A DNA stretch of 64,000 nt from the NCBI GenBank assembly GCA_947387485.1, contig CANDNT010000019.1:1-64000 (forward strand), in the 5' to 3' direction. The translations under genes and the position numbers were made by a program. Under the pieces are notes generated by a model. It worked only from the letters and a program-made list of their open reading frames with translations. It was not told the DNA's origin and did no database searches. Of this stretch, positions 1-64,000 are shown piece after piece. The stretch comes from Aquimarina rhabdastrellae. Its GTDB lineage: Bacteria; Bacteroidota; Bacteroidia; Flavobacteriales; Flavobacteriaceae. Positions within the stretch are counted from its first letter, which is position 1. Every line of letters starts with the position of its first letter.

Positions 1-161
1 AATTGATTAGAAAACTAAAGCTACAAAATTTAACCAAATCCTTACGGTGATATACAGGTAAAATATATGGTTATTATTCCAAGTAAACAGTTAAAAAGTA
101 TAACGGTCACTTTAATCTTTGATATTCTATCTTATTAGATTTTACCGTTGAGAATACCATC

Positions 162-297
162 AATATCAAGTAATAAGTAATAAGTAATAAGTAATTAGTA
201 ATTAGTGATGAGTAAAGAGTATAACTCAAGATCAAATCGTTAAGACAAAATCACTTTAAACTTCGATATTTTACATTCGGTATTCTTACTTCTTGTC
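162..297. repeat. Insert copy 1 splitting a CRISPR repeat
   Basis: It follows a truncated repeat (147-161, one mismatch) and precedes the full repeat at 298. It starts AATATCAAG, contains a run of TAATAAG/TAATTAG units, then a segment around CACTTTAAACTTCGATATT, and ends CTTCTTGTC. It is about 20-30 bp longer than copies 2 and 3 because of extra TAATAAG units. Sequence just left of it (about 97-146) looks like the tail of yet another, more diverged copy. Confidence 0.75.
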
Positions 298-378
298 GTT
301 GTGACTACCATCCAAAGTGAGGTTACTCCCAAGACCAGGTAGGAAAATCCATTCTGTAATTAAGTTGTGAATACCATC

Positions 379-481
379 AATATCAAGTAATAAGTAATTA
401 GTGATGAGTATAGAGTGTAACTCAAGATCATCGATATAAAATCACTTTAAACTTTGACATTCTACCTTATTACTTCTTGTC
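379..481. repeat. Insert copy 2 splitting a CRISPR repeat
   Basis: A 103-bp segment between truncated repeat 364-378 and full repeat 482-517. It has the same start (AATATCAAG), middle (CACTTTAAACTTTGACATT) and end (CTTCTTGTC) as copies 1 and 3. Confidence 0.78.
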
Positions 482-758
482 GTTGTGACTACCATCCAAA
501 ATGAGGTTACTCCCAACGGAAGAATACCTTCAATTTTCACAAGGACGTTGTGAATACCTTCCAAAGTGAGGTTACTCCCAACAGTATTCAATTTCATTAC
601 GGAGATCATAAAGTTGTGAATACCATCCAAAGTGAGGTTACTCCCAACTCAAAAACAGGTACCGATACCTTTAACGTAGTTGTGAATGCCTTCCAAAATG
701 AGACTACTACCAACGGGGGTAGAATCGGTAGATTTTAACACTAGTTGTGAATACCATC

Positions 759-873
759 AATATCAAGTAATAAGTAATTAGTGATGAGTAAATAGTATAA
801 CTCAAGGACAAATCATTAATACAAAATCACTTTAAACTTCGATATTTTACATTCTACATTTTTACTTCTTGTC
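759..873. repeat. Insert copy 3 splitting a CRISPR repeat
   Basis: A 115-bp segment between truncated repeat 744-758 and full repeat 874-909. It is highly similar to copies 1 and 2 with the same junctions, so the junction was probably made once and then duplicated as part of a larger unit. Confidence 0.78.
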
Positions 874-1215
874 GTTGCGAATACCATCCAAAGTGAGGTT
901 ACTCCCAACACAGTAATTGATATGCACTTAGATTCTTTCGTTGTGAATACCATCCAAAGTGAGGTTACTCCCAACCATGGCATATTATATCAGACAAATC
1001 AAAGAGTTGTGAATACCATCCAAAGTGAGGTTACTCCCAACGTAACACTGTTTTTAAAAGGGATAAACCCTTATAAAACCTATGATTTCTATAAAGAATA
1101 GGATTAAAAAAACAGTTAGTAACTACTATTCTCATGTTAACAAAGATACATTTTTTCAATCCTAATAAAAACTAAGAAAAGTTATGATTGCTTTAGGGCA
1201 ATTAATACTAAAAAA

Positions 1216-1243
1216 ATATCCCCTAGATAATCTCTAAGGGATG
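1216..1243 (-). terminator. Terminator of the tyrosine recombinase gene
   Basis: The arms 1218-1227 and 1233-1242 (ATCCC...GGGAT) pair over about 10 bp with one mismatch. On the minus strand they are followed by ATATTTTTTTAG, as expected of an intrinsic terminator just past the recombinase stop codon. Confidence 0.7.
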
Positions 1244-1250
1244 ATGTTTT

Positions 1251-2477
1251 TTAAGAGACATTAGAGAAACTAACAACATCTTGTAGGGCTTTATCTGTAG
1301 CAGAATGGTCAAAATAACGTTGATAACCCATAGTAACATTAATATCAGAATGACGATAAAGTTTTTGTAAACTTCTCATCGATATTTTATTTCCAGCAAT
1401 AGTACCAAAAGTATGCCTAGCAATATGACAACTGACGTTTTTTTCGATTCCAGCTTTTTTACCAATGATTTTTAGATGATAGTTCATAAGGTTTTTTGTT
1501 GATTTGATTTTTTGATATATAGCTTTTTTGTTTTTAGGATCAATTCCTTTAAGGAAAGGAAATATATAATCATCATGGCTTGTCTTTAAAGGCTTAAGAT
1601 GCTCTAGAATTATAAACGCTTCTTCTGGTATTTGTAAAGAGTCTCTTTTTTGATTTTTACCCATTTCATAATATAAACGACCATCATGAATAACATTCCA
1701 TTTCATTTTGATAACATCAGAAACACGTATACCTGCTAAATAAAAAGAAAATAGAAAACATTGTTGAGTAAGCCAACGAGTTTTCATATATGGGATTTCA
1801 ACGGTAGCAAAACGTATTAATTCATCTTCAACTAATCCAATGCGATTAGGAGATTCTCCTTTGATCTTATATTTATACGTTGTACCAAAAGGATAGCAAT
1901 CTCTAGGAATAACTTTATCTCTAATGGCAATATTGAAGATTTTACGAATGTAAGAAAGATTGGATTTGATGACACTTTTTTTATAATCGTTCATTTCTAA
2001 ATAAGCTATAAAATCTTTGATAAGTTTTGGTTGAATTTCATGAAAACCTATATCTTCATTTCTAATATATTTTTTGAATCTTTTATTATTACAATCGTTA
2101 TCAATATGAGTTGCAAATTCTTCTCTTTTTAACAAGGTTTCTACCTGTTCATTAGATACATCAAAAAAAGAAACATTAACGCGATTGTTTTTAACACGTT
2201 TAACTAAAGTATCAATATCTAGAACTCTATTTTCGATATTATGCTCGGTGATGATTTTTTGAGCTAAAGCGTGTTTTTGTTTTGCAAGTGAATTTAGATT
2301 TTCGGCAAAAGGATGAGAACGGCGAACTTCACTTTTTTTAGCATTCCAGTATTTTTCCTCTAGCCATTCGATATGGATATATTTAGGTTTACCATCTTTG
2401 GTAATTCTTAAAGCAAAGGAAAATTGACCATGTTTGTTTTTGTTACTTTTGTACAATAGAATTTTAAGAGTTGCCAT
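1251..2477 (-). CDS. Tyrosine recombinase / phage-type integrase
   Basis: A 408-aa site-specific recombinase of the Bacteroidetes integrase type. Residues about 1-85 look like the arm-DNA-binding domain, about 105-200 like the SAM-like core-binding domain, and about 215-395 are the catalytic domain. The catalytic set is readable: R251 (in LAGIRVSD), H351 and R354 (in HIARHTF), H376 (in YRHSDINVT) and Y385. It should cut and rejoin DNA through a phosphotyrosine link. The length is normal and the frame intact. It stands alone, transcribed toward the CRISPR-like array, with its own terminator and 749 bp of non-coding DNA upstream. No att site was identified, so whether it is an active integrase, a chromosomal shufflon-type enzyme or a leftover of a lost element is open. 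Confidence 0.9.
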   Translation of the reverse strand: MATLKILLYKSNKNKHGQFSFALRITKDGKPKYIHIEWLEEKYWNAKKSEVRRSHPFAENLNSLAKQKHALAQKIITEHNIENRVLDIDTLVKRVKNNRVNVSFFDVSNEQVETLLKREEFATHIDNDCNNKRFKKYIRNEDIGFHEIQPKLIKDFIAYLEMNDYKKSVIKSNLSYIRKIFNIAIRDKVIPRDCYPFGTTYKYKIKGESPNRIGLVEDELIRFATVEIPYMKTRWLTQQCFLFSFYLAGIRVSDVIKMKWNVIHDGRLYYEMGKNQKRDSLQIPEEAFIILEHLKPLKTSHDDYIFPFLKGIDPKNKKAIYQKIKSTKNLMNYHLKIIGKKAGIEKNVSCHIARHTFGTIAGNKISMRSLQKLYRHSDINVTMGYQRYFDHSATDKALQDVVSFSNVS

Positions 2478-3226
2478 AAAATGTTTGTTGTTTGATGAAT
2501 TATAAAACGGGCAATCTAATATTAAATATCTATTAAAAAAATAATGAAATCACATACATTCTAATGAATTCTTTGAAGTTTCTATAAAGGTGTGTTTCCT
2601 TGTTTTATCAGTGTTTAAGCGCTTTTTTGTGTATCTCAATACATATTTATTCTTTTTGCGGCAATGGGAAAAAGAATAAGCTTAATAAGTCTAAAATGTT
2701 TTTTGAGTGATAAATGAATAATAATAAATTGGTTAGTTTTGAGTGAAATTCGTTACTTCGACTCCGCGATCGAATTAATCTAAATCAACTATCGATAATC
2801 TTAACTCTGTATTCGACATTCATTATTCAACATTCATTGACCAGCTTGTCGATGAATTCTTCTTAAATCAAACTCGTAGCCTGAGTCTGTCGAAGGCTAA
2901 TCCCATAAAGCAAAAATGCTAGTTTCACAAAAAAGCTAACCAAGCTATTTCTTCAACCATAACTTACTAAATAATTATAAAATAACCCTACGGTAAAAAG
3001 ACAAAAGATAGGGGGATTGCACGCAGACAAAAAAGTATAAGAACTACGTAGTTTAGTGTATCAAAAATACGGTAGAACGATATCAACATAAACTATACAA
3101 TGCAGTAAAAAAATAAGATATCATCTATAAGATTAAGAAATCTATTGTTCATCTCATTGATAAAAAAAGGATTATAAAACACTATTACTTAGTAAATATT
3201 AATTAATTCTATAATCACACTAAATT
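2478..3226. other. Non-coding region with short dispersed repeats
   Basis: No gene is seen in these 749 bp. It holds a perfect 11-bp inverted repeat (2647-2657 with 2669-2679, TTATTCTTTTT and its complement), which may be a terminator or protein site. It also has short pieces such as GACCAGCTTGTCGATGAA near 2838, which resemble the reverse complement of the CGACAAGCT repeats at 10298. No clear promoter for the gene at 3227 was found. Confidence 0.6.
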
Positions 3227-4888
3227 ATGTCACAAAACAATCCGTTGGTAAAAATTACCAACTCGTTGTCATATGCTATAGATGTATATGATGTGTTTAA
3301 TCCTGCTACAAATGGAGAAACTAAGCCGTACACTTACACTAAGCTAACAACACTAGCTGCCGGAGAAACTCAAGAGGTACAAACGATTAGATTAGCCTCA
3401 CAATTGCAAGCGATGTATACAGGAAAAATCACTAAGCTTAATGATTTTTACTTTCATCAGTTTCCTATTAAAATAATGTCGGCAGTGCAATTCTCTTTTG
3501 GTACCCCACCACCAATAGAGTATACTGTAGCATCTACAGATGAGGATGCGATGGTACAGTCGTTCTTATTTCACAGATTTGCTATGGCAAACCCTAACTC
3601 GGCATTGACCAAGAATTTGTATGCAGCCTTAAAAGAAGGGAGCGTAGATAAAGTAAATCAATTCTTTGCAGGAACAAAAAACTTTAAATCATGTACGCTA
3701 AGCTCTTGGAATGCGGTAATGACGTGGTTACAGATGTTTACCTCTGGATGGCAAGGCCCATATTACCTGTATGAAAAAGCACCTAACCCAGCGCCACAAG
3801 GATATGTACCCGTATTGGTAGCAACGATGAATATTGTATCTACAGCTACAGAAAATACGGCGATCCTTAAGATGTGTACAGAAGATTCAAAAGGAAATCC
3901 AGTCTATGCATCAAACCCACAAACCACAACCATTATCATGAATGGCGACGGTACTATGGTCGATAGCAATCCAGGACAAGACGTATCTGTTAGCCTAACT
4001 CCAGTATGGATGAATGTGATCCAGACCAGTATGAAAGATGGCGTACCAGTATCTAGTTATATCTCTGGCCCTACAGTAACAGGTACAATAGCAGGTAAAG
4101 AAGTAGTGTCTTCTCAAACAGCGAGACAATTACCAGAAAAGCCAGCAAACAAAAGCAAAGAGTCATCGTTTGATGCAGGATTTAACAAGCTGTGTCAAAG
4201 CGTAGGACTGATCGTGGGGTTATTGATGCTAGGAGATTTTGGAAAAAAAATGTTCACATCTGCAAAGGATAAAATCACGTCCAAAAAAGAAAAAGCGAAA
4301 TCCAAAGAAGAGTTCGAAAAAGAAGAAAAAACTATAGATGCTACACCTAACGAGGATATCGTAAATGAGGCTACAGCCAAAGAATCCACATTTAATAGTG
4401 ATGCTTCTGATATTGCTAGTAATTATTCTGATATCTCTGAATCCTTACAAGAAAATATAATGACAGAGAGTATGAATAATACCATGACAGATATCCAAAG
4501 CGAAATTACAGAGCAATTACAAGATGGATTAACACCTACAACAAATTATGAAGAAGCGGTAAGTGATCTTAATAATTCGTTTACAGATGTACAGCAAAAA
4601 ATCAATGATGGAGATTTAAGTGCAGCAAATAAAGAAATGAATACTGCCGCAGAAAATATCGAGACCACGATAAAAGAGAACGGTAATAGTATGGAGCAAT
4701 GGGAAAGTGAATCTCTAGAAAAATCTGCCGATACGGTAAAAAATGCTTCAGAAGAATCTAATTCACTTGACGAAGCTCAAAAAGAATATGATAACGAAAT
4801 AGAAAACGAAACAAACGATTCTGGTTTTAACGAAGACGGAGATTTTGCAGAAACAGAACCTATAGAATCTTTTGAAGCAGCAGTATAA
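3227..4888 (+). CDS. Unknown protein, shared N-terminal domain plus helical tail
   Basis: 553 aa, not recognised. Residues about 5-165 match the N-terminus of the protein at 5995: both have an (I/V)(T/K)NSL...(V/I)YD(V/A)F start, then a (V/L)AAGE turn and a VNQFF motif near residues 133-138. Residues about 321-340 (SVGLIVGLLMLGDF) are a hydrophobic stretch that could be a membrane segment. Residues about 345-553 are highly charged, Glu/Lys/Asn-rich and predicted helical. There is no signal peptide. It is the first of three plus-strand genes spaced 35 and 24 bp apart, so it is probably cotranscribed with those at 4924 and 5995. The function is unknown; a role in a cell-surface or toxin-like complex would be guesswork. 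Confidence 0.8.
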   Translation: MSQNNPLVKITNSLSYAIDVYDVFNPATNGETKPYTYTKLTTLAAGETQEVQTIRLASQLQAMYTGKITKLNDFYFHQFPIKIMSAVQFSFGTPPPIEYTVASTDEDAMVQSFLFHRFAMANPNSALTKNLYAALKEGSVDKVNQFFAGTKNFKSCTLSSWNAVMTWLQMFTSGWQGPYYLYEKAPNPAPQGYVPVLVATMNIVSTATENTAILKMCTEDSKGNPVYASNPQTTTIIMNGDGTMVDSNPGQDVSVSLTPVWMNVIQTSMKDGVPVSSYISGPTVTGTIAGKEVVSSQTARQLPEKPANKSKESSFDAGFNKLCQSVGLIVGLLMLGDFGKKMFTSAKDKITSKKEKAKSKEEFEKEEKTIDATPNEDIVNEATAKESTFNSDASDIASNYSDISESLQENIMTESMNNTMTDIQSEITEQLQDGLTPTTNYEEAVSDLNNSFTDVQQKINDGDLSAANKEMNTAAENIETTIKENGNSMEQWESESLEKSADTVKNASEESNSLDEAQKEYDNEIENETNDSGFNEDGDFAETEPIESFEAAV

Positions 4889-4923
4889 AAAAATAAATCA
4901 CACACTTTTAAAACCCAAAACAA

Positions 4924-5970
4924 ATGATTATTACATGGTATACAGATCCATCAAAAGGATCTTTTACAGAAGGGAGTACAAAATTCTCATCATATTATCA
5001 GTTTGATACCGTATCACAAAAATTTGTACGCATCCGTTTAGAATTAGGGAGATCACCTTCTTCTTCTGGAGGAGACCAAGGGGATACAGGAGCTTTTTTT
5101 AAATCAAAAAGATATGTAGGCTTTAGCAACGACCCTACAGTACGTTCTTCTCAACCAGCAAAATGGAGTATTAATAAAGAAGGACAACTTTGTTTTGATG
5201 GCAAAGCTTTGCAAACCACACCTAGCAAAGGATTAAATACATACGATACCTCGTCTAATGTGTTTAACGATTCAACGTTTATTCACAAAGGCAATAAAAT
5301 AACCGAAGAGCCTAACCTACCAGAAGACATAGCGCCTAAGCATTTGAGTTTGATAGCAAATGATGCCGTGATTAAAGGCGGAGGTGTAAACCTTACCGCT
5401 GCAAATGCTAGTGGAACAGATTTGGCTACAGCCTTAAAGACAAAAGTAGGAAGTATCGTAGGTAAAGATTTTAAAGATATTACAGACAATGATTTACTGG
5501 CAAAACTTAAAGAACAGATTTCGACCATCAAAACCAACGAAATTCAGCCATCCAAAGCCTCTCTTGATACAGCACTAGAAGACGTAAATAAATTACTTAC
5601 AGAAATCAAGACACAGATAGAAGAGGGAATGTTGATTCCTAATCAAAATCTAGAAAAGGCAGCACTGGATTTAAATGCAAAAATCGAAGCAGCGCAAAAA
5701 GCCTCTACATCTGGCGAGGGAATCAAAGAAGCTATTGCAAATCTTGCCAAGTCAAAAACGGCATTAAATACACAGGTAGAAGCAGTAGAGTCAAAATCGT
5801 ATGAAGCATTAAAGAATCAAGTAGAACAGTCTGATGCAGCGGTAAAAACAGCACAGGCAGATAGTGAACGATGGGAGAATATCGATACAGAATATGCAAA
5901 TGCAGAAAAGGCAAAAACGATTAATGAATACGAAGAAAGTATAGGAATTGCAGAAACCGAAACGGTATAA
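4924..5970 (+). CDS. Unknown protein with C-terminal coiled coil
   Basis: 348 aa, not recognised. Residues about 1-150 are rich in Ser, Thr, Gly and aromatics and look like a beta domain. From about 180 to 335 the sequence is a long Ala/Lys/Glu-rich helical region with heptad-like spacing, probably a coiled coil. No signal peptide or membrane helix is visible. It starts 35 bp after the gene at 3227 and ends 24 bp before the gene at 5995. It does not share the N-terminal domain of its two neighbours, so it may be a third, non-homologous part of the same complex. Confidence 0.78.
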   Translation: MIITWYTDPSKGSFTEGSTKFSSYYQFDTVSQKFVRIRLELGRSPSSSGGDQGDTGAFFKSKRYVGFSNDPTVRSSQPAKWSINKEGQLCFDGKALQTTPSKGLNTYDTSSNVFNDSTFIHKGNKITEEPNLPEDIAPKHLSLIANDAVIKGGGVNLTAANASGTDLATALKTKVGSIVGKDFKDITDNDLLAKLKEQISTIKTNEIQPSKASLDTALEDVNKLLTEIKTQIEEGMLIPNQNLEKAALDLNAKIEAAQKASTSGEGIKEAIANLAKSKTALNTQVEAVESKSYEALKNQVEQSDAAVKTAQADSERWENIDTEYANAEKAKTINEYEESIGIAETETV

Positions 5971-5994
5971 ATTAATGTTTAGAAATCAAATTCT

Positions 5995-8559
5995 ATGAGT
6001 ACTACGTATCCTAAGATTACTATAAAGAACTCATTAAAGAAAGGTATCGTGATTTACGATGCCTTTCAAAATGATGAGCAAGATAAAAGTGTCGCTAATT
6101 ATTTTGGGACATTGACGGCTATCACCACTGTAGCAGCTGGTGAAGAACATACTTTTACACCTATACATGGGCCTATTTCTACCTATATTATTTTTGATAC
6201 CGATAACAAACCCATTACGCGAGAGTTTTCGATAGGAATGAGTCCAGAAACGTTTACCATTACTCAAGTAGCAGTTGATGTAATGGATTGTACAGAAGCA
6301 TTTTTAAAACTCATTCAAGATTCACCTACTAATGCAACGGTAGTACAATTTCAGCGTTTGATACAACATGGTAAAGCATCTGCTCAAGAGGTAAATCAAT
6401 TTTTTCAAAAAACAGAAGACTATAATACGGTAACGTTTATCTCGTATATGCTGGCTGTAGTAGCACTGGCACGTACCCCTAAAACCATAGATAAACCACC
6501 ACAAGAACAAGAATATAGTTTAAGTACGCTAGCAACATATATGGGATTTGATTGGCCATCGAGTATACCCGATGTAACCCTTTCTCATGTACATTGCTCA
6601 GAAACCAGCGAGGCTGTTAAAGTAGGAGGAGAACTCAACATCAATAATGTCACCTTTGCAGATGGCGTACTAGCACATATACTATCCTTTTTACCAGAAC
6701 CTACTATTAACTTTGCTATTGAGTTTATTTATAATGATGGCTTGTCTACAGGAGTAACCTGTTTAACCTTTGGGTTAGATGAAATTGAGATTCCGATAAC
6801 AAAGAATAAAGCCTTTTCTATCGAAAAACCAACCATGCTATTGACCTTAAACCCATTGTTTAAGTTTGTAGTATTTGAGATTAAAGCAACCATCCCGTTT
6901 AACATTTTTAATAGCCCTACTATTGACGCAAACATTGCGATGACAATAGACAATGTAGAAGCTGAGATAGGAGTAGAACTCACTGGTAATTCGTCTACGC
7001 TATTAACACCACCAGGAATAAAAGGATTGCACTTTGACTCTTTTGGGATAGGTATGGGATTAATCTTTGAACCTGCTGGTTTTGCAATAGGATTAGAAGG
7101 AACATTTCATATAGGTAATCAAGGACAAGTAGCATTAACAGACGATAAGTTTGCGATTATATGTGAGATGGAAGATGAGGTGCCTAATCCATTATACCTT
7201 GCCTTTTATGTTCCTAAGTTGGATTTAAGCGAAGTGATTACACTGTTTACCAATACAACAGTAGATATAGATATACCTGTGACTTTTGAACAGTTATCCT
7301 TCCGTTGGGCAGAAAATCCTATGGAACCTGTAATCCTGCCAGATGGTTCTCTAGCACCTATGGGATATGGTTTTAGTGGATATATGAATGTATTTGGTTT
7401 AAAGTTTTATGGCTATCTAGAAATAGATATGAATACTGGGATACATGGAACCATTACCATGAGCAAACTAGCTTTTGGAAATTTATTAACTATATCAGGT
7501 GATGGTAAAGGAGTAACTATAAAAGAAATTAATGGTAATGCAGTACCTAATAATACCATCCCGAAAACAGCTGCTGATCAAAAAGCAATAAAAGAAGCCA
7601 CAACCAAGCAATTGATTACTGCTGGAGGACCAGAAATGACCATAAGTACATCATCATCACCATATTTTACAATGGATGCAAAAATAAGTTTGTTTGATTT
7701 GGTAAACGAAAAAATTGATGCATCGATAAGTAATAATGGTATTGCTTTTGAACTGGATTATGGCGCAGTACTACAGACCAAAATGTCTTGTGTGTTAAAA
7801 GATTATCATAATTTTTCTGGTAACTTTTCTTATGGTATAGATATCAATGTACCATTACCTACTATAGCAGGATTTAGTTTAGGATCGATTCACCTAGATA
7901 CAGCTTGTTCAGTAAAGTTTGCAATAAGTACTTCTACAGCAGCAATCAAATTTGCCATACAAGGAGCATTTAAATTTGAAGGGGCACATTTACATTTTGG
8001 TCCTTTTGAAGCTGCTATTGATATTAGTAAAATTACAGAGGTAATATCTGCTATAGGAGCATATATAGTGGCTCATGCCAAAGATATTTTTGCCGATTTT
8101 ATTCAAGAAGCACAAAAATGGGCTGGATATGTTAAAGATGCTGTTATCCATGGCGTAACAGATGTAGCCAAAGGATTAAAAGAAGCCTATAATAAAACAG
8201 CTACAGAAACCGCATCGATTATGAACTCGGTAGGATATACGGCAACAGATATAGCTTCGGGTATTGGTAGCGCTTATAACTATTCTGCAACACAAATTGC
8301 CAAAGCGATGGAAGCAGGTTTTGGTGCTACAGATCAAGTAGTGGCAGATGCTTTTAAAGGTATAGGCATAGGAGCAAAAGCTACAGCAGAAGCGTTACAT
8401 GATGTCTTTGAATTAGATCCAAAAGATGTGAAAAATGTAATGATAGCAGCACAATACTCAGAAGATGCAGTAAAAGATGCTTTTGAAAGTATAGGAGGCG
8501 CATTTAAAGATGCCGCAGATAAAATATGGGGAGCGGTGAGCCATTGGGATCATTGGTAA
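5995..8559 (+). CDS. Large unknown protein: shared N-domain, beta-rich middle, helical repeats
   Basis: 854 aa, not recognised. Residues about 3-160 share the N-terminal domain of the 553-aa protein at 3227 (NSL..., VAAGE, VNQFF). Residues about 180-690 are beta-rich with alternating hydrophobic and polar residues and many Gly and Asn turns, for example GFAIGLEGTFHIG and GYGFSGYMNVFG. Residues about 700-854 are Ala-rich helices in units of roughly 22 residues (TATDIASGIGSAYN, SATQIAKAMEAGFG, AKATAEALHDVF) and could bind or insert into a membrane. There is no signal peptide. It is the last gene before the terminator at 8577. A lipid-binding or pore-forming role is possible from composition alone, but this is weak inference. 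Confidence 0.8.
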   Translation: MSTTYPKITIKNSLKKGIVIYDAFQNDEQDKSVANYFGTLTAITTVAAGEEHTFTPIHGPISTYIIFDTDNKPITREFSIGMSPETFTITQVAVDVMDCTEAFLKLIQDSPTNATVVQFQRLIQHGKASAQEVNQFFQKTEDYNTVTFISYMLAVVALARTPKTIDKPPQEQEYSLSTLATYMGFDWPSSIPDVTLSHVHCSETSEAVKVGGELNINNVTFADGVLAHILSFLPEPTINFAIEFIYNDGLSTGVTCLTFGLDEIEIPITKNKAFSIEKPTMLLTLNPLFKFVVFEIKATIPFNIFNSPTIDANIAMTIDNVEAEIGVELTGNSSTLLTPPGIKGLHFDSFGIGMGLIFEPAGFAIGLEGTFHIGNQGQVALTDDKFAIICEMEDEVPNPLYLAFYVPKLDLSEVITLFTNTTVDIDIPVTFEQLSFRWAENPMEPVILPDGSLAPMGYGFSGYMNVFGLKFYGYLEIDMNTGIHGTITMSKLAFGNLLTISGDGKGVTIKEINGNAVPNNTIPKTAADQKAIKEATTKQLITAGGPEMTISTSSSPYFTMDAKISLFDLVNEKIDASISNNGIAFELDYGAVLQTKMSCVLKDYHNFSGNFSYGIDINVPLPTIAGFSLGSIHLDTACSVKFAISTSTAAIKFAIQGAFKFEGAHLHFGPFEAAIDISKITEVISAIGAYIVAHAKDIFADFIQEAQKWAGYVKDAVIHGVTDVAKGLKEAYNKTATETASIMNSVGYTATDIASGIGSAYNYSATQIAKAMEAGFGATDQVVADAFKGIGIGAKATAEALHDVFELDPKDVKNVMIAAQYSEDAVKDAFESIGGAFKDAADKIWGAVSHWDHW

Positions 8560-8576
8560 TACTCCTTATAAAATAC

Positions 8577-8611
8577 TATCCAGTAGTGTGATGCTACTGG
8601 ATATGTTTTTT
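8577..8611 (+). terminator. Terminator after the 854-aa gene
   Basis: A perfect 10-bp stem (TATCCAGTAG at 8577-8586 with CTACTGGATA at 8594-8603) and a 7-nt loop, followed by TGTTTTTT. It separates the three-gene unit from the gene at 8632, which would then need readthrough or its own promoter. Confidence 0.85.
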
Positions 8612-8631
8612 GGAAATTAAAAGCATTAAAA

Positions 8632-9420
8632 ATGAAAGAAATAATAGCACCAACCACAACATCTTCTTCTTTTTCTGTTTTACAGCGGCTTTATGATAAG
8701 GGGCAAAAACATATCATGGAATGGTCTATACAGTTAACTGCCGAGACCGTGCAAGTGCGATATAAGCCTACTGTATATGTATATCCTAGACCTGATTTAA
8801 AAGTATATCAAAGTGTATACAATTGTTTACAAGAACTCCAGTGTCCAGAATCAATACTAGCACTACAACAAACAACTCATAAAACAGCCATGTATCAAGG
8901 TTTGAGAATACCAGAAGAATCCCATATACCTAAATGTTTGTTTATTCATGAAACAGAGCAAAACTTTATTCATGCTTATCGCTGGCAAACCAAAACAAGT
9001 TATGATCAATGTTATTATCACTATCAAAATACAGGGAAAATAGCAGCAAATACCACACGTATTCATAAAACATTGCAGCCATTTTTAAAAGCTATAACGA
9101 CAGGAGAGGAATTTTATAAGTTTTATGGGATATGGACTCAAGAATTTGAAGGACAGAAGAAAGAAGTATACCTTTCGTTTCCATCACGACCACAATTTAA
9201 ATGGGTATTACAGGCTATACAACCATTAGTATGTAAAACTGTATATGAACAATTAAAAACATTTGCTCAATTACCGTTTAAAAATATAGGATTTGATACC
9301 GTAGTACATCAAGAAAATCCCGTGATGACGATTTATTTTACATATATCCTTGATAAGACATTTCCTGCTAATTATAAAGAAATGCAGCAGTTGAGTTATG
9401 ATCCCATAGAGGTAATATAG
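8632..9420 (+). CDS. Unknown 262-aa protein
   Basis: Not recognised. The protein is soluble by composition, rich in Tyr, Gln and Lys, with no signal peptide or membrane segment. It has an alternating alpha/beta look, with strands such as VYVYPRP and VMTIYFTYIL. The start chosen is the ATG at 8632, 20 bp after the terminator T-run. It follows the unknown three-gene cluster in the same direction and may belong to it functionally despite the terminator. No catalytic motif could be identified. Confidence 0.75.
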   Translation: MKEIIAPTTTSSSFSVLQRLYDKGQKHIMEWSIQLTAETVQVRYKPTVYVYPRPDLKVYQSVYNCLQELQCPESILALQQTTHKTAMYQGLRIPEESHIPKCLFIHETEQNFIHAYRWQTKTSYDQCYYHYQNTGKIAANTTRIHKTLQPFLKAITTGEEFYKFYGIWTQEFEGQKKEVYLSFPSRPQFKWVLQAIQPLVCKTVYEQLKTFAQLPFKNIGFDTVVHQENPVMTIYFTYILDKTFPANYKEMQQLSYDPIEVI

Positions 9421-9536
9421 TTTTTGGGTTATTCTTAATTCGATTTTTATCGAAAGTCGGAATATGTATTACGATAGATATGACAATTTCTTTTGTTTAG
9501 TTTTCTTTAGATAAACTGTTTAACGAAAACTAATCA

Positions 9537-9564
9537 ACTCATTACTAATCACTCGTCACTTAAT
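9537..9564. repeat. Inverted partner of the repeat at 10187
   Basis: On the minus strand it reads ATTAAGTGACGAGTGATTAG followed by TAATGAGT. It is nearly the same as plus-strand 10187-10212 and similar to the TAATTAGTGATGAGTA part of the inserts in the CRISPR-like array. The two copies flank the SpoU methyltransferase gene in inverted orientation. Confidence 0.7.
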
Positions 9565-9572
9565 AAAAAAAC

Positions 9573-10112
9573 TTAAAACTTTAGTTTACTAAACAAATCC
9601 CATAAGACTACACCAGCACTTACAGAAATGTTAAGAGAATGTTTTGTACCGTATTGGGGGATTTCGATTACCGCATCACTTGAAGAAACAATAGCTTGTT
9701 GAACCCCTTTAACTTCGTTACCAAAAACTACAGCATAAGTAGTATCTGGTTGAGGTTTAAGGTCTTGAAGCATTACGGCATCTTCGGCTTGCTCGATAGC
9801 AAGAACTTGAACTCCGTCTTTTTGTAATGCATCAACGAGTGCAATGCTATCTTCTACATGTTCCCATACAACAGTATCGGTTGCACCTAACGCAGTTTTC
9901 TGGATATCTTTATGAGGCGGTGTCGCAGTGATACCACAGAGGTATATTTTCTGGATTAGAAAAGCATCAGAAGTACGAAATACAGAACCTATATTATTAA
10001 GACTTCTAATATTATCAAGAATCACAATGATAGGCGTTTTGGCAGTAGCCTTAAATTCGTCTACCGTAATACGATTAAGTTCGCTATTCTTTAATTTTCT
10101 GTTCTTATCCAT
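9573..10112 (-). CDS. SpoU/TrmH-family RNA 2'-O-methyltransferase
   Basis: 179 aa, matching the SPOUT class that transfers a methyl group from S-adenosylmethionine to a ribose 2'-OH of tRNA or rRNA. All three family motifs are visible: motif 1 at about 32-51 (DNIRSLNNIGSVFRTSDAF, with the conserved Asn and Arg), motif 2 at 129-137 (VFGNEVKGV), and motif 3 at 151-168 (IPQYGTKHSLNISVSAGV), which together form the knotted cofactor site. It lacks the extra N-terminal substrate domain of the longer TrmH relatives, which is usual for the short flavobacterial copies. A TATTTTTG element on the minus strand (10125-10118) lies only 5 nt from the ATG, so the mRNA may be leaderless. The exact RNA target is unknown. 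Confidence 0.92.
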   Translation of the reverse strand: MDKNRKLKNSELNRITVDEFKATAKTPIIVILDNIRSLNNIGSVFRTSDAFLIQKIYLCGITATPPHKDIQKTALGATDTVVWEHVEDSIALVDALQKDGVQVLAIEQAEDAVMLQDLKPQPDTTYAVVFGNEVKGVQQAIVSSSDAVIEIPQYGTKHSLNISVSAGVVLWDLFSKLKF

Positions 10113-10186
10113 AGCCGCAAAAATATAAAAACTATTGAGTAGGACTATAGTTTTTTTGAGATCAAGACTAATTGTTGTGTTTTTGT

Positions 10187-10212
10187 ATAAGTGACGAGTG
10201 ATTAGCGATGAG
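10187..10212. repeat. Dispersed intergenic repeat, plus orientation
   Basis: ATAAGTGACGAGTGATTAG followed by CGATGAG. It is nearly identical to the reverse complement of 9537-9564 across the methyltransferase gene, and related to the AGTAATTAGTGATGAGTA stretch in the CRISPR-array inserts. Confidence 0.7.
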
Positions 10213-10297
10213 AGATGAGTGAGATTGAATCTATAATTTAAAAGGTTTTTTGTTGTGAAATTGGTTAGTTAGGTAGTTTTTGAGTGCTGTCATCTCG

Positions 10298-10348
10298 ACA
10301 AGCTCGATGACCAGACAAGCTCGATGACCAGACAAGCTCCATGACCAG
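10298..10348. repeat. 17-bp tandem repeat, three copies
   Basis: Three consecutive units of ACAAGCTCGATGACCAG (10298, 10315, 10332; the third has one change), followed by a diverged partial unit from 10349. It lies in the intergenic region upstream of mutS. No function is evident. Confidence 0.85.
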
Positions 10349-10546
10349 ACAAGCCCTGTGATAAGTATAAATCTAAAATTAAAACTCGTTAAGCTACATT
10401 CGATATTCATTAGTTATCAATTGGTCTATCGAAAGTATAGCGTAAAATTTGAAATGAGATAAGGCGATGACTAAAAGAACTCTTAAACAATTTCAAAAAC
10501 GGAAATAGAATGATTATTTTAGCAGCTGATAAAAAATTGATTACCA

Positions 10547-13183
10547 TTGACTGCAAAAAAAGCTAAAAAAGCAAAGAAGGAAACCCCATTAATGAAGCAA
10601 TACAATAGCATCAAAGCCAAATATCCAGATGCATTGCTACTATTTAGGGTAGGAGATTTTTATGAAACTTTTGGACAAGATGCAATAAAGACAGCAGAGA
10701 TTCTCAATATCATTTTGACCAAAAAAGGAGCAGGAACAGAAGGAGAAACAGAACTAGCAGGTTTTCCGCATCACTCCTTAAATACTTATTTGCCTAAGCT
10801 TGTTAAAGCAGGAGAACGTGTAGCGATTTGTGATCAATTAGAAGATCCTAAACAAACCAAAACTATCGTAAAGCGAGGTGTAACAGAATTGGTAACACCA
10901 GGAGTTGCACTTAATGATGAGGTACTACAAAGTAAGAATAACAATTTTTTATGCGCAGTACATTATGGAAAGAAACAATTGGGTGTGGCTTTTCTAGACG
11001 TGTCTACGGGAGAGTTCTTAACAACTCAAGGAGACGAAGCTTATATCGATAAGTTATTACAAAATTTCGCGCCAAGCGAAATCTTAATTGTTAAGCAAAA
11101 GAAACAAACGTTTTTTAAAGATTTTGGAGAAGATTTTCATACGTTTTTTCTTGAAGATTGGGTGTTTAAAGCAGATTATGCAGAGGAGACTTTAAATACA
11201 CACTTTGAGACGAGTTCGCTTAAAGGATTTGGGATAGCACACCTACAAGAAGGAATCATTGCTGCAGGAGTAGTGTTACATTATTTGGGCGAAACACAAC
11301 ACCATAAACTACAACACATCACTCGTATTAATCGCATTGCAGAGGATGAATATATCTGGATGGATCGTTTTACGATTCGTAACCTAGAATTATATCACTC
11401 GGTATCTAATAATGCAGTAACTTTATTAGACGTGATTGATAAAACGATTTCGCCTATGGGAGGTCGTTTGCTTAAAAGATGGTTAGCATTACCTTTAAAA
11501 AATGCTGTAAGCATACATAAGCGACACGAGGTGGTACAGTACTTTTTGGATAATACAGGATTGCATCAAGAAGTACAGCAGCACATCAAGCAGATAGGGG
11601 ATTTAGAACGTTTAATTTCTAAAGTAGCTACAGGAAAAGTAAACCCTAGAGAAGTGATACAATTAAAAAACTCTCTAGAAGCGATAGTACCTATTAAAGC
11701 AGCAGCATTACAAAGTGGTAATGAAGCCTTAAAAATAATAGGAGATACACTACATGATTGTGAGTTGTTACGTCAAAAAATTACAGCTACACTTAATGAA
11801 GAAGCTCCAGTTAATATCCTTAAAGGAAATAGTATTGCAAGCGGTGTTATAGAAGAACTAGATGAATTGCGTTCGATAGCTTTTTCTGGGAAAGATTACT
11901 TAGATAAGATGCTAGAACGAGAAATGGAAGAAACAGGAATTACATCACTTAAAATAGCATCTAATAATGTATTTGGATACTATATAGAAGTACGTAATAC
12001 ACATAAAGATAAAGTACCCGATACATGGATTCGTAAACAAACTCTAGTAAGTGCAGAACGCTATATCACCGAAGAGTTAAAAGAATACGAAGCTAAGATT
12101 CTAGGAGCAGAAGAAAAAATACTGATACTAGAGCAGCAAATCTTTGCTGATTTAATTACATGGATGAACGAATATATCCAACCAGTACAGCTTAATGCAG
12201 GATTGATAGGGCAGCTAGATTGTTTAGGATCGTTTGCACAACTAGCGGTAGAAAATCGCTATGTACGACCAGTAATTGAAGAGAGTTATGACTTAGAAAT
12301 TAAAAATGGTCGCCATCCTGTAATCGAAAAACAGTTGCCTATAGGAGAAGAATACATCGCAAACGATGTTTTTTTGGATAGAGATCGCCAACAGATGATT
12401 ATGATCACAGGACCTAATATGAGTGGTAAATCGGCGATACTAAGACAAACAGCTTTGATTGTATTGCTAGCGCAAATGGGATGTTTTGTTCCAGCCGATA
12501 GTGCTAGAGTGGGTATTGTAGATAAGATTTTTACACGTGTAGGAGCGAGTGATAATATCTCTATGGGAGAATCAACCTTTATGGTCGAGATGAATGAAAC
12601 GGCAAGTATCTTGAATAATATCTCTGATCGAAGTCTGGTTTTACTAGATGAAATAGGTAGAGGAACGAGTACGTATGATGGGATTTCGATAGCATGGGCA
12701 ATAAGTGAATTTTTGCATGAACATCCTACAAGACCTAAAACACTATTTGCAACGCACTATCATGAATTAAATGAGATGTGTGAAACCTTTGGGCGAATCA
12801 AGAATTATAATGTAGCGGTAAAAGAACTTAAAGATACCGTATTATTCTTGCGTAAGTTAGTTCCAGGAGGAAGTGAACACAGTTTTGGGATTCATGTAGC
12901 AAAGATGGCAGGAATGCCACAGCAAGTAATACATCGCGCAAATAAGATGTTAAAGAAGTTAGAAAAATCACATAGTAGTGACGAACTAGCCGAAAAGATA
13001 AAAGATGTACAAGAAGATGACGAAATGCAATTGAGTTTCTTCAATCTTGATGATCCTTTATTAGAAGAAATCAAAGAAGAAATACTACATACAGACATAG
13101 ATACCTTAACTCCAGTAGAAGCATTGATGAAATTAAATGAGATTAAACGTATGTTAATCAGGAAGAAAGGGGTTAAAGCGTAA
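10547..13183 (+). CDS. mutS: DNA mismatch repair protein MutS
   Basis: 878 aa, full-length MutS, the dimeric ATPase that recognises mismatches and short loops after replication. The N-terminal mismatch-binding domain has the F-Y-E motif at F38-Y39-E40 (GDFYETFG). The P-loop is at about 622-629 (GPNMSGKS), Walker B at about D701-E702 ([14 protein letters not shown]), and the following FATHYHEL segment is intact. The start is a TTG at 10547; the residues it adds (TAKKAKK...ETPLMKQYN) match the usual flavobacterial N-terminus, whereas the first ATG at 10592 would remove part of it. It is transcribed alone, upstream of the tRNA-Gly promoter. Confidence 0.97.
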
Positions 13184-13211
13184 ATTTTTTTAATTTTTTT
13201 CTTGAAAAAGC

Positions 13212-13241
13212 TTTGTAGAACGTAGAAATGTTCTATCTTTG
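13212..13241 (+). promoter_or_regulatory. Bacteroidetes-type promoter of the tRNA genes
   Basis: TTTG at 13212-13215 and TATCTTTG at 13234-13241, with an 18-nt gap, fit the Bacteroidetes housekeeping consensus (TTTG near -33, TAnnTTTG near -7). Transcription would begin about 30 nt upstream of tRNA-Gly. Confidence 0.75.
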
Positions 13242-13277
13242 CATCCGCAATCACGATTGCTCGTTCATACAAAGAAT

Positions 13278-13349
13278 GCGAAAGTAGCTCAGGGGTAGAG
13301 CATCACCTTGCCAAGGTGAGGGTCGCGGGTTCAAATCCCGTCTTTCGCT
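13278..13349 (+). tRNA. tRNA-Gly (GCC)
   Basis: A 72-nt cloverleaf. Acceptor stem GCGAAAG pairs with CTTTCGC, the anticodon loop is TTGCCAA with anticodon GCC, and the T arm contains GGTTCAAAT. The discriminator base is T, as usual for tRNA-Gly. CCA is not encoded. It is followed 18 nt later by tRNA-Leu. Confidence 0.95.
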
Positions 13350-13360
13350 CTGAGTACGCA

Positions 13361-15025
13361 CTAACACGCTGAAGTGGTGGAATTGGTAGACACGTTGGAC
13401 TTAAAATCCAATGACCATTTAGGTCGTGCGGGTTCAAGTCCCGCCTTCAGTACTGAAAGGGAAAGATCATTAGAGATAGGATCTTTCCCTTTTTTATTTT
13501 CACTAGTATTCTTTGAGATTGAGGGAATTAGCATAAATAAAGAGTTCACTCTTAAGGTTCGATAACAGTCATTTTCATAATCAAATAGAATACCTTCAGG
13601 AAATACAATATGTTGAATAGTTTTTTTAAGCGGTAGATTTCCTAACTCCCACGTTTTTGACAAGTTAAGAGACATATGTAAAGCTATATTAATCGATTTG
13701 TTAAGGTTCGATAAATTAACAGGTTTTTTAGCAGCAGCAATATGTAATTCCTCAATTTGTGAATCCAAACGAGATTTAAATTTATCAAATTGTTCTCTTG
13801 AAATTTCTTCAAAAACATAACGTTCTTCAAGACGATCAATCTTTTGTTGTAGCTCTAGAATTTTGTTTTGTCCTTTTTCAGCTTGCTCAATTTCATATTG
13901 AAATTCTTGTACAAAAGCATTTTTAATAATTTCACGATAAGGAACAATTAAACGCTTATCAGCTAATTGATATTTTTGAAGCTCAGCAATAAATTTTTGA
14001 TGCATGATTTTGGCACTGCGATTTTCCTTACTACCACGACGATTATTTTTATAATAATACAATCCTTTTTTCTTCACGAGATAGCCTGTGTAATTCGTAC
14101 CACAAGAAGCAGCCTTTATAAACTGTTTAAGCGGCAGATTTTCATCATCACCATGATGTGATACTCCATAGTTACCATTACGGTTAACAATCTTATTAAC
14201 GCGAAGAAAAAGCGATTTAGAAACTAGGGGAGGATGTTTTCCTTCAATTACCTCATTTGGGAGGTGAGAAGAAACAATTAAGCCACAATAAAAAGGATTC
14301 CTAAGAATGACTCCAATGCGTTTAGGAGTTAATTCAAGCCCTTTTTCTTTTAACTGTCTAGAGATTTCAGCCATGGATAAATCAAGATTAGCCTTTAGCT
14401 CAAAAGCAATTTTTAGTAATTCACCATCCTCATTAATTACAATGTTTTGTTCTTTGTGCTTTCCAGCTCCTAAATTGGTATAGCCAATAGGGACATTACC
14501 CATCCAATAGCCTCTGCGAAGTTTTTCCTTAATCCCAGTAACAATTTTATCACGACGAAGCTCATTATCAAATTGACTAAAGATATAATATAGATTTTGT
14601 TGAAAAGCTCCAGCAGAAGTAGAGGTGTCAACTTCTTGAGTAGCAGAAAGGGTTTTAATTCCTTGTTTCTTTAACTGTTCACTGATAGAAGCTCCATTAG
14701 CTCCAGTACGAGAAAAACGATCATAAGAATAGACAATGATATAGGCGACATTTTTATGCCGTTTTACATAGGAAAGCATTCGTTGAAACTCCACACGTTC
14801 ATCACTACGAGCAGACTCATAAGTACCACCAAAATATTCAACTATAGTATACCCTTTGCGTTTGGCAAAGAGTTCACAATATTTACGCTGAGTATCTAAA
14901 CTAGCGTTATTATCAGCTTGTTCTTTAGTAGAGACTCTAGTATAGATCACTGCATTGGTATTAGAGCGCATTTGATCATGAGTACTCGTTTTTGCAAATT
15001 GTTTAAAAATAGATAAATCGTTCAT
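13361..15025 (-). CDS. Large serine recombinase, C-terminus reading into tRNA-Leu
   Basis: A 554-aa frame. Residues about 24-165 are a resolvase-type catalytic domain with nucleophile S32 (YTRVSTKEQ) and the Arg-rich active site in YDRFSR. The recombinase domain follows at about 170-270 and a coiled coil at about 370-430. The usual Cys-rich zinc-ribbon positions between them are largely missing, with only one Cys near AASCGTN. The last about 45 residues are encoded by the antisense of the tRNA terminator and of tRNA-Leu itself (ending VSTNSTTSAC), so they cannot have evolved as a normal domain. Either the native 3' end was lost at integration, or the frame is open by chance past the true end. 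It is likely the integrase of the element at 13361-19600. Confidence 0.85.
   Translation of the reverse strand: MNDLSIFKQFAKTSTHDQMRSNTNAVIYTRVSTKEQADNNASLDTQRKYCELFAKRKGYTIVEYFGGTYESARSDERVEFQRMLSYVKRHKNVAYIIVYSYDRFSRTGANGASISEQLKKQGIKTLSATQEVDTSTSAGAFQQNLYYIFSQFDNELRRDKIVTGIKEKLRRGYWMGNVPIGYTNLGAGKHKEQNIVINEDGELLKIAFELKANLDLSMAEISRQLKEKGLELTPKRIGVILRNPFYCGLIVSSHLPNEVIEGKHPPLVSKSLFLRVNKIVNRNGNYGVSHHGDDENLPLKQFIKAASCGTNYTGYLVKKKGLYYYKNNRRGSKENRSAKIMHQKFIAELQKYQLADKRLIVPYREIIKNAFVQEFQYEIEQAEKGQNKILELQQKIDRLEERYVFEEISREQFDKFKSRLDSQIEELHIAAAKKPVNLSNLNKSINIALHMSLNLSKTWELGNLPLKKTIQHIVFPEGILFDYENDCYRTLRVNSLFMLIPSISKNTSENKKGKDPISNDLSLSVLKAGLEPARPKWSLDFKSNVSTNSTTSAC
13368..13452 (+). tRNA. tRNA-Leu (TAA)
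   Basis: An 85-nt type II tRNA with a long variable arm. Acceptor GCTGAAG pairs with CTTCAGT (first pair G-T), the anticodon loop is CTTAAAA with anticodon TAA, the T arm contains GGTTCAAGT, and the discriminator is A. The reverse strand of this gene is in frame with the 3' end of the serine recombinase, suggesting it is or was an integration site. Confidence 0.95.
13456..13498 (+). terminator. Terminator of the tRNA-Gly/tRNA-Leu transcript
   Basis: A 13-bp perfect stem (13456-13468, AAAGGGAAAGATC, with 13480-13492) followed by a T-rich run. It starts 4 nt after tRNA-Leu. On the opposite strand the same bases are read as codons of the serine recombinase frame. Confidence 0.92.
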
Positions 15026-15060
15026 AAAGAAGTGTTGTAATAATTAAGCAGAAATAAAGA

Positions 15061-15249
15061 TTAAGTGTCACGTAAACTACTGACAATAGCCTTAGCAATA
15101 GTTTCCATTTGATGAATTAACTCTTGAGCTTGTTGATTAGAATAATGTTCTAAACCTTCAAAACTTTTTAAACGTTTAGGAGTCATAGGCTCAACAGGAT
15201 TAAAAATATTAAAATTATTTAAGTCATTGGTACATTTTTTAGATGACAT
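15061..15249 (-). CDS. Small unknown protein of the serine-recombinase element
   Basis: 62 aa from the ATG at 15249 (MSSKKCTND...). A longer frame could use a GTG at 15315, but that would begin inside the hairpin at 15309-15330, so the internal ATG is preferred. The C-terminal half is helical (NQQAQELIHQMETIAKAIVSS). It lies 35 bp upstream of the recombinase on the same strand and may be a directionality or DNA-binding factor; no domain is recognised. Two TAAGACCT hairpins occupy its presumed 5' leader, suggesting RNA-level control. Confidence 0.6.
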   Translation of the reverse strand: MSSKKCTNDLNNFNIFNPVEPMTPKRLKSFEGLEHYSNQQAQELIHQMETIAKAIVSSLRDT

Positions 15250-15272
15250 AAAAAGAAAGAAGTGCTTAGCAA

Positions 15273-15330
15273 TCAGAGGTCTTACTGAGGGATAAGCGAT
15301 TTTCACTGTAAACACAGGTCTTAGTGTTTA
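15273..15330 (-). promoter_or_regulatory. Two TAAGACCT-loop hairpins in the leader of the 62-aa gene
   Basis: On the minus strand, 15330-15309 folds as a perfect 7-bp stem (TAAACAC with GTGTTTA) closing the 8-nt loop TAAGACCT. 15288-15273 folds as a 4-bp stem (TCAG with CTGA) closing the same loop. The loops are identical while the stems differ, and the same design recurs four times at 18041-18239 on the plus strand. They lie 24-81 nt upstream of the ATG at 15249, a suitable place for a binding site of an RNA or DNA regulator. Confidence 0.7.
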
Positions 15331-15369
15331 AAAATATATAAAAATGAAAATTATCAAGAATAAAACAGA

Positions 15370-16041
15370 TTAAGTTTTTGTATTGATAATATCATTTAAC
15401 TTATGAAACATTTCTCCTTGCATGCGATACGCATTTTGGAGTTCGACTTGTTGGGCATTGCATTTGGCTGTCAAAGCTTCCATTTGTTTGCGGAGATTAG
15501 CTTTTTCAGTAATTTGCTGTACAATAAGTCCGAGAATGGTCGTATTAGAATCTGATAACTCAGTTGAGAGTTCACGACCAAAAACAAGTTTTTCATTAGC
15601 AAGAAGATAAGCATAGACTTCTTGTTTGATATCAAGAGCCATATCTTGATGTTGCTCCATGAATTTATCGATAAGTTTAAGAACTTGATCTCTTCTTAAA
15701 ATAGCTTCAACTTCAGGCGCAATAACTTCTTCGGCAGAAAAAGAGACATCTTCTTTAAAGAAATAATTTGCATCCAGGTTATAGTTCTGAATAAAATGAG
15801 CTAAAGACTTTAAAGGAACACCGCTAGATTTCTTTTGCATTAAAGAGATAAAGATTCTATTGGTGGGATTAAGTTCAATAGCGAGCCCATTAAGACTATG
15901 AGGTTCTTTTCCCTCTTTTCTATTATGAGCAATAACATATTTAGCAGCCTCTAAGAAACGTTCATAGACGCGTACAAGCGTAGGGTCATCCCAATTTTTC
16001 ATTTTTAGACGATTCAATTGAACATGATTTTGATATAACAA
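15370..16041 (-). CDS. Unknown regulator-like protein with C-terminal coiled coil
   Basis: 223 aa. The N-terminal third is helical with a segment like a degenerate helix-turn-helix (SLAHFIQNYNLDANYFF). The C-terminal about 60 residues form a probable coiled coil (ITEKANLRKQMEALTAK). There is no signal peptide or membrane segment. The first Met is at 16041; M14 (MKNWDDPTL) is an alternative start. It is divergent from the small gene at 16240 across a region with nested inverted repeats and on the same strand as the recombinase, so a regulator of the element is plausible. Confidence 0.7.
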   Translation of the reverse strand: MLYQNHVQLNRLKMKNWDDPTLVRVYERFLEAAKYVIAHNRKEGKEPHSLNGLAIELNPTNRIFISLMQKKSSGVPLKSLAHFIQNYNLDANYFFKEDVSFSAEEVIAPEVEAILRRDQVLKLIDKFMEQHQDMALDIKQEVYAYLLANEKLVFGRELSTELSDSNTTILGLIVQQITEKANLRKQMEALTAKCNAQQVELQNAYRMQGEMFHKLNDIINTKT

Positions 16042-16122
16042 TGATAGTTAAAAAATAACAAAAAATGAAAAGATTGTCTTTTAAATTGATTTTTTAATTA
16101 TTTTTGAAGTTGTAAATACAAA

Positions 16123-16203
16123 AGACTTACGATCTCTAATCGATGATCAATTACTTTCCCAAAAATCGATAGTAAGTCTAAACTATGCCCAAAAAGGGTA
16201 TAG
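16123..16203. promoter_or_regulatory. Nested inverted repeats between divergent genes
   Basis: AGACTTAC (16123-16130) pairs with GTAAGTCT (16172-16179); inside them ATCGAT occurs at 16139-16144 and 16165-16170. A separate hairpin follows: CTATGCCC (16183-16190) with GGGTATAG (16196-16203), one G-T pair. The site lies between the divergent genes at 15370-16041 and 16240, so an operator or recombinase site is plausible. Confidence 0.55.
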
Positions 16204-16239
16204 CCTGATATATGTTCAATTGAAAAACACAGCAATAAA

Positions 16240-16374
16240 ATGGAAAAGCAAAAAATAGAAAGAAAACCTGTTGCATCTAATTTTAAAGAACTAAAAAAGA
16301 AATTAGATAAATACAGATCTCTGAAATTAAAAAAACGTCCAACAACGATCTATAGAGCCTCACTAGAATCTTAA
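16240..16374 (+). CDS. Small basic protein (44 aa)
   Basis: An ATG-started frame of 44 aa, very rich in Lys and Arg (MEKQKIERKPVASNFKELKK...), ending 11 bp before the HTH gene at 16386. Charge and position suggest a small nucleic-acid-binding protein made with its neighbour. It is too short to assign a family. Confidence 0.5.
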   Translation: MEKQKIERKPVASNFKELKKKLDKYRSLKLKKRPTTIYRASLES

Positions 16375-16385
16375 AATACAATACT

Positions 16386-17723
16386 ATGTATTATTTGAAT
16401 TATACCCATACGCTAAGAGCGTTAGATGGTTATGTTGCGGTGCATAATAAAGAAAAGACGAATTACAAGGAAAGAGTGCGACCAGCAATGGTCGCAACAG
16501 CACAACAGTTATTAAAAATCTATGGAATAGCCCTAGCTAAAGCCTATAAAAGAAAGGCGTTTACCAAAGAGGAATTACCAGCACTACGTACCAATAATGT
16601 GCAATTAGCAAAACTGACACATGCCAGTACACGAACTGTACAAAGACACCTAGTGCGATTACAAGCAGCAGGAATCATAACCAAAAAGAAATGGAATGGA
16701 TCAAAAGCACCATTTGAGCTATGGTTTACGGCTAAAGTATTGTCCTTAAAACTACCAGAAATGCCAGCAGCAGTAACAGCAGCTACACTATTAGATAAAG
16801 AAACGGTTGTTAATAACCCTGTGGAAAAGCCTGTTAATAAGCTAAAAAACGAAGTAGATTACAACTTTTTGTCGTATACTGATAATCAGTGTTTTAAAAA
16901 TAAAAATACGACAATAGGTCGCCATACAGATACTAGTAACACTACTAGTAACATAAATAACAGAATAATAAGGGTTAATAAGTTATTAACCCCCATAGAG
17001 AAAATTCAAAATTTAAGTAAAAGGTTAACAGGATACACAGGACAAGAGCGGACTCCGTTACCGCTACGACCTAGTTTGCGAACAGGATACACAACTGGAA
17101 ACACACAAGAAAAAGCCCTGCAAAAAAACAAAGTACAGGAAAAAGTTGTCTCGTGGGAGGATAAGCCGTCAGAACAGGACAAAAAAATAGAAAGGCAAAC
17201 TGCCCGCGAGTCACTCCTGCAAAGCTATGCTGAGAAATTATGGGAGGAGGCAAAAAAGAAACTCTACAGAAAGACGCATTTGAGCATGACCCAAGAAGAA
17301 ATCGCAAAAGAACTCCTGTATGAGTGGTATGCTCCAGTCTCTAATGAAAAATTAGCACAGGTACATGGGGTCTATACCAAACGGATAGAGCTAGTTAGAC
17401 GATATGTGAATCTAGCCCCTGATGTGCGATATGTACAATTACCCTATTTGTTTTTTGATCCAGAAAATCCAAATGGATTTACACGAACAAAAACATGGGT
17501 ACATCAAGATTCGGCATATCAAAAGCGCAAACGCATCCAACGGAAATTCTTTGCTATACTGAATTATTTCAAGAGTAATGAAACAGCAGAAAGTAGCAAA
17601 GCTATTCCACGATTAGAATGCTTTAAACGCTGTGAAGCAGCTATAAAAACACTAAAGCGACCAGAATTATTACAGGAGTTTTATAAAATCTCGTATCAAA
17701 TAGTACAACCCGAATCTTCATAA
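16386..17723 (+). CDS. Helix-turn-helix protein of the element (possible replication or transfer role)
   Basis: 445 aa. Residues about 70-125 form a winged-helix-like domain (TNNVQLAKLTHASTRTVQRH, then LQAAGIITKKKW). Residues about 140-270 are low-complexity and basic, and about 280-445 form a second, Lys/Arg-rich helical domain. The layout resembles proteins carried by Bacteroidetes mobile elements, but no initiator or relaxase motif was seen. It is preceded by the 44-aa gene with 11 bp between, and followed by a hairpin terminator. Function: DNA binding, probably element maintenance or regulation (inference). Confidence 0.7.
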   Translation: MYYLNYTHTLRALDGYVAVHNKEKTNYKERVRPAMVATAQQLLKIYGIALAKAYKRKAFTKEELPALRTNNVQLAKLTHASTRTVQRHLVRLQAAGIITKKKWNGSKAPFELWFTAKVLSLKLPEMPAAVTAATLLDKETVVNNPVEKPVNKLKNEVDYNFLSYTDNQCFKNKNTTIGRHTDTSNTTSNINNRIIRVNKLLTPIEKIQNLSKRLTGYTGQERTPLPLRPSLRTGYTTGNTQEKALQKNKVQEKVVSWEDKPSEQDKKIERQTARESLLQSYAEKLWEEAKKKLYRKTHLSMTQEEIAKELLYEWYAPVSNEKLAQVHGVYTKRIELVRRYVNLAPDVRYVQLPYLFFDPENPNGFTRTKTWVHQDSAYQKRKRIQRKFFAILNYFKSNETAESSKAIPRLECFKRCEAAIKTLKRPELLQEFYKISYQIVQPESS

Positions 17724-17730
17724 AAAGAAA

Positions 17731-17760
17731 AACCTCTAATGACAATGTTAGAGGTTAATT
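17731..17760 (+). terminator. Hairpin after the HTH gene
   Basis: A perfect 9-bp stem (AACCTCTAA at 17731-17739 with TTAGAGGTT at 17748-17756), 8 nt past the stop codon. It is followed by AATTCTTT, a weak T-run. Confidence 0.65.
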
Positions 17761-18010
17761 CTTTAAATATAACAGTAATTCAAACAATACCCTGGTTAAT
17801 TTGAGATTATGTGGAAATTTTTGAATGGTGTATTTTAATAAAAACTTCTCGAAACAAAAGTAATCAAGGAGACTATCAGGTAGCTAAACCTGATGTTATT
17901 TAAAAGTTATATTGTGGTAAAACCATAATTTATAAGATAATGCAATAGTTTTTGTTGTTAAAAAACATATAAAAAATTATTTGATGTTAAAATAAATAAA
18001 TGATATTTCA

Positions 18011-18018
18011 TATCTTTG
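18011..18018 (+). promoter_or_regulatory. Candidate -7 element upstream of the hairpin array
   Basis: TATCTTTG matches the TAnnTTTG consensus. The nearest upstream TTTG (17980-17983) is 27 nt away, longer than ideal. Transcription would start around 18025, just before the first hairpin. Confidence 0.45.
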
Positions 18019-18040
18019 AAAAACTAAAGATGATCTCTAA

Positions 18041-18239
18041 CCATAGACTAAGACCTGTGTATGGAGTCTAATTAAGAATTTTTATAGTACAAAAAACGTT
18101 ATAAGACCTTAACGCAATATAAAAAGTAATTAGCATGATTGGAGGAAAATAAACAACTAAGACCTGTTGTTGTTTTCTTTGTGAAAGCTTCACAAATTAA
18201 TCTTATCTAAAGTAAAGAAGACGCTAAGTCCTGCGCTTC
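18041..18239 (+). ncRNA. Four TAAGACCT-loop hairpins in tandem
   Basis: Four hairpins about 55-65 nt apart with the same 8-nt loop but different stems. 18041-18064: CCATAGAC with GTGTATGG, one mismatch. 18097-18114: CGTTA with TAACG, perfect. 18152-18171: AACAAC with GTTGTT, perfect. 18217-18239: loop TAAGTCCT, stem CGC with GCG then GAAG with CTTC around a bulged A. Independent stems with a conserved loop point to a selected RNA (or cruciform) structure whose loop is the recognition element. The same structure occurs twice at 15273-15330 on the minus strand. Confidence 0.65.
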
Positions 18240-18297
18240 CTACTTCCAAAAAATAGAGTTATAAATGCACTTTTTTTAAGAGCCAATATTATTATGC

Positions 18298-18427
18298 CTT
18301 GTAGAAGGGAAAGCTACAAGAAGTATATTCATATACAGGAACTTTAAGAAATGGTCATAAGAACATCAATGTATTATTTATAAGTTGATGATGTTTTCAT
18401 AGTTGTTTAGTGCGCACATCAACTATG
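18298..18427 (+). ncRNA. Further hairpins downstream of the TAAGACCT array
   Basis: CTTGTAG with CTACAAG (18298-18320), GTATA with TATAC (18323-18336), CATCAA with TTGATG (18364-18390) and CATAGTTG with CAACTATG (18398-18427). No long frame is open here; a 16-codon frame starts at the ATG at 18294. The stretch looks like part of a structured, possibly non-coding transcript. Confidence 0.4.
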
Positions 18428-18489
18428 AGAATATAAAATCATTTATAGATAAGCTATAAACTAAAAAGAATTTAATGGTAGAGTAGAAG

Positions 18490-19560
18490 GGGAAGTCTTG
18501 CTATTACTGGTTCGGGAGAGATTGGTTCTTTTCCCGAAAAAGTTGCTATTATTTCTGAGGAGAAAATTCTATAGAGCTGGGAAAAAGTAGAGGATCTTCG
18601 GGAAGCCTTGTTATTACTGGTTCGGGAGAGATTGATACTTTTCCTGAAAAAGTTGCTATTATTTCTGGGGAAGAAAATTCCCTAGAGCTGGGGAAAAGTA
18701 GAGAATCTTCGGAAAGCCTTGCTATTACAGGTTCGGGAGAGGTTGGAACTTTTTCCGAAAAAGTTGGTGCTATTTCTGGGGAAGAAAAATCCCTAGAGCT
18801 GGGGAAAAGTAGAGAATCTTCGGGAAGCCTTGTTATTACTGATCGCGGAAGAATTGACACTTTTCCCGAAAAAGTTGCTATTATTTCTGAGGAGAAAATT
18901 CCCTAGAGCTGGGGAAAAGTAGAGAATCTTCGGGAAGCCTTGATATTACTGGTTCGGGAGAGATTGACATTTTTCCCGAAAAAGTTGATGCTATTTCTGG
19001 GGAAGAAAATTTACTAAAGCTGGAGAAAAGTGAAGCATCATTGGAAAGCCATGTTATTACTGGTTCGGGAGAGGTTGGAACTTTTCCAAAAAAGTTGATG
19101 CTATCTCTGAGGCAGAAAATTTCTTAGAGCTGGAAAAAAGTACTGATTCTTTGGAAAGCCTTGCTATTACTGGTTCGGAAGAGGTTGGTGTTTTTCCCGA
19201 AAAAGTTGGTGCTATTTCTGGGGAAGAAAAATCCCTAGAGCTGGGGAAAAGTAGAGATTCTTCGGGAAACCTTACTATTACTGGTTCGGAAGAGATTGCT
19301 ACTTGTCCCAAAAAAGTTGCTGTTATTTCTGGGGAAGAAAATTCCCTAGAGCTGGGGAAAAGTGAAGCATCTTTGAAAAGCCACGTTATTACTGGTTCGG
19401 GAGAGATTGACACTTTTTCTGTAAAAGTTGATGCTACCTCTAGGGAAGAAAATTCCCTAGAGCTGGGGAAAAGTACAGATTCTTTGGAAAGCCTTGTTAT
19501 TACTGGTTCGGAAGAGATTGCTACTTTTTCCGAAAAAGTAATGATACTCTTCAGGAGAAT
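18490..19560 (+). repeat. Ten-copy 111-bp tandem repeat, decayed 37-aa repeat coding sequence
   Basis: The phrase ATTACTGGTTCGGGAGAG recurs ten times, at 18503, 18613, 18724, 18835, 18945, 19056, 19166, 19277, 19388 and 19499 (some copies changed). The interval is 111 bp six times and 110 bp three times. In the plus frame a unit reads as 37 residues around ITGSEEI..FPEKV and NSLELGKS. The right part (19151-19576) stays open for 141 codons, while the 110-bp units shift the frame. No start codon or gene body is attached upstream. The most likely reading is a degraded repeat protein gene. The minus strand is also partly open (18549-18860 and 19057-19413), so coding strand is not certain. Confidence 0.8.
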
Positions 19561-19576
19561 TTTTGAACTGAAATAG

Positions 19577-20121
19577 TTTAAGCCTCAAAAAATACAGTCG
19601 ATATTGTAAAGAAAGATATTCTCAATTCTAGAAAATCATGTTATTTTTTAAATGTAAACCATAAAATAAATATGCTTAAACCATAGTTGTATTTCATTTG
19701 TACTTAGATGTCAATCCATTGTAAAATACCTTAGTTTTTAGTCATAAAAAAAGATGTAATACGTGTAATGTTACATCGACTAACGATTCGCTAAGAAAAA
19801 GAAATTAACCGTTAGTTTATCTAATCATTATAAACTAACATAAACAATACAACAGTTTCATAATATACTGTTCGTTTTTTGATTGATGAATGAGCCTCTA
19901 GTATCCCTCACTAGAGGTCTTCATTTTTTATAGGGTAATAGCATGGCATGAATACTTCTTTGTTTTGGTTAAAGAATAAGAGACGAGTAGAGCATTCGTA
20001 TTTTGCTTTAAGCAAAAGTTATACAACCTTAGATGCTTTTATAACAATGATTAGGTAAGAGGTTGTTTTTAAATAACTTTTTATGACTTATATTTCTTTG
20101 GTTATAACCATATCCAATAGT
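19577..20121. other. Intergenic region with inverted repeats
   Basis: No gene is seen. GTTAGTTTAT (19811-19820) pairs perfectly with 19830-19839, and GATGTAA with TTACATC near 19754-19777. A terminator-like hairpin lies at 19895-19930. No copy of the tRNA-Leu 3' end was noticed that could mark the far end of the element. Confidence 0.55.
19895..19930 (+). terminator. Intrinsic terminator
   Basis: CCTCTAGT (19895-19902) pairs with ACTAGAGG (19910-19917), followed by TCTTCATTTTTT. No recognised plus-strand gene lies directly upstream, so it may end the transcript of the hairpin/tandem-repeat region. Confidence 0.7.
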
Positions 20122-21021
20122 TTAGTTGCTATTCTTTTTTATCGTTCGATTTAAAACATAGCCGGAAATCCCCCCTAATAATGTCCCAAGAACCTCTCCT
20201 GTAATCATTTTGGCTAATCCTAAAATCAAGATAGTTGTCGTTAATAAAAATACTGTAGCTACGTCTAATAAGGTCTTTTTATTAAGAATCTTTGGAGCAT
20301 CTTTTCCTTTTTTATATGCCCAATATGAGGGAACTAAAAACAATACTAAAATGGTAATACAAAATGCAGGGATTCCAAACCAAATGGCAATTCTATGAAT
20401 GCTATTATTTTCTTGTTTCTTATCATAAATACTCATGATATTTCTTTCTATAACAGCAACCTCTTTTTGGAGTATAAGGAGTCTTTTTCGTACTTCTGTT
20501 AAGGCATTATCAATACTTGAAATAACCTTTTGTTGATCTGCTTTGATTTTTTCTATAGCAAACGTATTGAGAATTCGTTGTTCTTCTTTATCCGATAATC
20601 CTATAAGAATACTATTGTTTTGAAGACTTATACTTTTTGGATATTGCGCTTTTGTATTTAATAAAAAGTGTTTTGGAGCAATTTCATGTATCTCGGCTAT
20701 ATTGATGGTTGAACGTAAACTCAAGGCGTTTTCAATCTCATCAATTAGTTCATCTATGGTGATTTCTTCAGCCGTATATTGTTGCCATACTTTTTCTATT
20801 TGTGTTAAAGAAATCTGCTTGATTTGAGATAATTCATCAACTAGAATAGTTTGTACTAATTTCCAATCTTTTTGTTCGTTATGTATCGTCGTAATTTCCT
20901 CTTCGAGTTTGTTGATTAAACGAATTTGTTGAAACTCACTCTCTGGTACTACAAATTTAGTGTCTTGAGCAAAGAAGAATGAATTGTTAAAAAATATAAG
21001 TACAAAAAGTAGGCGATACAT
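20122..21021 (-). CDS. Unknown membrane protein with periplasmic coiled coil
   Basis: 299 aa. Residues 1-19 are a signal peptide (LLFVLIFFNNSFFFAQ). Residues 30-195 are helical and Glu/Lys/Gln-rich with probable coiled coils. Membrane helices follow at about 213-233 (FGIPAFCITILVLFLVPSYW) and 253-272 (VATVFLLTTTILILGLAKM), with a Gly-rich third near 275-290. No family is recognised. It is transcribed toward the terminator region, 81 bp after the lipoprotein gene at 21103. Confidence 0.75.
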   Translation of the reverse strand: MYRLLFVLIFFNNSFFFAQDTKFVVPESEFQQIRLINKLEEEITTIHNEQKDWKLVQTILVDELSQIKQISLTQIEKVWQQYTAEEITIDELIDEIENALSLRSTINIAEIHEIAPKHFLLNTKAQYPKSISLQNNSILIGLSDKEEQRILNTFAIEKIKADQQKVISSIDNALTEVRKRLLILQKEVAVIERNIMSIYDKKQENNSIHRIAIWFGIPAFCITILVLFLVPSYWAYKKGKDAPKILNKKTLLDVATVFLLTTTILILGLAKMITGEVLGTLLGGISGYVLNRTIKKNSN

Positions 21022-21102
21022 GATAGCTGTTATTTTATAAAAATCAAAAGCCCTCCTTCTTTATAGAGAGCTCTTAAATGCATTATATTGTAATGTAAAA
21101 TA

Positions 21103-21570
21103 CTAATTATTATGTAAATAAAAAGATTTAGTCTGTGGAATATAAACGATCTGTGCAGCACAAATGGTTGCGCATCCTCCTTGTTTTAAACATCGGTTAA
21201 TTAAAATGGTACAAGAATTACTTCCAGAACATGTTCTTGTCCAACTGTTATTTCCATTTTCACATTCTATGGTATATCTTCCTGTAGAAGATCCTAATGC
21301 TTTTTCTTCTGAAGTAATATCTAATACTATGGATAATTGTTCTTGTTTGATGTTGTCTATGACCATTAACTCACCTGTTTCATTCCAGTGATAATCTACA
21401 TAAACTGCTACATCGTCTTCTGTGGTTAGAGAGGTGATTTTAGAAAAGAAATCTGTTGGTGTTAATGCTTCTTGGGTGGTAGTTGTGATTTCATCTTTAG
21501 AACATGACCATATACTCATTGCAATACAGATTACAATCAGCATAGAGTCTTTGATAGTAAAAAATTTCAT
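21103..21570 (-). CDS. Small lipoprotein, paralogue of 33619-34053
   Basis: 155 aa. An N-terminal signal with lipobox SIWSCS (Cys about 23) predicts lipidation. The mature part contains four further Cys after residue 100 (CSGSNSC, NRCLKQGGCATIC). It aligns with the 144-aa lipoprotein at 33619 in spacing and motifs: WN, then a (E/K)LxIxL strand, Y(T/I)(V/E)C, W, a C-L pair and a final Y.P...K strand. The two paralogues lie on opposite sides of the Rhs-like operon. Function unknown. Confidence 0.75.
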   Translation of the reverse strand: MKFFTIKDSMLIVICIAMSIWSCSKDEITTTTQEALTPTDFFSKITSLTTEDDVAVYVDYHWNETGELMVIDNIKQEQLSIVLDITSEEKALGSSTGRYTIECENGNNSWTRTCSGSNSCTILINRCLKQGGCATICAAQIVYIPQTKSFYLHNN

Positions 21571-21884
21571 GATTTTTCAGTAGTTTTTGATTTTTAGGCT
21601 TGATTAAAATTGGTTTTATGTTTGTTTTGATGTTAGTAGTTTTAATCCTCTGGTTTTACAAATATAGCTGATAACGTGGTTTTTACGATATGGTTTTACC
21701 ATATATCTACTATGGAAGTTCTCGGTGATTTTATAACTATTTTATGCTAAACCTCAGTGTTTAAGGGAGTTTTGAAATACTGAAACTAACGTATTTAACC
21801 CGATTAAAATACACTTAAATATATGAAAATCATTAGTTTTGATGAATATTACACAAGGTTTTTTACTTTAAAATAACTTTTTAT
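21571..21884. other. Intergenic region, nothing recognised
   Basis: 314 bp of AT-rich DNA upstream of the lipoprotein gene at 21103. It includes ACGTGGTTTTTACGATATGG-like direct pieces around 21675-21700, but no convincing gene or structured element. Confidence 0.5.
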
Positions 21885-22115
21885 TTATAGAATTCCTTGA
21901 TTTTTGAGTATGCAGGCTAACTGAAACATAGTTTTAGCTTTGGTATGATCTCTAAGTTTTTTTAATTGTTTTTCTACGGCACTCTTACTGGATGGTGTAA
22001 ATCCTCTTTGTTCTAAATAAAGAGCGATTTCGATTTGTGTATATCCTTTTGCTAATAAACGGACAATACGTTTTTCTTCACGACTTAGTCGCAAAGGGGG
22101 TGTTGATGATTTCAT
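21885..22115 (-). CDS. Small LuxR/GerE-type HTH protein
   Basis: 76 aa consisting almost only of a LuxR-type helix-turn-helix: LSREEKRIVRLLAKGYTQIE, then SAVEKQLKKLRDHTKAKT in the recognition-helix region. There is no receiver or sensor domain. It could regulate the neighbouring envelope genes. The 22-residue insert between the helices (YLEQRGFTPSSKS) is longer than in typical members. Confidence 0.75.
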   Translation of the reverse strand: MKSSTPPLRLSREEKRIVRLLAKGYTQIEIALYLEQRGFTPSSKSAVEKQLKKLRDHTKAKTMFQLACILKNQGIL

Positions 22116-22185
22116 GTAATGTGGCTAGTTTTTAACTCTAAGATAATGACTTTATACTTAGTTTTAATGTTAATAGCTTGTGAGA

Positions 22186-22443
22186 TTACCTAGAAAGATA
22201 TGCTATAGATAAAACAGAAAAGAATAATAGATAAATTGATAAAAACATTAATTTCCTAAGAACTAAAATTCTTTTTAATTGCTTTTTTAAAGCTGAGTTA
22301 TTTGTGCTATTGATGACTTCTTTTATATATTTAATACTGATATACACGTTTTTAGTTTCAAAACCATGTCTTTTAAATAATTTAGCACTATTGTCTTTAT
22401 ATAATAAATATACAATTGCTGTAAAGAGTATAATAGGTATCAA
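22186..22443 (-). CDS. Small membrane protein
   Basis: 85 aa with an N-terminal hydrophobic segment (IPIILFTAIVYLLY) and a C-terminal one (LMFLSIYLLFFSVLSIAYL) around a basic helical loop. No family is recognised. It lies beyond the terminator of the Rhs-like operon on the same strand. Confidence 0.6.
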   Translation of the reverse strand: MIPIILFTAIVYLLYKDNSAKLFKRHGFETKNVYISIKYIKEVINSTNNSALKKQLKRILVLRKLMFLSIYLLFFSVLSIAYLSR

Positions 22444-22539
22444 CTTAAATGGCTTATGATAAAGACTTATTTGTTTTTAGATATATTAGGAAATCACGAA
22501 ATTCTATGATAGTTTCTCTTTTTTAAATTAGAATCTAGT

Positions 22540-22576
22540 AAAATAAAAGGCAAGTTTTTATAAAAAACTTGCCTTT
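22540..22576 (-). terminator. Terminator of the Rhs-like operon
   Basis: A perfect 14-bp stem (22546-22559 with 22563-22576; AAAGGCAAGTTTTT) with a 3-nt loop. On the minus strand it is followed by TATTTTACT. It lies 24 bp past the stop codon of the lipoprotein gene at 22600. Confidence 0.85.
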
Positions 22577-22599
22577 CGATCAATTATATAATTAAAAAA

Positions 22600-23232
22600 T
22601 TATTTTTGCATTTCTTTAAAGGAGTATTGATTTCCATCAATCGAATATTTTTTCTCCATTAAATCTAACAAACTTTTATCTATATTTTTGGATTCATCAA
22701 AAGATTTTGTCTCATAAAATTTATTATCTATATCAGAAAAATATATATATTTTTTCCATCCAGTACTTGAATCATAATATTCAAAAAACAACTCATTCTT
22801 TTTCGAAAAAGCAAAAGAAAAATCTTCTTCTTCAATGGAATATATCTTTTGAAGAGCTATTATCTTATCTTCAAGAGTGATATAAAAGATATTAATTACT
22901 GGATCCACTTTAAAATTGCTTCCAATTTTATTATTATATTCTAATTTAAGTATATGATAAATATAATTTTCATTTTTAAATTCTTTATTCGATAAAATCC
23001 CTTTTTCAGGATAATCTTTTCCTATTATATCATAGTGCTTTAAAAGCCGTAATTCGTTCACTTCACTACTTAATGCTTTATCTCTATAATATTTAGTTAT
23101 TTGTTTATCTTTATTTAATTGCTCGTTTGTATTTTCAATAATTAATGTATTATTCTTGTTTTTACATGAAATAATAAATAAACAAAAACACATTAATTTA
23201 ATTACTAAATTCAACTCCTTTAAGTAATTCAT
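22600..23232 (-). CDS. Lipoprotein, candidate immunity partner of the M23-tipped Rhs-like protein
   Basis: 210 aa with a lipoprotein signal (LMCFCLFIISCKN, Cys about 23). The mature part is Lys/Glu/Asn-rich with alternating strands and no recognised domain. Its start overlaps the end of the 1986-aa gene by 35 bp, so the two are translationally coupled. In polymorphic toxin systems the gene directly after the toxin is often its immunity protein, and a toxin cutting peptidoglycan would need an immunity protein in the periplasm or outer membrane, which a lipoprotein satisfies. This role is inference; it could also be an accessory lipoprotein. Confidence 0.75.
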   Translation of the reverse strand: MNYLKELNLVIKLMCFCLFIISCKNKNNTLIIENTNEQLNKDKQITKYYRDKALSSEVNELRLLKHYDIIGKDYPEKGILSNKEFKNENYIYHILKLEYNNKIGSNFKVDPVINIFYITLEDKIIALQKIYSIEEEDFSFAFSKKNELFFEYYDSSTGWKKYIYFSDIDNKFYETKSFDESKNIDKSLLDLMEKKYSIDGNQYSFKEMQK

Positions 23233-26200
23233 TTCTTTTTTTATTTGATATTAATTTTTCTCCATCATTTCCATTTGAAGACGTACTTTTAAAATCTTGA
23301 AAATTTAATATAATATTTCCATCTTCATCTTTTGAAATTCGTACAATTCCTTTAATACTTTGATTACCATCTTCATCTTGACTTTTAAAAAATACATCTT
23401 TATAAGCTACGTTTGCATCTAATAAAGATGACTTTTTTATGAAAGGACTACCATTCCACCTTAATTCTTTACCTATTTCGAAATGTAGATGTTCATTAGC
23501 ACCAGATAAACCACTTGCATTACCTGATGTACCAGATAAACCTATTTCTTGCCCTGCCTTGACGATATCACCTTTTTCTACATTAGTTGATTGTAAATGT
23601 GCATAAAAATGATAATATATATCTGTAACTTCTTCTATGATCTTATCTTTACCATTATAACCGACTACTTTTGTATAGGTATGAGTTGTTTTTATAGTAA
23701 CATAATTTCCATAAGAAGAACTCTCTCCTTCAGCAACAACTTCTCCTTCCATAGAGGATCTAACACTTGTTCCTGAAGCTGCATATAAATCATGCCCTGC
23801 ATGCCATTTTGTTCCATTATTCCTTGTATATCCAGCTCCTAAATTACTTGCTCTATTAACTCTCATTCGTTCCATATCAGGAAGGACATTCTCACAAGGG
23901 ATACCTGGTGGACAAGGGGAATTGCCATCAGGGTCGATGAAATAAATAGGGTTATTAAATGAATACCCATATGGATTTTTATCTAATTGAATCAATTCAT
24001 CTGCTAATAGATCAATATTCATCCATCTTCCTAAAGTAGCATCATAATTTCGAACACCAAAGTCATACCAATCTAACCCTAATTCTGCATTTTCTTCTTT
24101 GTTAACAAAACCATAATTATGCTTTCTTCCTATTACAAGATTATTATATCCCTTTTGTATCATTCCAAAAGGATAATAATGCTTTTCTTCTTTAATCTCT
24201 GTATTTTGATATATAGTACCATTGTTATCCATATCCTGATATGATAATCTAATATTCCCTAGATGGTCTTTATATTGGTAAATATAATCAAAAGTTTCAT
24301 CTCCTTTAGGTTCTATATAGCCTTCTGCATGATTAAAGAACTCTAATACTCCGTTTTTATAGATAAAATTGCCAGCGTACTCGGTTATAGTGCTATTACT
24401 ACCTTCGGTTGCAATTTTCTTTTGCTTAATTCCTGTGGCATCGTATACATAGGTAATGTTTCCGTTATGTTCGGTATTAGCAATGTTTACTCCTGTAGGT
24501 AGGTTTAAGTGGTTATAGCTGATATTCGTAATTCCTTTGTTACGGTCAATTACCATATTTCCATTTACATCATACTCATAATCATTTCCTGAGTGGGCAT
24601 ATTTTTTAAATCCAAAGGGTTGTGTTACGGCATCGTTTACACTTAATAGTTTGTTTCCTGCATCATAGCTATAGGTTAGGTTATCCATCATTCCAAAGCT
24701 TGTTGCGGCTTCGTTTAGGTGTCCTTTTCGCTCTAGACTCAAGATGTTCCCCATCTTGTCATAGCTTACACTACTTAAATCATAGCGTCCGCTATTGCTT
24801 ATGGCTGCTGTGATTCTGTTTAAGGCATCATAGCTGTAGGTATAATGTCTTAAGGTGTTATCATTAGCTGTTTTCCAATGCGTCTCACTGATATTTCCGT
24901 TAAATAAGGCTGTTGCGCCTTGTTCTGGAGTATCATAGTTGAGTCTAAACCCAAACAGATCTGTTCCCAGATTCTGAGTATCATTGATCTGTTTTAACCA
25001 TCCGCGTACGTTATAGCTATAGTCTACACTTTGTAATGCTGCTGTTGCGGTTGTTTTTCCTCCTACATCTTTTCTGATCAGCTGTCCTAATTCGTCATAG
25101 TGGTTGCTTAGGATACGTTCTGTAGGTAGTTCATTGATCTGTTGTTCTTGTGTCAATAAGCGTCCCATATGATCGTAAGTAAACACATCTGTTGTACATA
25201 GGATTTTTCCGTCCTTGATATGCTTGGTAAAGGTCTTTAATGGTTTTCCTACAAAGTCTAACTGCGTTAGTGTCCATGTATCTGTGCCTAGGTATTCATT
25301 CTTTACTAGGTTCTCCCATAAGCGTCCTTTTTCGTCATAATAATTAGTCGTCGTTATCCATTTATCGGTATCGAGTACGCGTACTTGTCCTACTGTTAGT
25401 AATCCTTTTACCGCTGTTGTGGCTGTCATTCCTTCCCAAGTTATGTTGGTTGTTCCTGGATCTAATGGTGGAATGCTTCCTAATGCATAATCATCGTAAT
25501 AGTTAATCGTCAGTAGTGTCATTCCTGTAGTTGGGAACGCATTCTGGGTATAGTAAAAACTAAGTCCTTCTACTTGCTGTACAGTTGTACGTGCTTCCCA
25601 TAGGGTAGTGCTTTGGTTCACTACTGTTTGTAAGGTTACTCTATTACGACTATCATTGATCTTTCCTGTATACACTATACGTCCTAAGGCATCGTATTTG
25701 GTAAATAACCAAACGCCTTGTGCTTTTAGATTCGCATCTTGGCTTAATACGGGTTGGTCTAGTTTGTTATATACGATAGTTTCCCATCCTTTTCCGGGTA
25801 CTTTCTTTTCGATCAATCGATTTCTATAATCGTATTTGTATTGATAACAAAGTTCGGCAAGCTCACTTTGACTTACGCCATCTGCTGTTGTTACTTTTGG
25901 TGGTACTACATAGGTTAGGTTTCCATACAGATCGTATACATAATAGGTATTGTGTGCGATCTCGTTATTATAGGTACGTTTTAGGATTATTCGTCCTAAT
26001 TCGTTGGTATATTCTTCGGTGGTATGGTCTTTTCCTGTTGTCCAGTTTTCATCTTTGGTAATGGTTTTATGTAGGCGTTCTGCTGCATAATTCCCTTCTT
26101 TAACTAGGCTTGCTACTCCTGCTGTTATCGCTACTTTAAAGTGTACTACTTGATCGGCTATGGTATTGGTTTCCCATCCTGATTTAATAGTATGGTCTGC

Positions 26201-29158
26201 ACTATCGTCTGTACTGGCTTTCCATTGTTTTCCTGGTGCTGCTTGTTTTAGTACTCGGTTTAATGGTGAGGGTTCAAAGATACTTTCGCTATAGGCATTC
26301 ACCTCGTTTACTGCCATTGCATTAAAGTCGGCTGCATATTTGTTTTGATAATAGCTTTGGATATCCTGTTCAACATTTACGGTTGTATAGCTTCCGTTTG
26401 GTGTTTGGGCTTCATATGGTAAATATTGCTTGGATTGTCTTCCGATAGCATCATAGGCTAGATGGGTGATGATGTCTTTTTTATTTGGACTGTTTTTGAT
26501 GCCTATTTGTTGTTTGGCTCTTCCTAGTCCATCGTAATAGGCTACGGTTTCGATCACATCGCGATTTTGTCTTAGTTCATCGGCTGCTTCTAATTCGCGT
26601 TGGTATACTCGTGTATACACATAGTTTTCGTCACTTAAGCTTGGTGCGATATAATAGTCTTCTAGACATCCTTGCTCAGTTCCTGCTATAGTAGGACAGT
26701 TGTCATCGGCATTGGCTACATATCCTGTAGGTTGTTCACAGGCTTGTTGGCTAGTATTGGCATCTCCAAATCCATCTCCATCTACATCGGCATACCATGT
26801 AGGGATAGTTCCTATGGCATATTGTATCGCTCTGGCTGTACTCCAGCATCCATCGCTACTTCTTGCTCTTAGGTAATATTGTGTTCCACTGGTTAAGCTT
26901 ATTGTAGTAGTGCTATTGGCACTGCTTGTTCCAGTGGCACTTGTTTGCCAATAATAGGTCACTCCGCTTGGTGGATTACTTCTGGTTAGTACACTTTGCC
27001 CACATTCGTTGCTTATGTTTACTGTAGGCGGGGTTGCTGGTACTGTCTTTACATTATAATTAATGGTTCTTGCTGTACTCCAACAGCCTTGACTATTTCT
27101 TGCTCTTAGGTAATAAGTAGTCCCACTTGTCCTAGTAATACTATTGGTGCTATTAGCACTGCTTGTACCTGTTGCGGTATTTTGCCAATAATAGGTTACC
27201 CCACTTGGTGGATTGTTTCTGGTTAGTTTAGTACTTCCACAATCTTGGGTGATACTTGGTGCTGGTGGGATTGCTGGTACGGCTTTGATCGTATAATTGA
27301 TAGTTCGTGCCGTACTCCAACAGCCTTGACTACTTCTTGCTCTTAGGTAATAGGTTGTACCACTTGTTCGTGTTATTGTAGCATTAGTACTAGCGGTACT
27401 AGTCCCTGTTGCGGTATTTTGCCAATAGTATGTTACCCCACTTGGTGGGTTGTTTCTAGTTAGTATACTACTTCCACAGTTATTGTTTACACTTACTGCT
27501 GGTGGGGTATTGGGTACAGTTTTTATGATATAGTTCACTACTCTTGCTGCGCTCCAACAGCCACTGCTATTGTTTCTGGCTCTTAAATAATGTTTGTTCC
27601 CTCCAGTTGCTGTCCATGTAGTTCCTGCTAGCAAAGTTGATGTGCTTGTTCCTGTTGCTGACGATTGCCAGTAATAGGTTACTCCACTTGGTGGATTGGC
27701 TCTGGTTAAGGTTGTACTTCCACAGTTTTGGGTAATGCTTGGCATCGGTGGGCTTGTAGGTACTGCTTTTACGGTATAGAATACTGAGGTTGCTGTACTC
27801 CAACAGCCTTGACTGCTTCTGGCTCTTAGGTAATACTGTGTCCCACTGGTTCTAGTCAGGATTGTGCCACTACTAGCTGTACTTGTTCCGCTAGCACTAC
27901 TTTGCCAATAATAGGTTACTCCACTTGGTGGATTGCTTCTGGTTAGTATAGTACTTCCACAGTTTTGGGTAGTACTTGGTCTTGGTGGTGCGCTAGGTAC
28001 TGTTTTGATACTGTAATTTACTGTTCTTGCTGCTCCCCAACAACCTTGACTGCTTCGTCCTCTTAGGTAATAGGTACTACCACTTGTTCTGGTAAGAGTT
28101 GTTCCACTACTAGCTGTACTGGTTCCTGTTGCTGTATTTTGCCAATAATAGGTTACTCCACTTGGTGGATTACTTCTGGTTAATACACTATTTCCGCAGT
28201 TGTTACTTACGCTTACTACTGGTGGGGTACTTGGTACCGTTTTGATACTATAATTTACTGTTCTTGCCGTACTCCAACAGCCTGTACTATTGTTTCTTGC
28301 TCTTAAGTAATAGGTGCTACCACTTGTTCTGGTAAGGGTTGTTCCACTACTAGCTGTGCTAGTTCCATTAGGGTTACTTTGCCAATAATAGCTTATCCCA
28401 CTTGGTGGTGCTGTTCTTGTTAGTTTGGTATTCCCACAGTTTTGGGTAATACTTGGTGTTGGTGGGGGTGTTGGAAACGCTTTTATGCTATAGTTAATTC
28501 TAATGGCTTGACTCCAGCATCCTCCTTGATTGTTTCTTGCTCTTAAATAATAGGTATTCCCACTAGTTCTGGTGATACTTACACTACTATTTGCTGTACT
28601 TCTTCCTGTGGTGCTACTTTGCCAATACCAAGTTTCTTCACTTGTTGGATTTCCTCTGGTTAGTATCGATTGTCCGCATTGATTGTTTACTGTGGCGGTA
28701 GGGATGGTACTGCCTACATAGTCTTCGTCTATCTGTCCATCGCAATCATTGTCTATCCCATCACATACATCTGAGGCATTGGGATGTAGGGATGCATTGC
28801 TATCATCACAATCTAAAGCATTGGCTACATATCCATTGGGAATATGGCAAATACTAAATGGTCCTTGTGCATTAGGATCTCCATAGCCATCCCCATCGGC
28901 ATCTCTCCAATATTGTTTATTGGGTTTATTAGCATTGCTATCATTACAATCTCGATCGTTGTCTACATAACCTGAGGGCTTGGTTGCACTACATCTGGTT
29001 TGTGAGGCATCTCCTAATCCATCCCCATCGGCATCTTTATACCAGATTTTTCCTCCTGGTATATCACAGGGATCGTTACTGCCGCCTCCTGAACTTAATT
29101 GGGCATAGCCTATACTACTGCATAAGCATAGCCAGAGTATATATATGTATTTTTGCAT
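23198..29158 (-). CDS. Secreted Rhs-like YD-repeat protein with C-terminal M23 peptidase
   Basis: 1986 aa. Order: signal peptide (1-19, ends YAQ); MopE-type Ca-binding DADGDGYGD motifs (about 35-150); eight Ig-like repeats of about 78 residues (about 165-790) each with CG..xLTR.NPPSGV(T)YYW and Y(Y)LRAR....GCWS; a DUF6443-like start of the YD region (about 835); YD repeats; the Rhs core end (GRWMNID, NPIYFIDPDGN, about 1700-1745); and an M23 metallopeptidase domain with H1786xxxD1790 and H1890-L-H1892. M23 enzymes cut peptidoglycan peptide bridges. The M23 tip replaces the usual variable toxin of Rhs proteins. It is cotranscribed with the 1231-aa gene upstream (16 bp) and the lipoprotein downstream (overlap). 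No type IX sorting domain was seen. Confidence 0.88.
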   Translation of the reverse strand: MQKYIYILWLCLCSSIGYAQLSSGGGSNDPCDIPGGKIWYKDADGDGLGDASQTRCSATKPSGYVDNDRDCNDSNANKPNKQYWRDADGDGYGDPNAQGPFSICHIPNGYVANALDCDDSNASLHPNASDVCDGIDNDCDGQIDEDYVGSTIPTATVNNQCGQSILTRGNPTSEETWYWQSSTTGRSTANSSVSITRTSGNTYYLRARNNQGGCWSQAIRINYSIKAFPTPPPTPSITQNCGNTKLTRTAPPSGISYYWQSNPNGTSTASSGTTLTRTSGSTYYLRARNNSTGCWSTARTVNYSIKTVPSTPPVVSVSNNCGNSVLTRSNPPSGVTYYWQNTATGTSTASSGTTLTRTSGSTYYLRGRSSQGCWGAARTVNYSIKTVPSAPPRPSTTQNCGSTILTRSNPPSGVTYYWQSSASGTSTASSGTILTRTSGTQYYLRARSSQGCWSTATSVFYTVKAVPTSPPMPSITQNCGSTTLTRANPPSGVTYYWQSSATGTSTSTLLAGTTWTATGGNKHYLRARNNSSGCWSAARVVNYIIKTVPNTPPAVSVNNNCGSSILTRNNPPSGVTYYWQNTATGTSTASTNATITRTSGTTYYLRARSSQGCWSTARTINYTIKAVPAIPPAPSITQDCGSTKLTRNNPPSGVTYYWQNTATGTSSANSTNSITRTSGTTYYLRARNSQGCWSTARTINYNVKTVPATPPTVNISNECGQSVLTRSNPPSGVTYYWQTSATGTSSANSTTTISLTSGTQYYLRARSSDGCWSTARAIQYAIGTIPTWYADVDGDGFGDANTSQQACEQPTGYVANADDNCPTIAGTEQGCLEDYYIAPSLSDENYVYTRVYQRELEAADELRQNRDVIETVAYYDGLGRAKQQIGIKNSPNKKDIITHLAYDAIGRQSKQYLPYEAQTPNGSYTTVNVEQDIQSYYQNKYAADFNAMAVNEVNAYSESIFEPSPLNRVLKQAAPGKQWKASTDDSADHTIKSGWETNTIADQVVHFKVAITAGVASLVKEGNYAAERLHKTITKDENWTTGKDHTTEEYTNELGRIILKRTYNNEIAHNTYYVYDLYGNLTYVVPPKVTTADGVSQSELAELCYQYKYDYRNRLIEKKVPGKGWETIVYNKLDQPVLSQDANLKAQGVWLFTKYDALGRIVYTGKINDSRNRVTLQTVVNQSTTLWEARTTVQQVEGLSFYYTQNAFPTTGMTLLTINYYDDYALGSIPPLDPGTTNITWEGMTATTAVKGLLTVGQVRVLDTDKWITTTNYYDEKGRLWENLVKNEYLGTDTWTLTQLDFVGKPLKTFTKHIKDGKILCTTDVFTYDHMGRLLTQEQQINELPTERILSNHYDELGQLIRKDVGGKTTATAALQSVDYSYNVRGWLKQINDTQNLGTDLFGFRLNYDTPEQGATALFNGNISETHWKTANDNTLRHYTYSYDALNRITAAISNSGRYDLSSVSYDKMGNILSLERKGHLNEAATSFGMMDNLTYSYDAGNKLLSVNDAVTQPFGFKKYAHSGNDYEYDVNGNMVIDRNKGITNISYNHLNLPTGVNIANTEHNGNITYVYDATGIKQKKIATEGSNSTITEYAGNFIYKNGVLEFFNHAEGYIEPKGDETFDYIYQYKDHLGNIRLSYQDMDNNGTIYQNTEIKEEKHYYPFGMIQKGYNNLVIGRKHNYGFVNKEENAELGLDWYDFGVRNYDATLGRWMNIDLLADELIQLDKNPYGYSFNNPIYFIDPDGNSPCPPGIPCENVLPDMERMRVNRASNLGAGYTRNNGTKWHAGHDLYAASGTSVRSSMEGEVVAEGESSSYGNYVTIKTTHTYTKVVGYNGKDKIIEEVTDIYYHFYAHLQSTNVEKGDIVKAGQEIGLSGTSGNASGLSGANEHLHFEIGKELRWNGSPFIKKSSLLDANVAYKDVFFKSQDEDGNQSIKGIVRISKDEDGNIILNFQDFKSTSSNGNDGEKLISNKKRNELLKGVEFSN

Positions 29159-29174
29159 GTCTTTTGATTTGATG

Positions 29175-32100
29175 TTATTCTTGGGTTTTATAGTGGTATT
29201 GATTTTCGGATACCAATTTGCCTGCTGCGTCTTTTACCTGTAGTAGCCTATTGTGTTTATCATACTCATAATAGATCGTATACCCTTTTGGATCGGTAAT
29301 ACTGGTTACGCCTATTAATGGATCATAGGTATAGGTGGTTACTAAGGCTTCGGGATGTGCTGCTCGCAATTCGTTTAGCTTTTCGCGTAAAGCGCCCTCT
29401 TTTCCTACGTCACCTATGGTACGGTCATCATCCTTATTAGACAATTCTCTTACTATGGCATTGATGTCTATCGTTGGTGATTCTGTATCAAGCTGTTCAA
29501 AGTTTTGGATTTGTGCAATGATATAGCGATCTCCATATCCCCATAGGTATTGCGTTTTAGTACCATCAGTCTGTTGTTGTCTAATTGGACGTCCTACTTG
29601 ATTGTAAGTAAATTCTGCACGTTGTTCTAATGGATCTTCGCCTTTGGCAGTATAAACACGATAGGGTACAGTTTTGCTATAACTTTGTTTATAAGTACTA
29701 CGCTGCATCCCGATACGTACTCCATCTTGATAGGTCTCTGTCTGGATTGGTGTGCTCACTCGATTGGCTGCTATTAAGGCTTGGATTCCGGCTACTTCTT
29801 CTGTTTCAAATTCTCCTCCAGATATGCTTGTTCCATTCTCGATGTCTTTTGGATAACGGTAGGTCATCTTTTGTAGAATACCTTCGCCTTGTTGGGTTGT
29901 TTGGTTTCGTAATACATAATCCACCGTTGGGTCATATTCATACTGGGTTGTCGTGGTGATTTGCTGGTCTCCATAATAGCTTGTTGCTCGGGTCTCTATC
30001 AAATGTCCTGAGGATATGCTTGCTACATTGACACGTCCATTAAGCGAGGTATAACGTTTGTTTATACATCCTACGATGTTCATATGTGGATAGTCCTCTG
30101 GTCGGTTACAAACTAATGGTCTTCCTGGTTTTAAGGCACATAATGATCCGATACAACTCCATTTTGGCTCTAGGTGTTCTATACTGATGGTTCCATCTTC
30201 ATTGGCTCTAAAGGCTACATATTTTTGCTCTGTATTTTCTACCGTGACCACACTCATCCCTGGTACGGCATCGATATTATAATCTCTATATATGGATTGT
30301 TCGCGACTTAGGGTATCTCCGCTGGTGGTATAGCGTAATACTTCTTTGCTTTTTCCTGCTTTAAAATCTGCTCTAAAGTTATTGTAATATGGGGCTGTAG
30401 CTACGGCTACTAATCCTGATTTTCCTCCGTAAAACTGATACTCGGTATATCCGTTTTTCATCCCTTGTAGCTCTACTAGTGAAGGGATGTTTCCGCCTTC
30501 ATCTTCGCCTTCGCCTTGCGGGTCATTATCTACCACAGCTACTGGAGCTACGTTGATTTCTCCATCAATCTCAAATACGTTTTTATAGCCTATATGTACG
30601 CCACTTCCTGCTCGTGCTACGCTGCTTCTGCTTATCGTAGTGGTATAGACAAAGGTTTCTCCATCGTGAGATTTTGAGGTGGAACTGCTATAGAGTTTAG
30701 GTTCATAGATATTTGATGCCGAGGAATAATCGCTGTCTATAGTCTCTGTATAGCGGTAGTTTTTTATGGTACTGATCTTATTGCTTTCACTATAGTTGGT
30801 ACGTTTTTTTAGGCGAATTCCTGGATGAACTTTATGGGTCACCACATTGGTCTTATAATGCTTGGTTATTTTTAATCCTACACTAGCTTGTACTGGATTA
30901 GGATCTGTTATCACATCTGGATCAGAAACCACCGTTGGAGATCCTGCTACGGCTATGGTTAATTGATACAAGCCTGCCTCGAGTTCTACATTACGGTCTA
31001 GTTCACTGCCTCCGCTTTGTTTATACCATACTACTGGAGCTGGGTGATTATCAAAATTTCCGCCATAGCCTACAAAGTCTTCGTATGCTATTTCTCCGCT
31101 TGGTCTACTGATTAAAAAGACTCCGAATTGTGAGGAACTTTGTGGGTTGCTAAAGTCTAATTCGTATTTCCCTGTACTTGGGATACGGATGATTCTTGAG
31201 ACAATCTTTGGGGGTGTTCCATATTTATCCCTACAGTTTCCTAAACATCCTGTGCCATCGCCTTGGTCTCCTCTTACGGTTAATGTCGCTATCGTTTCTG
31301 AGGGACGTGCTTTATAGGAAGAACTTTGGTGTGATTCGTATTCAAATACCGTCTTTCCGCCTGTAGGATAGGTGATTGCTGTTAAGGTTCCTATTCTTGC
31401 TGTTAATGGATTGGGGTCTCTTTTTGCTCCTGTAAAGTGGGCATTTCCTAATTGTAATTCTGGGTATAAGTCGGTGTTTCCTGTTGCGCCATTATTATAG
31501 CCTAAATAGTCTTGTCCTTTGCTTTTTAATGATGGAACTTTTTCTGGTTGTTCATAGGCAAATCGATAACTGTTTTTATAGGTCTCTTCTTGTCCGTAAT
31601 AGTGTAAGGCGTCTAGCTTTAATCGAATCTCGTCTGGATCACTGTTCTCTGCTGTTTCACTTGCGTTTAATCCAAAGTAACTGTGTTCAAATACTACTTT
31701 TTGTAGTGCTATAGCTGTTTGTGGATCAAAAACACTGATAGAGGCAATTCCTGATTTAACATTAGTTGCTTCTATTCCTCCTGAGCCTGCAATCTCATAG
31801 GTTCTATCGTATCGCTTTTTATATGCTAGATTCACAATGGTTTTGCTATTGTGCTTGATACTTGATAAAAATACTTCTTGGTTATGGCTTATCGGTTGAA
31901 AGGTGGAATAGCTATCTACTCCTGTATAGTTCTCTTCAAAATCTTTGATGGTATTGGTTACCGTCACTGCCTCATGTAAGAACTGTGGGCCTGTAAAGCT
32001 TCCATAATCTGTATAGATAAAGTCATAGGTATCTAAACCATTTGGGGAAATCATCTTGGTTAGTCTCCAACTCGCATTATAGTCTTTTTCTATATTATGG

Positions 32101-32870
32101 GTTCCTAAAGTAGCATCATTTCCTAGAGAATATACTCTTTCTGCTTTTTCAAAATAAAACCTTGTCCCATCTTCGTTAGTGATAATCCATGAGTTTACAT
32201 CTCCATCTTGATAGGCTATATCTGCTTCTGCTTTGATTCTTGGGTTATTTAAGACTCTTGGTCTAAAGTTATCTCGATAGTCTAAAACGATATGGGCATT
32301 AAGTCCAAAGGCATTTACACTAAAATAGTCTGGATGGGTATCTATCGCATTTCTATTGATATGATCTAAGTATTGATAATAGTCTATAGCTACTTCTACT
32401 GAAGCAAAGCGGGTACGGTTCTCGATATATTGCTCGGTTTGTGCTCTGGTTAATGCCGAATGCATTAATCCTCCTATGGTGTTATCTGGTAGTCCGTTAA
32501 CCACTCTACTTACTGCGCCTCCCATGCTTAGGTTCCATCCTAATCCTGAGGGTGTCGAGGGTTGATTGACTTTGATTCCTGAGGCATCATAGGTTAGTCC
32601 TATTGGGATGTCCATCTCTAAGCCTTTGTAACTAACTATAGGGATGTCTATCTGTGGGGTTCCTGTATAATGATTGGCAGGGATCTCTCCGTACTTTTGA
32701 AAGGCGGCTGCTTCGGGGGCTAATGGCAAACTAAAACTACGCTCCATCTGTGCTAGATAGTCTGGGCCTTCTTCGCCTTCACCATTACCATCGTCTCCGA
32801 TTTGGGCATAACTGATACTGCTTATGATACACACCAATAGCGTGCACCACAGCTTGCTGTAGTGTTTCAT
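29175..32870 (-). CDS. Secreted YD-repeat protein, partner of the M23 Rhs-like protein
   Basis: 1231 aa. Signal peptide 1-22 (ends SYAQ), an acidic linker, then the N-terminal module seen in Bacteroidetes Rhs-like pairs (Y.GTPQIDIPIV, GLTYDASGI, PSGLGWNLSMGG at about 70-120). A long beta-rich region with YD-type repeats follows, ending in TYDPLIGVTSITDPKGYTIY and YEYDKHNRLLQVKDA. It has no core-cleavage motif or toxin tip, so it probably works as shell or partner for the 1986-aa protein, whose gene begins 16 bp downstream. The pair is transcribed away from the small gene at 33009. Confidence 0.85.
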   Translation of the reverse strand: MKHYSKLWCTLLVCIISSISYAQIGDDGNGEGEEGPDYLAQMERSFSLPLAPEAAAFQKYGEIPANHYTGTPQIDIPIVSYKGLEMDIPIGLTYDASGIKVNQPSTPSGLGWNLSMGGAVSRVVNGLPDNTIGGLMHSALTRAQTEQYIENRTRFASVEVAIDYYQYLDHINRNAIDTHPDYFSVNAFGLNAHIVLDYRDNFRPRVLNNPRIKAEADIAYQDGDVNSWIITNEDGTRFYFEKAERVYSLGNDATLGTHNIEKDYNASWRLTKMISPNGLDTYDFIYTDYGSFTGPQFLHEAVTVTNTIKDFEENYTGVDSYSTFQPISHNQEVFLSSIKHNSKTIVNLAYKKRYDRTYEIAGSGGIEATNVKSGIASISVFDPQTAIALQKVVFEHSYFGLNASETAENSDPDEIRLKLDALHYYGQEETYKNSYRFAYEQPEKVPSLKSKGQDYLGYNNGATGNTDLYPELQLGNAHFTGAKRDPNPLTARIGTLTAITYPTGGKTVFEYESHQSSSYKARPSETIATLTVRGDQGDGTGCLGNCRDKYGTPPKIVSRIIRIPSTGKYELDFSNPQSSSQFGVFLISRPSGEIAYEDFVGYGGNFDNHPAPVVWYKQSGGSELDRNVELEAGLYQLTIAVAGSPTVVSDPDVITDPNPVQASVGLKITKHYKTNVVTHKVHPGIRLKKRTNYSESNKISTIKNYRYTETIDSDYSSASNIYEPKLYSSSTSKSHDGETFVYTTTISRSSVARAGSGVHIGYKNVFEIDGEINVAPVAVVDNDPQGEGEDEGGNIPSLVELQGMKNGYTEYQFYGGKSGLVAVATAPYYNNFRADFKAGKSKEVLRYTTSGDTLSREQSIYRDYNIDAVPGMSVVTVENTEQKYVAFRANEDGTISIEHLEPKWSCIGSLCALKPGRPLVCNRPEDYPHMNIVGCINKRYTSLNGRVNVASISSGHLIETRATSYYGDQQITTTTQYEYDPTVDYVLRNQTTQQGEGILQKMTYRYPKDIENGTSISGGEFETEEVAGIQALIAANRVSTPIQTETYQDGVRIGMQRSTYKQSYSKTVPYRVYTAKGEDPLEQRAEFTYNQVGRPIRQQQTDGTKTQYLWGYGDRYIIAQIQNFEQLDTESPTIDINAIVRELSNKDDDRTIGDVGKEGALREKLNELRAAHPEALVTTYTYDPLIGVTSITDPKGYTIYYEYDKHNRLLQVKDAAGKLVSENQYHYKTQE

Positions 32871-33008
32871 ACTCGTTCGTTTTTTGAATTTTTGATTAAT
32901 TTTTTTAACGCTACAAATTTACGGGTTAACTGTAATATGGGCAAATCTTGCCTCAGGGGATTTTTCCCCTTTTTTATGGAATTTTCTCGCATATATTTCG
33001 ATTTATGA

Positions 33009-33299
33009 TTATTTACTTATTGTTCGTGACTTTAAATACAATTGGCTTGCTCGACTGATTAATTCTTGTGCTTTGGGTATGGATAATTTGGAATCATAGC
33101 ATCGATACATCCATAGATATAGGATTATTTCATAGGGTTGATCTTTAAAGAGTCGATGCATAAAGCGATCAAATGGGATATCTAAATGTTTTAGAATTGC
33201 ACAGAGATAATTCCCCTCGGCTATGGCTGCTTCTTGTTTGGCTTGATAACTGCTTGTCATTACTTTGATATTTGAATTTATGATATGATAGAAAGGCAC
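33009..33299 (-). CDS. Small unknown protein upstream of the Rhs-like operon
   Basis: 96 aa as read; M14 (MTSSYQAKQEAAIAEG) is a credible later start. It is helical and soluble with aromatic residues (EIILYLWMYRCY). No family is recognised. It lies 138 bp upstream of the 1231-aa gene on the same strand. Confidence 0.5.
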   Translation of the reverse strand: MPFYHIINSNIKVMTSSYQAKQEAAIAEGNYLCAILKHLDIPFDRFMHRLFKDQPYEIILYLWMYRCYDSKLSIPKAQELISRASQLYLKSRTISK

Positions 33300-33618
33300 A
33301 CTCCTTATAATTAAGGAGCATGGCTCTTTCTGGGCTATTGATGGAATAGACCTCCGTTATTTTCTTTGCTGTTTTTATAAAGAGGTCATTAGTTAGAAAA
33401 TGACCTCTTTGATTGCACTAACTGAACTTTACCCTATAGTCAATGTTAGATTTTTGGAATGTCGCGCTCTATCGGGGAGGTAATAAGCTAGCGACATTCC
33501 TTGTCGCTGGGGTAGCGTTATTTTCTTTGATTTGAAGCCAAGCGTAGCCTAACCCCATGTCTCGTACTACACTTGGGCTTCTTCTTCAATCAAACTATAT
33601 TGTGCTGTTATTTTATTT
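33300..33618. other. Intergenic region with several inverted repeats
   Basis: A perfect 12-bp stem lies at 33379-33390 with 33399-33410 (AAAGAGGTCATT). GGAATGTCGC (33456-33465) pairs perfectly with GCGACATTCC (33491-33500), and a third TGTCGCT follows. No T-run gives a clear terminator direction. No gene is seen. Confidence 0.55.
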
Positions 33619-34053
33619 TTAATTACTTATCCAGATAGCTTTGTCTTTAGGATGGTAAAACATCTTAAATGTTGTCATATCTGTAAGTAACTCGGATAGA
33701 CAATTAGATATAAGGGGGATACTGCTTGTTGTATCTTTACTGTATTCTTCCCAATGTTCTGCCAGATCACAGGTCACAGTATATAGGTTTTTATCTGCTT
33801 TTTCTGGTAATTCTAAATATATCCTTAGTTCTTTTTGAGCTGTGTGTAGTATTGTGATTTCTTGTTTTTGAGCATTCCACTCACAATGATATTCATAATA
33901 ATGTGTGGCATCTATTAAAGGTAACTTTTCTATTTCTTTCTGGAATACTGTTATAGGGATTGCTTTATGGAAGTTTTCTTCTGGCGTTGTTGTACTACAA
34001 CTTAAAAAAAATAGTCCTAGTAATACTATTACATAATTATTAGTGTATTTCAT
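33619..34053 (-). CDS. Small lipoprotein, paralogue of 21103-21570
   Basis: 144 aa with a lipobox LFFLSCST (Cys about 19). The mature region matches the lipoprotein at 21103: WN, a run ending (E/K)LxIxL, YTVTC, W, SNCLSE and a terminal FYHPKDKAIW strand. It lacks the extra CGGC-type cysteines of that paralogue. Function unknown. Confidence 0.75.
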   Translation of the reverse strand: MKYTNNYVIVLLGLFFLSCSTTTPEENFHKAIPITVFQKEIEKLPLIDATHYYEYHCEWNAQKQEITILHTAQKELRIYLELPEKADKNLYTVTCDLAEHWEEYSKDTTSSIPLISNCLSELLTDMTTFKMFYHPKDKAIWISN

Positions 34054-34451
34054 AACTGATTATTATTTTGATTAATATGATATGATTTTGTTATTTTTTT
34101 TAAACGTTGTGTTTTTCCTCACCATATCGGTATAACCTAGAAATAAGTTATACCGAGAATTACATGGTGGGAATCCTTAATCATAAAAAAACTATTACCA
34201 ACTACACATTACTTATCTTGCCTAGTCTTTTTTAACAAAGAGCCTGCCTTAGTCTTACAGACTCTTTGTTTAACACAAACTCAACGTATCGAAATGCTAC
34301 ATTTTAAAACTTAATAATGGGTAGGGAATTTACTTAAAAAGGTATGCTTGTAGATTACTTAATACCTAAACAAATAGTTACCCCAAATGCTCCGCTACCC
34401 ATATATTTATCAATCAATTAAAAAGTATCTGTTCATATCTACTCTTTATTC
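34054..34451. other. Intergenic region with a cruciform-forming site
   Basis: TCGGTATAAC (34127-34136) pairs perfectly with GTTATACCGA (34147-34156), with outer arms ACCAT (34121-34125) and ATGGT (34164-34168). AACAAAGAG near 34236 pairs with CTCTTTGTT near 34259. No gene is seen. Confidence 0.55.
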
Positions 34452-34697
34452 TTACATACTTGCTTGTATGTGTACCATTTGTTGAATCATCGTTATGACT
34501 TCTCTATTTGCTTTTGAGAGTACTTTTATTATAGATTCTTGTAATGGTATTTTTTCTTTGTAGAGCTTTTCTATTTCTTGATTGAGTATGGTATATCGTA
34601 AACTCTTTCCTTGTTCTTTATTAAAATGCTCATACTCTATATTGAGGTATTCTAATATTCTCTTTTTGTAAGCTTGTAGTGTCATGATTTGTTTCAA
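34452..34697 (-). CDS. Small unknown helical protein
   Basis: 81 aa, nearly all helical and charged (LQAYKKRILEYLNIEYEHF), with no signal peptide or membrane helix. M5 is an alternative start. It is divergent from the XRE gene at 34774. No family is recognised. Confidence 0.5.
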   Translation of the reverse strand: MKQIMTLQAYKKRILEYLNIEYEHFNKEQGKSLRYTILNQEIEKLYKEKIPLQESIIKVLSKANREVITMIQQMVHIQASM

Positions 34698-34773
34698 TTG
34701 ATTATGATTTAATTTCTAAATGATTAATTTTATTACAATTTTACATATAAAAAATGAATAATTCAATTTTAAT

Positions 34774-35208
34774 ATGAATTTTATATCGAAAAATATTCTG
34801 TTTTTAGTTAAAGAAGAAAATATAAGTAAAGATGCTTTTGGAAAATTATTCAATTTAAAGAGAGGTAACATAAGCTCTTATATAAATGGTAAAGCAATGC
34901 CTAAACTTGAAACTCTAATAAAAATCTCAAGTAAATATGATATTCTTATTGATGATTTAATACATATTGATTTATCCAAAAATCAGAAGCAAAACAAAAA
35001 TGTAAATGTTAGTTTACATGATTTTTCTCAAGAAGAAATCATAAAACATTTATATATAAAAGATGAGGAGTTCTCTAAAAACCCTCTATTATGGATGTAT
35101 ATAAAAATGAAATTATTGGATGATAAGATCGGGAAAGAAGAAGATTTAATCTATAAAATAAAGTCTAAACAAGCTGAAAGTCTGGATAATGTTAAAAATA
35201 AAAAGTAG
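34774..35208 (+). CDS. XRE-family transcriptional regulator, copy 1
   Basis: 144 aa. Residues about 1-65 are an XRE/Cro-type helix-turn-helix (SKDAFGKLFNLKRGNISSYI, NGKAMPKLETLIKIS). Residues 80-144 are a helical tail. It is a close paralogue of the protein at 35577, sharing the EEIIKHLY and SKNPLLWMY blocks, which indicates tandem duplication. It has its own upstream region and probably represses a nearby or its own promoter. Confidence 0.85.
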   Translation: MNFISKNILFLVKEENISKDAFGKLFNLKRGNISSYINGKAMPKLETLIKISSKYDILIDDLIHIDLSKNQKQNKNVNVSLHDFSQEEIIKHLYIKDEEFSKNPLLWMYIKMKLLDDKIGKEEDLIYKIKSKQAESLDNVKNKK

Positions 35209-35236
35209 CACCAATGAAATCATTGATGCCATAATA

Positions 35237-35419
35237 TTAATCTCTGTCATCAGGATCTGGTTCTTCTTCTTTATCAGATAAAAAAACGTCATTTGAAACC
35301 CCTAACTCATCAATAATTATAGGGTTTTCATTAATCTGGTTTTCATTTAAATTATCTTTTTCACAGCTAATAAAGCTAATTGATAAGAATAGAATAGTGA
35401 TAGTGAATATAGTTCTCAT
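35237..35419 (-). CDS. Very small lipoprotein between the two regulators
   Basis: 60 aa with signal and lipobox (ISFISCEKD, Cys about 19) and an acidic C-terminus ending EEEPDPDDRD. It lies between the duplicated XRE genes on the opposite strand, so it may be a target or linked factor. Function unknown. Confidence 0.6.
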   Translation of the reverse strand: MRTIFTITILFLSISFISCEKDNLNENQINENPIIIDELGVSNDVFLSDKEEEPDPDDRD

Positions 35420-35576
35420 AATAATTCATTAAAGTTGTAATGAATTAAATTTAGTTTAAACGAATTATTTAGCCAATTAGATATTTTGTTATATTGCTTA
35501 GAAGTAATAAAATCAAATCTCTGGATTCAGATTTTATCTGATACTATCAATTTTAAGTCGATTAACTAGTTTTTTA

Positions 35577-36011
35577 ATGATTTTTATATCTAAAAACATA
35601 AAATATTTACTTCAAAAAGAAGGTTTGGGAAAAGATGCCTTTGGAAAATTATTTGGGTTAAATAGAGGAACTATCGGCTCTTATATAGAAGGAAAATCAA
35701 ATCCAAAAATTGAGACTATACAAAAAATAGCAAATCGATATAATTTATTAATAGATGATGTAGTTAATCGTGATTTAGCAAATCAAGATTTAACATTAAA
35801 ACCTAAGACATCTCTTAATGACTTTTCTCATGAAGAAATAATAAAGTATTTGTATACAGAAGATGAGGAATTATCGAAAAATCCTCTCTTGTGGATGTAT
35901 CTGAAAATGAAATTTATGGATGAAAGAATCAAGCAAGAAGAATCAAAGGTTAAAGATTTAGAAGAACATATTAAAACCCTTCAATTAGAGAGTCAAAATA
36001 AGAAATCATAA
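35577..36011 (+). CDS. XRE-family transcriptional regulator, copy 2
   Basis: 144 aa, the same layout as copy 1 with the HTH in residues about 1-65 (GKDAFGKLFGLNRGTIGSYI) and a C-terminal helical tail. It differs from copy 1 mainly in the linker and last third. Its stop codon overlaps the end of the convergent small gene at 36006 by 6 bp. Confidence 0.85.
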   Translation: MIFISKNIKYLLQKEGLGKDAFGKLFGLNRGTIGSYIEGKSNPKIETIQKIANRYNLLIDDVVNRDLANQDLTLKPKTSLNDFSHEEIIKYLYTEDEELSKNPLLWMYLKMKFMDERIKQEESKVKDLEEHIKTLQLESQNKKS

Positions 36012-36215
36012 ATCTTTATATTTTTTAATATCAATTCCACATTTGATCAATTCTCTTCTTAGGATTAATTGATTTAATTTTTGTTCTTTTTTCTTTAATT
36101 CTCTTTCAAATAATTCTTCTAAAGATGTTTTAAGTATTTCCTTATCTTCTTCTTTTAGAATGTCTTTTTCTAGCAATTCTTTGAGTAATTGTTCTCTATC
36201 TTTTTTTGAAGCCAT
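36006..36215 (-). CDS. Small coiled-coil protein
   Basis: 69 aa, almost entirely a Lys/Glu/Leu-rich coiled coil (REQLLKELLEKDILKEEDKE). It starts 3 bp downstream of the 268-aa membrane protein gene and is probably cotranscribed with it. Function unknown. Confidence 0.6.
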   Translation of the reverse strand: MASKKDREQLLKELLEKDILKEEDKEILKTSLEELFERELKKKEQKLNQLILRRELIKCGIDIKKYKDL

Positions 36216-36218
36216 AAT

Positions 36219-37025
36219 TTATCTATCATTAACTTTCTTAAGAGTATGAAACAATTCATCATCATAATCCTTTATATCTTGTTTTATCTTTTCTTGGTTA
36301 TTAGGATCAGTTATAGCCGACTCTACAGCAAGCTCTAAATATTTTTTTCTAGTTACTTTGATAAAACTAATTAAAGTTCTGATTTTAAATTTTAAACTAT
36401 TAAATATATCTATATAATGTTTAATTAAATAAATAGACAGAAAAGATGATAATATTGATAGAAGACCTATCATTAAATAGTAAATTTCAGAATCAAAATC
36501 TTGTCGAGGTATTAAAAACCAAGCCACAATAAAAAAAGAAATAAGAAAACTTATGTTATAAAGCATTTTTACAGCTATATATAAATTTCGATCTTTTTTC
36601 AGTTTTTTCTTGTTATACAAGAAAAGTCCTAATATAGATAATGAAAAAAACAGATACGGTAATCTGATTCCAAACCCAATCAAAAAAACTCTTTTAGTCC
36701 TAAAACCAAACATTCTATTATCAGCTACATTTTTTTGTAATTCTTTTCTAAGTTCTGATAGCGTTCTTTGTTTTTCATTATTTAACAAATCTAGCTTTAT
36801 AATATAATTCTCAGCACTAATTCTTTTATCATCATATAGTGATCTTAGTTTTTTTGTCTTACTAAGGTGTTTTGAAGTGAGTTCAGATATTTTCTGTTCT
36901 AATATGATTACACTTTTTTCTTTCTTAGGGAAATTAATATGAATAAAGGGAGCTATGGATATTACTATACAGCTTATTATTGTTATTAAGTGTATTGTGA
37001 TATGACTGATTTTTGTCTTTTTCAT
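36219..37025 (-). CDS. Membrane protein with coiled coil
   Basis: 268 aa. Membrane helices at about 9-28, 117-136 (FLIGFGIRLPYLFFSLSILG), 150-168 (LYNISFLISFFIVAWFLI) and 180-203, with a helical segment (40-100) after the first one and a charged C-terminal tail. No family is recognised. It forms an apparent two-gene unit with the small coiled-coil gene at 36006. Confidence 0.65.
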   Translation of the reverse strand: MKKTKISHITIHLITIISCIVISIAPFIHINFPKKEKSVIILEQKISELTSKHLSKTKKLRSLYDDKRISAENYIIKLDLLNNEKQRTLSELRKELQKNVADNRMFGFRTKRVFLIGFGIRLPYLFFSLSILGLFLYNKKKLKKDRNLYIAVKMLYNISFLISFFIVAWFLIPRQDFDSEIYYLMIGLLSILSSFLSIYLIKHYIDIFNSLKFKIRTLISFIKVTRKKYLELAVESAITDPNNQEKIKQDIKDYDDELFHTLKKVNDR

Positions 37026-37722
37026 GGAATAATGTATTCAGAAATAATCTGTATTTTTTTTGATAAAAATATATATTTAAAGATTAATTTCATTACGGTT
37101 TAACCACCTATTTTTTTTGTGTAAAATAGATTTTTGCTTTTATATCTTTTCTATTTTATTAAACTGTATAAATTCCCTTTCATCGTCTAAAATGTTATAA
37201 TCTTAATCTAAAAGGAGCTAAAACCTATAAGTCATTTGTTAATCAGATAATTGTAACGTGTATTTTATAAATGTTATAGTACTAGTTCTTTACATTAAGT
37301 AAAATCTCACATTATTCAAGGGGTGTTTATGTTTCAAAAAGATTAAAAAATAAGTTTGAGAATGCTAATATAACAGGAGTTAGCTTTGTTAAATATAAAA
37401 AACAGGAAAAGAACTGGAATCCTCATTTCCCTTATAATTGAGTTTGAAAAATGATAACCTCTTCATTATTATGATTTTTGTAATTACGCTTATAAATTAA
37501 GGAAAGTATATTCTTACAGTCAGAAAAAAGCCACGGTTACTTATCGATTTTTGAGTATTATAATCTTTTGTAATGAGTTAATTAATTAAATTAAAAACTT
37601 ATGAAATAGATATATATGAAGTATAAAGGGCATATATCTTTTTACATATTAAACGTAGGCAGTTATTAGAAAAGCCTGTCATTCTGTACAAATTTGAACC
37701 TGACATAAAAAAATAAGATAAT
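37026..37722. other. Intergenic region with a decayed gene end
   Basis: AT-rich, 697 bp. It holds one short open remnant (37286-37441). The rest shows no recognisable gene and no clear promoter for the gene at 37723. Confidence 0.55.
37286..37441 (+). pseudogene. C-terminal remnant of a protein, possibly immunity-like
   Basis: An open stretch of 51 codons with no usable start, preceded in frame by a stop at 37283, reading ...SRGVYVSKRLKNKFENANIT... and ending FPYN. The pattern resembles the C-terminal end of Imm11-like proteins, but it is too short to be sure. It marks gene loss at the left edge of the defence-rich region. Confidence 0.35.
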
Positions 37723-38799
37723 ATGAATTTAGATTTTGTATTTAAATCTCCAGACCATATAAGATATGAAAATGGTAATCACGTTTCGGGCCCTCACGGT
37801 GGAGCAGGACGAGCTGTAAAAGTAGAACCAAACATTAATGGATGTGAAGGATATAATGTTAGGTATGGTGATGGTTTTATTGTAACAGTATTTAGTTTGG
37901 ACGAGAATCACCCAGTTTGGCAAAACAATATTCAAATGACACCAAAACCAATGCGTATTGTAAGTCAAACTGCTGATAAAATAGTTTTGAGAGGATTTCC
38001 AGTTCAGGCTCAGTCACCATTTGGTTGGGTGGACTTCAACGGAGAAGATTATGGATTGACTGTAAAAATGAAAAACGGTGAAGTAGAAAACTGCATTTTA
38101 CATATGCATGACAGAAATATTGATATTGAGTATCTGAAAGAAGATAATCAGCAAACTTCTAATGAACCTGAAATAGTATCGTTAGCCAAAAGAGCAAATG
38201 CACAATATCAACAAGAGAGCGTAACAGATGCCCGTCAATTGCTTATGCAGATTTATCGCTCTGTAAAATCAAATCCAGGACAATTAAAAGAAGTAAACGA
38301 TTTTTCAGCTCTTGGCACAGTATTTTTAATGATGCTTGACCAAAATCTATCAGATGACATAGATACTCAACAAATGATGGCAAGTGTGAGCTATTTGTGT
38401 ATTAGTAAGGCTATTGAGAAAGATAGTTCTAATCTAAATTTATATAAAGACAGATTATTGATGTTACGAATTGGTCACGAACCATTTAGTTATACTGTTA
38501 TGAACGGATTGAATATTAATGCAAATCCATTTAGTGTAATGGGTTCAATGGCTACTTATTCATCAAGAGATGCAATTTACAAAATGGAAATAGCAGATCT
38601 TGAATTGAACTCAGAACTATATAATCAAGTACCTTTTTTTAAAGAAAGGAAAGATGAATTTGATGAAATGATTGGAAGAGATTTTTTTATGCCTGAAAAA
38701 ACACTTGAAAATGTAATTAAATCAGGAATTGAAAATCACAAAAAGCTCCTCGAATATCTTGAAAATAGAGTTATGAATGAGGAAGATGTTGATTTTTAA
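37723..38799 (+). CDS. Unknown 358-aa protein
   Basis: Not recognised. Residues 1-130 look like a beta domain with a Gly/His-rich loop (NHVSGPHGGAGRA). Residues 145-358 are helical (SLAKRANAQYQQESVTDARQ). There is no signal peptide or membrane segment. It is followed by a strong hairpin and precedes the 1875-aa STAND gene in the same direction with 237 bp between, so it may be a separate cassette in the same defence region rather than an operon partner. Confidence 0.75.
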   Translation: MNLDFVFKSPDHIRYENGNHVSGPHGGAGRAVKVEPNINGCEGYNVRYGDGFIVTVFSLDENHPVWQNNIQMTPKPMRIVSQTADKIVLRGFPVQAQSPFGWVDFNGEDYGLTVKMKNGEVENCILHMHDRNIDIEYLKEDNQQTSNEPEIVSLAKRANAQYQQESVTDARQLLMQIYRSVKSNPGQLKEVNDFSALGTVFLMMLDQNLSDDIDTQQMMASVSYLCISKAIEKDSSNLNLYKDRLLMLRIGHEPFSYTVMNGLNINANPFSVMGSMATYSSRDAIYKMEIADLELNSELYNQVPFFKERKDEFDEMIGRDFFMPEKTLENVIKSGIENHKKLLEYLENRVMNEEDVDF

Positions 38800-38950
38800 A
38801 ATAACGAACCGCCAATAACTAAGACTTCGGACTGCTCTCAGAGCAAAGTCTGAAGTTATTATGTATGCCCAGCATGGGCATAACGTCTTTTGTATATTCC
38901 GTTTGCCTGCCGAGGGCAGCATATGTTATATACAAGGAACGTTGTGCATA
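38800..38950. repeat. Series of hairpins between two accessory genes
   Basis: Three hairpins in a row: ACTTCGGACT with AGTCTGAAGT around a GCTCTCAGAGC centre (about 38824-38856), ATGCCCA with TGGGCAT (about 38863-38879), and CTGCC with GGCAG (about 38907-38920). The stretch begins AATAACGAACCGCC and ends AACGTTGTGCATAATT. The first hairpin may terminate the 358-aa gene; the set is reminiscent of recombination-cassette ends, though no integron core site was found. Confidence 0.5.
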
Positions 38951-39036
38951 ATTCCCTATATCAGTTACAGTCATGAAATAGAGTGATAAAATCTATTAGA
39001 CTCACATTTTATCAACAATAAAAAAAGAAGTAACAA

Positions 39037-42000
39037 ATGCCATTAAATACAGCACATGAAGGATACGAATATCAGGATTTACTTACTGCGTTTTTTGTTT
39101 TGGAAGAATTATTAAACGAGAATGATAGCGTATTTACAATTGATAGCAAAGAACATTCTGACGATAAATTTGACGATTTAACAATATCGAATTCTAATGG
39201 TGTATTCAAAAAACAAATAAAGTATAGTAATGAACTGTCCGACCACACAGCAACAAAAGACGATTTTGCCACATCGAATAATTATGACTTAGCTTTTTAT
39301 GATTTGTTTCGTAGTTGGAATAGTAATCGAGCATATAATTACAGGACTTGTTTAGCATGGAATGAACCAACTGATAAATTGATCGATTTTTTAAAAGTAT
39401 CATCAAAACCAAAAACATTTGAAAATAATATAACAAAGGTCTTTGAAATAGATATTGATAAACTCTGGCCGACTGGAAATGAGCCAGAAAGTTCTTGGCG
39501 AAAATTTAGAACTGAAAGTTCATCAATTAATAGAACAGATTTCGAACTCTTTTGTAATGATTTCATCATTGAAACTAACTTCCCTAAACAAAGTTTAAAT
39601 ACAGATTTTTCGGGAGAACTTGAAGCCATTATATCAAATCAAATCTCAAGATTGGGTATTGGGACATATCCAAATGAACATTACAACATAAAGTCATTTG
39701 CATTAGAACTACTAAAACTTATAACAAGAAGCCGTAGTAGAGGATTAGGAATTAGAACAAACGATATTTTTATCAAATTTAATATCAAAACTGACTTTGG
39801 TTCAATTGAGCAAATTTTTCCGATTGACAGCCAACGGAATATTAAAACTGAAGACAACATAAATTCCTTTATTACTCAACTGGAAAGAACTAATAAAATA
39901 ATACTTCAAGGAGAGCCAGGCAGCGGAAAATCATGGTTCGTCCAAAACCTGCAATCTAGATTAAAAGAGAAAGGCTTTCATGTTGTACGACATTATTGTT
40001 ATACCGAATTAAAAGACAGATTTTCAACGGAAAGAATTACATTAAATGTTTTCTATGGCAATTTGATAAAAGAAATATTAGATGCTTTTCCGCATTTGAA
40101 AGACACAAAACATAAAAGGTATGCAAGCAACCTTTATGAATTAAATCAATTGCTTCAAAATATTGATAAGGATACATTGGTAATAATTGATGGCTTGGAT
40201 CACATCGAAAGAGTTTTTTCCTATAAGCAAGCAGAACTAACATTAAATGACATTGCAATTATTGATGCCATAAATAATTTGAATGTTTCAGACAATATCA
40301 AAATTCTTCTTGTATCTCAGCCAATTCATGAACTCAACACCTTAAATGGATATGAGACATTAAATATACCTAAATGGACAGATACAGAGACATTAGATTA
40401 TTTTGCTAAAAATCAAATCTCTGATATTGAACTGCAGGACGAGAAAAAGCTTCATGAATTACTAACCATAAAGAGTAATGGAAATCCATTGTATTTAAAC
40501 TATTTGGTAGAAGAGATTAAAACAATTCAAGTATTAACTACTCAAAAAATAAATTTACTTCCTGCCTATAACTACAACCTGAAAGATTACTATCAATACT
40601 TATTGGACAAGTTAAATTTAGATAAAACAGTTCCACAAATATTATCAGGTGCAAATTTTAGCCTTACTAAGTTAGAGTTAAGGGAAATAACACATCAAGG
40701 AAAAAATGTGGATAAGGCGCTAACTGCGCTAAAACCAATACTCAATGAAAAGTTAACAAATGGTGGTGTTATAATTTACCATGAGAGTTTCCGTCGTTTT
40801 ATCCTTGAAAAGTTAGAAGAAGACGAAATAGATATTAACCGTGCCATTTTTAAACCAATAATTGATTGGTTTAAAGAAAAAGACTTCTTTAACTATACAA
40901 AAGCCTATCGTTTTTATTTTCAGCTACTCTTTGATACCGGTGATTATGATAGCGTATTAGGCTATCTTACAACTGATTTCATAATTCAAAGCATATACAA
41001 TGGGCATTCATTTGACGCAGTTAAGAATAATTATTACTTTATGGCAAAATCAGCCATAAAAAATGTGGATTTTCCTAACATAATTCTTGCAAATGAATTA
41101 AATAAAGTTTTAAGTTCTACTGAAGATGTTTATTATGACGATTTTCATTTATACTTTTCAGCTCTTGGGCATTTAAAAGGTTTTAAATCGGTTTCCGAAC
41201 ATTTAGCTTTTGAGGAGAAGCCTACCTTACCTTTACTTACGGGTTTAGAAGCTTGTTATTTATGTGACCAGAATAATGAACCTTCACCTTGGCATTTGTA
41301 TTATGACGACTATTTTGCAAATCGAAAAGAAATCTCAATTAGCGAGTTTAGATATTTTATTAGAGGTTTATTGGTTTTGAGAGAAACTCAAAAGTTAGCT
41401 AAGATAGCCACAGATGTTTTAGAAAAACATAAAAGATATGTCTCCGTTTTTGCAAATGAACTTGAGATTTATAGCGATAGTGATTATTTGCAAGAATTAT
41501 ATGAGTACGATGATGTTTTATCTAAAATATGTAACTATACTAAGCCTATAGCAAAAACTGAAAAAGATTTATTAACCCTTGCAAATGAAATATTAAGTTT
41601 TAATAATCTTTTTGATAGAGAAATATCTACAATTGACTTGTTTTTTAATCAAATAGATGTAAATATTGAGGATGAAAATACAATTAACAATGTTTTAAAA
41701 TTATTTACGGCAAAAAATTGGTTTTATAATTGGATTGTCTATTACATAAAACTTAAAAAAGCTATATCTAAAAAAGAGGGTGTAGATTACTCAAAAATTG
41801 AAGAAGCCTTTAAGTTTCTAATTTACGATACAGAGCCATTTAAAGGAAATCCGAGAACAAGTGACTTGCATTCTTTGGGTGACTATTTATATAATTCATT
41901 TAGTGACGGACTAAAGCATTTAAAAACTGAACTTGAATGGAAAGTAATAATAGAAATACTTGTTGAAATTAGTCATAAAACTACTACTGAGATTCAAAAA

Positions 42001-44664
42001 AATATCGGAGGGCCATTACCTACCGACAAATTATTTCAACTACTTGAGGAATACTCAAACGATACCAATAGAACATTAATAATCAATGAATTTGTAAATC
42101 TTATTAATGAAAAAGAAAAATACCAACTTCATTCATATCTTGCAGGATATTGCTTTAGGCTTACAAAACAATATGCTTTAAATAATGATAAAGGAAAGGC
42201 GGATAAATATTTTCAAAAGGGATTGAAATTCTTTATCGGCTACACTTTTCGCAGAGATAGAACGATTGAAGACCTACTATATTCTATCGAGAGTTATTCA
42301 AACATAAACGAAGTATCAGGTAATGAGTATATCAAAAAAATAAAATCCCTAATAAATGCAGTAACTGACCATACAGACGGTAAGAACACAAAGTGGTTTC
42401 CTGTAGAATGGTATCAAAAATACTTTAGAGTTAATCATGAAGAAGCAAGCTTTTACTTACTATCGCAGATTAAAAGGTCATACTATTGGATATATGAAAG
42501 GCAACTTCAAGACTTATTAATTTACTCAGATACTAATATTAACCCGACCGTTGAAGCTTTTCTTTTTCTTACGTTTCCAGTAGATGCTGATGAAGACTTT
42601 TTGTTGTATGGATTAAACCTAATTGAAAAGTTAAAAAACGGTAACCACATATTAGCAAAGACTTTAACAGAGAATATAATTCAAAAATTAACTAATAGAA
42701 AGAATAATGGTTTTAATAACTCATTCATTGAAAAACTGAATTCTATCCTAAAGCACTTTGAATTAGAAAGCTTTAATGCAAAGGGTGCTTTACCTGAGAA
42801 AAAGACTTATCCTTACACGATAAACTTATTAGATACATTTAAAGCTCAGAGTATATCTCGTAAACAATTTTCTGAGATGTCTGCTTCAGAAATGATTGAA
42901 CACTTTTCTGAAAATGAAATAAAGGATACAGACCTTATTTCGCTATGTTATTACTTTGATGATTTGGAGTTTTTGACACCTGAAATCGAAGAATTAGTTG
43001 ATACAATAGTCCGAGAACATGAGAAATACCGGAAAAACCCAAACGTTGAATTATCTATTATTTTTGATAATGATAATGACATTTCAGCTCATTACTGGAT
43101 TTCTCAATTTGTATACGAACAGGATGGTTCGTACAACAGCTTTAAGAACAAACAAGCTTTTGAAAAGGCATTTTATATAAACAAAGATATTGCTATTAAA
43201 TCTTTAACTAATCAAATTGAAAAATTTACGCAAATAGGAGGTTACAATCGTTCAGTATCAAGTGGTCTAATAAATAATTTGATAGGAGTAGGTTACAACA
43301 AAGATATTATAGAAAAGATGTGGTCTAACCTCTATAAAGCTACTGATTTTAGACTTCCTGTACAAAAAACAATTTATTGGAATGAAATCCTAAAAGATGA
43401 ACTGAACCTGAACATTGAAGAAGTTTTCATTTGCCTTTTATTTACACGCTTAGTATCAAATACAACAGAAAGACATCACTGGGTATTTTCGGGATTATGT
43501 TATTTATATGAACACCACGCGAACAAAATGGTTAAACCAACAAAGTGGTTTCTGCAAAATCATAAGTTCTTTTTAACAAGTAATCTAATTATAGTTCTTG
43601 AAATATTATTTGACATTAGTTCTTCTTCAAAGGAGTATGTTCAAAATTTTAGAGACGAATTAGATGAACTCGTGCCATCGAAGTTTTATTTAGTCAATCT
43701 GATAGTAACATACTTATTAGACAAGAGATTTATTACAGATTTAAATGGTCACAAGCTGTTCTATTCTGCCCAAAATGACGCGGTCAGTTTTTTTGCGAAT
43801 ATAAATTATCGAAATAATACAATTAGTAGAAAAGGATTTAGTTTTGATAATGTTGTAGGTAAATATTTGAGTTCTTTTGACAGAGAATTTCAGAAAGAAT
43901 ATCAATTCTTAGGTAACCGAATGATAAATCGATTTGTAAATAATATTTACTCACCAAATTATCAAATTGAGCTTATCAATACACAGTTATATCAGGAATT
44001 TGAAAGCTATCCAGACCAACCTGACCTATACGATTTTTTAAAAATTGATTATAAAACCATTATTGCTCAAAATCAATCATATACCAAACGCCCAGATTTA
44101 CCCAGACCTTCTCAGATTGAGAATAAGTGGGCAAGAAAAAATGTTGACCTAAATGATTGGGTTCGGGTTGGTTATTACGAGTATGAGTTGTTTGAAGTAA
44201 AATATGGTAAAAGCAAAGAGTATCGAGTTTTTGAAGGAGTTGTTTTTAACCCTAACCTTGCGGAAAATATTCCATTTTCACAATATAGAATATATCCACC
44301 TCACCTGTGGGAAGAAATGGACATGAACGGAATTGATGAATTACTTTGTGTATCATTAATTCAGCAATTAGATATGCTAGAAAACTATAAGGTATTATGG
44401 TTAAATACCAAGCTTGTTTTTTGGTTGAACTTACAAATTGATAAATATACGAATGGATTAGCGGCAAAGAATGAATTAGGAGAGATTGTTTTAAAACTAA
44501 ATCGCTGGTCAGCAGACTATGTAGGTAATGGTGCTATTGCAGGAATTTCAGATGAGATACCAAGATTAGAAGGAGTTGAATTAGTTTGTCGTAAAGACTA
44601 TTTTGAAAAAATTTGCGATTTCTTTAGTCATGAAAAACCATATTCATATAGATTGAAACTATAA
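39037..44664 (+). CDS. Avs-like nuclease-STAND NTPase (putative antiphage protein)
   Basis: 1875 aa. The N-terminus (HEGYEYQDLLTAFFVLEELL, then DDKFDDLTI and KKQIKYS) matches the DUF4297/Cap4-type PD-(D/E)xK nuclease pattern, with D46/D47 and Q60-x-K62. A STAND/NACHT-like NTPase follows: Walker A at 292-299 (GEPGSGKS), Walker B at about 381-391 (LVIIDGLDHIE) and a GNPLYLNYL motif near 483. The remaining about 1300 residues are helical, repeat-like and probably sense a phage protein. Avs proteins with a Cap4-like nuclease bind phage terminase or portal and degrade DNA. Whether this one does is inference. It stands alone with 237 bp before and 625 bp after, the latter holding a transposase remnant. 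Confidence 0.82.
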   Translation: MPLNTAHEGYEYQDLLTAFFVLEELLNENDSVFTIDSKEHSDDKFDDLTISNSNGVFKKQIKYSNELSDHTATKDDFATSNNYDLAFYDLFRSWNSNRAYNYRTCLAWNEPTDKLIDFLKVSSKPKTFENNITKVFEIDIDKLWPTGNEPESSWRKFRTESSSINRTDFELFCNDFIIETNFPKQSLNTDFSGELEAIISNQISRLGIGTYPNEHYNIKSFALELLKLITRSRSRGLGIRTNDIFIKFNIKTDFGSIEQIFPIDSQRNIKTEDNINSFITQLERTNKIILQGEPGSGKSWFVQNLQSRLKEKGFHVVRHYCYTELKDRFSTERITLNVFYGNLIKEILDAFPHLKDTKHKRYASNLYELNQLLQNIDKDTLVIIDGLDHIERVFSYKQAELTLNDIAIIDAINNLNVSDNIKILLVSQPIHELNTLNGYETLNIPKWTDTETLDYFAKNQISDIELQDEKKLHELLTIKSNGNPLYLNYLVEEIKTIQVLTTQKINLLPAYNYNLKDYYQYLLDKLNLDKTVPQILSGANFSLTKLELREITHQGKNVDKALTALKPILNEKLTNGGVIIYHESFRRFILEKLEEDEIDINRAIFKPIIDWFKEKDFFNYTKAYRFYFQLLFDTGDYDSVLGYLTTDFIIQSIYNGHSFDAVKNNYYFMAKSAIKNVDFPNIILANELNKVLSSTEDVYYDDFHLYFSALGHLKGFKSVSEHLAFEEKPTLPLLTGLEACYLCDQNNEPSPWHLYYDDYFANRKEISISEFRYFIRGLLVLRETQKLAKIATDVLEKHKRYVSVFANELEIYSDSDYLQELYEYDDVLSKICNYTKPIAKTEKDLLTLANEILSFNNLFDREISTIDLFFNQIDVNIEDENTINNVLKLFTAKNWFYNWIVYYIKLKKAISKKEGVDYSKIEEAFKFLIYDTEPFKGNPRTSDLHSLGDYLYNSFSDGLKHLKTELEWKVIIEILVEISHKTTTEIQKNIGGPLPTDKLFQLLEEYSNDTNRTLIINEFVNLINEKEKYQLHSYLAGYCFRLTKQYALNNDKGKADKYFQKGLKFFIGYTFRRDRTIEDLLYSIESYSNINEVSGNEYIKKIKSLINAVTDHTDGKNTKWFPVEWYQKYFRVNHEEASFYLLSQIKRSYYWIYERQLQDLLIYSDTNINPTVEAFLFLTFPVDADEDFLLYGLNLIEKLKNGNHILAKTLTENIIQKLTNRKNNGFNNSFIEKLNSILKHFELESFNAKGALPEKKTYPYTINLLDTFKAQSISRKQFSEMSASEMIEHFSENEIKDTDLISLCYYFDDLEFLTPEIEELVDTIVREHEKYRKNPNVELSIIFDNDNDISAHYWISQFVYEQDGSYNSFKNKQAFEKAFYINKDIAIKSLTNQIEKFTQIGGYNRSVSSGLINNLIGVGYNKDIIEKMWSNLYKATDFRLPVQKTIYWNEILKDELNLNIEEVFICLLFTRLVSNTTERHHWVFSGLCYLYEHHANKMVKPTKWFLQNHKFFLTSNLIIVLEILFDISSSSKEYVQNFRDELDELVPSKFYLVNLIVTYLLDKRFITDLNGHKLFYSAQNDAVSFFANINYRNNTISRKGFSFDNVVGKYLSSFDREFQKEYQFLGNRMINRFVNNIYSPNYQIELINTQLYQEFESYPDQPDLYDFLKIDYKTIIAQNQSYTKRPDLPRPSQIENKWARKNVDLNDWVRVGYYEYELFEVKYGKSKEYRVFEGVVFNPNLAENIPFSQYRIYPPHLWEEMDMNGIDELLCVSLIQQLDMLENYKVLWLNTKLVFWLNLQIDKYTNGLAAKNELGEIVLKLNRWSADYVGNGAIAGISDEIPRLEGVELVCRKDYFEKICDFFSHEKPYSYRLKL

Positions 44665-45289
44665 AAAACTACACACAACATTTGTAGCTATTGAACAAGT
44701 CAATAATTATAAAATATAAAAGAAGAGAATAAATCTTATTAAAGAGCTACTTTATCGATTAAGAATAAATTAATAAAATTAAAGATCCTTAAAAGAGATA
44801 TAATACGTCCCCAATTTAACATATAGAGAATTACAAATAAGAGTCTTGATTTTAGCAATACTCTTGCTCAGGTTTTTAGAGAATTTTAGGTATTTTTGAG
44901 ATTATACGTAATAGCATAAAGCATCATCACCTTACTATCTTGTTGTATATCTATAGTTATTGATCTTTCTCCATCTTATAAATTAGATTAGCGTTCCAAA
45001 GACAGGTTCAATTGTACTTTGTCTTTTTCGCTTCATGTATTTCCCCGTATTGCTATGTATTCTAGTTTTATTTTGTTCATAGACTCTTAAATAAACTAAA
45101 ACTTTTGAGTGGACAGTTATTTAACTGAGAAAGAATAAAAAAAACTCATCAAATCATTCTTTTTCAATATACCTTAGTTTTGGAAATAATATTATTTTAG
45201 CTATTACTTGTATAACATTTCTTAATTAAATATAACCAAGAAGAAATGATTACAAAAATATCAAAAAACGATACAATAGTTATAATAAT
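44665..45289. other. Intergenic region with a transposase remnant
   Basis: Holds the decayed IS1182-type end (44886-45055, minus). The remaining bases are AT-rich with no clear gene. Confidence 0.55.
44886..45055 (-). pseudogene. Remnant of an IS1182-type transposase C-terminus
   Basis: Read on the minus strand, one frame gives NTGKYMKRKRQSTIEPVFGT before a stop. After a frameshift a second gives ITIDIQQDSKVMMLYAITYN, then LKNT and a stop. These match the well-known end of IS1182-family transposases (RQSTVEPVFGTL and IQQANKVM...YNLKK). Frameshifted and truncated, so it is dead. Confidence 0.7.
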
Positions 45290-46597
45290 ATGAACGAGAA
45301 TACAATAGAAGATTTACGTGAGGCATTAAAATATTCGCCTGACAATATTCCATTACAACTTTTATTAGCTGAAACCTTAGTCACTTTAAACAGATTAGAA
45401 GAAGCAGAAATTGAATATTCTAATATTCTATCAAAATCCAATGATATAAAAGCTAAAATCGGACTTGCAACCGTATATTTTAAAAAAGGTAACTATTCTA
45501 CTTGTAATGTGATTTTAGAAGAACTTATAGATAACGGAACGAAAGAGATAAATATTTTTATACTTTATGCAAAAGGTCTTTTAAAAGAAGAGTTAATAGC
45601 CAAAGCAATTGAAGCGTATCAAAAAGCACTTGCTATAGACCCCGATTATTTTGATGAAGAGTTGGATAGTCAACTACGTCAAAAAGAAGTTATCGAAGTT
45701 ATAGCAACTGAAGAAGAATTTGATAATCGATTTCTAGAAAAACCCAATATCAATTTTGATGATGTTGGTGGTATGGAAACTGTAAAAAAAGAAATCGAAT
45801 TAAAAATTATTAAACCACTTCTTCATCCAGAGCTATATAAAGCTTATGGAAAAAAAATTGGCGGGGGTATTTTACTTTATGGACCGCCTGGTTGTGGTAA
45901 AACATATATAGCCAAAGCAACAGCTGGACAGGTGAATGCCAAATTTATAAGTGTTAGTTTAAATGATATTCTTGATATGTGGATTGGGAATAGCGAAAAA
46001 AACCTACATGAAATATTTGATTTGGCTAGAAATAATACTCCATGTGTTTTATTTATTGACGAAATAGATGCTTTAGGAGCAAGTAGAAGTGACATGAAAC
46101 AATCTAGTAGTCGACACTTGATCAATCAATTTTTGCAAGAATTAGATGGAATTAATAATTCTAATGAAGGTATATTAATTATAGGAGCAACCAATACACC
46201 ATGGAATTTAGATCCGGCATTTAGGCGTCCCGGAAGATTTGATAGAATTGTTTTTGTTTCACCTCCAGATATCATAACGAGAGCATCAATTTTAAAACTA
46301 AAACTTAGTGATAAACCCATAGGTACTATTGATGTTCAAACTATAGCCAAAAAAACACAACAATATTCTGGTGCAGACATCGATGCTATTATAGATATTG
46401 CAATAGAACAAAAACTTGAAGATTCATTTAGTGATGGAATTCCGAAACCACTCGAAACAAAAGATTTAATTAGCGCTGTAAAAAAGCATAAACCAAGTAC
46501 TCAAGAGTGGTTTACTACAGCAAAAAACTTTGCAATGTTCGCGAATGATTCAGGGCTTTATGATGATATTCTAACTTATATGAAAATAAAGAAATAA
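45290..46597 (+). CDS. TPR-AAA+ ATPase (CDC48/FtsH-like core)
   Basis: 435 aa. Residues about 1-120 carry TPR-like helices (AKAIEAYQKALAIDPDY). Residues about 155-400 are a classic AAA+ module: Walker A 198-205 (GPPGCGKT), pore-loop region MWIGNSEKN, Walker B 253-260 (VLFIDEID), sensor 1 at N302, and the arginine-finger region RRPGRFDR at 312-319. It should use ATP hydrolysis to remodel or unfold a protein partner. It ends 1 bp before the TPR membrane protein gene at 46599, so the two are almost certainly cotranscribed and may work together. It lacks a protease or membrane domain of its own. Confidence 0.85.
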   Translation: MNENTIEDLREALKYSPDNIPLQLLLAETLVTLNRLEEAEIEYSNILSKSNDIKAKIGLATVYFKKGNYSTCNVILEELIDNGTKEINIFILYAKGLLKEELIAKAIEAYQKALAIDPDYFDEELDSQLRQKEVIEVIATEEEFDNRFLEKPNINFDDVGGMETVKKEIELKIIKPLLHPELYKAYGKKIGGGILLYGPPGCGKTYIAKATAGQVNAKFISVSLNDILDMWIGNSEKNLHEIFDLARNNTPCVLFIDEIDALGASRSDMKQSSSRHLINQFLQELDGINNSNEGILIIGATNTPWNLDPAFRRPGRFDRIVFVSPPDIITRASILKLKLSDKPIGTIDVQTIAKKTQQYSGADIDAIIDIAIEQKLEDSFSDGIPKPLETKDLISAVKKHKPSTQEWFTTAKNFAMFANDSGLYDDILTYMKIKK

Positions 46598-46598
46598 T

Positions 46599-47855
46599 AT
46601 GGTTAGAGATAATAGATTGTCAAAAGTTGAAATTCTTATTCAACAGAAAAAGTTTTCGGCAGCCGAAAAGATTCTTGCAGATTTACTTATAGAAGATCCA
46701 AATAATATTCATTTCTTATCTCAACTGTCAGAGATATACCTGCAACAAGATAAGTTTGAAAAAGCAAATACAATAATAGATAGTGCCATAAGTATATCAC
46801 CTGACGAGTCTTATTTATTCTACATAAAATCTCGTGTCAAAATTCATCAAGATGAATTGAACGAAGCAGAAAGGTATATTAATCAGGCAATAGAAATAGA
46901 TCCATATGATGCAGATTATTTAGGACTATTAGCACATATCAAATTAGAACGTAAACAGTTTCACACTGCACTTAATACAGCTAATAATGCATTAGAAATA
47001 AATGCTGAAAATTTATTAGCATTAAACACAAGGAGTACAGCTTTAAACAAGCTCAATAGAAACGAAGAGTCTTTTGAAACGATAGAAGGTGCTTTGCGAG
47101 AAGACCCGAATAATTCTTATACTCATACAAACTATGGGTGGAATTTGTTAGAAACAGGAAATCATAAAAAAGCGCTTAATCATTTTAAAGAAGCTCTTTC
47201 TAGTGATCCTAATTTTTATTATGCTCAATCAGGAATGCTTGAAGCGCTTAAGGCTTCAAACCCTATCTACCGTATGTTTTTGAAATATTCATTTTGGATA
47301 GGAAATTTAACATCGAAGTATCAATGGGCAGTTCTTATAGGTTTTTATATTGGTTTTAGAGTTTTAAGGAGTATAGCTCGTAATAATGAGACGTTACAGC
47401 CGTATCTAACCCCTTTGATAATAGCGCTTGCTTTAATTGCATTTTCTACATGGGTAATTACACCAATAAGTAATTTGTTTTTACGATTTAATAAATATGG
47501 GCAATTGCTACTGGATAAAAAGGGAAAAATGAGTTCAAACCTTGTTGCGATAAGTTTTATAACATTTATAATAGGGGTATTTCTATACTTTATTTTATCA
47601 GATGATAAGATGTTAGCTATTGCAGTTTTTGGTTTTACAATGATGCTTCCATTAAGTACTATATTCTCATTATCAAAAAACAAATATGGACTTTTAATTT
47701 ATACTATTGCTTTAGCTGTGATAGGTTTGAATGCAATCGTATATACTTTTCTGAACGATAAATTAGTTAACTCGATGACCATAGTATTTATTTTTGGATT
47801 TGTAGCATTTCAATGGATAGCAAATTATATGTTAATCAAAGAAGATAATCAATAA
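46599..47855 (+). CDS. TPR protein with C-terminal membrane domain
   Basis: 418 aa. Residues about 1-215 contain about six TPR units (for example AERYINQAIEIDPYDADYLG and ALNHFKEALSSDPNFYYAQS). Residues about 235-415 hold six hydrophobic helices (for example LIIALALIAFSTWVI and IVFIFGFVAFQWIANYM). The TPR part probably faces the cytoplasm and binds the AAA+ protein or its clients. It follows the AAA+ gene by 1 bp and is followed by a good terminator at 47921. Confidence 0.82.
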   Translation: MVRDNRLSKVEILIQQKKFSAAEKILADLLIEDPNNIHFLSQLSEIYLQQDKFEKANTIIDSAISISPDESYLFYIKSRVKIHQDELNEAERYINQAIEIDPYDADYLGLLAHIKLERKQFHTALNTANNALEINAENLLALNTRSTALNKLNRNEESFETIEGALREDPNNSYTHTNYGWNLLETGNHKKALNHFKEALSSDPNFYYAQSGMLEALKASNPIYRMFLKYSFWIGNLTSKYQWAVLIGFYIGFRVLRSIARNNETLQPYLTPLIIALALIAFSTWVITPISNLFLRFNKYGQLLLDKKGKMSSNLVAISFITFIIGVFLYFILSDDKMLAIAVFGFTMMLPLSTIFSLSKNKYGLLIYTIALAVIGLNAIVYTFLNDKLVNSMTIVFIFGFVAFQWIANYMLIKEDNQ

Positions 47856-47920
47856 AATGATACTTAAGAGATATTTTAAGTTTGCAATATAAAGCAATCT
47901 TAACCTTCATATAAAGAGAT

Positions 47921-47948
47921 AGAGGTGTCGACTGACACCTCTTTTTTA
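47921..47948 (+). terminator. Terminator of the AAA+/TPR operon
   Basis: A perfect 9-bp stem (AGAGGTGTC at 47921-47929 with GACACCTCT at 47934-47942), a 4-nt loop, then a T-run (TTTTT from 47943). It may also serve the convergent gene at 47961. Confidence 0.88.
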
Positions 47949-47960
47949 AATAATAAGAGT

Positions 47961-48251
47961 TTAATTCACGATACATTTTTCTAAAAACTCCATGATACTT
48001 TTTCTAGAATAAACAGTAATGTTACCGTGTTTAGCGTAAGTTATAAAACCATCATTACGTAACCTTAATAATTTACCAGTGCTTTTAATTCGTAAAACTT
48101 CTTTAGCTTCTTTAGGGGTTAACCATTCATCTTCATCTTTCAATTTTTTAGTGTCAATTAAAGGCTTTACTTCTGCCATAATATTTTGAGTTACTTGATT
48201 AATTAGTTTATGAAAAGCTTTAGTTTTCATCATAATGTATTTTACTTTCAT
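47961..48251 (-). CDS. Excisionase-like MerR/HTH_17 DNA-binding protein
   Basis: 96 aa as read; the Met at residue 7 or 8 (MMKTKAFHKL) is a likely true start. The C-terminal half (EWLTPKEAKEVLRIKSTGKL, NITVYSRKSIMEFLEK) is the winged helix of excisionase-like proteins common on Bacteroidetes mobile elements. It has no integrase neighbour here, so it may be a leftover or a solo regulator beside the restriction island. Confidence 0.7.
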   Translation of the reverse strand: MKVKYIMMKTKAFHKLINQVTQNIMAEVKPLIDTKKLKDEDEWLTPKEAKEVLRIKSTGKLLRLRNDGFITYAKHGNITVYSRKSIMEFLEKCIVN

Positions 48252-48371
48252 AATTGTATAAAAATTTTAGTTTACAAAATAAATTTCAACAAGTATAATC
48301 AAGTAATACCCTATAATGAGTTAAGAATTTATGATGAAAAGATTTCCTTTTAGTGATAAATGTTAAATTAA

Positions 48372-48599
48372 ATTTATGTCAAATAGCAAACTTAAAGCAT
48401 AATCAATCCTTTTGATTTACTAAGAATTACCTCGGCATTATTTTCTAAAAAGATCGATATTTTGTCTTTTACTAGTGCAAAAGTCTTACAAACATTTGTC
48501 TGTAAGGCTTTTTTTATTTGTAGTATTATGTGAATGATTGATTTTTATTGTTTTGAGGTTCGATAATTGAAAAAAAGCTTGTTTAGTATATGTAGGTAA
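48372..48599. repeat. Direct repeat A flanking the restriction island
   Basis: About 230 bp, about 80% identical by eye to 58082-58310 in the same orientation. Shared blocks include AAAGCATAATCAATCC, TTTGATTTACTAAGAATTA, CATCATTTTCTAAAAAG-type sequence, a terminator hairpin followed by GGCTTTTTTT, and TTTTTATTGTTTTGAGGTTC. The hairpin is conserved in both copies with partly different stem bases. Read on the minus strand, both copies also carry a similar end of a frame (FLEN(N/D)AE(V/L)ILSKSKG). Confidence 0.8.
48484..48516 (+). terminator. Terminator hairpin within direct repeat A
   Basis: AGTCTTACA pairs with TGTAAGGCT (one G-T pair), followed by TTTTTTT. Copy B has the counterpart AAGCCTTATAAACA with TGTTTATAAGGCTT. 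Confidence 0.65.
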
Positions 48600-48620
48600 A
48601 TTCGGATTAAAATAAGATGG

Positions 48621-48815
48621 TTATGTATTAAAAAAGAATTCTACGTTTCTTAGATCTCTAAATTGTGATCTAAAGGCTTTTATTTTAGCATTAAAAGATT
48701 CTGCTGCTGCATTTGTACTTCGATTATCAAAATAATTAAGTATAGATTGATAATTTAAACTGATAGAGTTTGCTACAATAGTAAAAGCTTTAAAGAAGAA
48801 AAAGAAAGAGCTTCA
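48621..48815 (-). pseudogene. Remnant of a transposase C-terminus (ISAon1-like)
   Basis: The minus-strand frame reads FKAFTIVANSISLNYQSILN, then YFDNRSTNAAAESFNAKIKA and FRSQFRDLRNVEFFFN before a stop. The STNAAAESFNAKIKAFRSQF block is the hallmark end of ISAon1-type transposases. An in-frame stop lies upstream, so only the end survives. Confidence 0.75.
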
Positions 48816-49238
48816 TTTTTTTAATTCTAATTTAAATCTATTTTCTTTTAACTTATTTTAGGAAATAAAAAGTTTCATTTTCAGAAGTAAATATTAAATC
48901 TTTTCTGAAAGGTTGTTTATAATTTAATTTTTTTTAAATAAATCTGATTTAAAGTCACTTTTTATCTTGAACAATGTCGATGTCATATGTGCCAAAAAAA
49001 ACACTTTTAATAGTTTTCTTACCATAATTATTGAGACTAGTACACTTTCTTTAATTACTCCTACTATTAATGTTCTTTTGTATAAATATGAATGCCGATT
49101 TTTACCAAAAAAATATTTTCTCAATATAAATAGATCAAGTGTTTTGATCAAAATCTGTTTAATCTTCTTTTCTGCCTAAATTAAAATTTTTCTTAAGCAA
49201 AATTCTACTTAAACACTCATTTTATGATAAATGATTTT

Positions 49239-52223
49239 TTATTGAATATTTCTAACTCTTGAGTCATACAATTCATTAAACCACATATTTTTAAACATAG
49301 TGTTTATCTTATCTTCTGTCATTTTGTTGTAAAACTCTAGTTTCTTATCAATAAAGTTTAAAAGCTCAGAATCTATTTCTTCATTAAACTTATCTTTAAT
49401 ATTATCTCTAGAGTTTACATTATTAAAGAAGGACATCAACTCCTCATTGGCATATATATTTTCCTTCATTTTCTTAAACTCAACCTTATCTTCTTCGGTT
49501 AAATCAATACCATAAGTATCGTTTAATACTTTGATTATCTTGGTAAGGAAATCATATTCATCTTCTGTATTAGATGATGCGCCACCAGGATTTAACCTTA
49601 GGTGTTCTCCATCTTTAGATTCTAATTGTAAATGTTGTGTATATTTATATTGTATTTTATAACTATCGAGCTCTACATCGTTTACCACATGAAGCGGGAG
49701 ATTAGATTTCGCATATGGTAATACTTTTATAAGAGCTGTTAAGAAAATATACACCTTTTCTAGCTCAACATCTTTATAGGTGATTATTTGACTTAAGAAT
49801 CGATACAGTTTAACATAAGATCTCGCTGCACTTTTAAAATCAGCTTGTTCTTCATCATTAAATTGATCTTCAAAACGATGAACTACTTCTCTTAAAATAG
49901 GTTGTAATTCCTCAAAATTATCTGAGCCTTTAAAAAATATTTCAGCAAAAGCTTCTATTTCTTGTGGATAGTACAGCTCAAATTTTTCAACTAGATTTAA
50001 GCTGTCATAAATTGCATCTAGTTCAGTTAGGTTTTCCTTTGTTATATAATTCTTTCCATAATATTGTTGAAAATCAGCTTGTACATCCTCTGGTTCATTG
50101 ACAAAATCTAAAACCATGGTAGAATCTTTCCCTAGTGCTTTTCTATTTAGCCTAGATAGAGTTTGAACTGTGCTCGTTCCTCCAAGTTTTTTATCAACAA
50201 ACATCGTATGCATCATTGGTTCATCAAACCCTGTCTGAAATTTATTCGCTACAATTAAAATTCTATATTTAGGTAATTTCAAAGCATCTGGTATACTTAT
50301 TCTACCTCTTAAATCATTCATTTTAGACTCTGTATATTCTTCACCTGTTTCATCATCTTTCACTGTACCAGAAAAAGCAACTAAACATTCATAAGGCAAT
50401 TTCATCTCTCGCATTATATCGTCGAACTTTCGTTTGAAACGTACGGCATGTAAACGAGATTTAGTTACCAACATAGCTCTTGCCTTACCTTGTATTTGGT
50501 TTTGAGTTTCGGTTGCAAAATGTTCTAGAATAATACGTGCTTTCTTCTCAATGGCATGATCTTGTAAATCTACATAGTTACCTAAAACACGAACTGTCTT
50601 CTTTTTTTCATATTCCTTATCATCTATATCACTACGTTTTATAAGTTTATAATAACGTTTAAACGACATATAATTTTCTAAAACATCCAAAATAAAGCCC
50701 TCTTTAATGGCTTGTTCCATGGTATATGAATCAAAAGGCTTCTTATCGCCATCCGAAGCTTGTACAGATCCAAACAATTCTAGAGTTTTAGGCTTTGGTG
50801 TTGCTGTAAAAGCAAATTGAGAAATATTAGGTTGCTGTCCCTTTTTGCTTATTTCATCTGTGATAACTTCATCTAAGTCTTTTTCTACCGTATCCTTTTT
50901 TGCAGCTTCTTCTAAACTTAAAGCTTTTCGCATATGTCTCGATGTTTCCCCAGACTGTGAACTATGAGCTTCATCGATAATTATAGCATAATTTCTATTT
51001 GGAAATTCAGAGGTTGCATCAGATATAATTGGAAACTTTTGAATGGTGGTAATTATAATTCGTTTCCCTTCTTTTATGGCTTGTTTTAAATCTTGTGCTG
51101 TTTTTTTCTCATCAACATACTCAACCATTCCTGGAATATTATCTATCTGACGTATATTTTCCTGAATCTGTGTATTTAAAACACGCCTATCGGTAACCAC
51201 AATAATAGAATCAAACAAGGCCTTTGTGTCTGTATAACTTTGGTAAAAATTTGCCAAACGGTATGCCAACCATGTTATGGTATTCGATTTACCCGATCCT
51301 GCTGAATGCTGTATTAAATAGTTTTTTCCTGTTCCATCGGTTTTTAATTGTTCTAATAAACGTCTTACAGCTTTTAACTGATGAAATCTAGGAAAAAGTA
51401 GTTTGATAGATTTCTTTTCTACAACCGTTTTGGTCTTTTCATCATATATTTTATCAGTATCTTCTTGAAGGTTAATATAATTTTGTACCAAATCTAATAC
51501 TGAGTCTTTTCTTAAAATATCCTCCCAAATATATGAGGTTGCAAACCCTGAATTGTTTTCGTTTCTTACCCCTTTGTTAAACGGTAAAAAGAAGGTTGAC
51601 TTACCACTTAAACGCGTAGTCATAAAGATTTTTTCGGTGCCTATAGCAAAATGAACTAAACAACGCTGAAACTCCAATAATGGTTCGCCTTTAGGGTCTC
51701 TGTCTTGCATATATTGCTTAATGGCATTGTGATGATTTTGCCCTGTTAAAGCATTTTTTAATTCGGCTGTGACAACAGGAATACCATTAATAAAAAAACA
51801 AAGGTCTAACTCATTATTGTTTTTTGTTGAATAGGCCAATTGCCTAATAACAGACAATTTATTTTTACGATACCAATCTTCGTGTTCTGGTGTTTTATTA
51901 TTCGATGGTTTAAAATACACCAAATCTAAACGCTCTCCAGCTATACGTAGTTTATTACGAAGGGTTTTTAAGGTTTTGTTATTGCGTAAACTTTTGGCTA
52001 CAACTTCAATGATTTTATCATCGGTTTGTTCAGCAAAATGTTGTTCTATTTTTTGATACTTGGCAAGCTGGCTTTCTTTTATAAATTGAAGAACATCGTA
52101 GGATATTAAACATAGCTGTTTATCGTAATTATTTTTATGCACCAAAGTGTAATCATTTACCTTTTGAGTTAAATAATTTACTATATGATCTTCAAAATGT
52201 ATTTCTTTAGTTCCTCCTGCCAT
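49239..52223 (-). CDS. hsdR: Type I restriction enzyme, R (endonuclease/translocase) subunit
   Basis: 994 aa HsdR. The N-terminal PD-(D/E)xK nuclease is recognisable (DLCFFINGIPVVTAELKN, about residue 135-155). The SF2 helicase motor has Walker A near residue 304-312 (HSAGSGKSNT), the DEAH box near 416 (IIIDEAHSSQSG), and the later FTATPKPK, FQTGFDEP and LSRLNRK motifs. It cuts unmodified DNA after translocation, together with HsdM and HsdS. It is the last gene of the operon, 10 bp after hsdS. Length and motifs are complete. Confidence 0.96.
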   Translation of the reverse strand: MAGGTKEIHFEDHIVNYLTQKVNDYTLVHKNNYDKQLCLISYDVLQFIKESQLAKYQKIEQHFAEQTDDKIIEVVAKSLRNNKTLKTLRNKLRIAGERLDLVYFKPSNNKTPEHEDWYRKNKLSVIRQLAYSTKNNNELDLCFFINGIPVVTAELKNALTGQNHHNAIKQYMQDRDPKGEPLLEFQRCLVHFAIGTEKIFMTTRLSGKSTFFLPFNKGVRNENNSGFATSYIWEDILRKDSVLDLVQNYINLQEDTDKIYDEKTKTVVEKKSIKLLFPRFHQLKAVRRLLEQLKTDGTGKNYLIQHSAGSGKSNTITWLAYRLANFYQSYTDTKALFDSIIVVTDRRVLNTQIQENIRQIDNIPGMVEYVDEKKTAQDLKQAIKEGKRIIITTIQKFPIISDATSEFPNRNYAIIIDEAHSSQSGETSRHMRKALSLEEAAKKDTVEKDLDEVITDEISKKGQQPNISQFAFTATPKPKTLELFGSVQASDGDKKPFDSYTMEQAIKEGFILDVLENYMSFKRYYKLIKRSDIDDKEYEKKKTVRVLGNYVDLQDHAIEKKARIILEHFATETQNQIQGKARAMLVTKSRLHAVRFKRKFDDIMREMKLPYECLVAFSGTVKDDETGEEYTESKMNDLRGRISIPDALKLPKYRILIVANKFQTGFDEPMMHTMFVDKKLGGTSTVQTLSRLNRKALGKDSTMVLDFVNEPEDVQADFQQYYGKNYITKENLTELDAIYDSLNLVEKFELYYPQEIEAFAEIFFKGSDNFEELQPILREVVHRFEDQFNDEEQADFKSAARSYVKLYRFLSQIITYKDVELEKVYIFLTALIKVLPYAKSNLPLHVVNDVELDSYKIQYKYTQHLQLESKDGEHLRLNPGGASSNTEDEYDFLTKIIKVLNDTYGIDLTEEDKVEFKKMKENIYANEELMSFFNNVNSRDNIKDKFNEEIDSELLNFIDKKLEFYNKMTEDKINTMFKNMWFNELYDSRVRNIQ

Positions 52224-52233
52224 TATTAAAATT

Positions 52234-53586
52234 TTATTGTTTAGGTGCTACCCAATCTCTAACATCTATTTTACCTGTTACTGCTTCTGAAATTAAAGAT
52301 TGACGATATTCTTTAAGTTTTTGGATTGAAGTTTGAATTTTCACGATACTATGAGCAAATTGGTCAACTTTAGATTTAATAAAATCTTCTATTTTATTTT
52401 GCTCATCTAAAGGTGGTACTGTTAATAATAATTCTTTCGTTTTAGATTGATTTAATATTGCCATTGTTGACGAATTTGATTCATTTTTTATAACCTCTTT
52501 AATAGAATCTAAAAAAAATAAACCGAAAAAAGGACTTAATACATCCTCTTTAAATTGAATAGAATTAATTTGCTGATTAGAAAAACATTCTTCCACAACT
52601 ATAGCAACCTTTCCAAGGGTTGCACCAATTCCAATGAGAAGAACTGTATTTTTAGGATATAGCTTAATATTTAATTCTTTAACTGCTAGTTTAGTTATTT
52701 TTTTATTAGATTTAATTAAAAAAAGTGAAATAAAATCTCCTGGTGAAAACCAATTTATACTCCCTTTATCAAAATAAAGCTTATTATTAGTTGGTGGTGT
52801 TTTTCCCGTATCTACAGAATCTGTAAGGTGCTTCAATCTTACAACCTCCCAATGCTCAGGTATTTCACCCAACCATTCAATACCACTGTCTTTAAGCTTA
52901 ACCTCTTTATTTAAACCTTTTGTGACGGCTTCATTAATAATAGCTTGTCGTTGCTCTTTTAGTTTTTCTATTAAAGCTTCTTTTTTTGCAATTAATCGGT
53001 CTATTTTGTTGGTGTGGTAGTCTAGGTATGATACTATTTGGACTTGTTCATAATCACTGGGACATAATATAAAAGTATCTTTTAAAATCCTATTGGTTAT
53101 ACTATAGACTTTTACCCCTTTAACCAACCTTTGAATTTGTGACCTATAATAAATTGAATCAAATAAATATGCAAAAAATCTATTTTGACAAACTTGATTT
53201 GGACGAATAACTATAGTATGATAACCAGCAAAAGTGTCAACATCTGAATTAAGATATGTGAAGTTTCCAGAACCTTTTAAATCTTCTGATGTGTCTGCAA
53301 ATACAAAATCGCCTTTTTTTAACAAGGCATTACTATTATTTATTAAATAATTCTCAGAAACAGATTTCAGATTATGGATTTCAGGAATTAATTCAAAACC
53401 AAATTTAGAATGGATATCTCCATAGCTTACACATGGAATTCCTTTATCTAGTAAGTTAGATTTCGTTATACTTAATCCTTTAAAATTGGTGAAAAAATAT
53501 TTAAATCTTGAAACTTGCCAATCTGTAGGTATTCTTCCATAACTACTAACCCCACTATCTTTATATGTAATGTATGCCTTTCCCAT
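52234..53586 (-). CDS. hsdS: Type I restriction enzyme, S (specificity) subunit
   Basis: 450 aa with two half-repeats, each with a target recognition domain and a conserved helix. The TRD starts are marked by DSGVSSYGRIPTDWQVSRF (about 10) and DSGIEWLGEIPEHWEVVRL (about 231). The helices carry KIDRLIAKKEALIEKLKEQR and the C-terminal KLKEYRQSLISEAVTGKIDV. It sets the DNA target of the complex. The start codon overlaps the hsdM stop by one base, so translation is coupled. The second half-repeat resembles common ones, so the specificity may have been reshuffled. Confidence 0.95.
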   Translation of the reverse strand: MGKAYITYKDSGVSSYGRIPTDWQVSRFKYFFTNFKGLSITKSNLLDKGIPCVSYGDIHSKFGFELIPEIHNLKSVSENYLINNSNALLKKGDFVFADTSEDLKGSGNFTYLNSDVDTFAGYHTIVIRPNQVCQNRFFAYLFDSIYYRSQIQRLVKGVKVYSITNRILKDTFILCPSDYEQVQIVSYLDYHTNKIDRLIAKKEALIEKLKEQRQAIINEAVTKGLNKEVKLKDSGIEWLGEIPEHWEVVRLKHLTDSVDTGKTPPTNNKLYFDKGSINWFSPGDFISLFLIKSNKKITKLAVKELNIKLYPKNTVLLIGIGATLGKVAIVVEECFSNQQINSIQFKEDVLSPFFGLFFLDSIKEVIKNESNSSTMAILNQSKTKELLLTVPPLDEQNKIEDFIKSKVDQFAHSIVKIQTSIQKLKEYRQSLISEAVTGKIDVRDWVAPKQ

Positions 53587-55373
53587 TACTTAAATAGATC
53601 TTTTAACAGCTTAGCTATATCACTTTCTAAAACTTTGATTTCGGTCTTTATTTCACTAGAAAGTCGTAAAGGTTTATAGTTATAAAAATATTTGGTAAAA
53701 TTAATTTCATAACCAATACGAGTTTTATCAAAGGCAATCCAAGCATTCGGCACATGAGGTTTTACCTCCTGTTCAAAATAGTTTTCTACATCTTCGGTTA
53801 AAGACACATTTTCAGTATCTCTTTTCTTTGGGTCGGCTTTAGGCTGTCCTTTTTTGTCAACAATGGATTTACCAGCTTCATCAACTTTAGGTTGTTCTAT
53901 GGTTAATTGATAATATCCAAAATCATCATTGTTAAATATCTTAGAATGTTCGCCATCTTCAAAGCTTTGATAAAGGTTTAACAATTTAGATATGTGATCT
54001 TTGGTGATTTCATTACGCTTATTCCCTAAACTCTTTTTGTTGGGCTGGCAAAACAGGTGTTGCTCTTTGTCTTTACCGGTACCTTCTGTCTTAATGATTT
54101 CTTTAGCATCACCATTAATTAACTGTACTTTACCTTTACGGTGTGGAGCTTTATTATTGGTTAAAAACCAGATATAGGTATTTATACCTGTGTTATAGAA
54201 CAAATCTTTAGGTAGGGCAACTATACACTCTAACCAGTCGTTTTCTATTATCCATTTTCTAATATCGCTTTCTCCACTACCAGCATTACCAGTAAATAAA
54301 GGAGAACCATTGGTAACTACACCTATTCTAGAACCTTCGTGCTCCATTTTAGAAAGCATATGTTGCAAGAAAAGTAATTGCCCATCACTAACTCTTGGTG
54401 TACCTGCATAAAAACGACCAGAAGGGTTTAAAGCTTCGTTTTCTATAAATTTTCGGTCTTTTTTCCAAGTTACACCATAGGGTGGATTAGCCATCATATA
54501 GTGAAAGGATTTACCAGGGAACTGATCTTCACTAAACGAGTTACCATGCTTAATATTATTAGCTTCTTCACCAGTAATTAAAGCTTCTGATTTAGCAATT
54601 GCAAAAGATTGTTCGTTTAATTCCTGACCGTAAGTAACAATAGTTGGTTTATGTTTACTGTTGGCACAAACCTTGTTTAAAATATACTTTTTACCCAAGT
54701 TTACCATACCCCCAGTACCACATGCAGGATCAAAGATTGTACGGATCACCCCTGGTTGAGCAAGTTTATCTTCTTCGCCAGCAAATAAGAAACTATTCAT
54801 TATCTCAATAACATCTCTTGGGGTAAAATGCTCACCAGCTGTTTCGTTAGATTGTTCGTTTGATATTCTGATCAACTCTTCAAAAACATACCCCATTCCA
54901 TGATTGTCTATAGCCTCGGTATGTAAATCTATTTTACAAATGGCATCAATCATTTCATAGAGTAACTTGTTTTTAATTAAGCGCGCTACTATTTTATCGA
55001 ATTGAAAACTTTCTAATATCTGCTGAACTTCAGGATTAAAACTATTTAAATAATTGTTAAAGTTAATCTCTATGTACTGAGGCTCATCTTTTAAAGAATG
55101 TAATGTATGCTGAGAAGTATTATAGAACTTTAATCCACCAGCAGCTTTACGCAAAACAGGTACTAGCTTCTCTGAAGATAATTTATCCTTAAAGCGTTCA
55201 AAGGTTTCTCTTACGTTAGTATTAACAGGCTCTAAAATACAATCTAACCTTCTGATAACCACAAAAGGTAATACGACATCACCAATTTCATTTTTTTTGA
55301 AGGCATCTCGTAATACATCATCGGTTATTTGCCAAATAAATCCAACGTCTACTTTAGTATTTTTATCGCTCAT
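53586..55373 (-). CDS. hsdM: Type I restriction enzyme, M (methyltransferase) subunit
   Basis: 595 aa HsdM, an N6-adenine methyltransferase. The SAM-binding motif DPACGTGG is at 215-222 and the catalytic NPPY at 296-299. An N-terminal HsdM_N helical domain (GFIWQITDDVLRDAFKKNEI) precedes them. The C-terminal part is rich in charged residues (DPKKRDTENVSLTEDVENYF). It is transcribed 68 bp after the 321-aa gene and coupled to hsdS. Confidence 0.96.
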   Translation of the reverse strand: MSDKNTKVDVGFIWQITDDVLRDAFKKNEIGDVVLPFVVIRRLDCILEPVNTNVRETFERFKDKLSSEKLVPVLRKAAGGLKFYNTSQHTLHSLKDEPQYIEINFNNYLNSFNPEVQQILESFQFDKIVARLIKNKLLYEMIDAICKIDLHTEAIDNHGMGYVFEELIRISNEQSNETAGEHFTPRDVIEIMNSFLFAGEEDKLAQPGVIRTIFDPACGTGGMVNLGKKYILNKVCANSKHKPTIVTYGQELNEQSFAIAKSEALITGEEANNIKHGNSFSEDQFPGKSFHYMMANPPYGVTWKKDRKFIENEALNPSGRFYAGTPRVSDGQLLFLQHMLSKMEHEGSRIGVVTNGSPLFTGNAGSGESDIRKWIIENDWLECIVALPKDLFYNTGINTYIWFLTNNKAPHRKGKVQLINGDAKEIIKTEGTGKDKEQHLFCQPNKKSLGNKRNEITKDHISKLLNLYQSFEDGEHSKIFNNDDFGYYQLTIEQPKVDEAGKSIVDKKGQPKADPKKRDTENVSLTEDVENYFEQEVKPHVPNAWIAFDKTRIGYEINFTKYFYNYKPLRLSSEIKTEIKVLESDIAKLLKDLFK

Positions 55374-55441
55374 GTAAAGGCTTTAATTCTGCTAATAATT
55401 TGTTTTGCAAATATGCGAATATTGTGGAGGAATATAAAAGA

Positions 55442-56407
55442 TTAGAACTTCAAGAAACCAGATTTTCTATCACCTATTATATAATCTGTATTGTTTTCTT
55501 TTAAAAAATCTAATATTTCTTGAAAGTCTTTTACCCTTTGATTAGCATACTTTAAATTCTCCTTATCACCTAGACTTTCATAATTCAATTCCTTTCCTTT
55601 TGATATAAGTAGACCGCTATCATTCCAATAAGTGAATGAATCCCCGGAATTAATTCTTTTATAATTTGTCAAAATAGTCCGATCATGTTCATTGTTCGTT
55701 TTTACAATTGTAACATTGCACTTTTTATTTGTGGAGTTTTTTAATCTTTTACTTAATTCTGTTTTCACAAAATCTATTTCGTAATCTACTGCATCGGGCT
55801 TAACAAACAAAACTAAACTAACTTTATTCATTGATACTTTTGTAAGTAATTCGATTATTCCGTAGAGGTTATGAATCGTTTCATCACCGTTTTTCTTTGA
55901 CAAAATATAAGGATCACAAATTATTATTTCTGTTAACGGAAGGGTATATTCCTTTAAATCTTCCCATTTTAAGAATCCTTCTTCTCCTATTCTCCACCTT
56001 TTCTTAAAAACATACCCGTCTTGATTAAGAAATATTTTCTTCGTCTCATTAATTTCGTGTCCAGGTAAAGCCATTAAAACAGCACCTGAGTTAAATAGTT
56101 TTTCTCCTCCTTCGTCATCGAGCCAATAGATCGATGATAATTGATTGGAGTCAAAACTTATAGTGGTATTGGTTTTTAATGGTCTCTCAGGAAAACTATT
56201 ATCAAATGTTGTATTTGTATGTTCAACGCCACTTGTTAAAAGTGGAATTAATGAAGAAAGGTTTTTATTTTCTTTTAAAGTTTCTTTCGAAAAGTTAAAG
56301 TGAATATTAAGTTGTTCCTTTAATAGTTTTAAAATATTATCAAAAAAAGGATCTTCATTCTGTCCTAAGAAAGATTCCAAGTTGGTTTTATCAATATAAA
56401 TATTCAT
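55442..56407 (-). CDS. Unknown partner of the ATPase in the restriction island
   Basis: 321 aa, not recognised. Residues about 100-200 look alpha/beta (TEIIICDPYILSKK, NKVSLVLFVKPDAVDYE). An EHDRTILTNYKRINSGDSF motif lies at about 238-256, a pattern that superficially resembles the HDR signature of PLD-like domains such as MIT_C, so an effector nuclease or ligand-binding role is possible but unproven. Its ATG lies 3 bp after the ATPase stop codon, so the two form a pair. This resembles two-gene ATPase-plus-effector defence modules nested in restriction operons. Confidence 0.7.
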   Translation of the reverse strand: MNIYIDKTNLESFLGQNEDPFFDNILKLLKEQLNIHFNFSKETLKENKNLSSLIPLLTSGVEHTNTTFDNSFPERPLKTNTTISFDSNQLSSIYWLDDEGGEKLFNSGAVLMALPGHEINETKKIFLNQDGYVFKKRWRIGEEGFLKWEDLKEYTLPLTEIIICDPYILSKKNGDETIHNLYGIIELLTKVSMNKVSLVLFVKPDAVDYEIDFVKTELSKRLKNSTNKKCNVTIVKTNNEHDRTILTNYKRINSGDSFTYWNDSGLLISKGKELNYESLGDKENLKYANQRVKDFQEILDFLKENNTDYIIGDRKSGFLKF

Positions 56408-56410
56408 CTA

Positions 56411-58003
56411 CTACAATATTTTAAACGCTAATTCTGTATTTACATCAAAAAAACCACTATCAAAATCATTTTTGAATTTACCATCCTCACGGTATATTAT
56501 TTCATATGGTTGAGTATTGGAATCCTTTGAAAAATAATAAACTTTAAAAGGATTTGGGTTTAACGATTTACTTTCACCATATTTATTTTCATTTGTATAA
56601 ACCTGTGATTTTCTGATCATATACTCCGAATGTGTTTCTAGAATAAAATTGAAACCATATTTGTCATGTATCTCATAAAAGAAGTCTGTTAATTTAGATT
56701 GTAAAGCTGGATGTAGGTTTAATTCAGGCTCTTCAATAAGAATGGTTAATTGTTTATTATGCTTTTTATTTAACCTAATTAGACTTGCTATTTTTAATAT
56801 AAGCATCATAGCCTGTAAAGACCCCATTCCTTTATCAGAGAGCGATTCAGGTTTAGTTACTCCTTTTTCAAAAACACTGAATTCATAGGCTTCACCTGCT
56901 CTCATGTTTATCTTAAAACTATCTCCAATGTCAAAACCTAAAGCCTGTCCATTTTTGTCTGATTCGGAAGACATCCATTTCTCAACAAATATCCACTCTT
57001 CTTCACCCTCTTCAATACCTAATTGATGAAATTGATGAATTGCCTGAGACAGAATATTGTTTGTATCTCTTAAATAAAATAAAGCAGATTGCTTTGTAGG
57101 ATTTGCAGGTATATAATGAAAATCCTGTTGGTTTAATACATTTATTATTCTTGAAGAAAAATCGTTCAAATGTTTATTGTTTCTACTTAGAGCTAATACA
57201 TTTTGCTGTTCATTTTTAGATAACTTTTCTTTTGGTTTATTTTTAGATTCTATATCATTAACCCAAATAAATTCATCAATAAGATTCTTAATAAAATTTT
57301 CAGATTGAATTTTATCTTTATTCTGTTCTAAAATAAATGAAACAGGGTATTGTAATGTATATTCACCATCACCTTTCTTTTTTATGTCTTTATTAAAAAA
57401 TCTTTTAGCTGCCTTTAACTTTTCAGAGGTAGTAACCAGAGCATGTTGAAGTTTCAGAGCCTCTGGAGAACCTTCTTCTTTAATTTTTTCTCGCTCAATT
57501 CGTAATTCAGCAACTGCCTTTTCCAGCTCTTGGATTACATTACTTCTTTTACTATCTAATTCTCCTTCTTCTACAACTTTTTTATTTATTGTGATATTAT
57601 CATTTAAGTAGTCTATTATTAATCGTATTCCATTTATAGAATCTTTTATACTAAATAAGTTTACTTTTGCTTTTGTATCATTTTCATTACCTGAAATAAC
57701 AATCTCAAAATGAAACTCATTTATTTGATATTCAAAAGAAACTAATGGCTCTTCAGATTTATTATTTTTAGCTCTACCGAAGGTTACAATATTAGCATCT
57801 TCTAAAACTTTGTTATCAAATGCAAATGTATCAGATAGTTGGTTTTGTAGGTAATCATTAATCAATAGTATTGCTTTTACCATGGTAGATTTACCAGAAT
57901 TGTTACGTCCTACCATATAGGTTATGTTTCCAAGTTCTAATTTTGGAAAGTCCTTAAATCGTCTAAAGTTTTTAAAAGATATTGTTTTAGCTCTATGATT
58001 CAT
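56411..58003 (-). CDS. ABC/OLD-type AAA ATPase, first gene of the restriction island
   Basis: 530 aa. Walker A at 32-40 (GRNNSGKST), Walker B with its glutamate at about 420-430 (ILIEEPELNLHPALQSKL), and an H-loop-like ILETHSEYMIRK near 455. A coiled coil lies at about 155-200 (EKAVAELRIEREKIKEE). This is the layout of AAA_15/AAA_21 ATPases seen in many defence systems. Unlike OLD nucleases it has no visible Toprim domain; the partner gene could supply the effector. It is the first gene of an apparent five-gene operon ending in hsdR. Confidence 0.85.
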   Translation of the reverse strand: MNHRAKTISFKNFRRFKDFPKLELGNITYMVGRNNSGKSTMVKAILLINDYLQNQLSDTFAFDNKVLEDANIVTFGRAKNNKSEEPLVSFEYQINEFHFEIVISGNENDTKAKVNLFSIKDSINGIRLIIDYLNDNITINKKVVEEGELDSKRSNVIQELEKAVAELRIEREKIKEEGSPEALKLQHALVTTSEKLKAAKRFFNKDIKKKGDGEYTLQYPVSFILEQNKDKIQSENFIKNLIDEFIWVNDIESKNKPKEKLSKNEQQNVLALSRNNKHLNDFSSRIINVLNQQDFHYIPANPTKQSALFYLRDTNNILSQAIHQFHQLGIEEGEEEWIFVEKWMSSESDKNGQALGFDIGDSFKINMRAGEAYEFSVFEKGVTKPESLSDKGMGSLQAMMLILKIASLIRLNKKHNKQLTILIEEPELNLHPALQSKLTDFFYEIHDKYGFNFILETHSEYMIRKSQVYTNENKYGESKSLNPNPFKVYYFSKDSNTQPYEIIYREDGKFKNDFDSGFFDVNTELAFKIL

Positions 58004-58496
58004 TAGTTGAGAATGATTTTTATGATTTAAAGATTAAAATTAATTAATATGAAAGAATTTTAATTGAAAAAACTAGTCAATATTTATGTCAAATAGAAAA
58101 TTTAAAGCATAATCAATCCCTTTGATTTACTAAGAATTAACTCGGCATCATTTTCTAAAAAGTTCGATATTTGCCCTGTCTTCAGTACAAAAGCCTTATA
58201 AACAACTGTTTATAAGGCTTTTTTTGTTTCGATGTTTTTTGTAAGTCTTTGGTTTTTATTGTTTTGAGGTTCGATAAGTGAGAAGTTACTTGTTTAGTAT
58301 GTGTAGGATAATTCTTGTTTTATTTGAGAGATAATATGAGTCTTTAAATAGTTATGAAAATTAAATATTATAGAATAAAGCAAGGGGGAGAGGTTTTTTT
58401 TGTGTCAGGATATATAATAAATGAACTCATATTCTTGAGAAAATTATAGAGTGATTAATTATAATAACTGATGGTAATATCTTAAAAAATCCAATT
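58004..58496. other. Intergenic region with direct repeat B
   Basis: Contains direct repeat B (58082-58310). The remaining about 180 bp before the Crp/Fnr-like gene hold no recognised structure. Confidence 0.55.
58082..58310. repeat. Direct repeat B flanking the restriction island
   Basis: The same-orientation copy of 48372-48599. Its terminator-like hairpin (AAGCCTTATAAACA with TGTTTATAAGGCTT, about 58191-58222, followed by TTTTTTG) pairs better than that of copy A. The two copies bracket the whole ATPase-hsdR operon. Confidence 0.8.
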
Positions 58497-59126
58497 ATGA
58501 ATCAAAATAATATTGACTTTTTTAACCAGAATATATATAAACAAGATTTTAAATTAGAATTATTAAAGAAGGGAAAAAAAACTAAATATAGACCTAATGA
58601 TATAGTTACTTCATCGAATAATTTAGTTCCTTATGTTGGATTGATTACAGATGGGGTTATTAAAGTAACAATGCATATATCAAATAAAGAGTTTTTTCTG
58701 TATTATCTTAATGCTAAAAATAATTTTATAATTGATGATATGAATATGATATCAGGTAACCCTATGAATATTATATATACAACAATGACTAATGCTGAAA
58801 TTCATTGGGTGCCTAAATATATAATTGATAAATGGCAGACAAAATATCCTAAATTTGAAAAAGCTTATTTTTTAACAATGCAAATCAATTTAGATTTAAT
58901 ATTAATGAATTTGAATACAATACAGTCTAATGTATTAAAAGATAGATTATTCTCGTTTTTAAAAGAAACAGCTATACAGCTAGAAACTTCTATATTTGAA
59001 ATTGATATAAAAACGCTATCAAATGATATGAATACCAGTATTAGAGCTATTTTTAAAGCATTAAGAGAATTAGAAAAAGAATGTAAAATAAAACGTTTAG
59101 CTAAGGATATTGTGATTTGCGAATAA
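58497..59126 (+). CDS. Crp/Fnr-family transcriptional regulator
   Basis: 209 aa. A cyclic-nucleotide-binding-like beta barrel is at about 20-110 (KYRPNDIVTSSNNLVPYVGL) and a C-terminal HTH at about 160-200 (IKTLSNDMNTSIRAIFKALR). The typical phosphate-binding cassette of cAMP-binding members is not obvious, so the ligand is unknown. It is convergent with the sigma factor gene, ending 21 bp from it. Confidence 0.8.
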   Translation: MNQNNIDFFNQNIYKQDFKLELLKKGKKTKYRPNDIVTSSNNLVPYVGLITDGVIKVTMHISNKEFFLYYLNAKNNFIIDDMNMISGNPMNIIYTTMTNAEIHWVPKYIIDKWQTKYPKFEKAYFLTMQINLDLILMNLNTIQSNVLKDRLFSFLKETAIQLETSIFEIDIKTLSNDMNTSIRAIFKALRELEKECKIKRLAKDIVICE

Positions 59127-59147
59127 AAGAATAGCGTTTTATAAGTT

Positions 59148-59747
59148 TTAGCTCCTCTTTTGATTTATAAAACGATTAAACAATAAGAACAGTATTGAGT
59201 TATAATTATCCTTAATATTGTCTCTAAGTATTTTGAAGGCTTTAGTTATATGATTCTCTACTGTTTTTATTGAAATACTTAGATATTCAGAAATTTCATT
59301 ATGAGTTAACCCTTCTTGTTTACTAAGAATAAAAACTTTTTTACACTTTGGAGGTAAATTCTGTATCTCTTGATTAATAATATTAATTTTCTTTTCTAAT
59401 GAATTATCCTTTTCTTCAACAATAATATTATCAATTGCTTTTATATGTTCTTTCTCAAGTGAAGATAACTCTCTTGCTCCTCGGATAGAATTTAAGAACT
59501 CATTGTATACAGATTTATAGAGATAAGATTTTATAGAAAGTATATATTCAATATCCATCCTTTTATTCCACAATTTTATAAAAACTGTTTGGACGATATC
59601 TTTAGATTCATCAGGATTTTTAGTTAAGCTATTAGCATAAGTACATAATTGATGGTGGTATTTTTCCATTAAAAATGTAAAAGCTTTCTCATTTCCGGAT
59701 TTTAACTCGTTTAATAATAGGTTTTTATGTTTAAATTTAGATTCCAA
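59148..59747 (-). CDS. ECF RNA polymerase sigma factor (FecI-like)
   Basis: 199 aa. Region 2 lies at about 25-95 (YHHQLCTYANSLTKNPDESK, DIVQTVFIKLWNKR) and region 4 at about 130-185 (LPPKCKKVFILSKQEGLTHN, EISEYLSISIKTVENHI). It should direct RNA polymerase to the promoters of the adjacent uptake locus when released from FecR. It is unusual in being divergent from the FecR gene (95 bp apart) rather than upstream on the same strand, so the shared intergenic region may hold both promoters. Confidence 0.92.
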   Translation of the reverse strand: MESKFKHKNLLLNELKSGNEKAFTFLMEKYHHQLCTYANSLTKNPDESKDIVQTVFIKLWNKRMDIEYILSIKSYLYKSVYNEFLNSIRGARELSSLEKEHIKAIDNIIVEEKDNSLEKKINIINQEIQNLPPKCKKVFILSKQEGLTHNEISEYLSISIKTVENHITKAFKILRDNIKDNYNSILFLLFNRFINQKRS

Positions 59748-59842
59748 GAGGTGTTTGTTTGGAGTAAAATTAAAAAAATAAAAATAAAATAGGGGTAAAG
59801 GGTTTTTACTGTGTCATAATAATAGAAACTATTGTTTGATAG

Positions 59843-61009
59843 ATGAGCATAGAAAAGAAAAAAGAGAAATTAATAATTAAATATCTGACAAATCCGTCAA
59901 ATATGACAGATAAAGAATTGAATGATGTAATCGAATGGCTCAGAAATGAATCAAATAAAAAATATTTTAAAGAATATGTTAAGGTTAATTATTTGATCGA
60001 TTATGCTACAATTAATTTTGATACGAATGAAGCGAAAAAACATTTAATAAGATATATAAAAAATAATCCTAAGCATAGAAAAAGAAAATGGAAACATTTT
60101 GTGTATGCAGCACTTTTTGTTGGTGTAATTGTTTCGATATCAGTTCTTTTTAAGGGTAAAGAGAATTTTTATAAAGAGACGGAGTTTACTCAAACAAATA
60201 TTTCAACAGGTAGTTACAAGGCAATTTTAACATTGAATAATGGAAATGAGATTAATCTGAAAGAAGGAGAAACCTTTATGAATGATATCGTTGATAGTAA
60301 TGGAGAGGGATTATTTTATAGTAATGCAATAGGTAATGATAAGTATGAATCAGAATACAATGTTCTATCAGTACCTAGAGGAGGTCATTTCTTTGTTCAG
60401 CTAATTGATGGAACTAAAATATGGCTTAATTCTGATTCAAGAATAAAATACCCAGTAAGCTTTATTAGAGGAGAATCAAGGACTGTTGAATTATTATATG
60501 GAGAAGCTTATTTTGATGTTACTTCGAGTACAGAATATGGGGGGGCAAGTTTTAGTGTTCTTCATGAAAGCCAGAAAATTAATGTAATAGGAACAGAATT
60601 TAATGTAAAAGCTTATAAAGAAGAAAAATATGCTTATACGACTCTAGTAGAAGGAACTGTAGATATAAGTACTTCTAATATTAAAAAGACTCTGAAACCA
60701 AATCAGCAATCTATAGTTTCGAAATTAGATAGAAAGGATATCACCGTTAAACCAATATCAGTTTATAATGAAATATCATGGAAAGAAGGTGTGTTTAGTT
60801 TTAAAAACAAATCGCTAAAAGAAATAATGAAGGTTTTATCAAGATGGTATGATGTCGATATAATATTTAAAGATGAAAAAATAGCAGAACTTAAGTTTAC
60901 AGGAACATTAAATAAAAATCAAAAGATAGAAGATATTTTGATGACTATAAAAAGCGCGAAGTATATAAATGAATATGAAATAAATTCAAAGACAATAATA
61001 ATAAAATAA
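59843..61009 (+). CDS. FecR-family anti-sigma factor
   Basis: 388 aa. An N-terminal cytoplasmic helical part (about 1-80) precedes a single membrane helix at about 90-105 (VYAALFVGVIVSISVLF). A periplasmic FecR domain follows at about 175-280 (VPRGGHFFVQLIDGTKIWLN, then VIGTEFNVKAY and EGTVDIS). A DUF4974 domain lies at about 315-388 (SFKNKSLKEIMKVLSRWYDV). It holds the ECF sigma inactive until the receptor signals. It is 71 bp upstream of the SusC-like gene. Confidence 0.93.
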   Translation: MSIEKKKEKLIIKYLTNPSNMTDKELNDVIEWLRNESNKKYFKEYVKVNYLIDYATINFDTNEAKKHLIRYIKNNPKHRKRKWKHFVYAALFVGVIVSISVLFKGKENFYKETEFTQTNISTGSYKAILTLNNGNEINLKEGETFMNDIVDSNGEGLFYSNAIGNDKYESEYNVLSVPRGGHFFVQLIDGTKIWLNSDSRIKYPVSFIRGESRTVELLYGEAYFDVTSSTEYGGASFSVLHESQKINVIGTEFNVKAYKEEKYAYTTLVEGTVDISTSNIKKTLKPNQQSIVSKLDRKDITVKPISVYNEISWKEGVFSFKNKSLKEIMKVLSRWYDVDIIFKDEKIAELKFTGTLNKNQKIEDILMTIKSAKYINEYEINSKTIIIK

Positions 61010-61080
61010 AAAAGGGAACGAAGTCAAACTTTCCACGGCAGGACACCATTCCCCATAAACTAAAGAGTTTACACAAAGCT

Positions 61081-64000
61081 ATGAAAAATAATCTTATTGC
61101 ATTTTTTTATACAAAAAGAAAGAAAACAATATTTAATATTATGAGAGCAATACTATTCTTGTTTTGTACAACTCTTTTTAGTTTCACTCCTAACACGCTT
61201 TTTTCTCAGAATTATGAAATTGAGATCGATCAGGATAAGGAGATATCTGTTGATGAAATTTTTGATCTCATTAGGAAACAAACAGATTACACATTTATTT
61301 ATCAATCAGATTTATTTAATAAGACTCCCAAAGTATTTTTGAATAAAGGCAAAATAAAAATAAGTGACTTACTTAAAAAAAGTCTTTCTTATGACGATTT
61401 TACGTTTAGGTTTTCAAAAAATGGATTGATTCATTTATTAAAAAAGACAATTGAAAAGAATATCAATCGACTACAAGAAGAAATAAAAGGAATAGTAACC
61501 GATCAACATGGAATCCCGTTGCCAGGGGTAAATATTATCATTAAAGGAAGACAAAAGGGAGTTCAGACTGATTTTGAAGGTTTATATTCAATTGAAGCAG
61601 TAAAAGGAGATGTTTTAGTTTTTAGTTATTTGGGAATGAGAACTAAAGAAATTTCTATTGAGAATGATAAAGAAATAAATGTAAAGTTATTAGAGGATGC
61701 TGCAATATTAGAAGAGGTTGTAGTAACGGGTGTTCCTGTTGCAATATCAAAGAAGAAGATAGGGTATACAATAGCTTCTGTAGATGAAAGTTTACTTCAA
61801 AATGCTCCTGCAACTAATATAGGTACAGCTTTAGCAGGTAAAATATCAGGTATAAATATACAGCCTAGTGGAACACCAGGAGAAGATCCGCAAATATTAT
61901 TAAGAGGTATTACATCGCTTACTAGTGGAATCAATGCAGAAGCCTCTAAACCATTGATTATTATAGATGGTATTATTATTGAAAATGATCTAGGTACAAG
62001 TTTCGAGTCTAGCGGTTTTGGGGAGTCAAGTAGAGGAATAGGAAGTTCTGTTTTATCTGATATTAATTTACAAGATGTAGAAAAAATAGAGGTTGTAAAA
62101 GGTGCAGCAGCAGCTTCATTATATGGATCAAGAGCAGCTAATGGTGTTATAAATATAATCACAAAAAGAGGAGATAAAATAAAAGAAGGGCATATTTCGG
62201 TAACAATTCGTCAAGAATATGGATTTGAACAATTAATAAAATCAAGAATCCCTAAAAGAAGCAAGACACATTCTTCTTTAACTAATTCGGATGGAAGTTT
62301 ACTTATAAATTTTAATAAGATAGATACAAGAAATGCAAACTCTTTAGGACGTCATGGAACATTTGGTGATGGTAGTGGTGTAGGTAGAGATTATAGTGTA
62401 TATCAACCTTTTTTAAGTCCAGATGATGGGATTAGTAATAATCCATTCATTGAAAATAATAATCAAATAGAAGATTTTTTTACAGGATCAGATTTTCAAA
62501 CTCAATATATATCAGTTCAAGGTAAGCATAGAACAGGTAATTATAGTACATCTTTTGAACATCAAAATACAGGAGGAGGAATTCGTAATCATAAAGGTAG
62601 TCAGCGATATAATTTCCGATTGAATTTAGATCAAAAGATGTCAGAGAAAATAAAACTTTCAAGCTCTATTTTATATTCACAATCAGAAACTGATTTACGA
62701 TCAAGAAGAGTAAGAGAAGTATTATTGATGGATCCAGAAGCAGATTTATTTGGAATAAATCAAGAAGATGGTACTCCGTTTGATTTTAATCCATCTGCAT
62801 TTAATTTTATCGATAGAGATGCTAATCTTGGAGTGTTGTATAATCCTTTATATGTATTAAATAATGAAGATAATACTTTAAAAAGAAACAGAATACTTGG
62901 TAATGTTTCTGGAAAATATAATATATCTAAAGGGTTGAACTTTGATGTGAAAATGAGTTATGATTTTTGGAGAGAAAAAGAAAAGCTATTTACAGATATA
63001 GGTTATTTAGCAGAAACTAATAGAGACGGATCTGTAGGGAATGGAACTTTATTTAGAAGTACTAGAGAACAACGTTCAATAATCAGTTCAGGAAGACTTA
63101 CATATGTAAATAGTTTTAAGGGATTTAATCTAAGATCTAATTTACTTTATCAATATGAACAGTCAGACAATCAGGGGTTTGCTACTACAGGTGCTAATTT
63201 GGGAATACCTGGAATACAAAGTTTTGATAATATATTGCGTTTTCCACACACAGTATTAGATGATAATGGAACACCTACAGGGGCAGATGATACTGTTACA
63301 GATACTTTTAGGGACATACAATCATTCAATCAAGAAAATCAAAGGATTATAACTAAATCAGTTGCTTTAGGTTTATCAGTTGATTATAAAGATAAAATTA
63401 TTATTGATGGAGTTATTAGAAACGATGCATCTTCATTATTTGGAGATAATAATAGAAACAATATTTTCGGAAGAGCATCCTTAGCATATAGATTAACAAA
63501 AGATATAAAAATTAAAGGTATTCAAGAATTGAAGTTTGCAACTTCTTATGGTACAGCAGGAACTAGACCATTATTTTTGGATAAGTTTGATATTGCACAG
63601 ATAACTGATGGAGAGGTTAGTATACCGAGCAGAGCTAATAATCTTAATTTAAAGCCTAGCGTAACAAGAGAATTAGAGTTCTTATTAGAAACTAGTTTTC
63701 TAAATAAATTTGACTTACAAGCATCGTATTCTATTCAAAATAATATTGATCAAATACTTGAAGTTCCCTTGGCAGTAACTCAGAGTGGAGGATTTAGTAC
63801 CATAAGAGCTAATGCAGGAGCTTTTTCATCGAATAATTTAGAATTTACATTGAATTATAACGCTCTTAAAAGCAAGAATTCGATATTGACTTTTGGATTA
63901 AATTTTTTTAAGGGATCTACTAAGCTAACAGAATATAATGGAGTAACTCAGCAATCAGGTTTGATACGTTGGTCAAGAGAATTTATAGGGAGCTCTTTAA
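61081..64000 (+). CDS. SusC/RagA-like TonB-dependent receptor with STN domain (cut by window end)
   Basis: About 973 codons visible, no stop before the edge. Signal region about 10-45 (ILFLFCTTLFSFTPNTLFSQ), STN domain about 48-105 (EIEIDQDKEISVDEIFDLIR), CarboxypepD_reg-like beta domain about 137-195 (GIVTDQHGIPLPGVNI), a plug with VDESLLQNAPATNIGTALAG and DVEKIEVVKGAAAASLYGSR, then the beta barrel. It should import a large ligand across the outer membrane. The STN domain lets it signal to FecR and the ECF sigma. The start is the ATG at 61081; M21 (61141) is an alternative. A SusD-like partner is expected beyond the edge. Confidence 0.93.
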   Translation, partial: MKNNLIAFFYTKRKKTIFNIMRAILFLFCTTLFSFTPNTLFSQNYEIEIDQDKEISVDEIFDLIRKQTDYTFIYQSDLFNKTPKVFLNKGKIKISDLLKKSLSYDDFTFRFSKNGLIHLLKKTIEKNINRLQEEIKGIVTDQHGIPLPGVNIIIKGRQKGVQTDFEGLYSIEAVKGDVLVFSYLGMRTKEISIENDKEINVKLLEDAAILEEVVVTGVPVAISKKKIGYTIASVDESLLQNAPATNIGTALAGKISGINIQPSGTPGEDPQILLRGITSLTSGINAEASKPLIIIDGIIIENDLGTSFESSGFGESSRGIGSSVLSDINLQDVEKIEVVKGAAAASLYGSRAANGVINIITKRGDKIKEGHISVTIRQEYGFEQLIKSRIPKRSKTHSSLTNSDGSLLINFNKIDTRNANSLGRHGTFGDGSGVGRDYSVYQPFLSPDDGISNNPFIENNNQIEDFFTGSDFQTQYISVQGKHRTGNYSTSFEHQNTGGGIRNHKGSQRYNFRLNLDQKMSEKIKLSSSILYSQSETDLRSRRVREVLLMDPEADLFGINQEDGTPFDFNPSAFNFIDRDANLGVLYNPLYVLNNEDNTLKRNRILGNVSGKYNISKGLNFDVKMSYDFWREKEKLFTDIGYLAETNRDGSVGNGTLFRSTREQRSIISSGRLTYVNSFKGFNLRSNLLYQYEQSDNQGFATTGANLGIPGIQSFDNILRFPHTVLDDNGTPTGADDTVTDTFRDIQSFNQENQRIITKSVALGLSVDYKDKIIIDGVIRNDASSLFGDNNRNNIFGRASLAYRLTKDIKIKGIQELKFATSYGTAGTRPLFLDKFDIAQITDGEVSIPSRANNLNLKPSVTRELEFLLETSFLNKFDLQASYSIQNNIDQILEVPLAVTQSGGFSTIRANAGAFSSNNLEFTLNYNALKSKNSILTFGLNFFKGSTKLTEYNGVTQQSGLIRWSREFIGSSL

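Follow-up and report, generated by a model that had tools for sequence, protein, structure and literature searches.

Why does a single mobile element carry six hairpins that share one 8-nt loop and are closed by unrelated stems? The question was raised by a first-pass annotation of the window, a stretch of 64,000 nucleotides of Aquimarina rhabdastrellae (contig CANDNT010000019.1), and we located all six hairpins where that annotation had placed them (Table 1). They fall into two sets, a leader twin and an array of four on the opposite strand. Every one of the six TAAGWCCT sites closes a stem, of 4–7 pairs once a single mismatch or bulge is tolerated (7 at 15323 −, 4 at 15284 −, 6 with a G.G mismatch at 18049 +, 5 at 18102 +, 6 at 18158 +, and 6 with a bulged A at 18225 +, where the loop is TAAGTCCT), and the contiguous Watson-Crick pairs adjoining the loop number 7, 4, 2, 5, 6 and 3 in that order. 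In the second leader hairpin a lower helix, absent from the first-pass annotation, encloses TCAG-loop-CTGA. All six loops are terminal in the predicted folds of a 236-nt piece and of the leader; fold z-scores of the hairpin pieces range from −1.3 to −3.3, with D1 in another register there, a shifted register being preferred when a 100-nt piece is folded in isolation.

Table 1. Hairpins, promoter-like motif and genes of the element, in window positions
Feature	Position	Strand	Description
Large serine recombinase	13361..15025	−	Resolvase + Recombinase domains
sm62	15061..15249	−	62-aa gene 3′ of leader; small helical protein; homologues in related serine recombinase loci
Leader hairpin A2	15264..15297	−	lower helix GCTTA/TAAGC, internal loop, upper helix TCAG/CTGA
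Leader hairpin A2 loop	15277-15284	−	TAAGACCT; end 27 nt upstream of 62-aa gene ATG
Leader hairpin A1	15309..15330	−	7-bp stem TAAACAC/GTGTTTA, loop TAAGACCT at 15316-15323
p223	15370..16041	−	223-aa protein, upstream of leader
p445	16386..17723	+	445-aa protein; HTH, weak replication-initiator likeness; element-family marker
TATCTTTG	18011..18018	+	fits TAnnTTTG; start 38 nt upstream of distal array's first loop
Distal hairpin D1	18041..18064	+	CCATAGAC/GTGTATGG, one G.G, loop TAAGACCT
Distal hairpin D2	18097..18114	+	CGTTA/TAACG, loop TAAGACCT
Distal hairpin D3	18152..18171	+	AACAAC/GTTGTT, loop TAAGACCT
Distal hairpin D4	18217..18239	+	GAAG-A-CGC/GCG-CTTC, loop TAAGTCCT

The octamer by itself is unremarkable (8 TAAGWCCT copies in the window vs. 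5.2 expected, at least 8 in 17 of 100 shuffles), and the remaining two copies have stems of 0. By the mismatch-tolerant count, the background probability of a stem of at least 4 is 0.0117 in the window, and the six site probabilities multiply to ~1e-16, a product that disregards the post hoc choice of loop. Between 15000 and 18480 five stems carry exactly the loop TAAGACCT; among 200 dinucleotide shuffles of this region, the best loop closed 1 stem in 176 and 2 in the other 24. One other loop reaches six window-wide, TAGAGCTG (with its complement on the opposite strand), and its stem-loops are solely copies within a 111-bp tandem repeat. A repeat array shared with relatives was considered and dropped, the units being 111 bp in the window vs. 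about 26 or 49 bp in the relatives.

The gene behind the leader, sm62, is probably a recombination directionality factor (RDF), a candidacy drawn only from its place and size. The open reading frames also include an 84-aa frame with a GTG start that spans the leader hairpins; the 62-aa ATG start is likely, not proven, because the homologues (length ceiling set at 78 aa) are of similar length. A search of solved structures and folds gave no convincing relative for sm62 or p223. The latter has a helical N-terminus, weakly like repressor HTH domains, followed by a coiled coil, and is linked to p251 of the relatives via proteins of loci L040 and L041. At the far side of sm62, the C-terminal codons of the serine recombinase run antisense through a tRNA-Leu, and comparison of the tRNA-Leu end with the rest of the window found no exact repeats of at least 14 bases, save a T-rich 16-mer.

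Twin-hairpin leaders precede similar small genes in 15 of 66 Aquimarina genomes, most commonly with the loop CGCTACAA. A leader pattern matched at 20 places in 15 of the 66 genomes (vs. 6 matches for a control pattern), and one place, G079:C38, was dropped from the leader set as coding sequence. Loop two ends 27 nt before the small-gene ATG in 11 of 20 leaders, the window included, 26 nt in 5 and 33–34 nt in 3, with one unclear. We scanned 91 upstream regions (79 of 80 loci, L089–L099 and the window; L177 has no upstream DNA and was omitted) under strict criteria for paired hairpins with one loop; five were flagged, and shuffled sequences yielded a pair in 2.1% of cases. We kept L127, L134 and the window and dropped L099, a tRNA, and L173, a mismatched 7-mer. 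The strict scan missed L130 and L132, which were found later. In L287, L292 and L299 (the last two alike) the integrase is convergent, and the leader therefore belongs with the small gene. Six of the 19 leaders first aligned adjoin serine recombinases and 13 adjoin tyrosine-type integrases, so that a tie to serine recombinases is not supported. The proposed link of the hairpins to the regulation of their element is supported.

Loops vary among leaders even inside single genomes. The L292 leaders have the loops CAATAAAA/CAATACA and, twice, CGCTACAA; within genome G065, L334 has CAATGAAA/CAGTGAA and L289, L290 and L291 have CGCTACAA (one CACTACAA). Within a pair, the two loops are unlike at 3 of 8 positions in L329 and at 2 of 8 in L043. 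For L333 and for the first-copy leaders of L042, L293 and L134, no first hairpin with a matching loop aligned.

The stems of these relatives covary, which supports the earlier proposal of selection on structure, at the level of sequence comparison. Both sides changed at 10 of 15 pairs in an alignment of 19 leaders (alignment A2; 43 cells vs. 17.1 ± 3.7 in shuffles and at most 9 in slid controls), and at 14 of 15 pairs among 25 distinct rows fitted to a covariance model (alignment A4; 66 cells vs. 22.8 ± 4.2 and at most 10). Pair-type counts discriminate less well: 58 of 500 shuffles reach the observed value for alignment A2 and 15 for A4. In A4, 14 of the 25 rows do not form the first pair of hairpin A1, and 10 do not form the innermost pair of the lower helix. 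On the gene-sense strand, the 25 related rows hold 22 G-U vs. 5 A-C combinations; this excess indicates RNA read in the direction of the gene and argues against a DNA cruciform, and so favors the former where the first-pass annotation had left both open.

The covariance models themselves fail on the window's hairpins: model R1 had no match in the window, and model R2, run unfiltered on 13000–20000, returned 20 rows at noise level, the best (E 0.19) lying elsewhere, two (E 4.6 and 8.6) touching the distal array and none at the leader hairpins. Membership is therefore judged from where the hairpins lie, how they are shaped and how the loop is reused. We asked for same or similar loops 39–45 nt apart, loop two 26–34 nt before the small-gene ATG, and an adjoining integrase; the hairpin spacing is 39 in the window vs. 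40–45 in 19 others, and loop two ends 27 nt before the ATG vs. 26–34 nt (one unclear). The window's A1 has no internal loop. On these grounds the window's leader appears to be a variant of an Aquimarina twin-hairpin family with a loop of its own.

The loop is used again at a distal site in six full-size elements, whose 12 distal hairpins have 10 CGCTACAA loops and 2 one-base variants, with TATATTTG at −88 to −91 relative to the site in 6 of 6. The −7-like element noted earlier ahead of the window's distal four is indeed there; it fits TAnnTTTG, which we take to be the Bacteroidota −7 element consensus. The window also has the same loop in a predicted distal transcript behind TAnnTTTG, a feature by which full-size elements alone were judged; its set consists of four hairpins with no clear gene downstream and no large operon after. 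At the distal sites no normal-sized gene starts at 27 nt.

Exact TAAGACCT pairs occur at 9 places in 5 of the 66 genus genomes. Three of these places belong to the window; at the remaining six loci, which hold 14 octamer copies, stems measure 0–1, and a reversed control of the pair pattern was several times commoner than the pattern itself. The window's own loop, for which recurrence in related genomes might have been expected, thus forms a stem-bearing pair in 1 of 66 genomes, its own. R2 found nothing above chance in 299 family genomes (4 hits, per-genome E 0.02–0.1, under stricter filters, the genomes being drawn from a larger group). The expectation of such hairpins near homologous recombinases is therefore borne out within the genus, at the corresponding place and with covarying stems, and fails beyond it; overall, the earlier interpretation is partly supported. 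Viral contigs gave 0 hits for the leader pattern and 0 for the distal pattern, and among their 15 stretches with a TAAGACCT pair, no stem of at least 4 closed on those copies that read CTAAGACCTG. Phage records held no match to the leader, and plasmid records none to the distal pair; the protein p454 is absent from phage records and has distant matches in two Haliscomenobacter plasmids. With Rfam 15, only tRNA passed the gathering threshold in window 13000–20200, L286, L298 and L292, and Flavo-1 appeared below threshold in L298, far from the hairpins. An antisense partner was rejected, as loop complements outside the hairpins were scattered copies and a tRNA-Met 3′ end; the latter is taken as coincidence because L079 and L286 lack it. 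A literature search did not find an 'int-alpA RNA'.

Several known systems resemble this arrangement. At lambda nut, the boxB hairpin is read by N and an element-specific loop is repeated at two operons; a nut site has one hairpin plus boxA, vs. twin hairpins here, and no N-like family was hit among the element proteins scanned. CsrB sponge RNAs carry several hairpins with one loop that recurs in target mRNA leaders (CsrA/RsmA); in contrast, TAAGACCT and CGCTACAA lack GGA, the array lies within a mobile element, and the proteins scanned gave no CsrA-like hit. The MS2/PP7 coat-protein operators combine a conserved loop, an unpaired purine under a short upper helix, free stems and a site near the start codon, whereas the Aquimarina hairpins are twin with loops of 7–8 nt. 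TwoAYGGAY has two hairpins sharing a loop consensus, with another loop and in other hosts. This motif is among those tabulated in the part of PMC2864571 consulted. The conAn RNA likewise opens a mobile element's long operon in cis, but pairs the protein ConAn1 with the RNA conAn2 on Gram-positive plasmids, and the consulted part of PMC8955417 does not describe twin same-loop hairpins. In the consulted part of PMC8040213, 28 candidate RNAs are described that neighbor integrase, sortase or phage domains. Set against the systems named before these 28, the twin hairpins of Aquimarina mobile elements look like a so far unreported RNA switch.

We reasoned that the two leader hairpins could form a structured RNA operator, its loop read by a trans-acting factor, that controls the small, probably RDF-like gene, and we consider the case for this evenly balanced. 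Against it stands processive antitermination of the phage put/nut kind, in which the twin hairpins would load on or near RNA polymerase and make it pass the terminators of both operons. Element-specific loops at two sites recall lambdoid boxB, and the distal sites follow a promoter-like motif and precede a long operon. The anatomy is near that of HK022 put, whose putL and putR are, in the part of PMC9378689 consulted, two structured ~70-nt RNAs per element, each with a pair of stem-loops and one for each early operon; the six full-size relatives match these numbers of RNAs and stem-loops in anatomy only, and four hairpins make up the second set of the window. However, put needs no dedicated trans factor to act on RNA polymerase and promote read-through, whereas the part conserved in the Aquimarina pairs is the loop, with a small gene at a near-fixed, short distance behind the leaders. 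Moreover, read-through in L287, L292 and L299 would enter the integrase antisense, and past the window's array a consensus scan of the + strand turned up nothing resembling a terminator. We consider antitermination rather unlikely.

Alternatively, the loops could be read by a protein or small RNA of the host, which the elements merely exploit. Such a reader would suit a single loop that dominates across the genus, stands in leaders of elements with unrelated integrases, and persists in G030 and G088, which lack MerR255 and p454; however, loops vary among leaders inside one genome, and the window's genome uses a wholly different loop six times in one element, so that we find a host reader improbable. 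For the reading of the hairpins as cruciform or single-stranded DNA sites of the recombinase or a partner speak the recombinase genes nearby and stems that would pair as DNA too, but the G-U excess fits sense-strand RNA, serine and tyrosine integrase elements have the hairpins in common, and the distal set lies kilobases from the integrase behind a promoter-like motif; such sites are highly improbable. Finally, chance could draw on the commonness of the octamer and of the reversed control, yet it is refuted by the stem, shuffle and covariation counts (5 same-loop stems vs. at most 2 in 200 shuffles, stems of 0–1 at the six outside loci, and relatives that covary at the same position), and we treat its probability as negligible.

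In the RNA operator that we favor, the loop seems to be read in trans: a factor would recognize the 8 nt in the mRNA just upstream of the small integrase-associated gene, probably an RDF gene, and the stems would need only to pair. Weighing against this reading are the unlike loops of some pairs and the distal sites with no normal-sized gene at 27 nt. Neither MerR255 nor p454 accompanies every leader: homologues of the former are absent from the leader-carrying G030 and G088, and p454 from these and from leader-carrying G010. Because loop two ends at a near-fixed distance upstream of the start codon, control is presumably translational, and the bound leader would block or open initiation on the small gene; hairpin pairs may thereby control the timing of element excision. 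The second same-loop set would head a transcript beyond the end of p445, so that a single factor could couple excision with the large operon, and the window's four-hairpin distal set may now titrate the factor as a decoy. A more speculative extension, which we hold to be doubtful, is an RNA password: each element would bear its own loop on the excision-gene leader and the main operon, read by the cognate factor only; unrelated elements would stay insulated, small elements bearing another's loop would be co-induced, and the window's array would be a factor-buffering decoy. If the operator reading is right, marine Bacteroidota integrative elements would control excision via RNA loops that protein-based annotation misses, and the family's ready-made hairpins, alike in loop but unrelated in stem, mean that the loop alone would suffice as bait for its reader. 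This could explain the joint induction or the separation of several elements per genome, some of them without regulators of their own.

The six stem-loops that the first-pass annotation had described in the window, two (A1 and A2) in the leader of a 62-aa gene and four in a distal array, are all present where it had placed them, with 7, 4, 6, 5, 6, and 6 Watson-Crick stem pairs when one mismatch or bulge was tolerated and 7, 4, 2, 5, 6, and 3 when contiguous pairs were counted. A stem of 4 is reached by 1.2% of random window positions (six-site product ~1e-16), and we found 5 stems on one loop in 15000-18480 vs. a maximum of 2 in any of 200 shuffles. Moreover, 14 copies of the loop octamer, spread over six loci outside the window, have stems of 0-1; the loop alone therefore does not bring a stem.

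The window recombinase gene runs antisense through tRNA-Leu and is followed by the 62-aa gene and a 223-aa protein (p223), with a 445-aa protein (p445) on the opposite strand; p445 has weak HTH matches, and the likeness of p223 to repressors is weak (best Foldseek E 0.096). Recombinase relatives occur in 15/299 family genomes (E <= 1e-60) and in 413 stretches of a named genome collection (best 80 of 413 kept), and the 62-aa protein has 75 matches, 58 of them distinct, among 86 scanned loci, some overlapping. From its position and size, we infer that the small gene encodes a recombination directionality factor. The distal array is presumably part of the same element as the leader; a search of the window for the right end of this element did not find one. 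The tRNA-Leu/tRNA-Gly/mutS neighbourhood is common to relatives in L042 and L290 (L134). The 111-bp tandem repeat behind the array may be what is left of a gene for a repeat protein.

Two loci with related recombinases, L042 and L043, carry two hairpins in the leader of the 62-aa homologue (loops CGCTACAA, one CGATGCAA; stems CGGC/GCCG and CCGA/TCGG), and a similar pair is present in elements that combine p445 with a tyrosine-type integrase. With one mismatch allowed, a 16-base pattern located the pair in 15/66 genus genomes (20 places, one dropped as coding; 6 control matches). When the 19 leaders were aligned with MAFFT and the structure was annotated by hand from one row, both-side changes were seen in 10/15 pairs. 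The covariance model built from them gave 25 matches in the same 15/66 genomes (E < 1e-8 in 21), 19 of which are its own training leaders; of the others, G067:C15 and G084:C9:2619 are joined by four weak ones (2e-5 to 7.5e-4: a second leader in G030:C1, G065:C8, G084:C28, and a distal site of G072). An enlarged alignment (27 rows, 25 distinct) had both-side changes in 14/15 pairs, though it was fitted to the model and is thus biased towards it. As the model found nothing above chance in 299 family genomes, the detectable leader family is restricted, within the searched set, to one genus. Weak matches in L307 and L040 lie in the equivalent leader of other elements and show an internal loop UGA/AG and, by eye, loops of 5-7 nt; judging from these, the 8-nt loop may have arisen later than the hairpin architecture.

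The covariance models of the leader family gave no match in the window. Its position, spacing (39), ATG distance (27), two-helix A2, and a loop that recurs on a second transcript fit the family, and we regard the window as carrying a divergent version of this arrangement.

Most pairs have the loop CGCTACAA, and pairs within one genome can carry unlike loops. Others are CGATACAA in both hairpins (L132), CAATAAAA and CAATACA (first copy of L292), CAATGAAA and CAGTGAA (L334), and CGCTAAAA and CAAGAAAA, unlike at 3/8 positions (L329). The small gene is duplicated in L292, L042, L293, and L134, with a model match before each copy; first-copy matches are weak in L293 (E 5e-5) and L134 (E 5e-4), and in the first-copy leaders of L042, L293, and L134, hairpin one lacks the loop of hairpin two. 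The adjoining integrase is a serine recombinase at 6/19 leaders (L042, L043, L132, L134, L289, L293), a 455-aa tyrosine type at 10/19 (assigned by similarity; Pfam SAM domain above cut-off in L079, below in L082), and a second tyrosine type, oppositely oriented, at 3/19 (L287 and L292 by Pfam, L299 by eye).

Six elements (L077, L079, L082, L286, L294, L298) have a second hairpin pair downstream of p445, of the form CTCC-loop-GGAG or near (GGAT in hairpin one of L077 and L082). All six have TATATTTG 88-91 nt ahead of the first distal loop, and the window has TATCTTTG 38 nt ahead of its own (motif frequency in the window, 0.12 per 180 nt). No distal pair was found for leaders in stretches without the protein p454; the stretches fetched for L078, L288, and L291 stop short of the distal place. 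Short repeats follow the distal pairs of relatives, and the 111-bp repeats that follow the four window hairpins are unlike them. The CTATAG/CTATAAG repeats are chains of 6-7-codon ORFs (e.g. MTREFLL, MTKSFL, MSCNFSL), the ATG lying mostly 2 nt after the preceding stop; GTG starts or early stops occur in some of the L082 copies and in many of those in L294. Behind the distal pair of L079, its continuation L285 has a 1766-aa gene, then helicase-like and ATPase genes.

Coordinates of features in the window and in stretches of relatives
Feature	Stretch	Position	Strand	Remark
Recombinase	window	13361-15025	-	resolvase and recombinase domains
Recombinase C-terminus	window	13361-13453		overlaps tRNA-Leu antisense, adjoining tRNA-Gly and mutS
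Tandem repeat, 111 bp	window	18493-19539		37 codons, 9.5 copies, frames broken
CTATAG/CTATAAG-centred repeats	L285	16960-17316	-	behind distal hairpins
CTATAG/CTATAAG-centred repeats	L286	300-740	-	behind distal hairpins
CTATAG/CTATAAG-centred repeats	L082	2000-2500	-	behind distal hairpins
CTATAG/CTATAAG-centred repeats	L298	19248-19463	+	behind distal hairpins
Large operon	L285	289-1320, 6875-11239		strawberry-notch-type helicase, Zot/A32-like ATPase
MerR-like protein	L079	12090-12857		255 aa
Weak model match	L307	1423-1498	-	E 0.018
Weak model match	L040	9067-9145	+	E 0.14

Since the loop is the conserved part, it is presumably read by something. The gene for MerR255, a MerR-like 255-aa protein, often ends directly before the leader; among the 15 leader-bearing genomes it is absent from G030 and G088, and G010 and G079 have a distant MerR part only, so it is not needed everywhere. 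p454 is absent from G010, G030, and G088. The MerR-like 255-aa protein of L079 has the look of a fusion, its residues 13-155 corresponding to shorter MerR-like proteins (L043, L132, L289) and ~175-254 to stand-alone 81-101-aa proteins of other elements. A match of the loop complement at the tRNA-Met 3' end, absent from L079 and L286, is probably a coincidence. Rfam returned only tRNA above threshold in window 13000-20200 and in L286, L298, and L292, and we did not find twin-hairpin leaders described in the literature covered, in which subscription journals are thinly represented.

In the reading direction, G-U pairs outnumber A-C (22 vs. 5), which fits an RNA, although the rows are related and the count is no test of independent events. 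Antitermination of the put kind (PMC9378689; cf. conAn, PMC8955417) is a possible mechanism, though less likely than translational control. From the end of loop two to the small-gene ATG, the distance is 27 nt in 11/20 leaders, the window among them, 26 in 5, and 33-34 in 3, the L289 value being ambiguous. Judged from sequence, the constancy of this distance speaks for control of the small gene at the level of translation.
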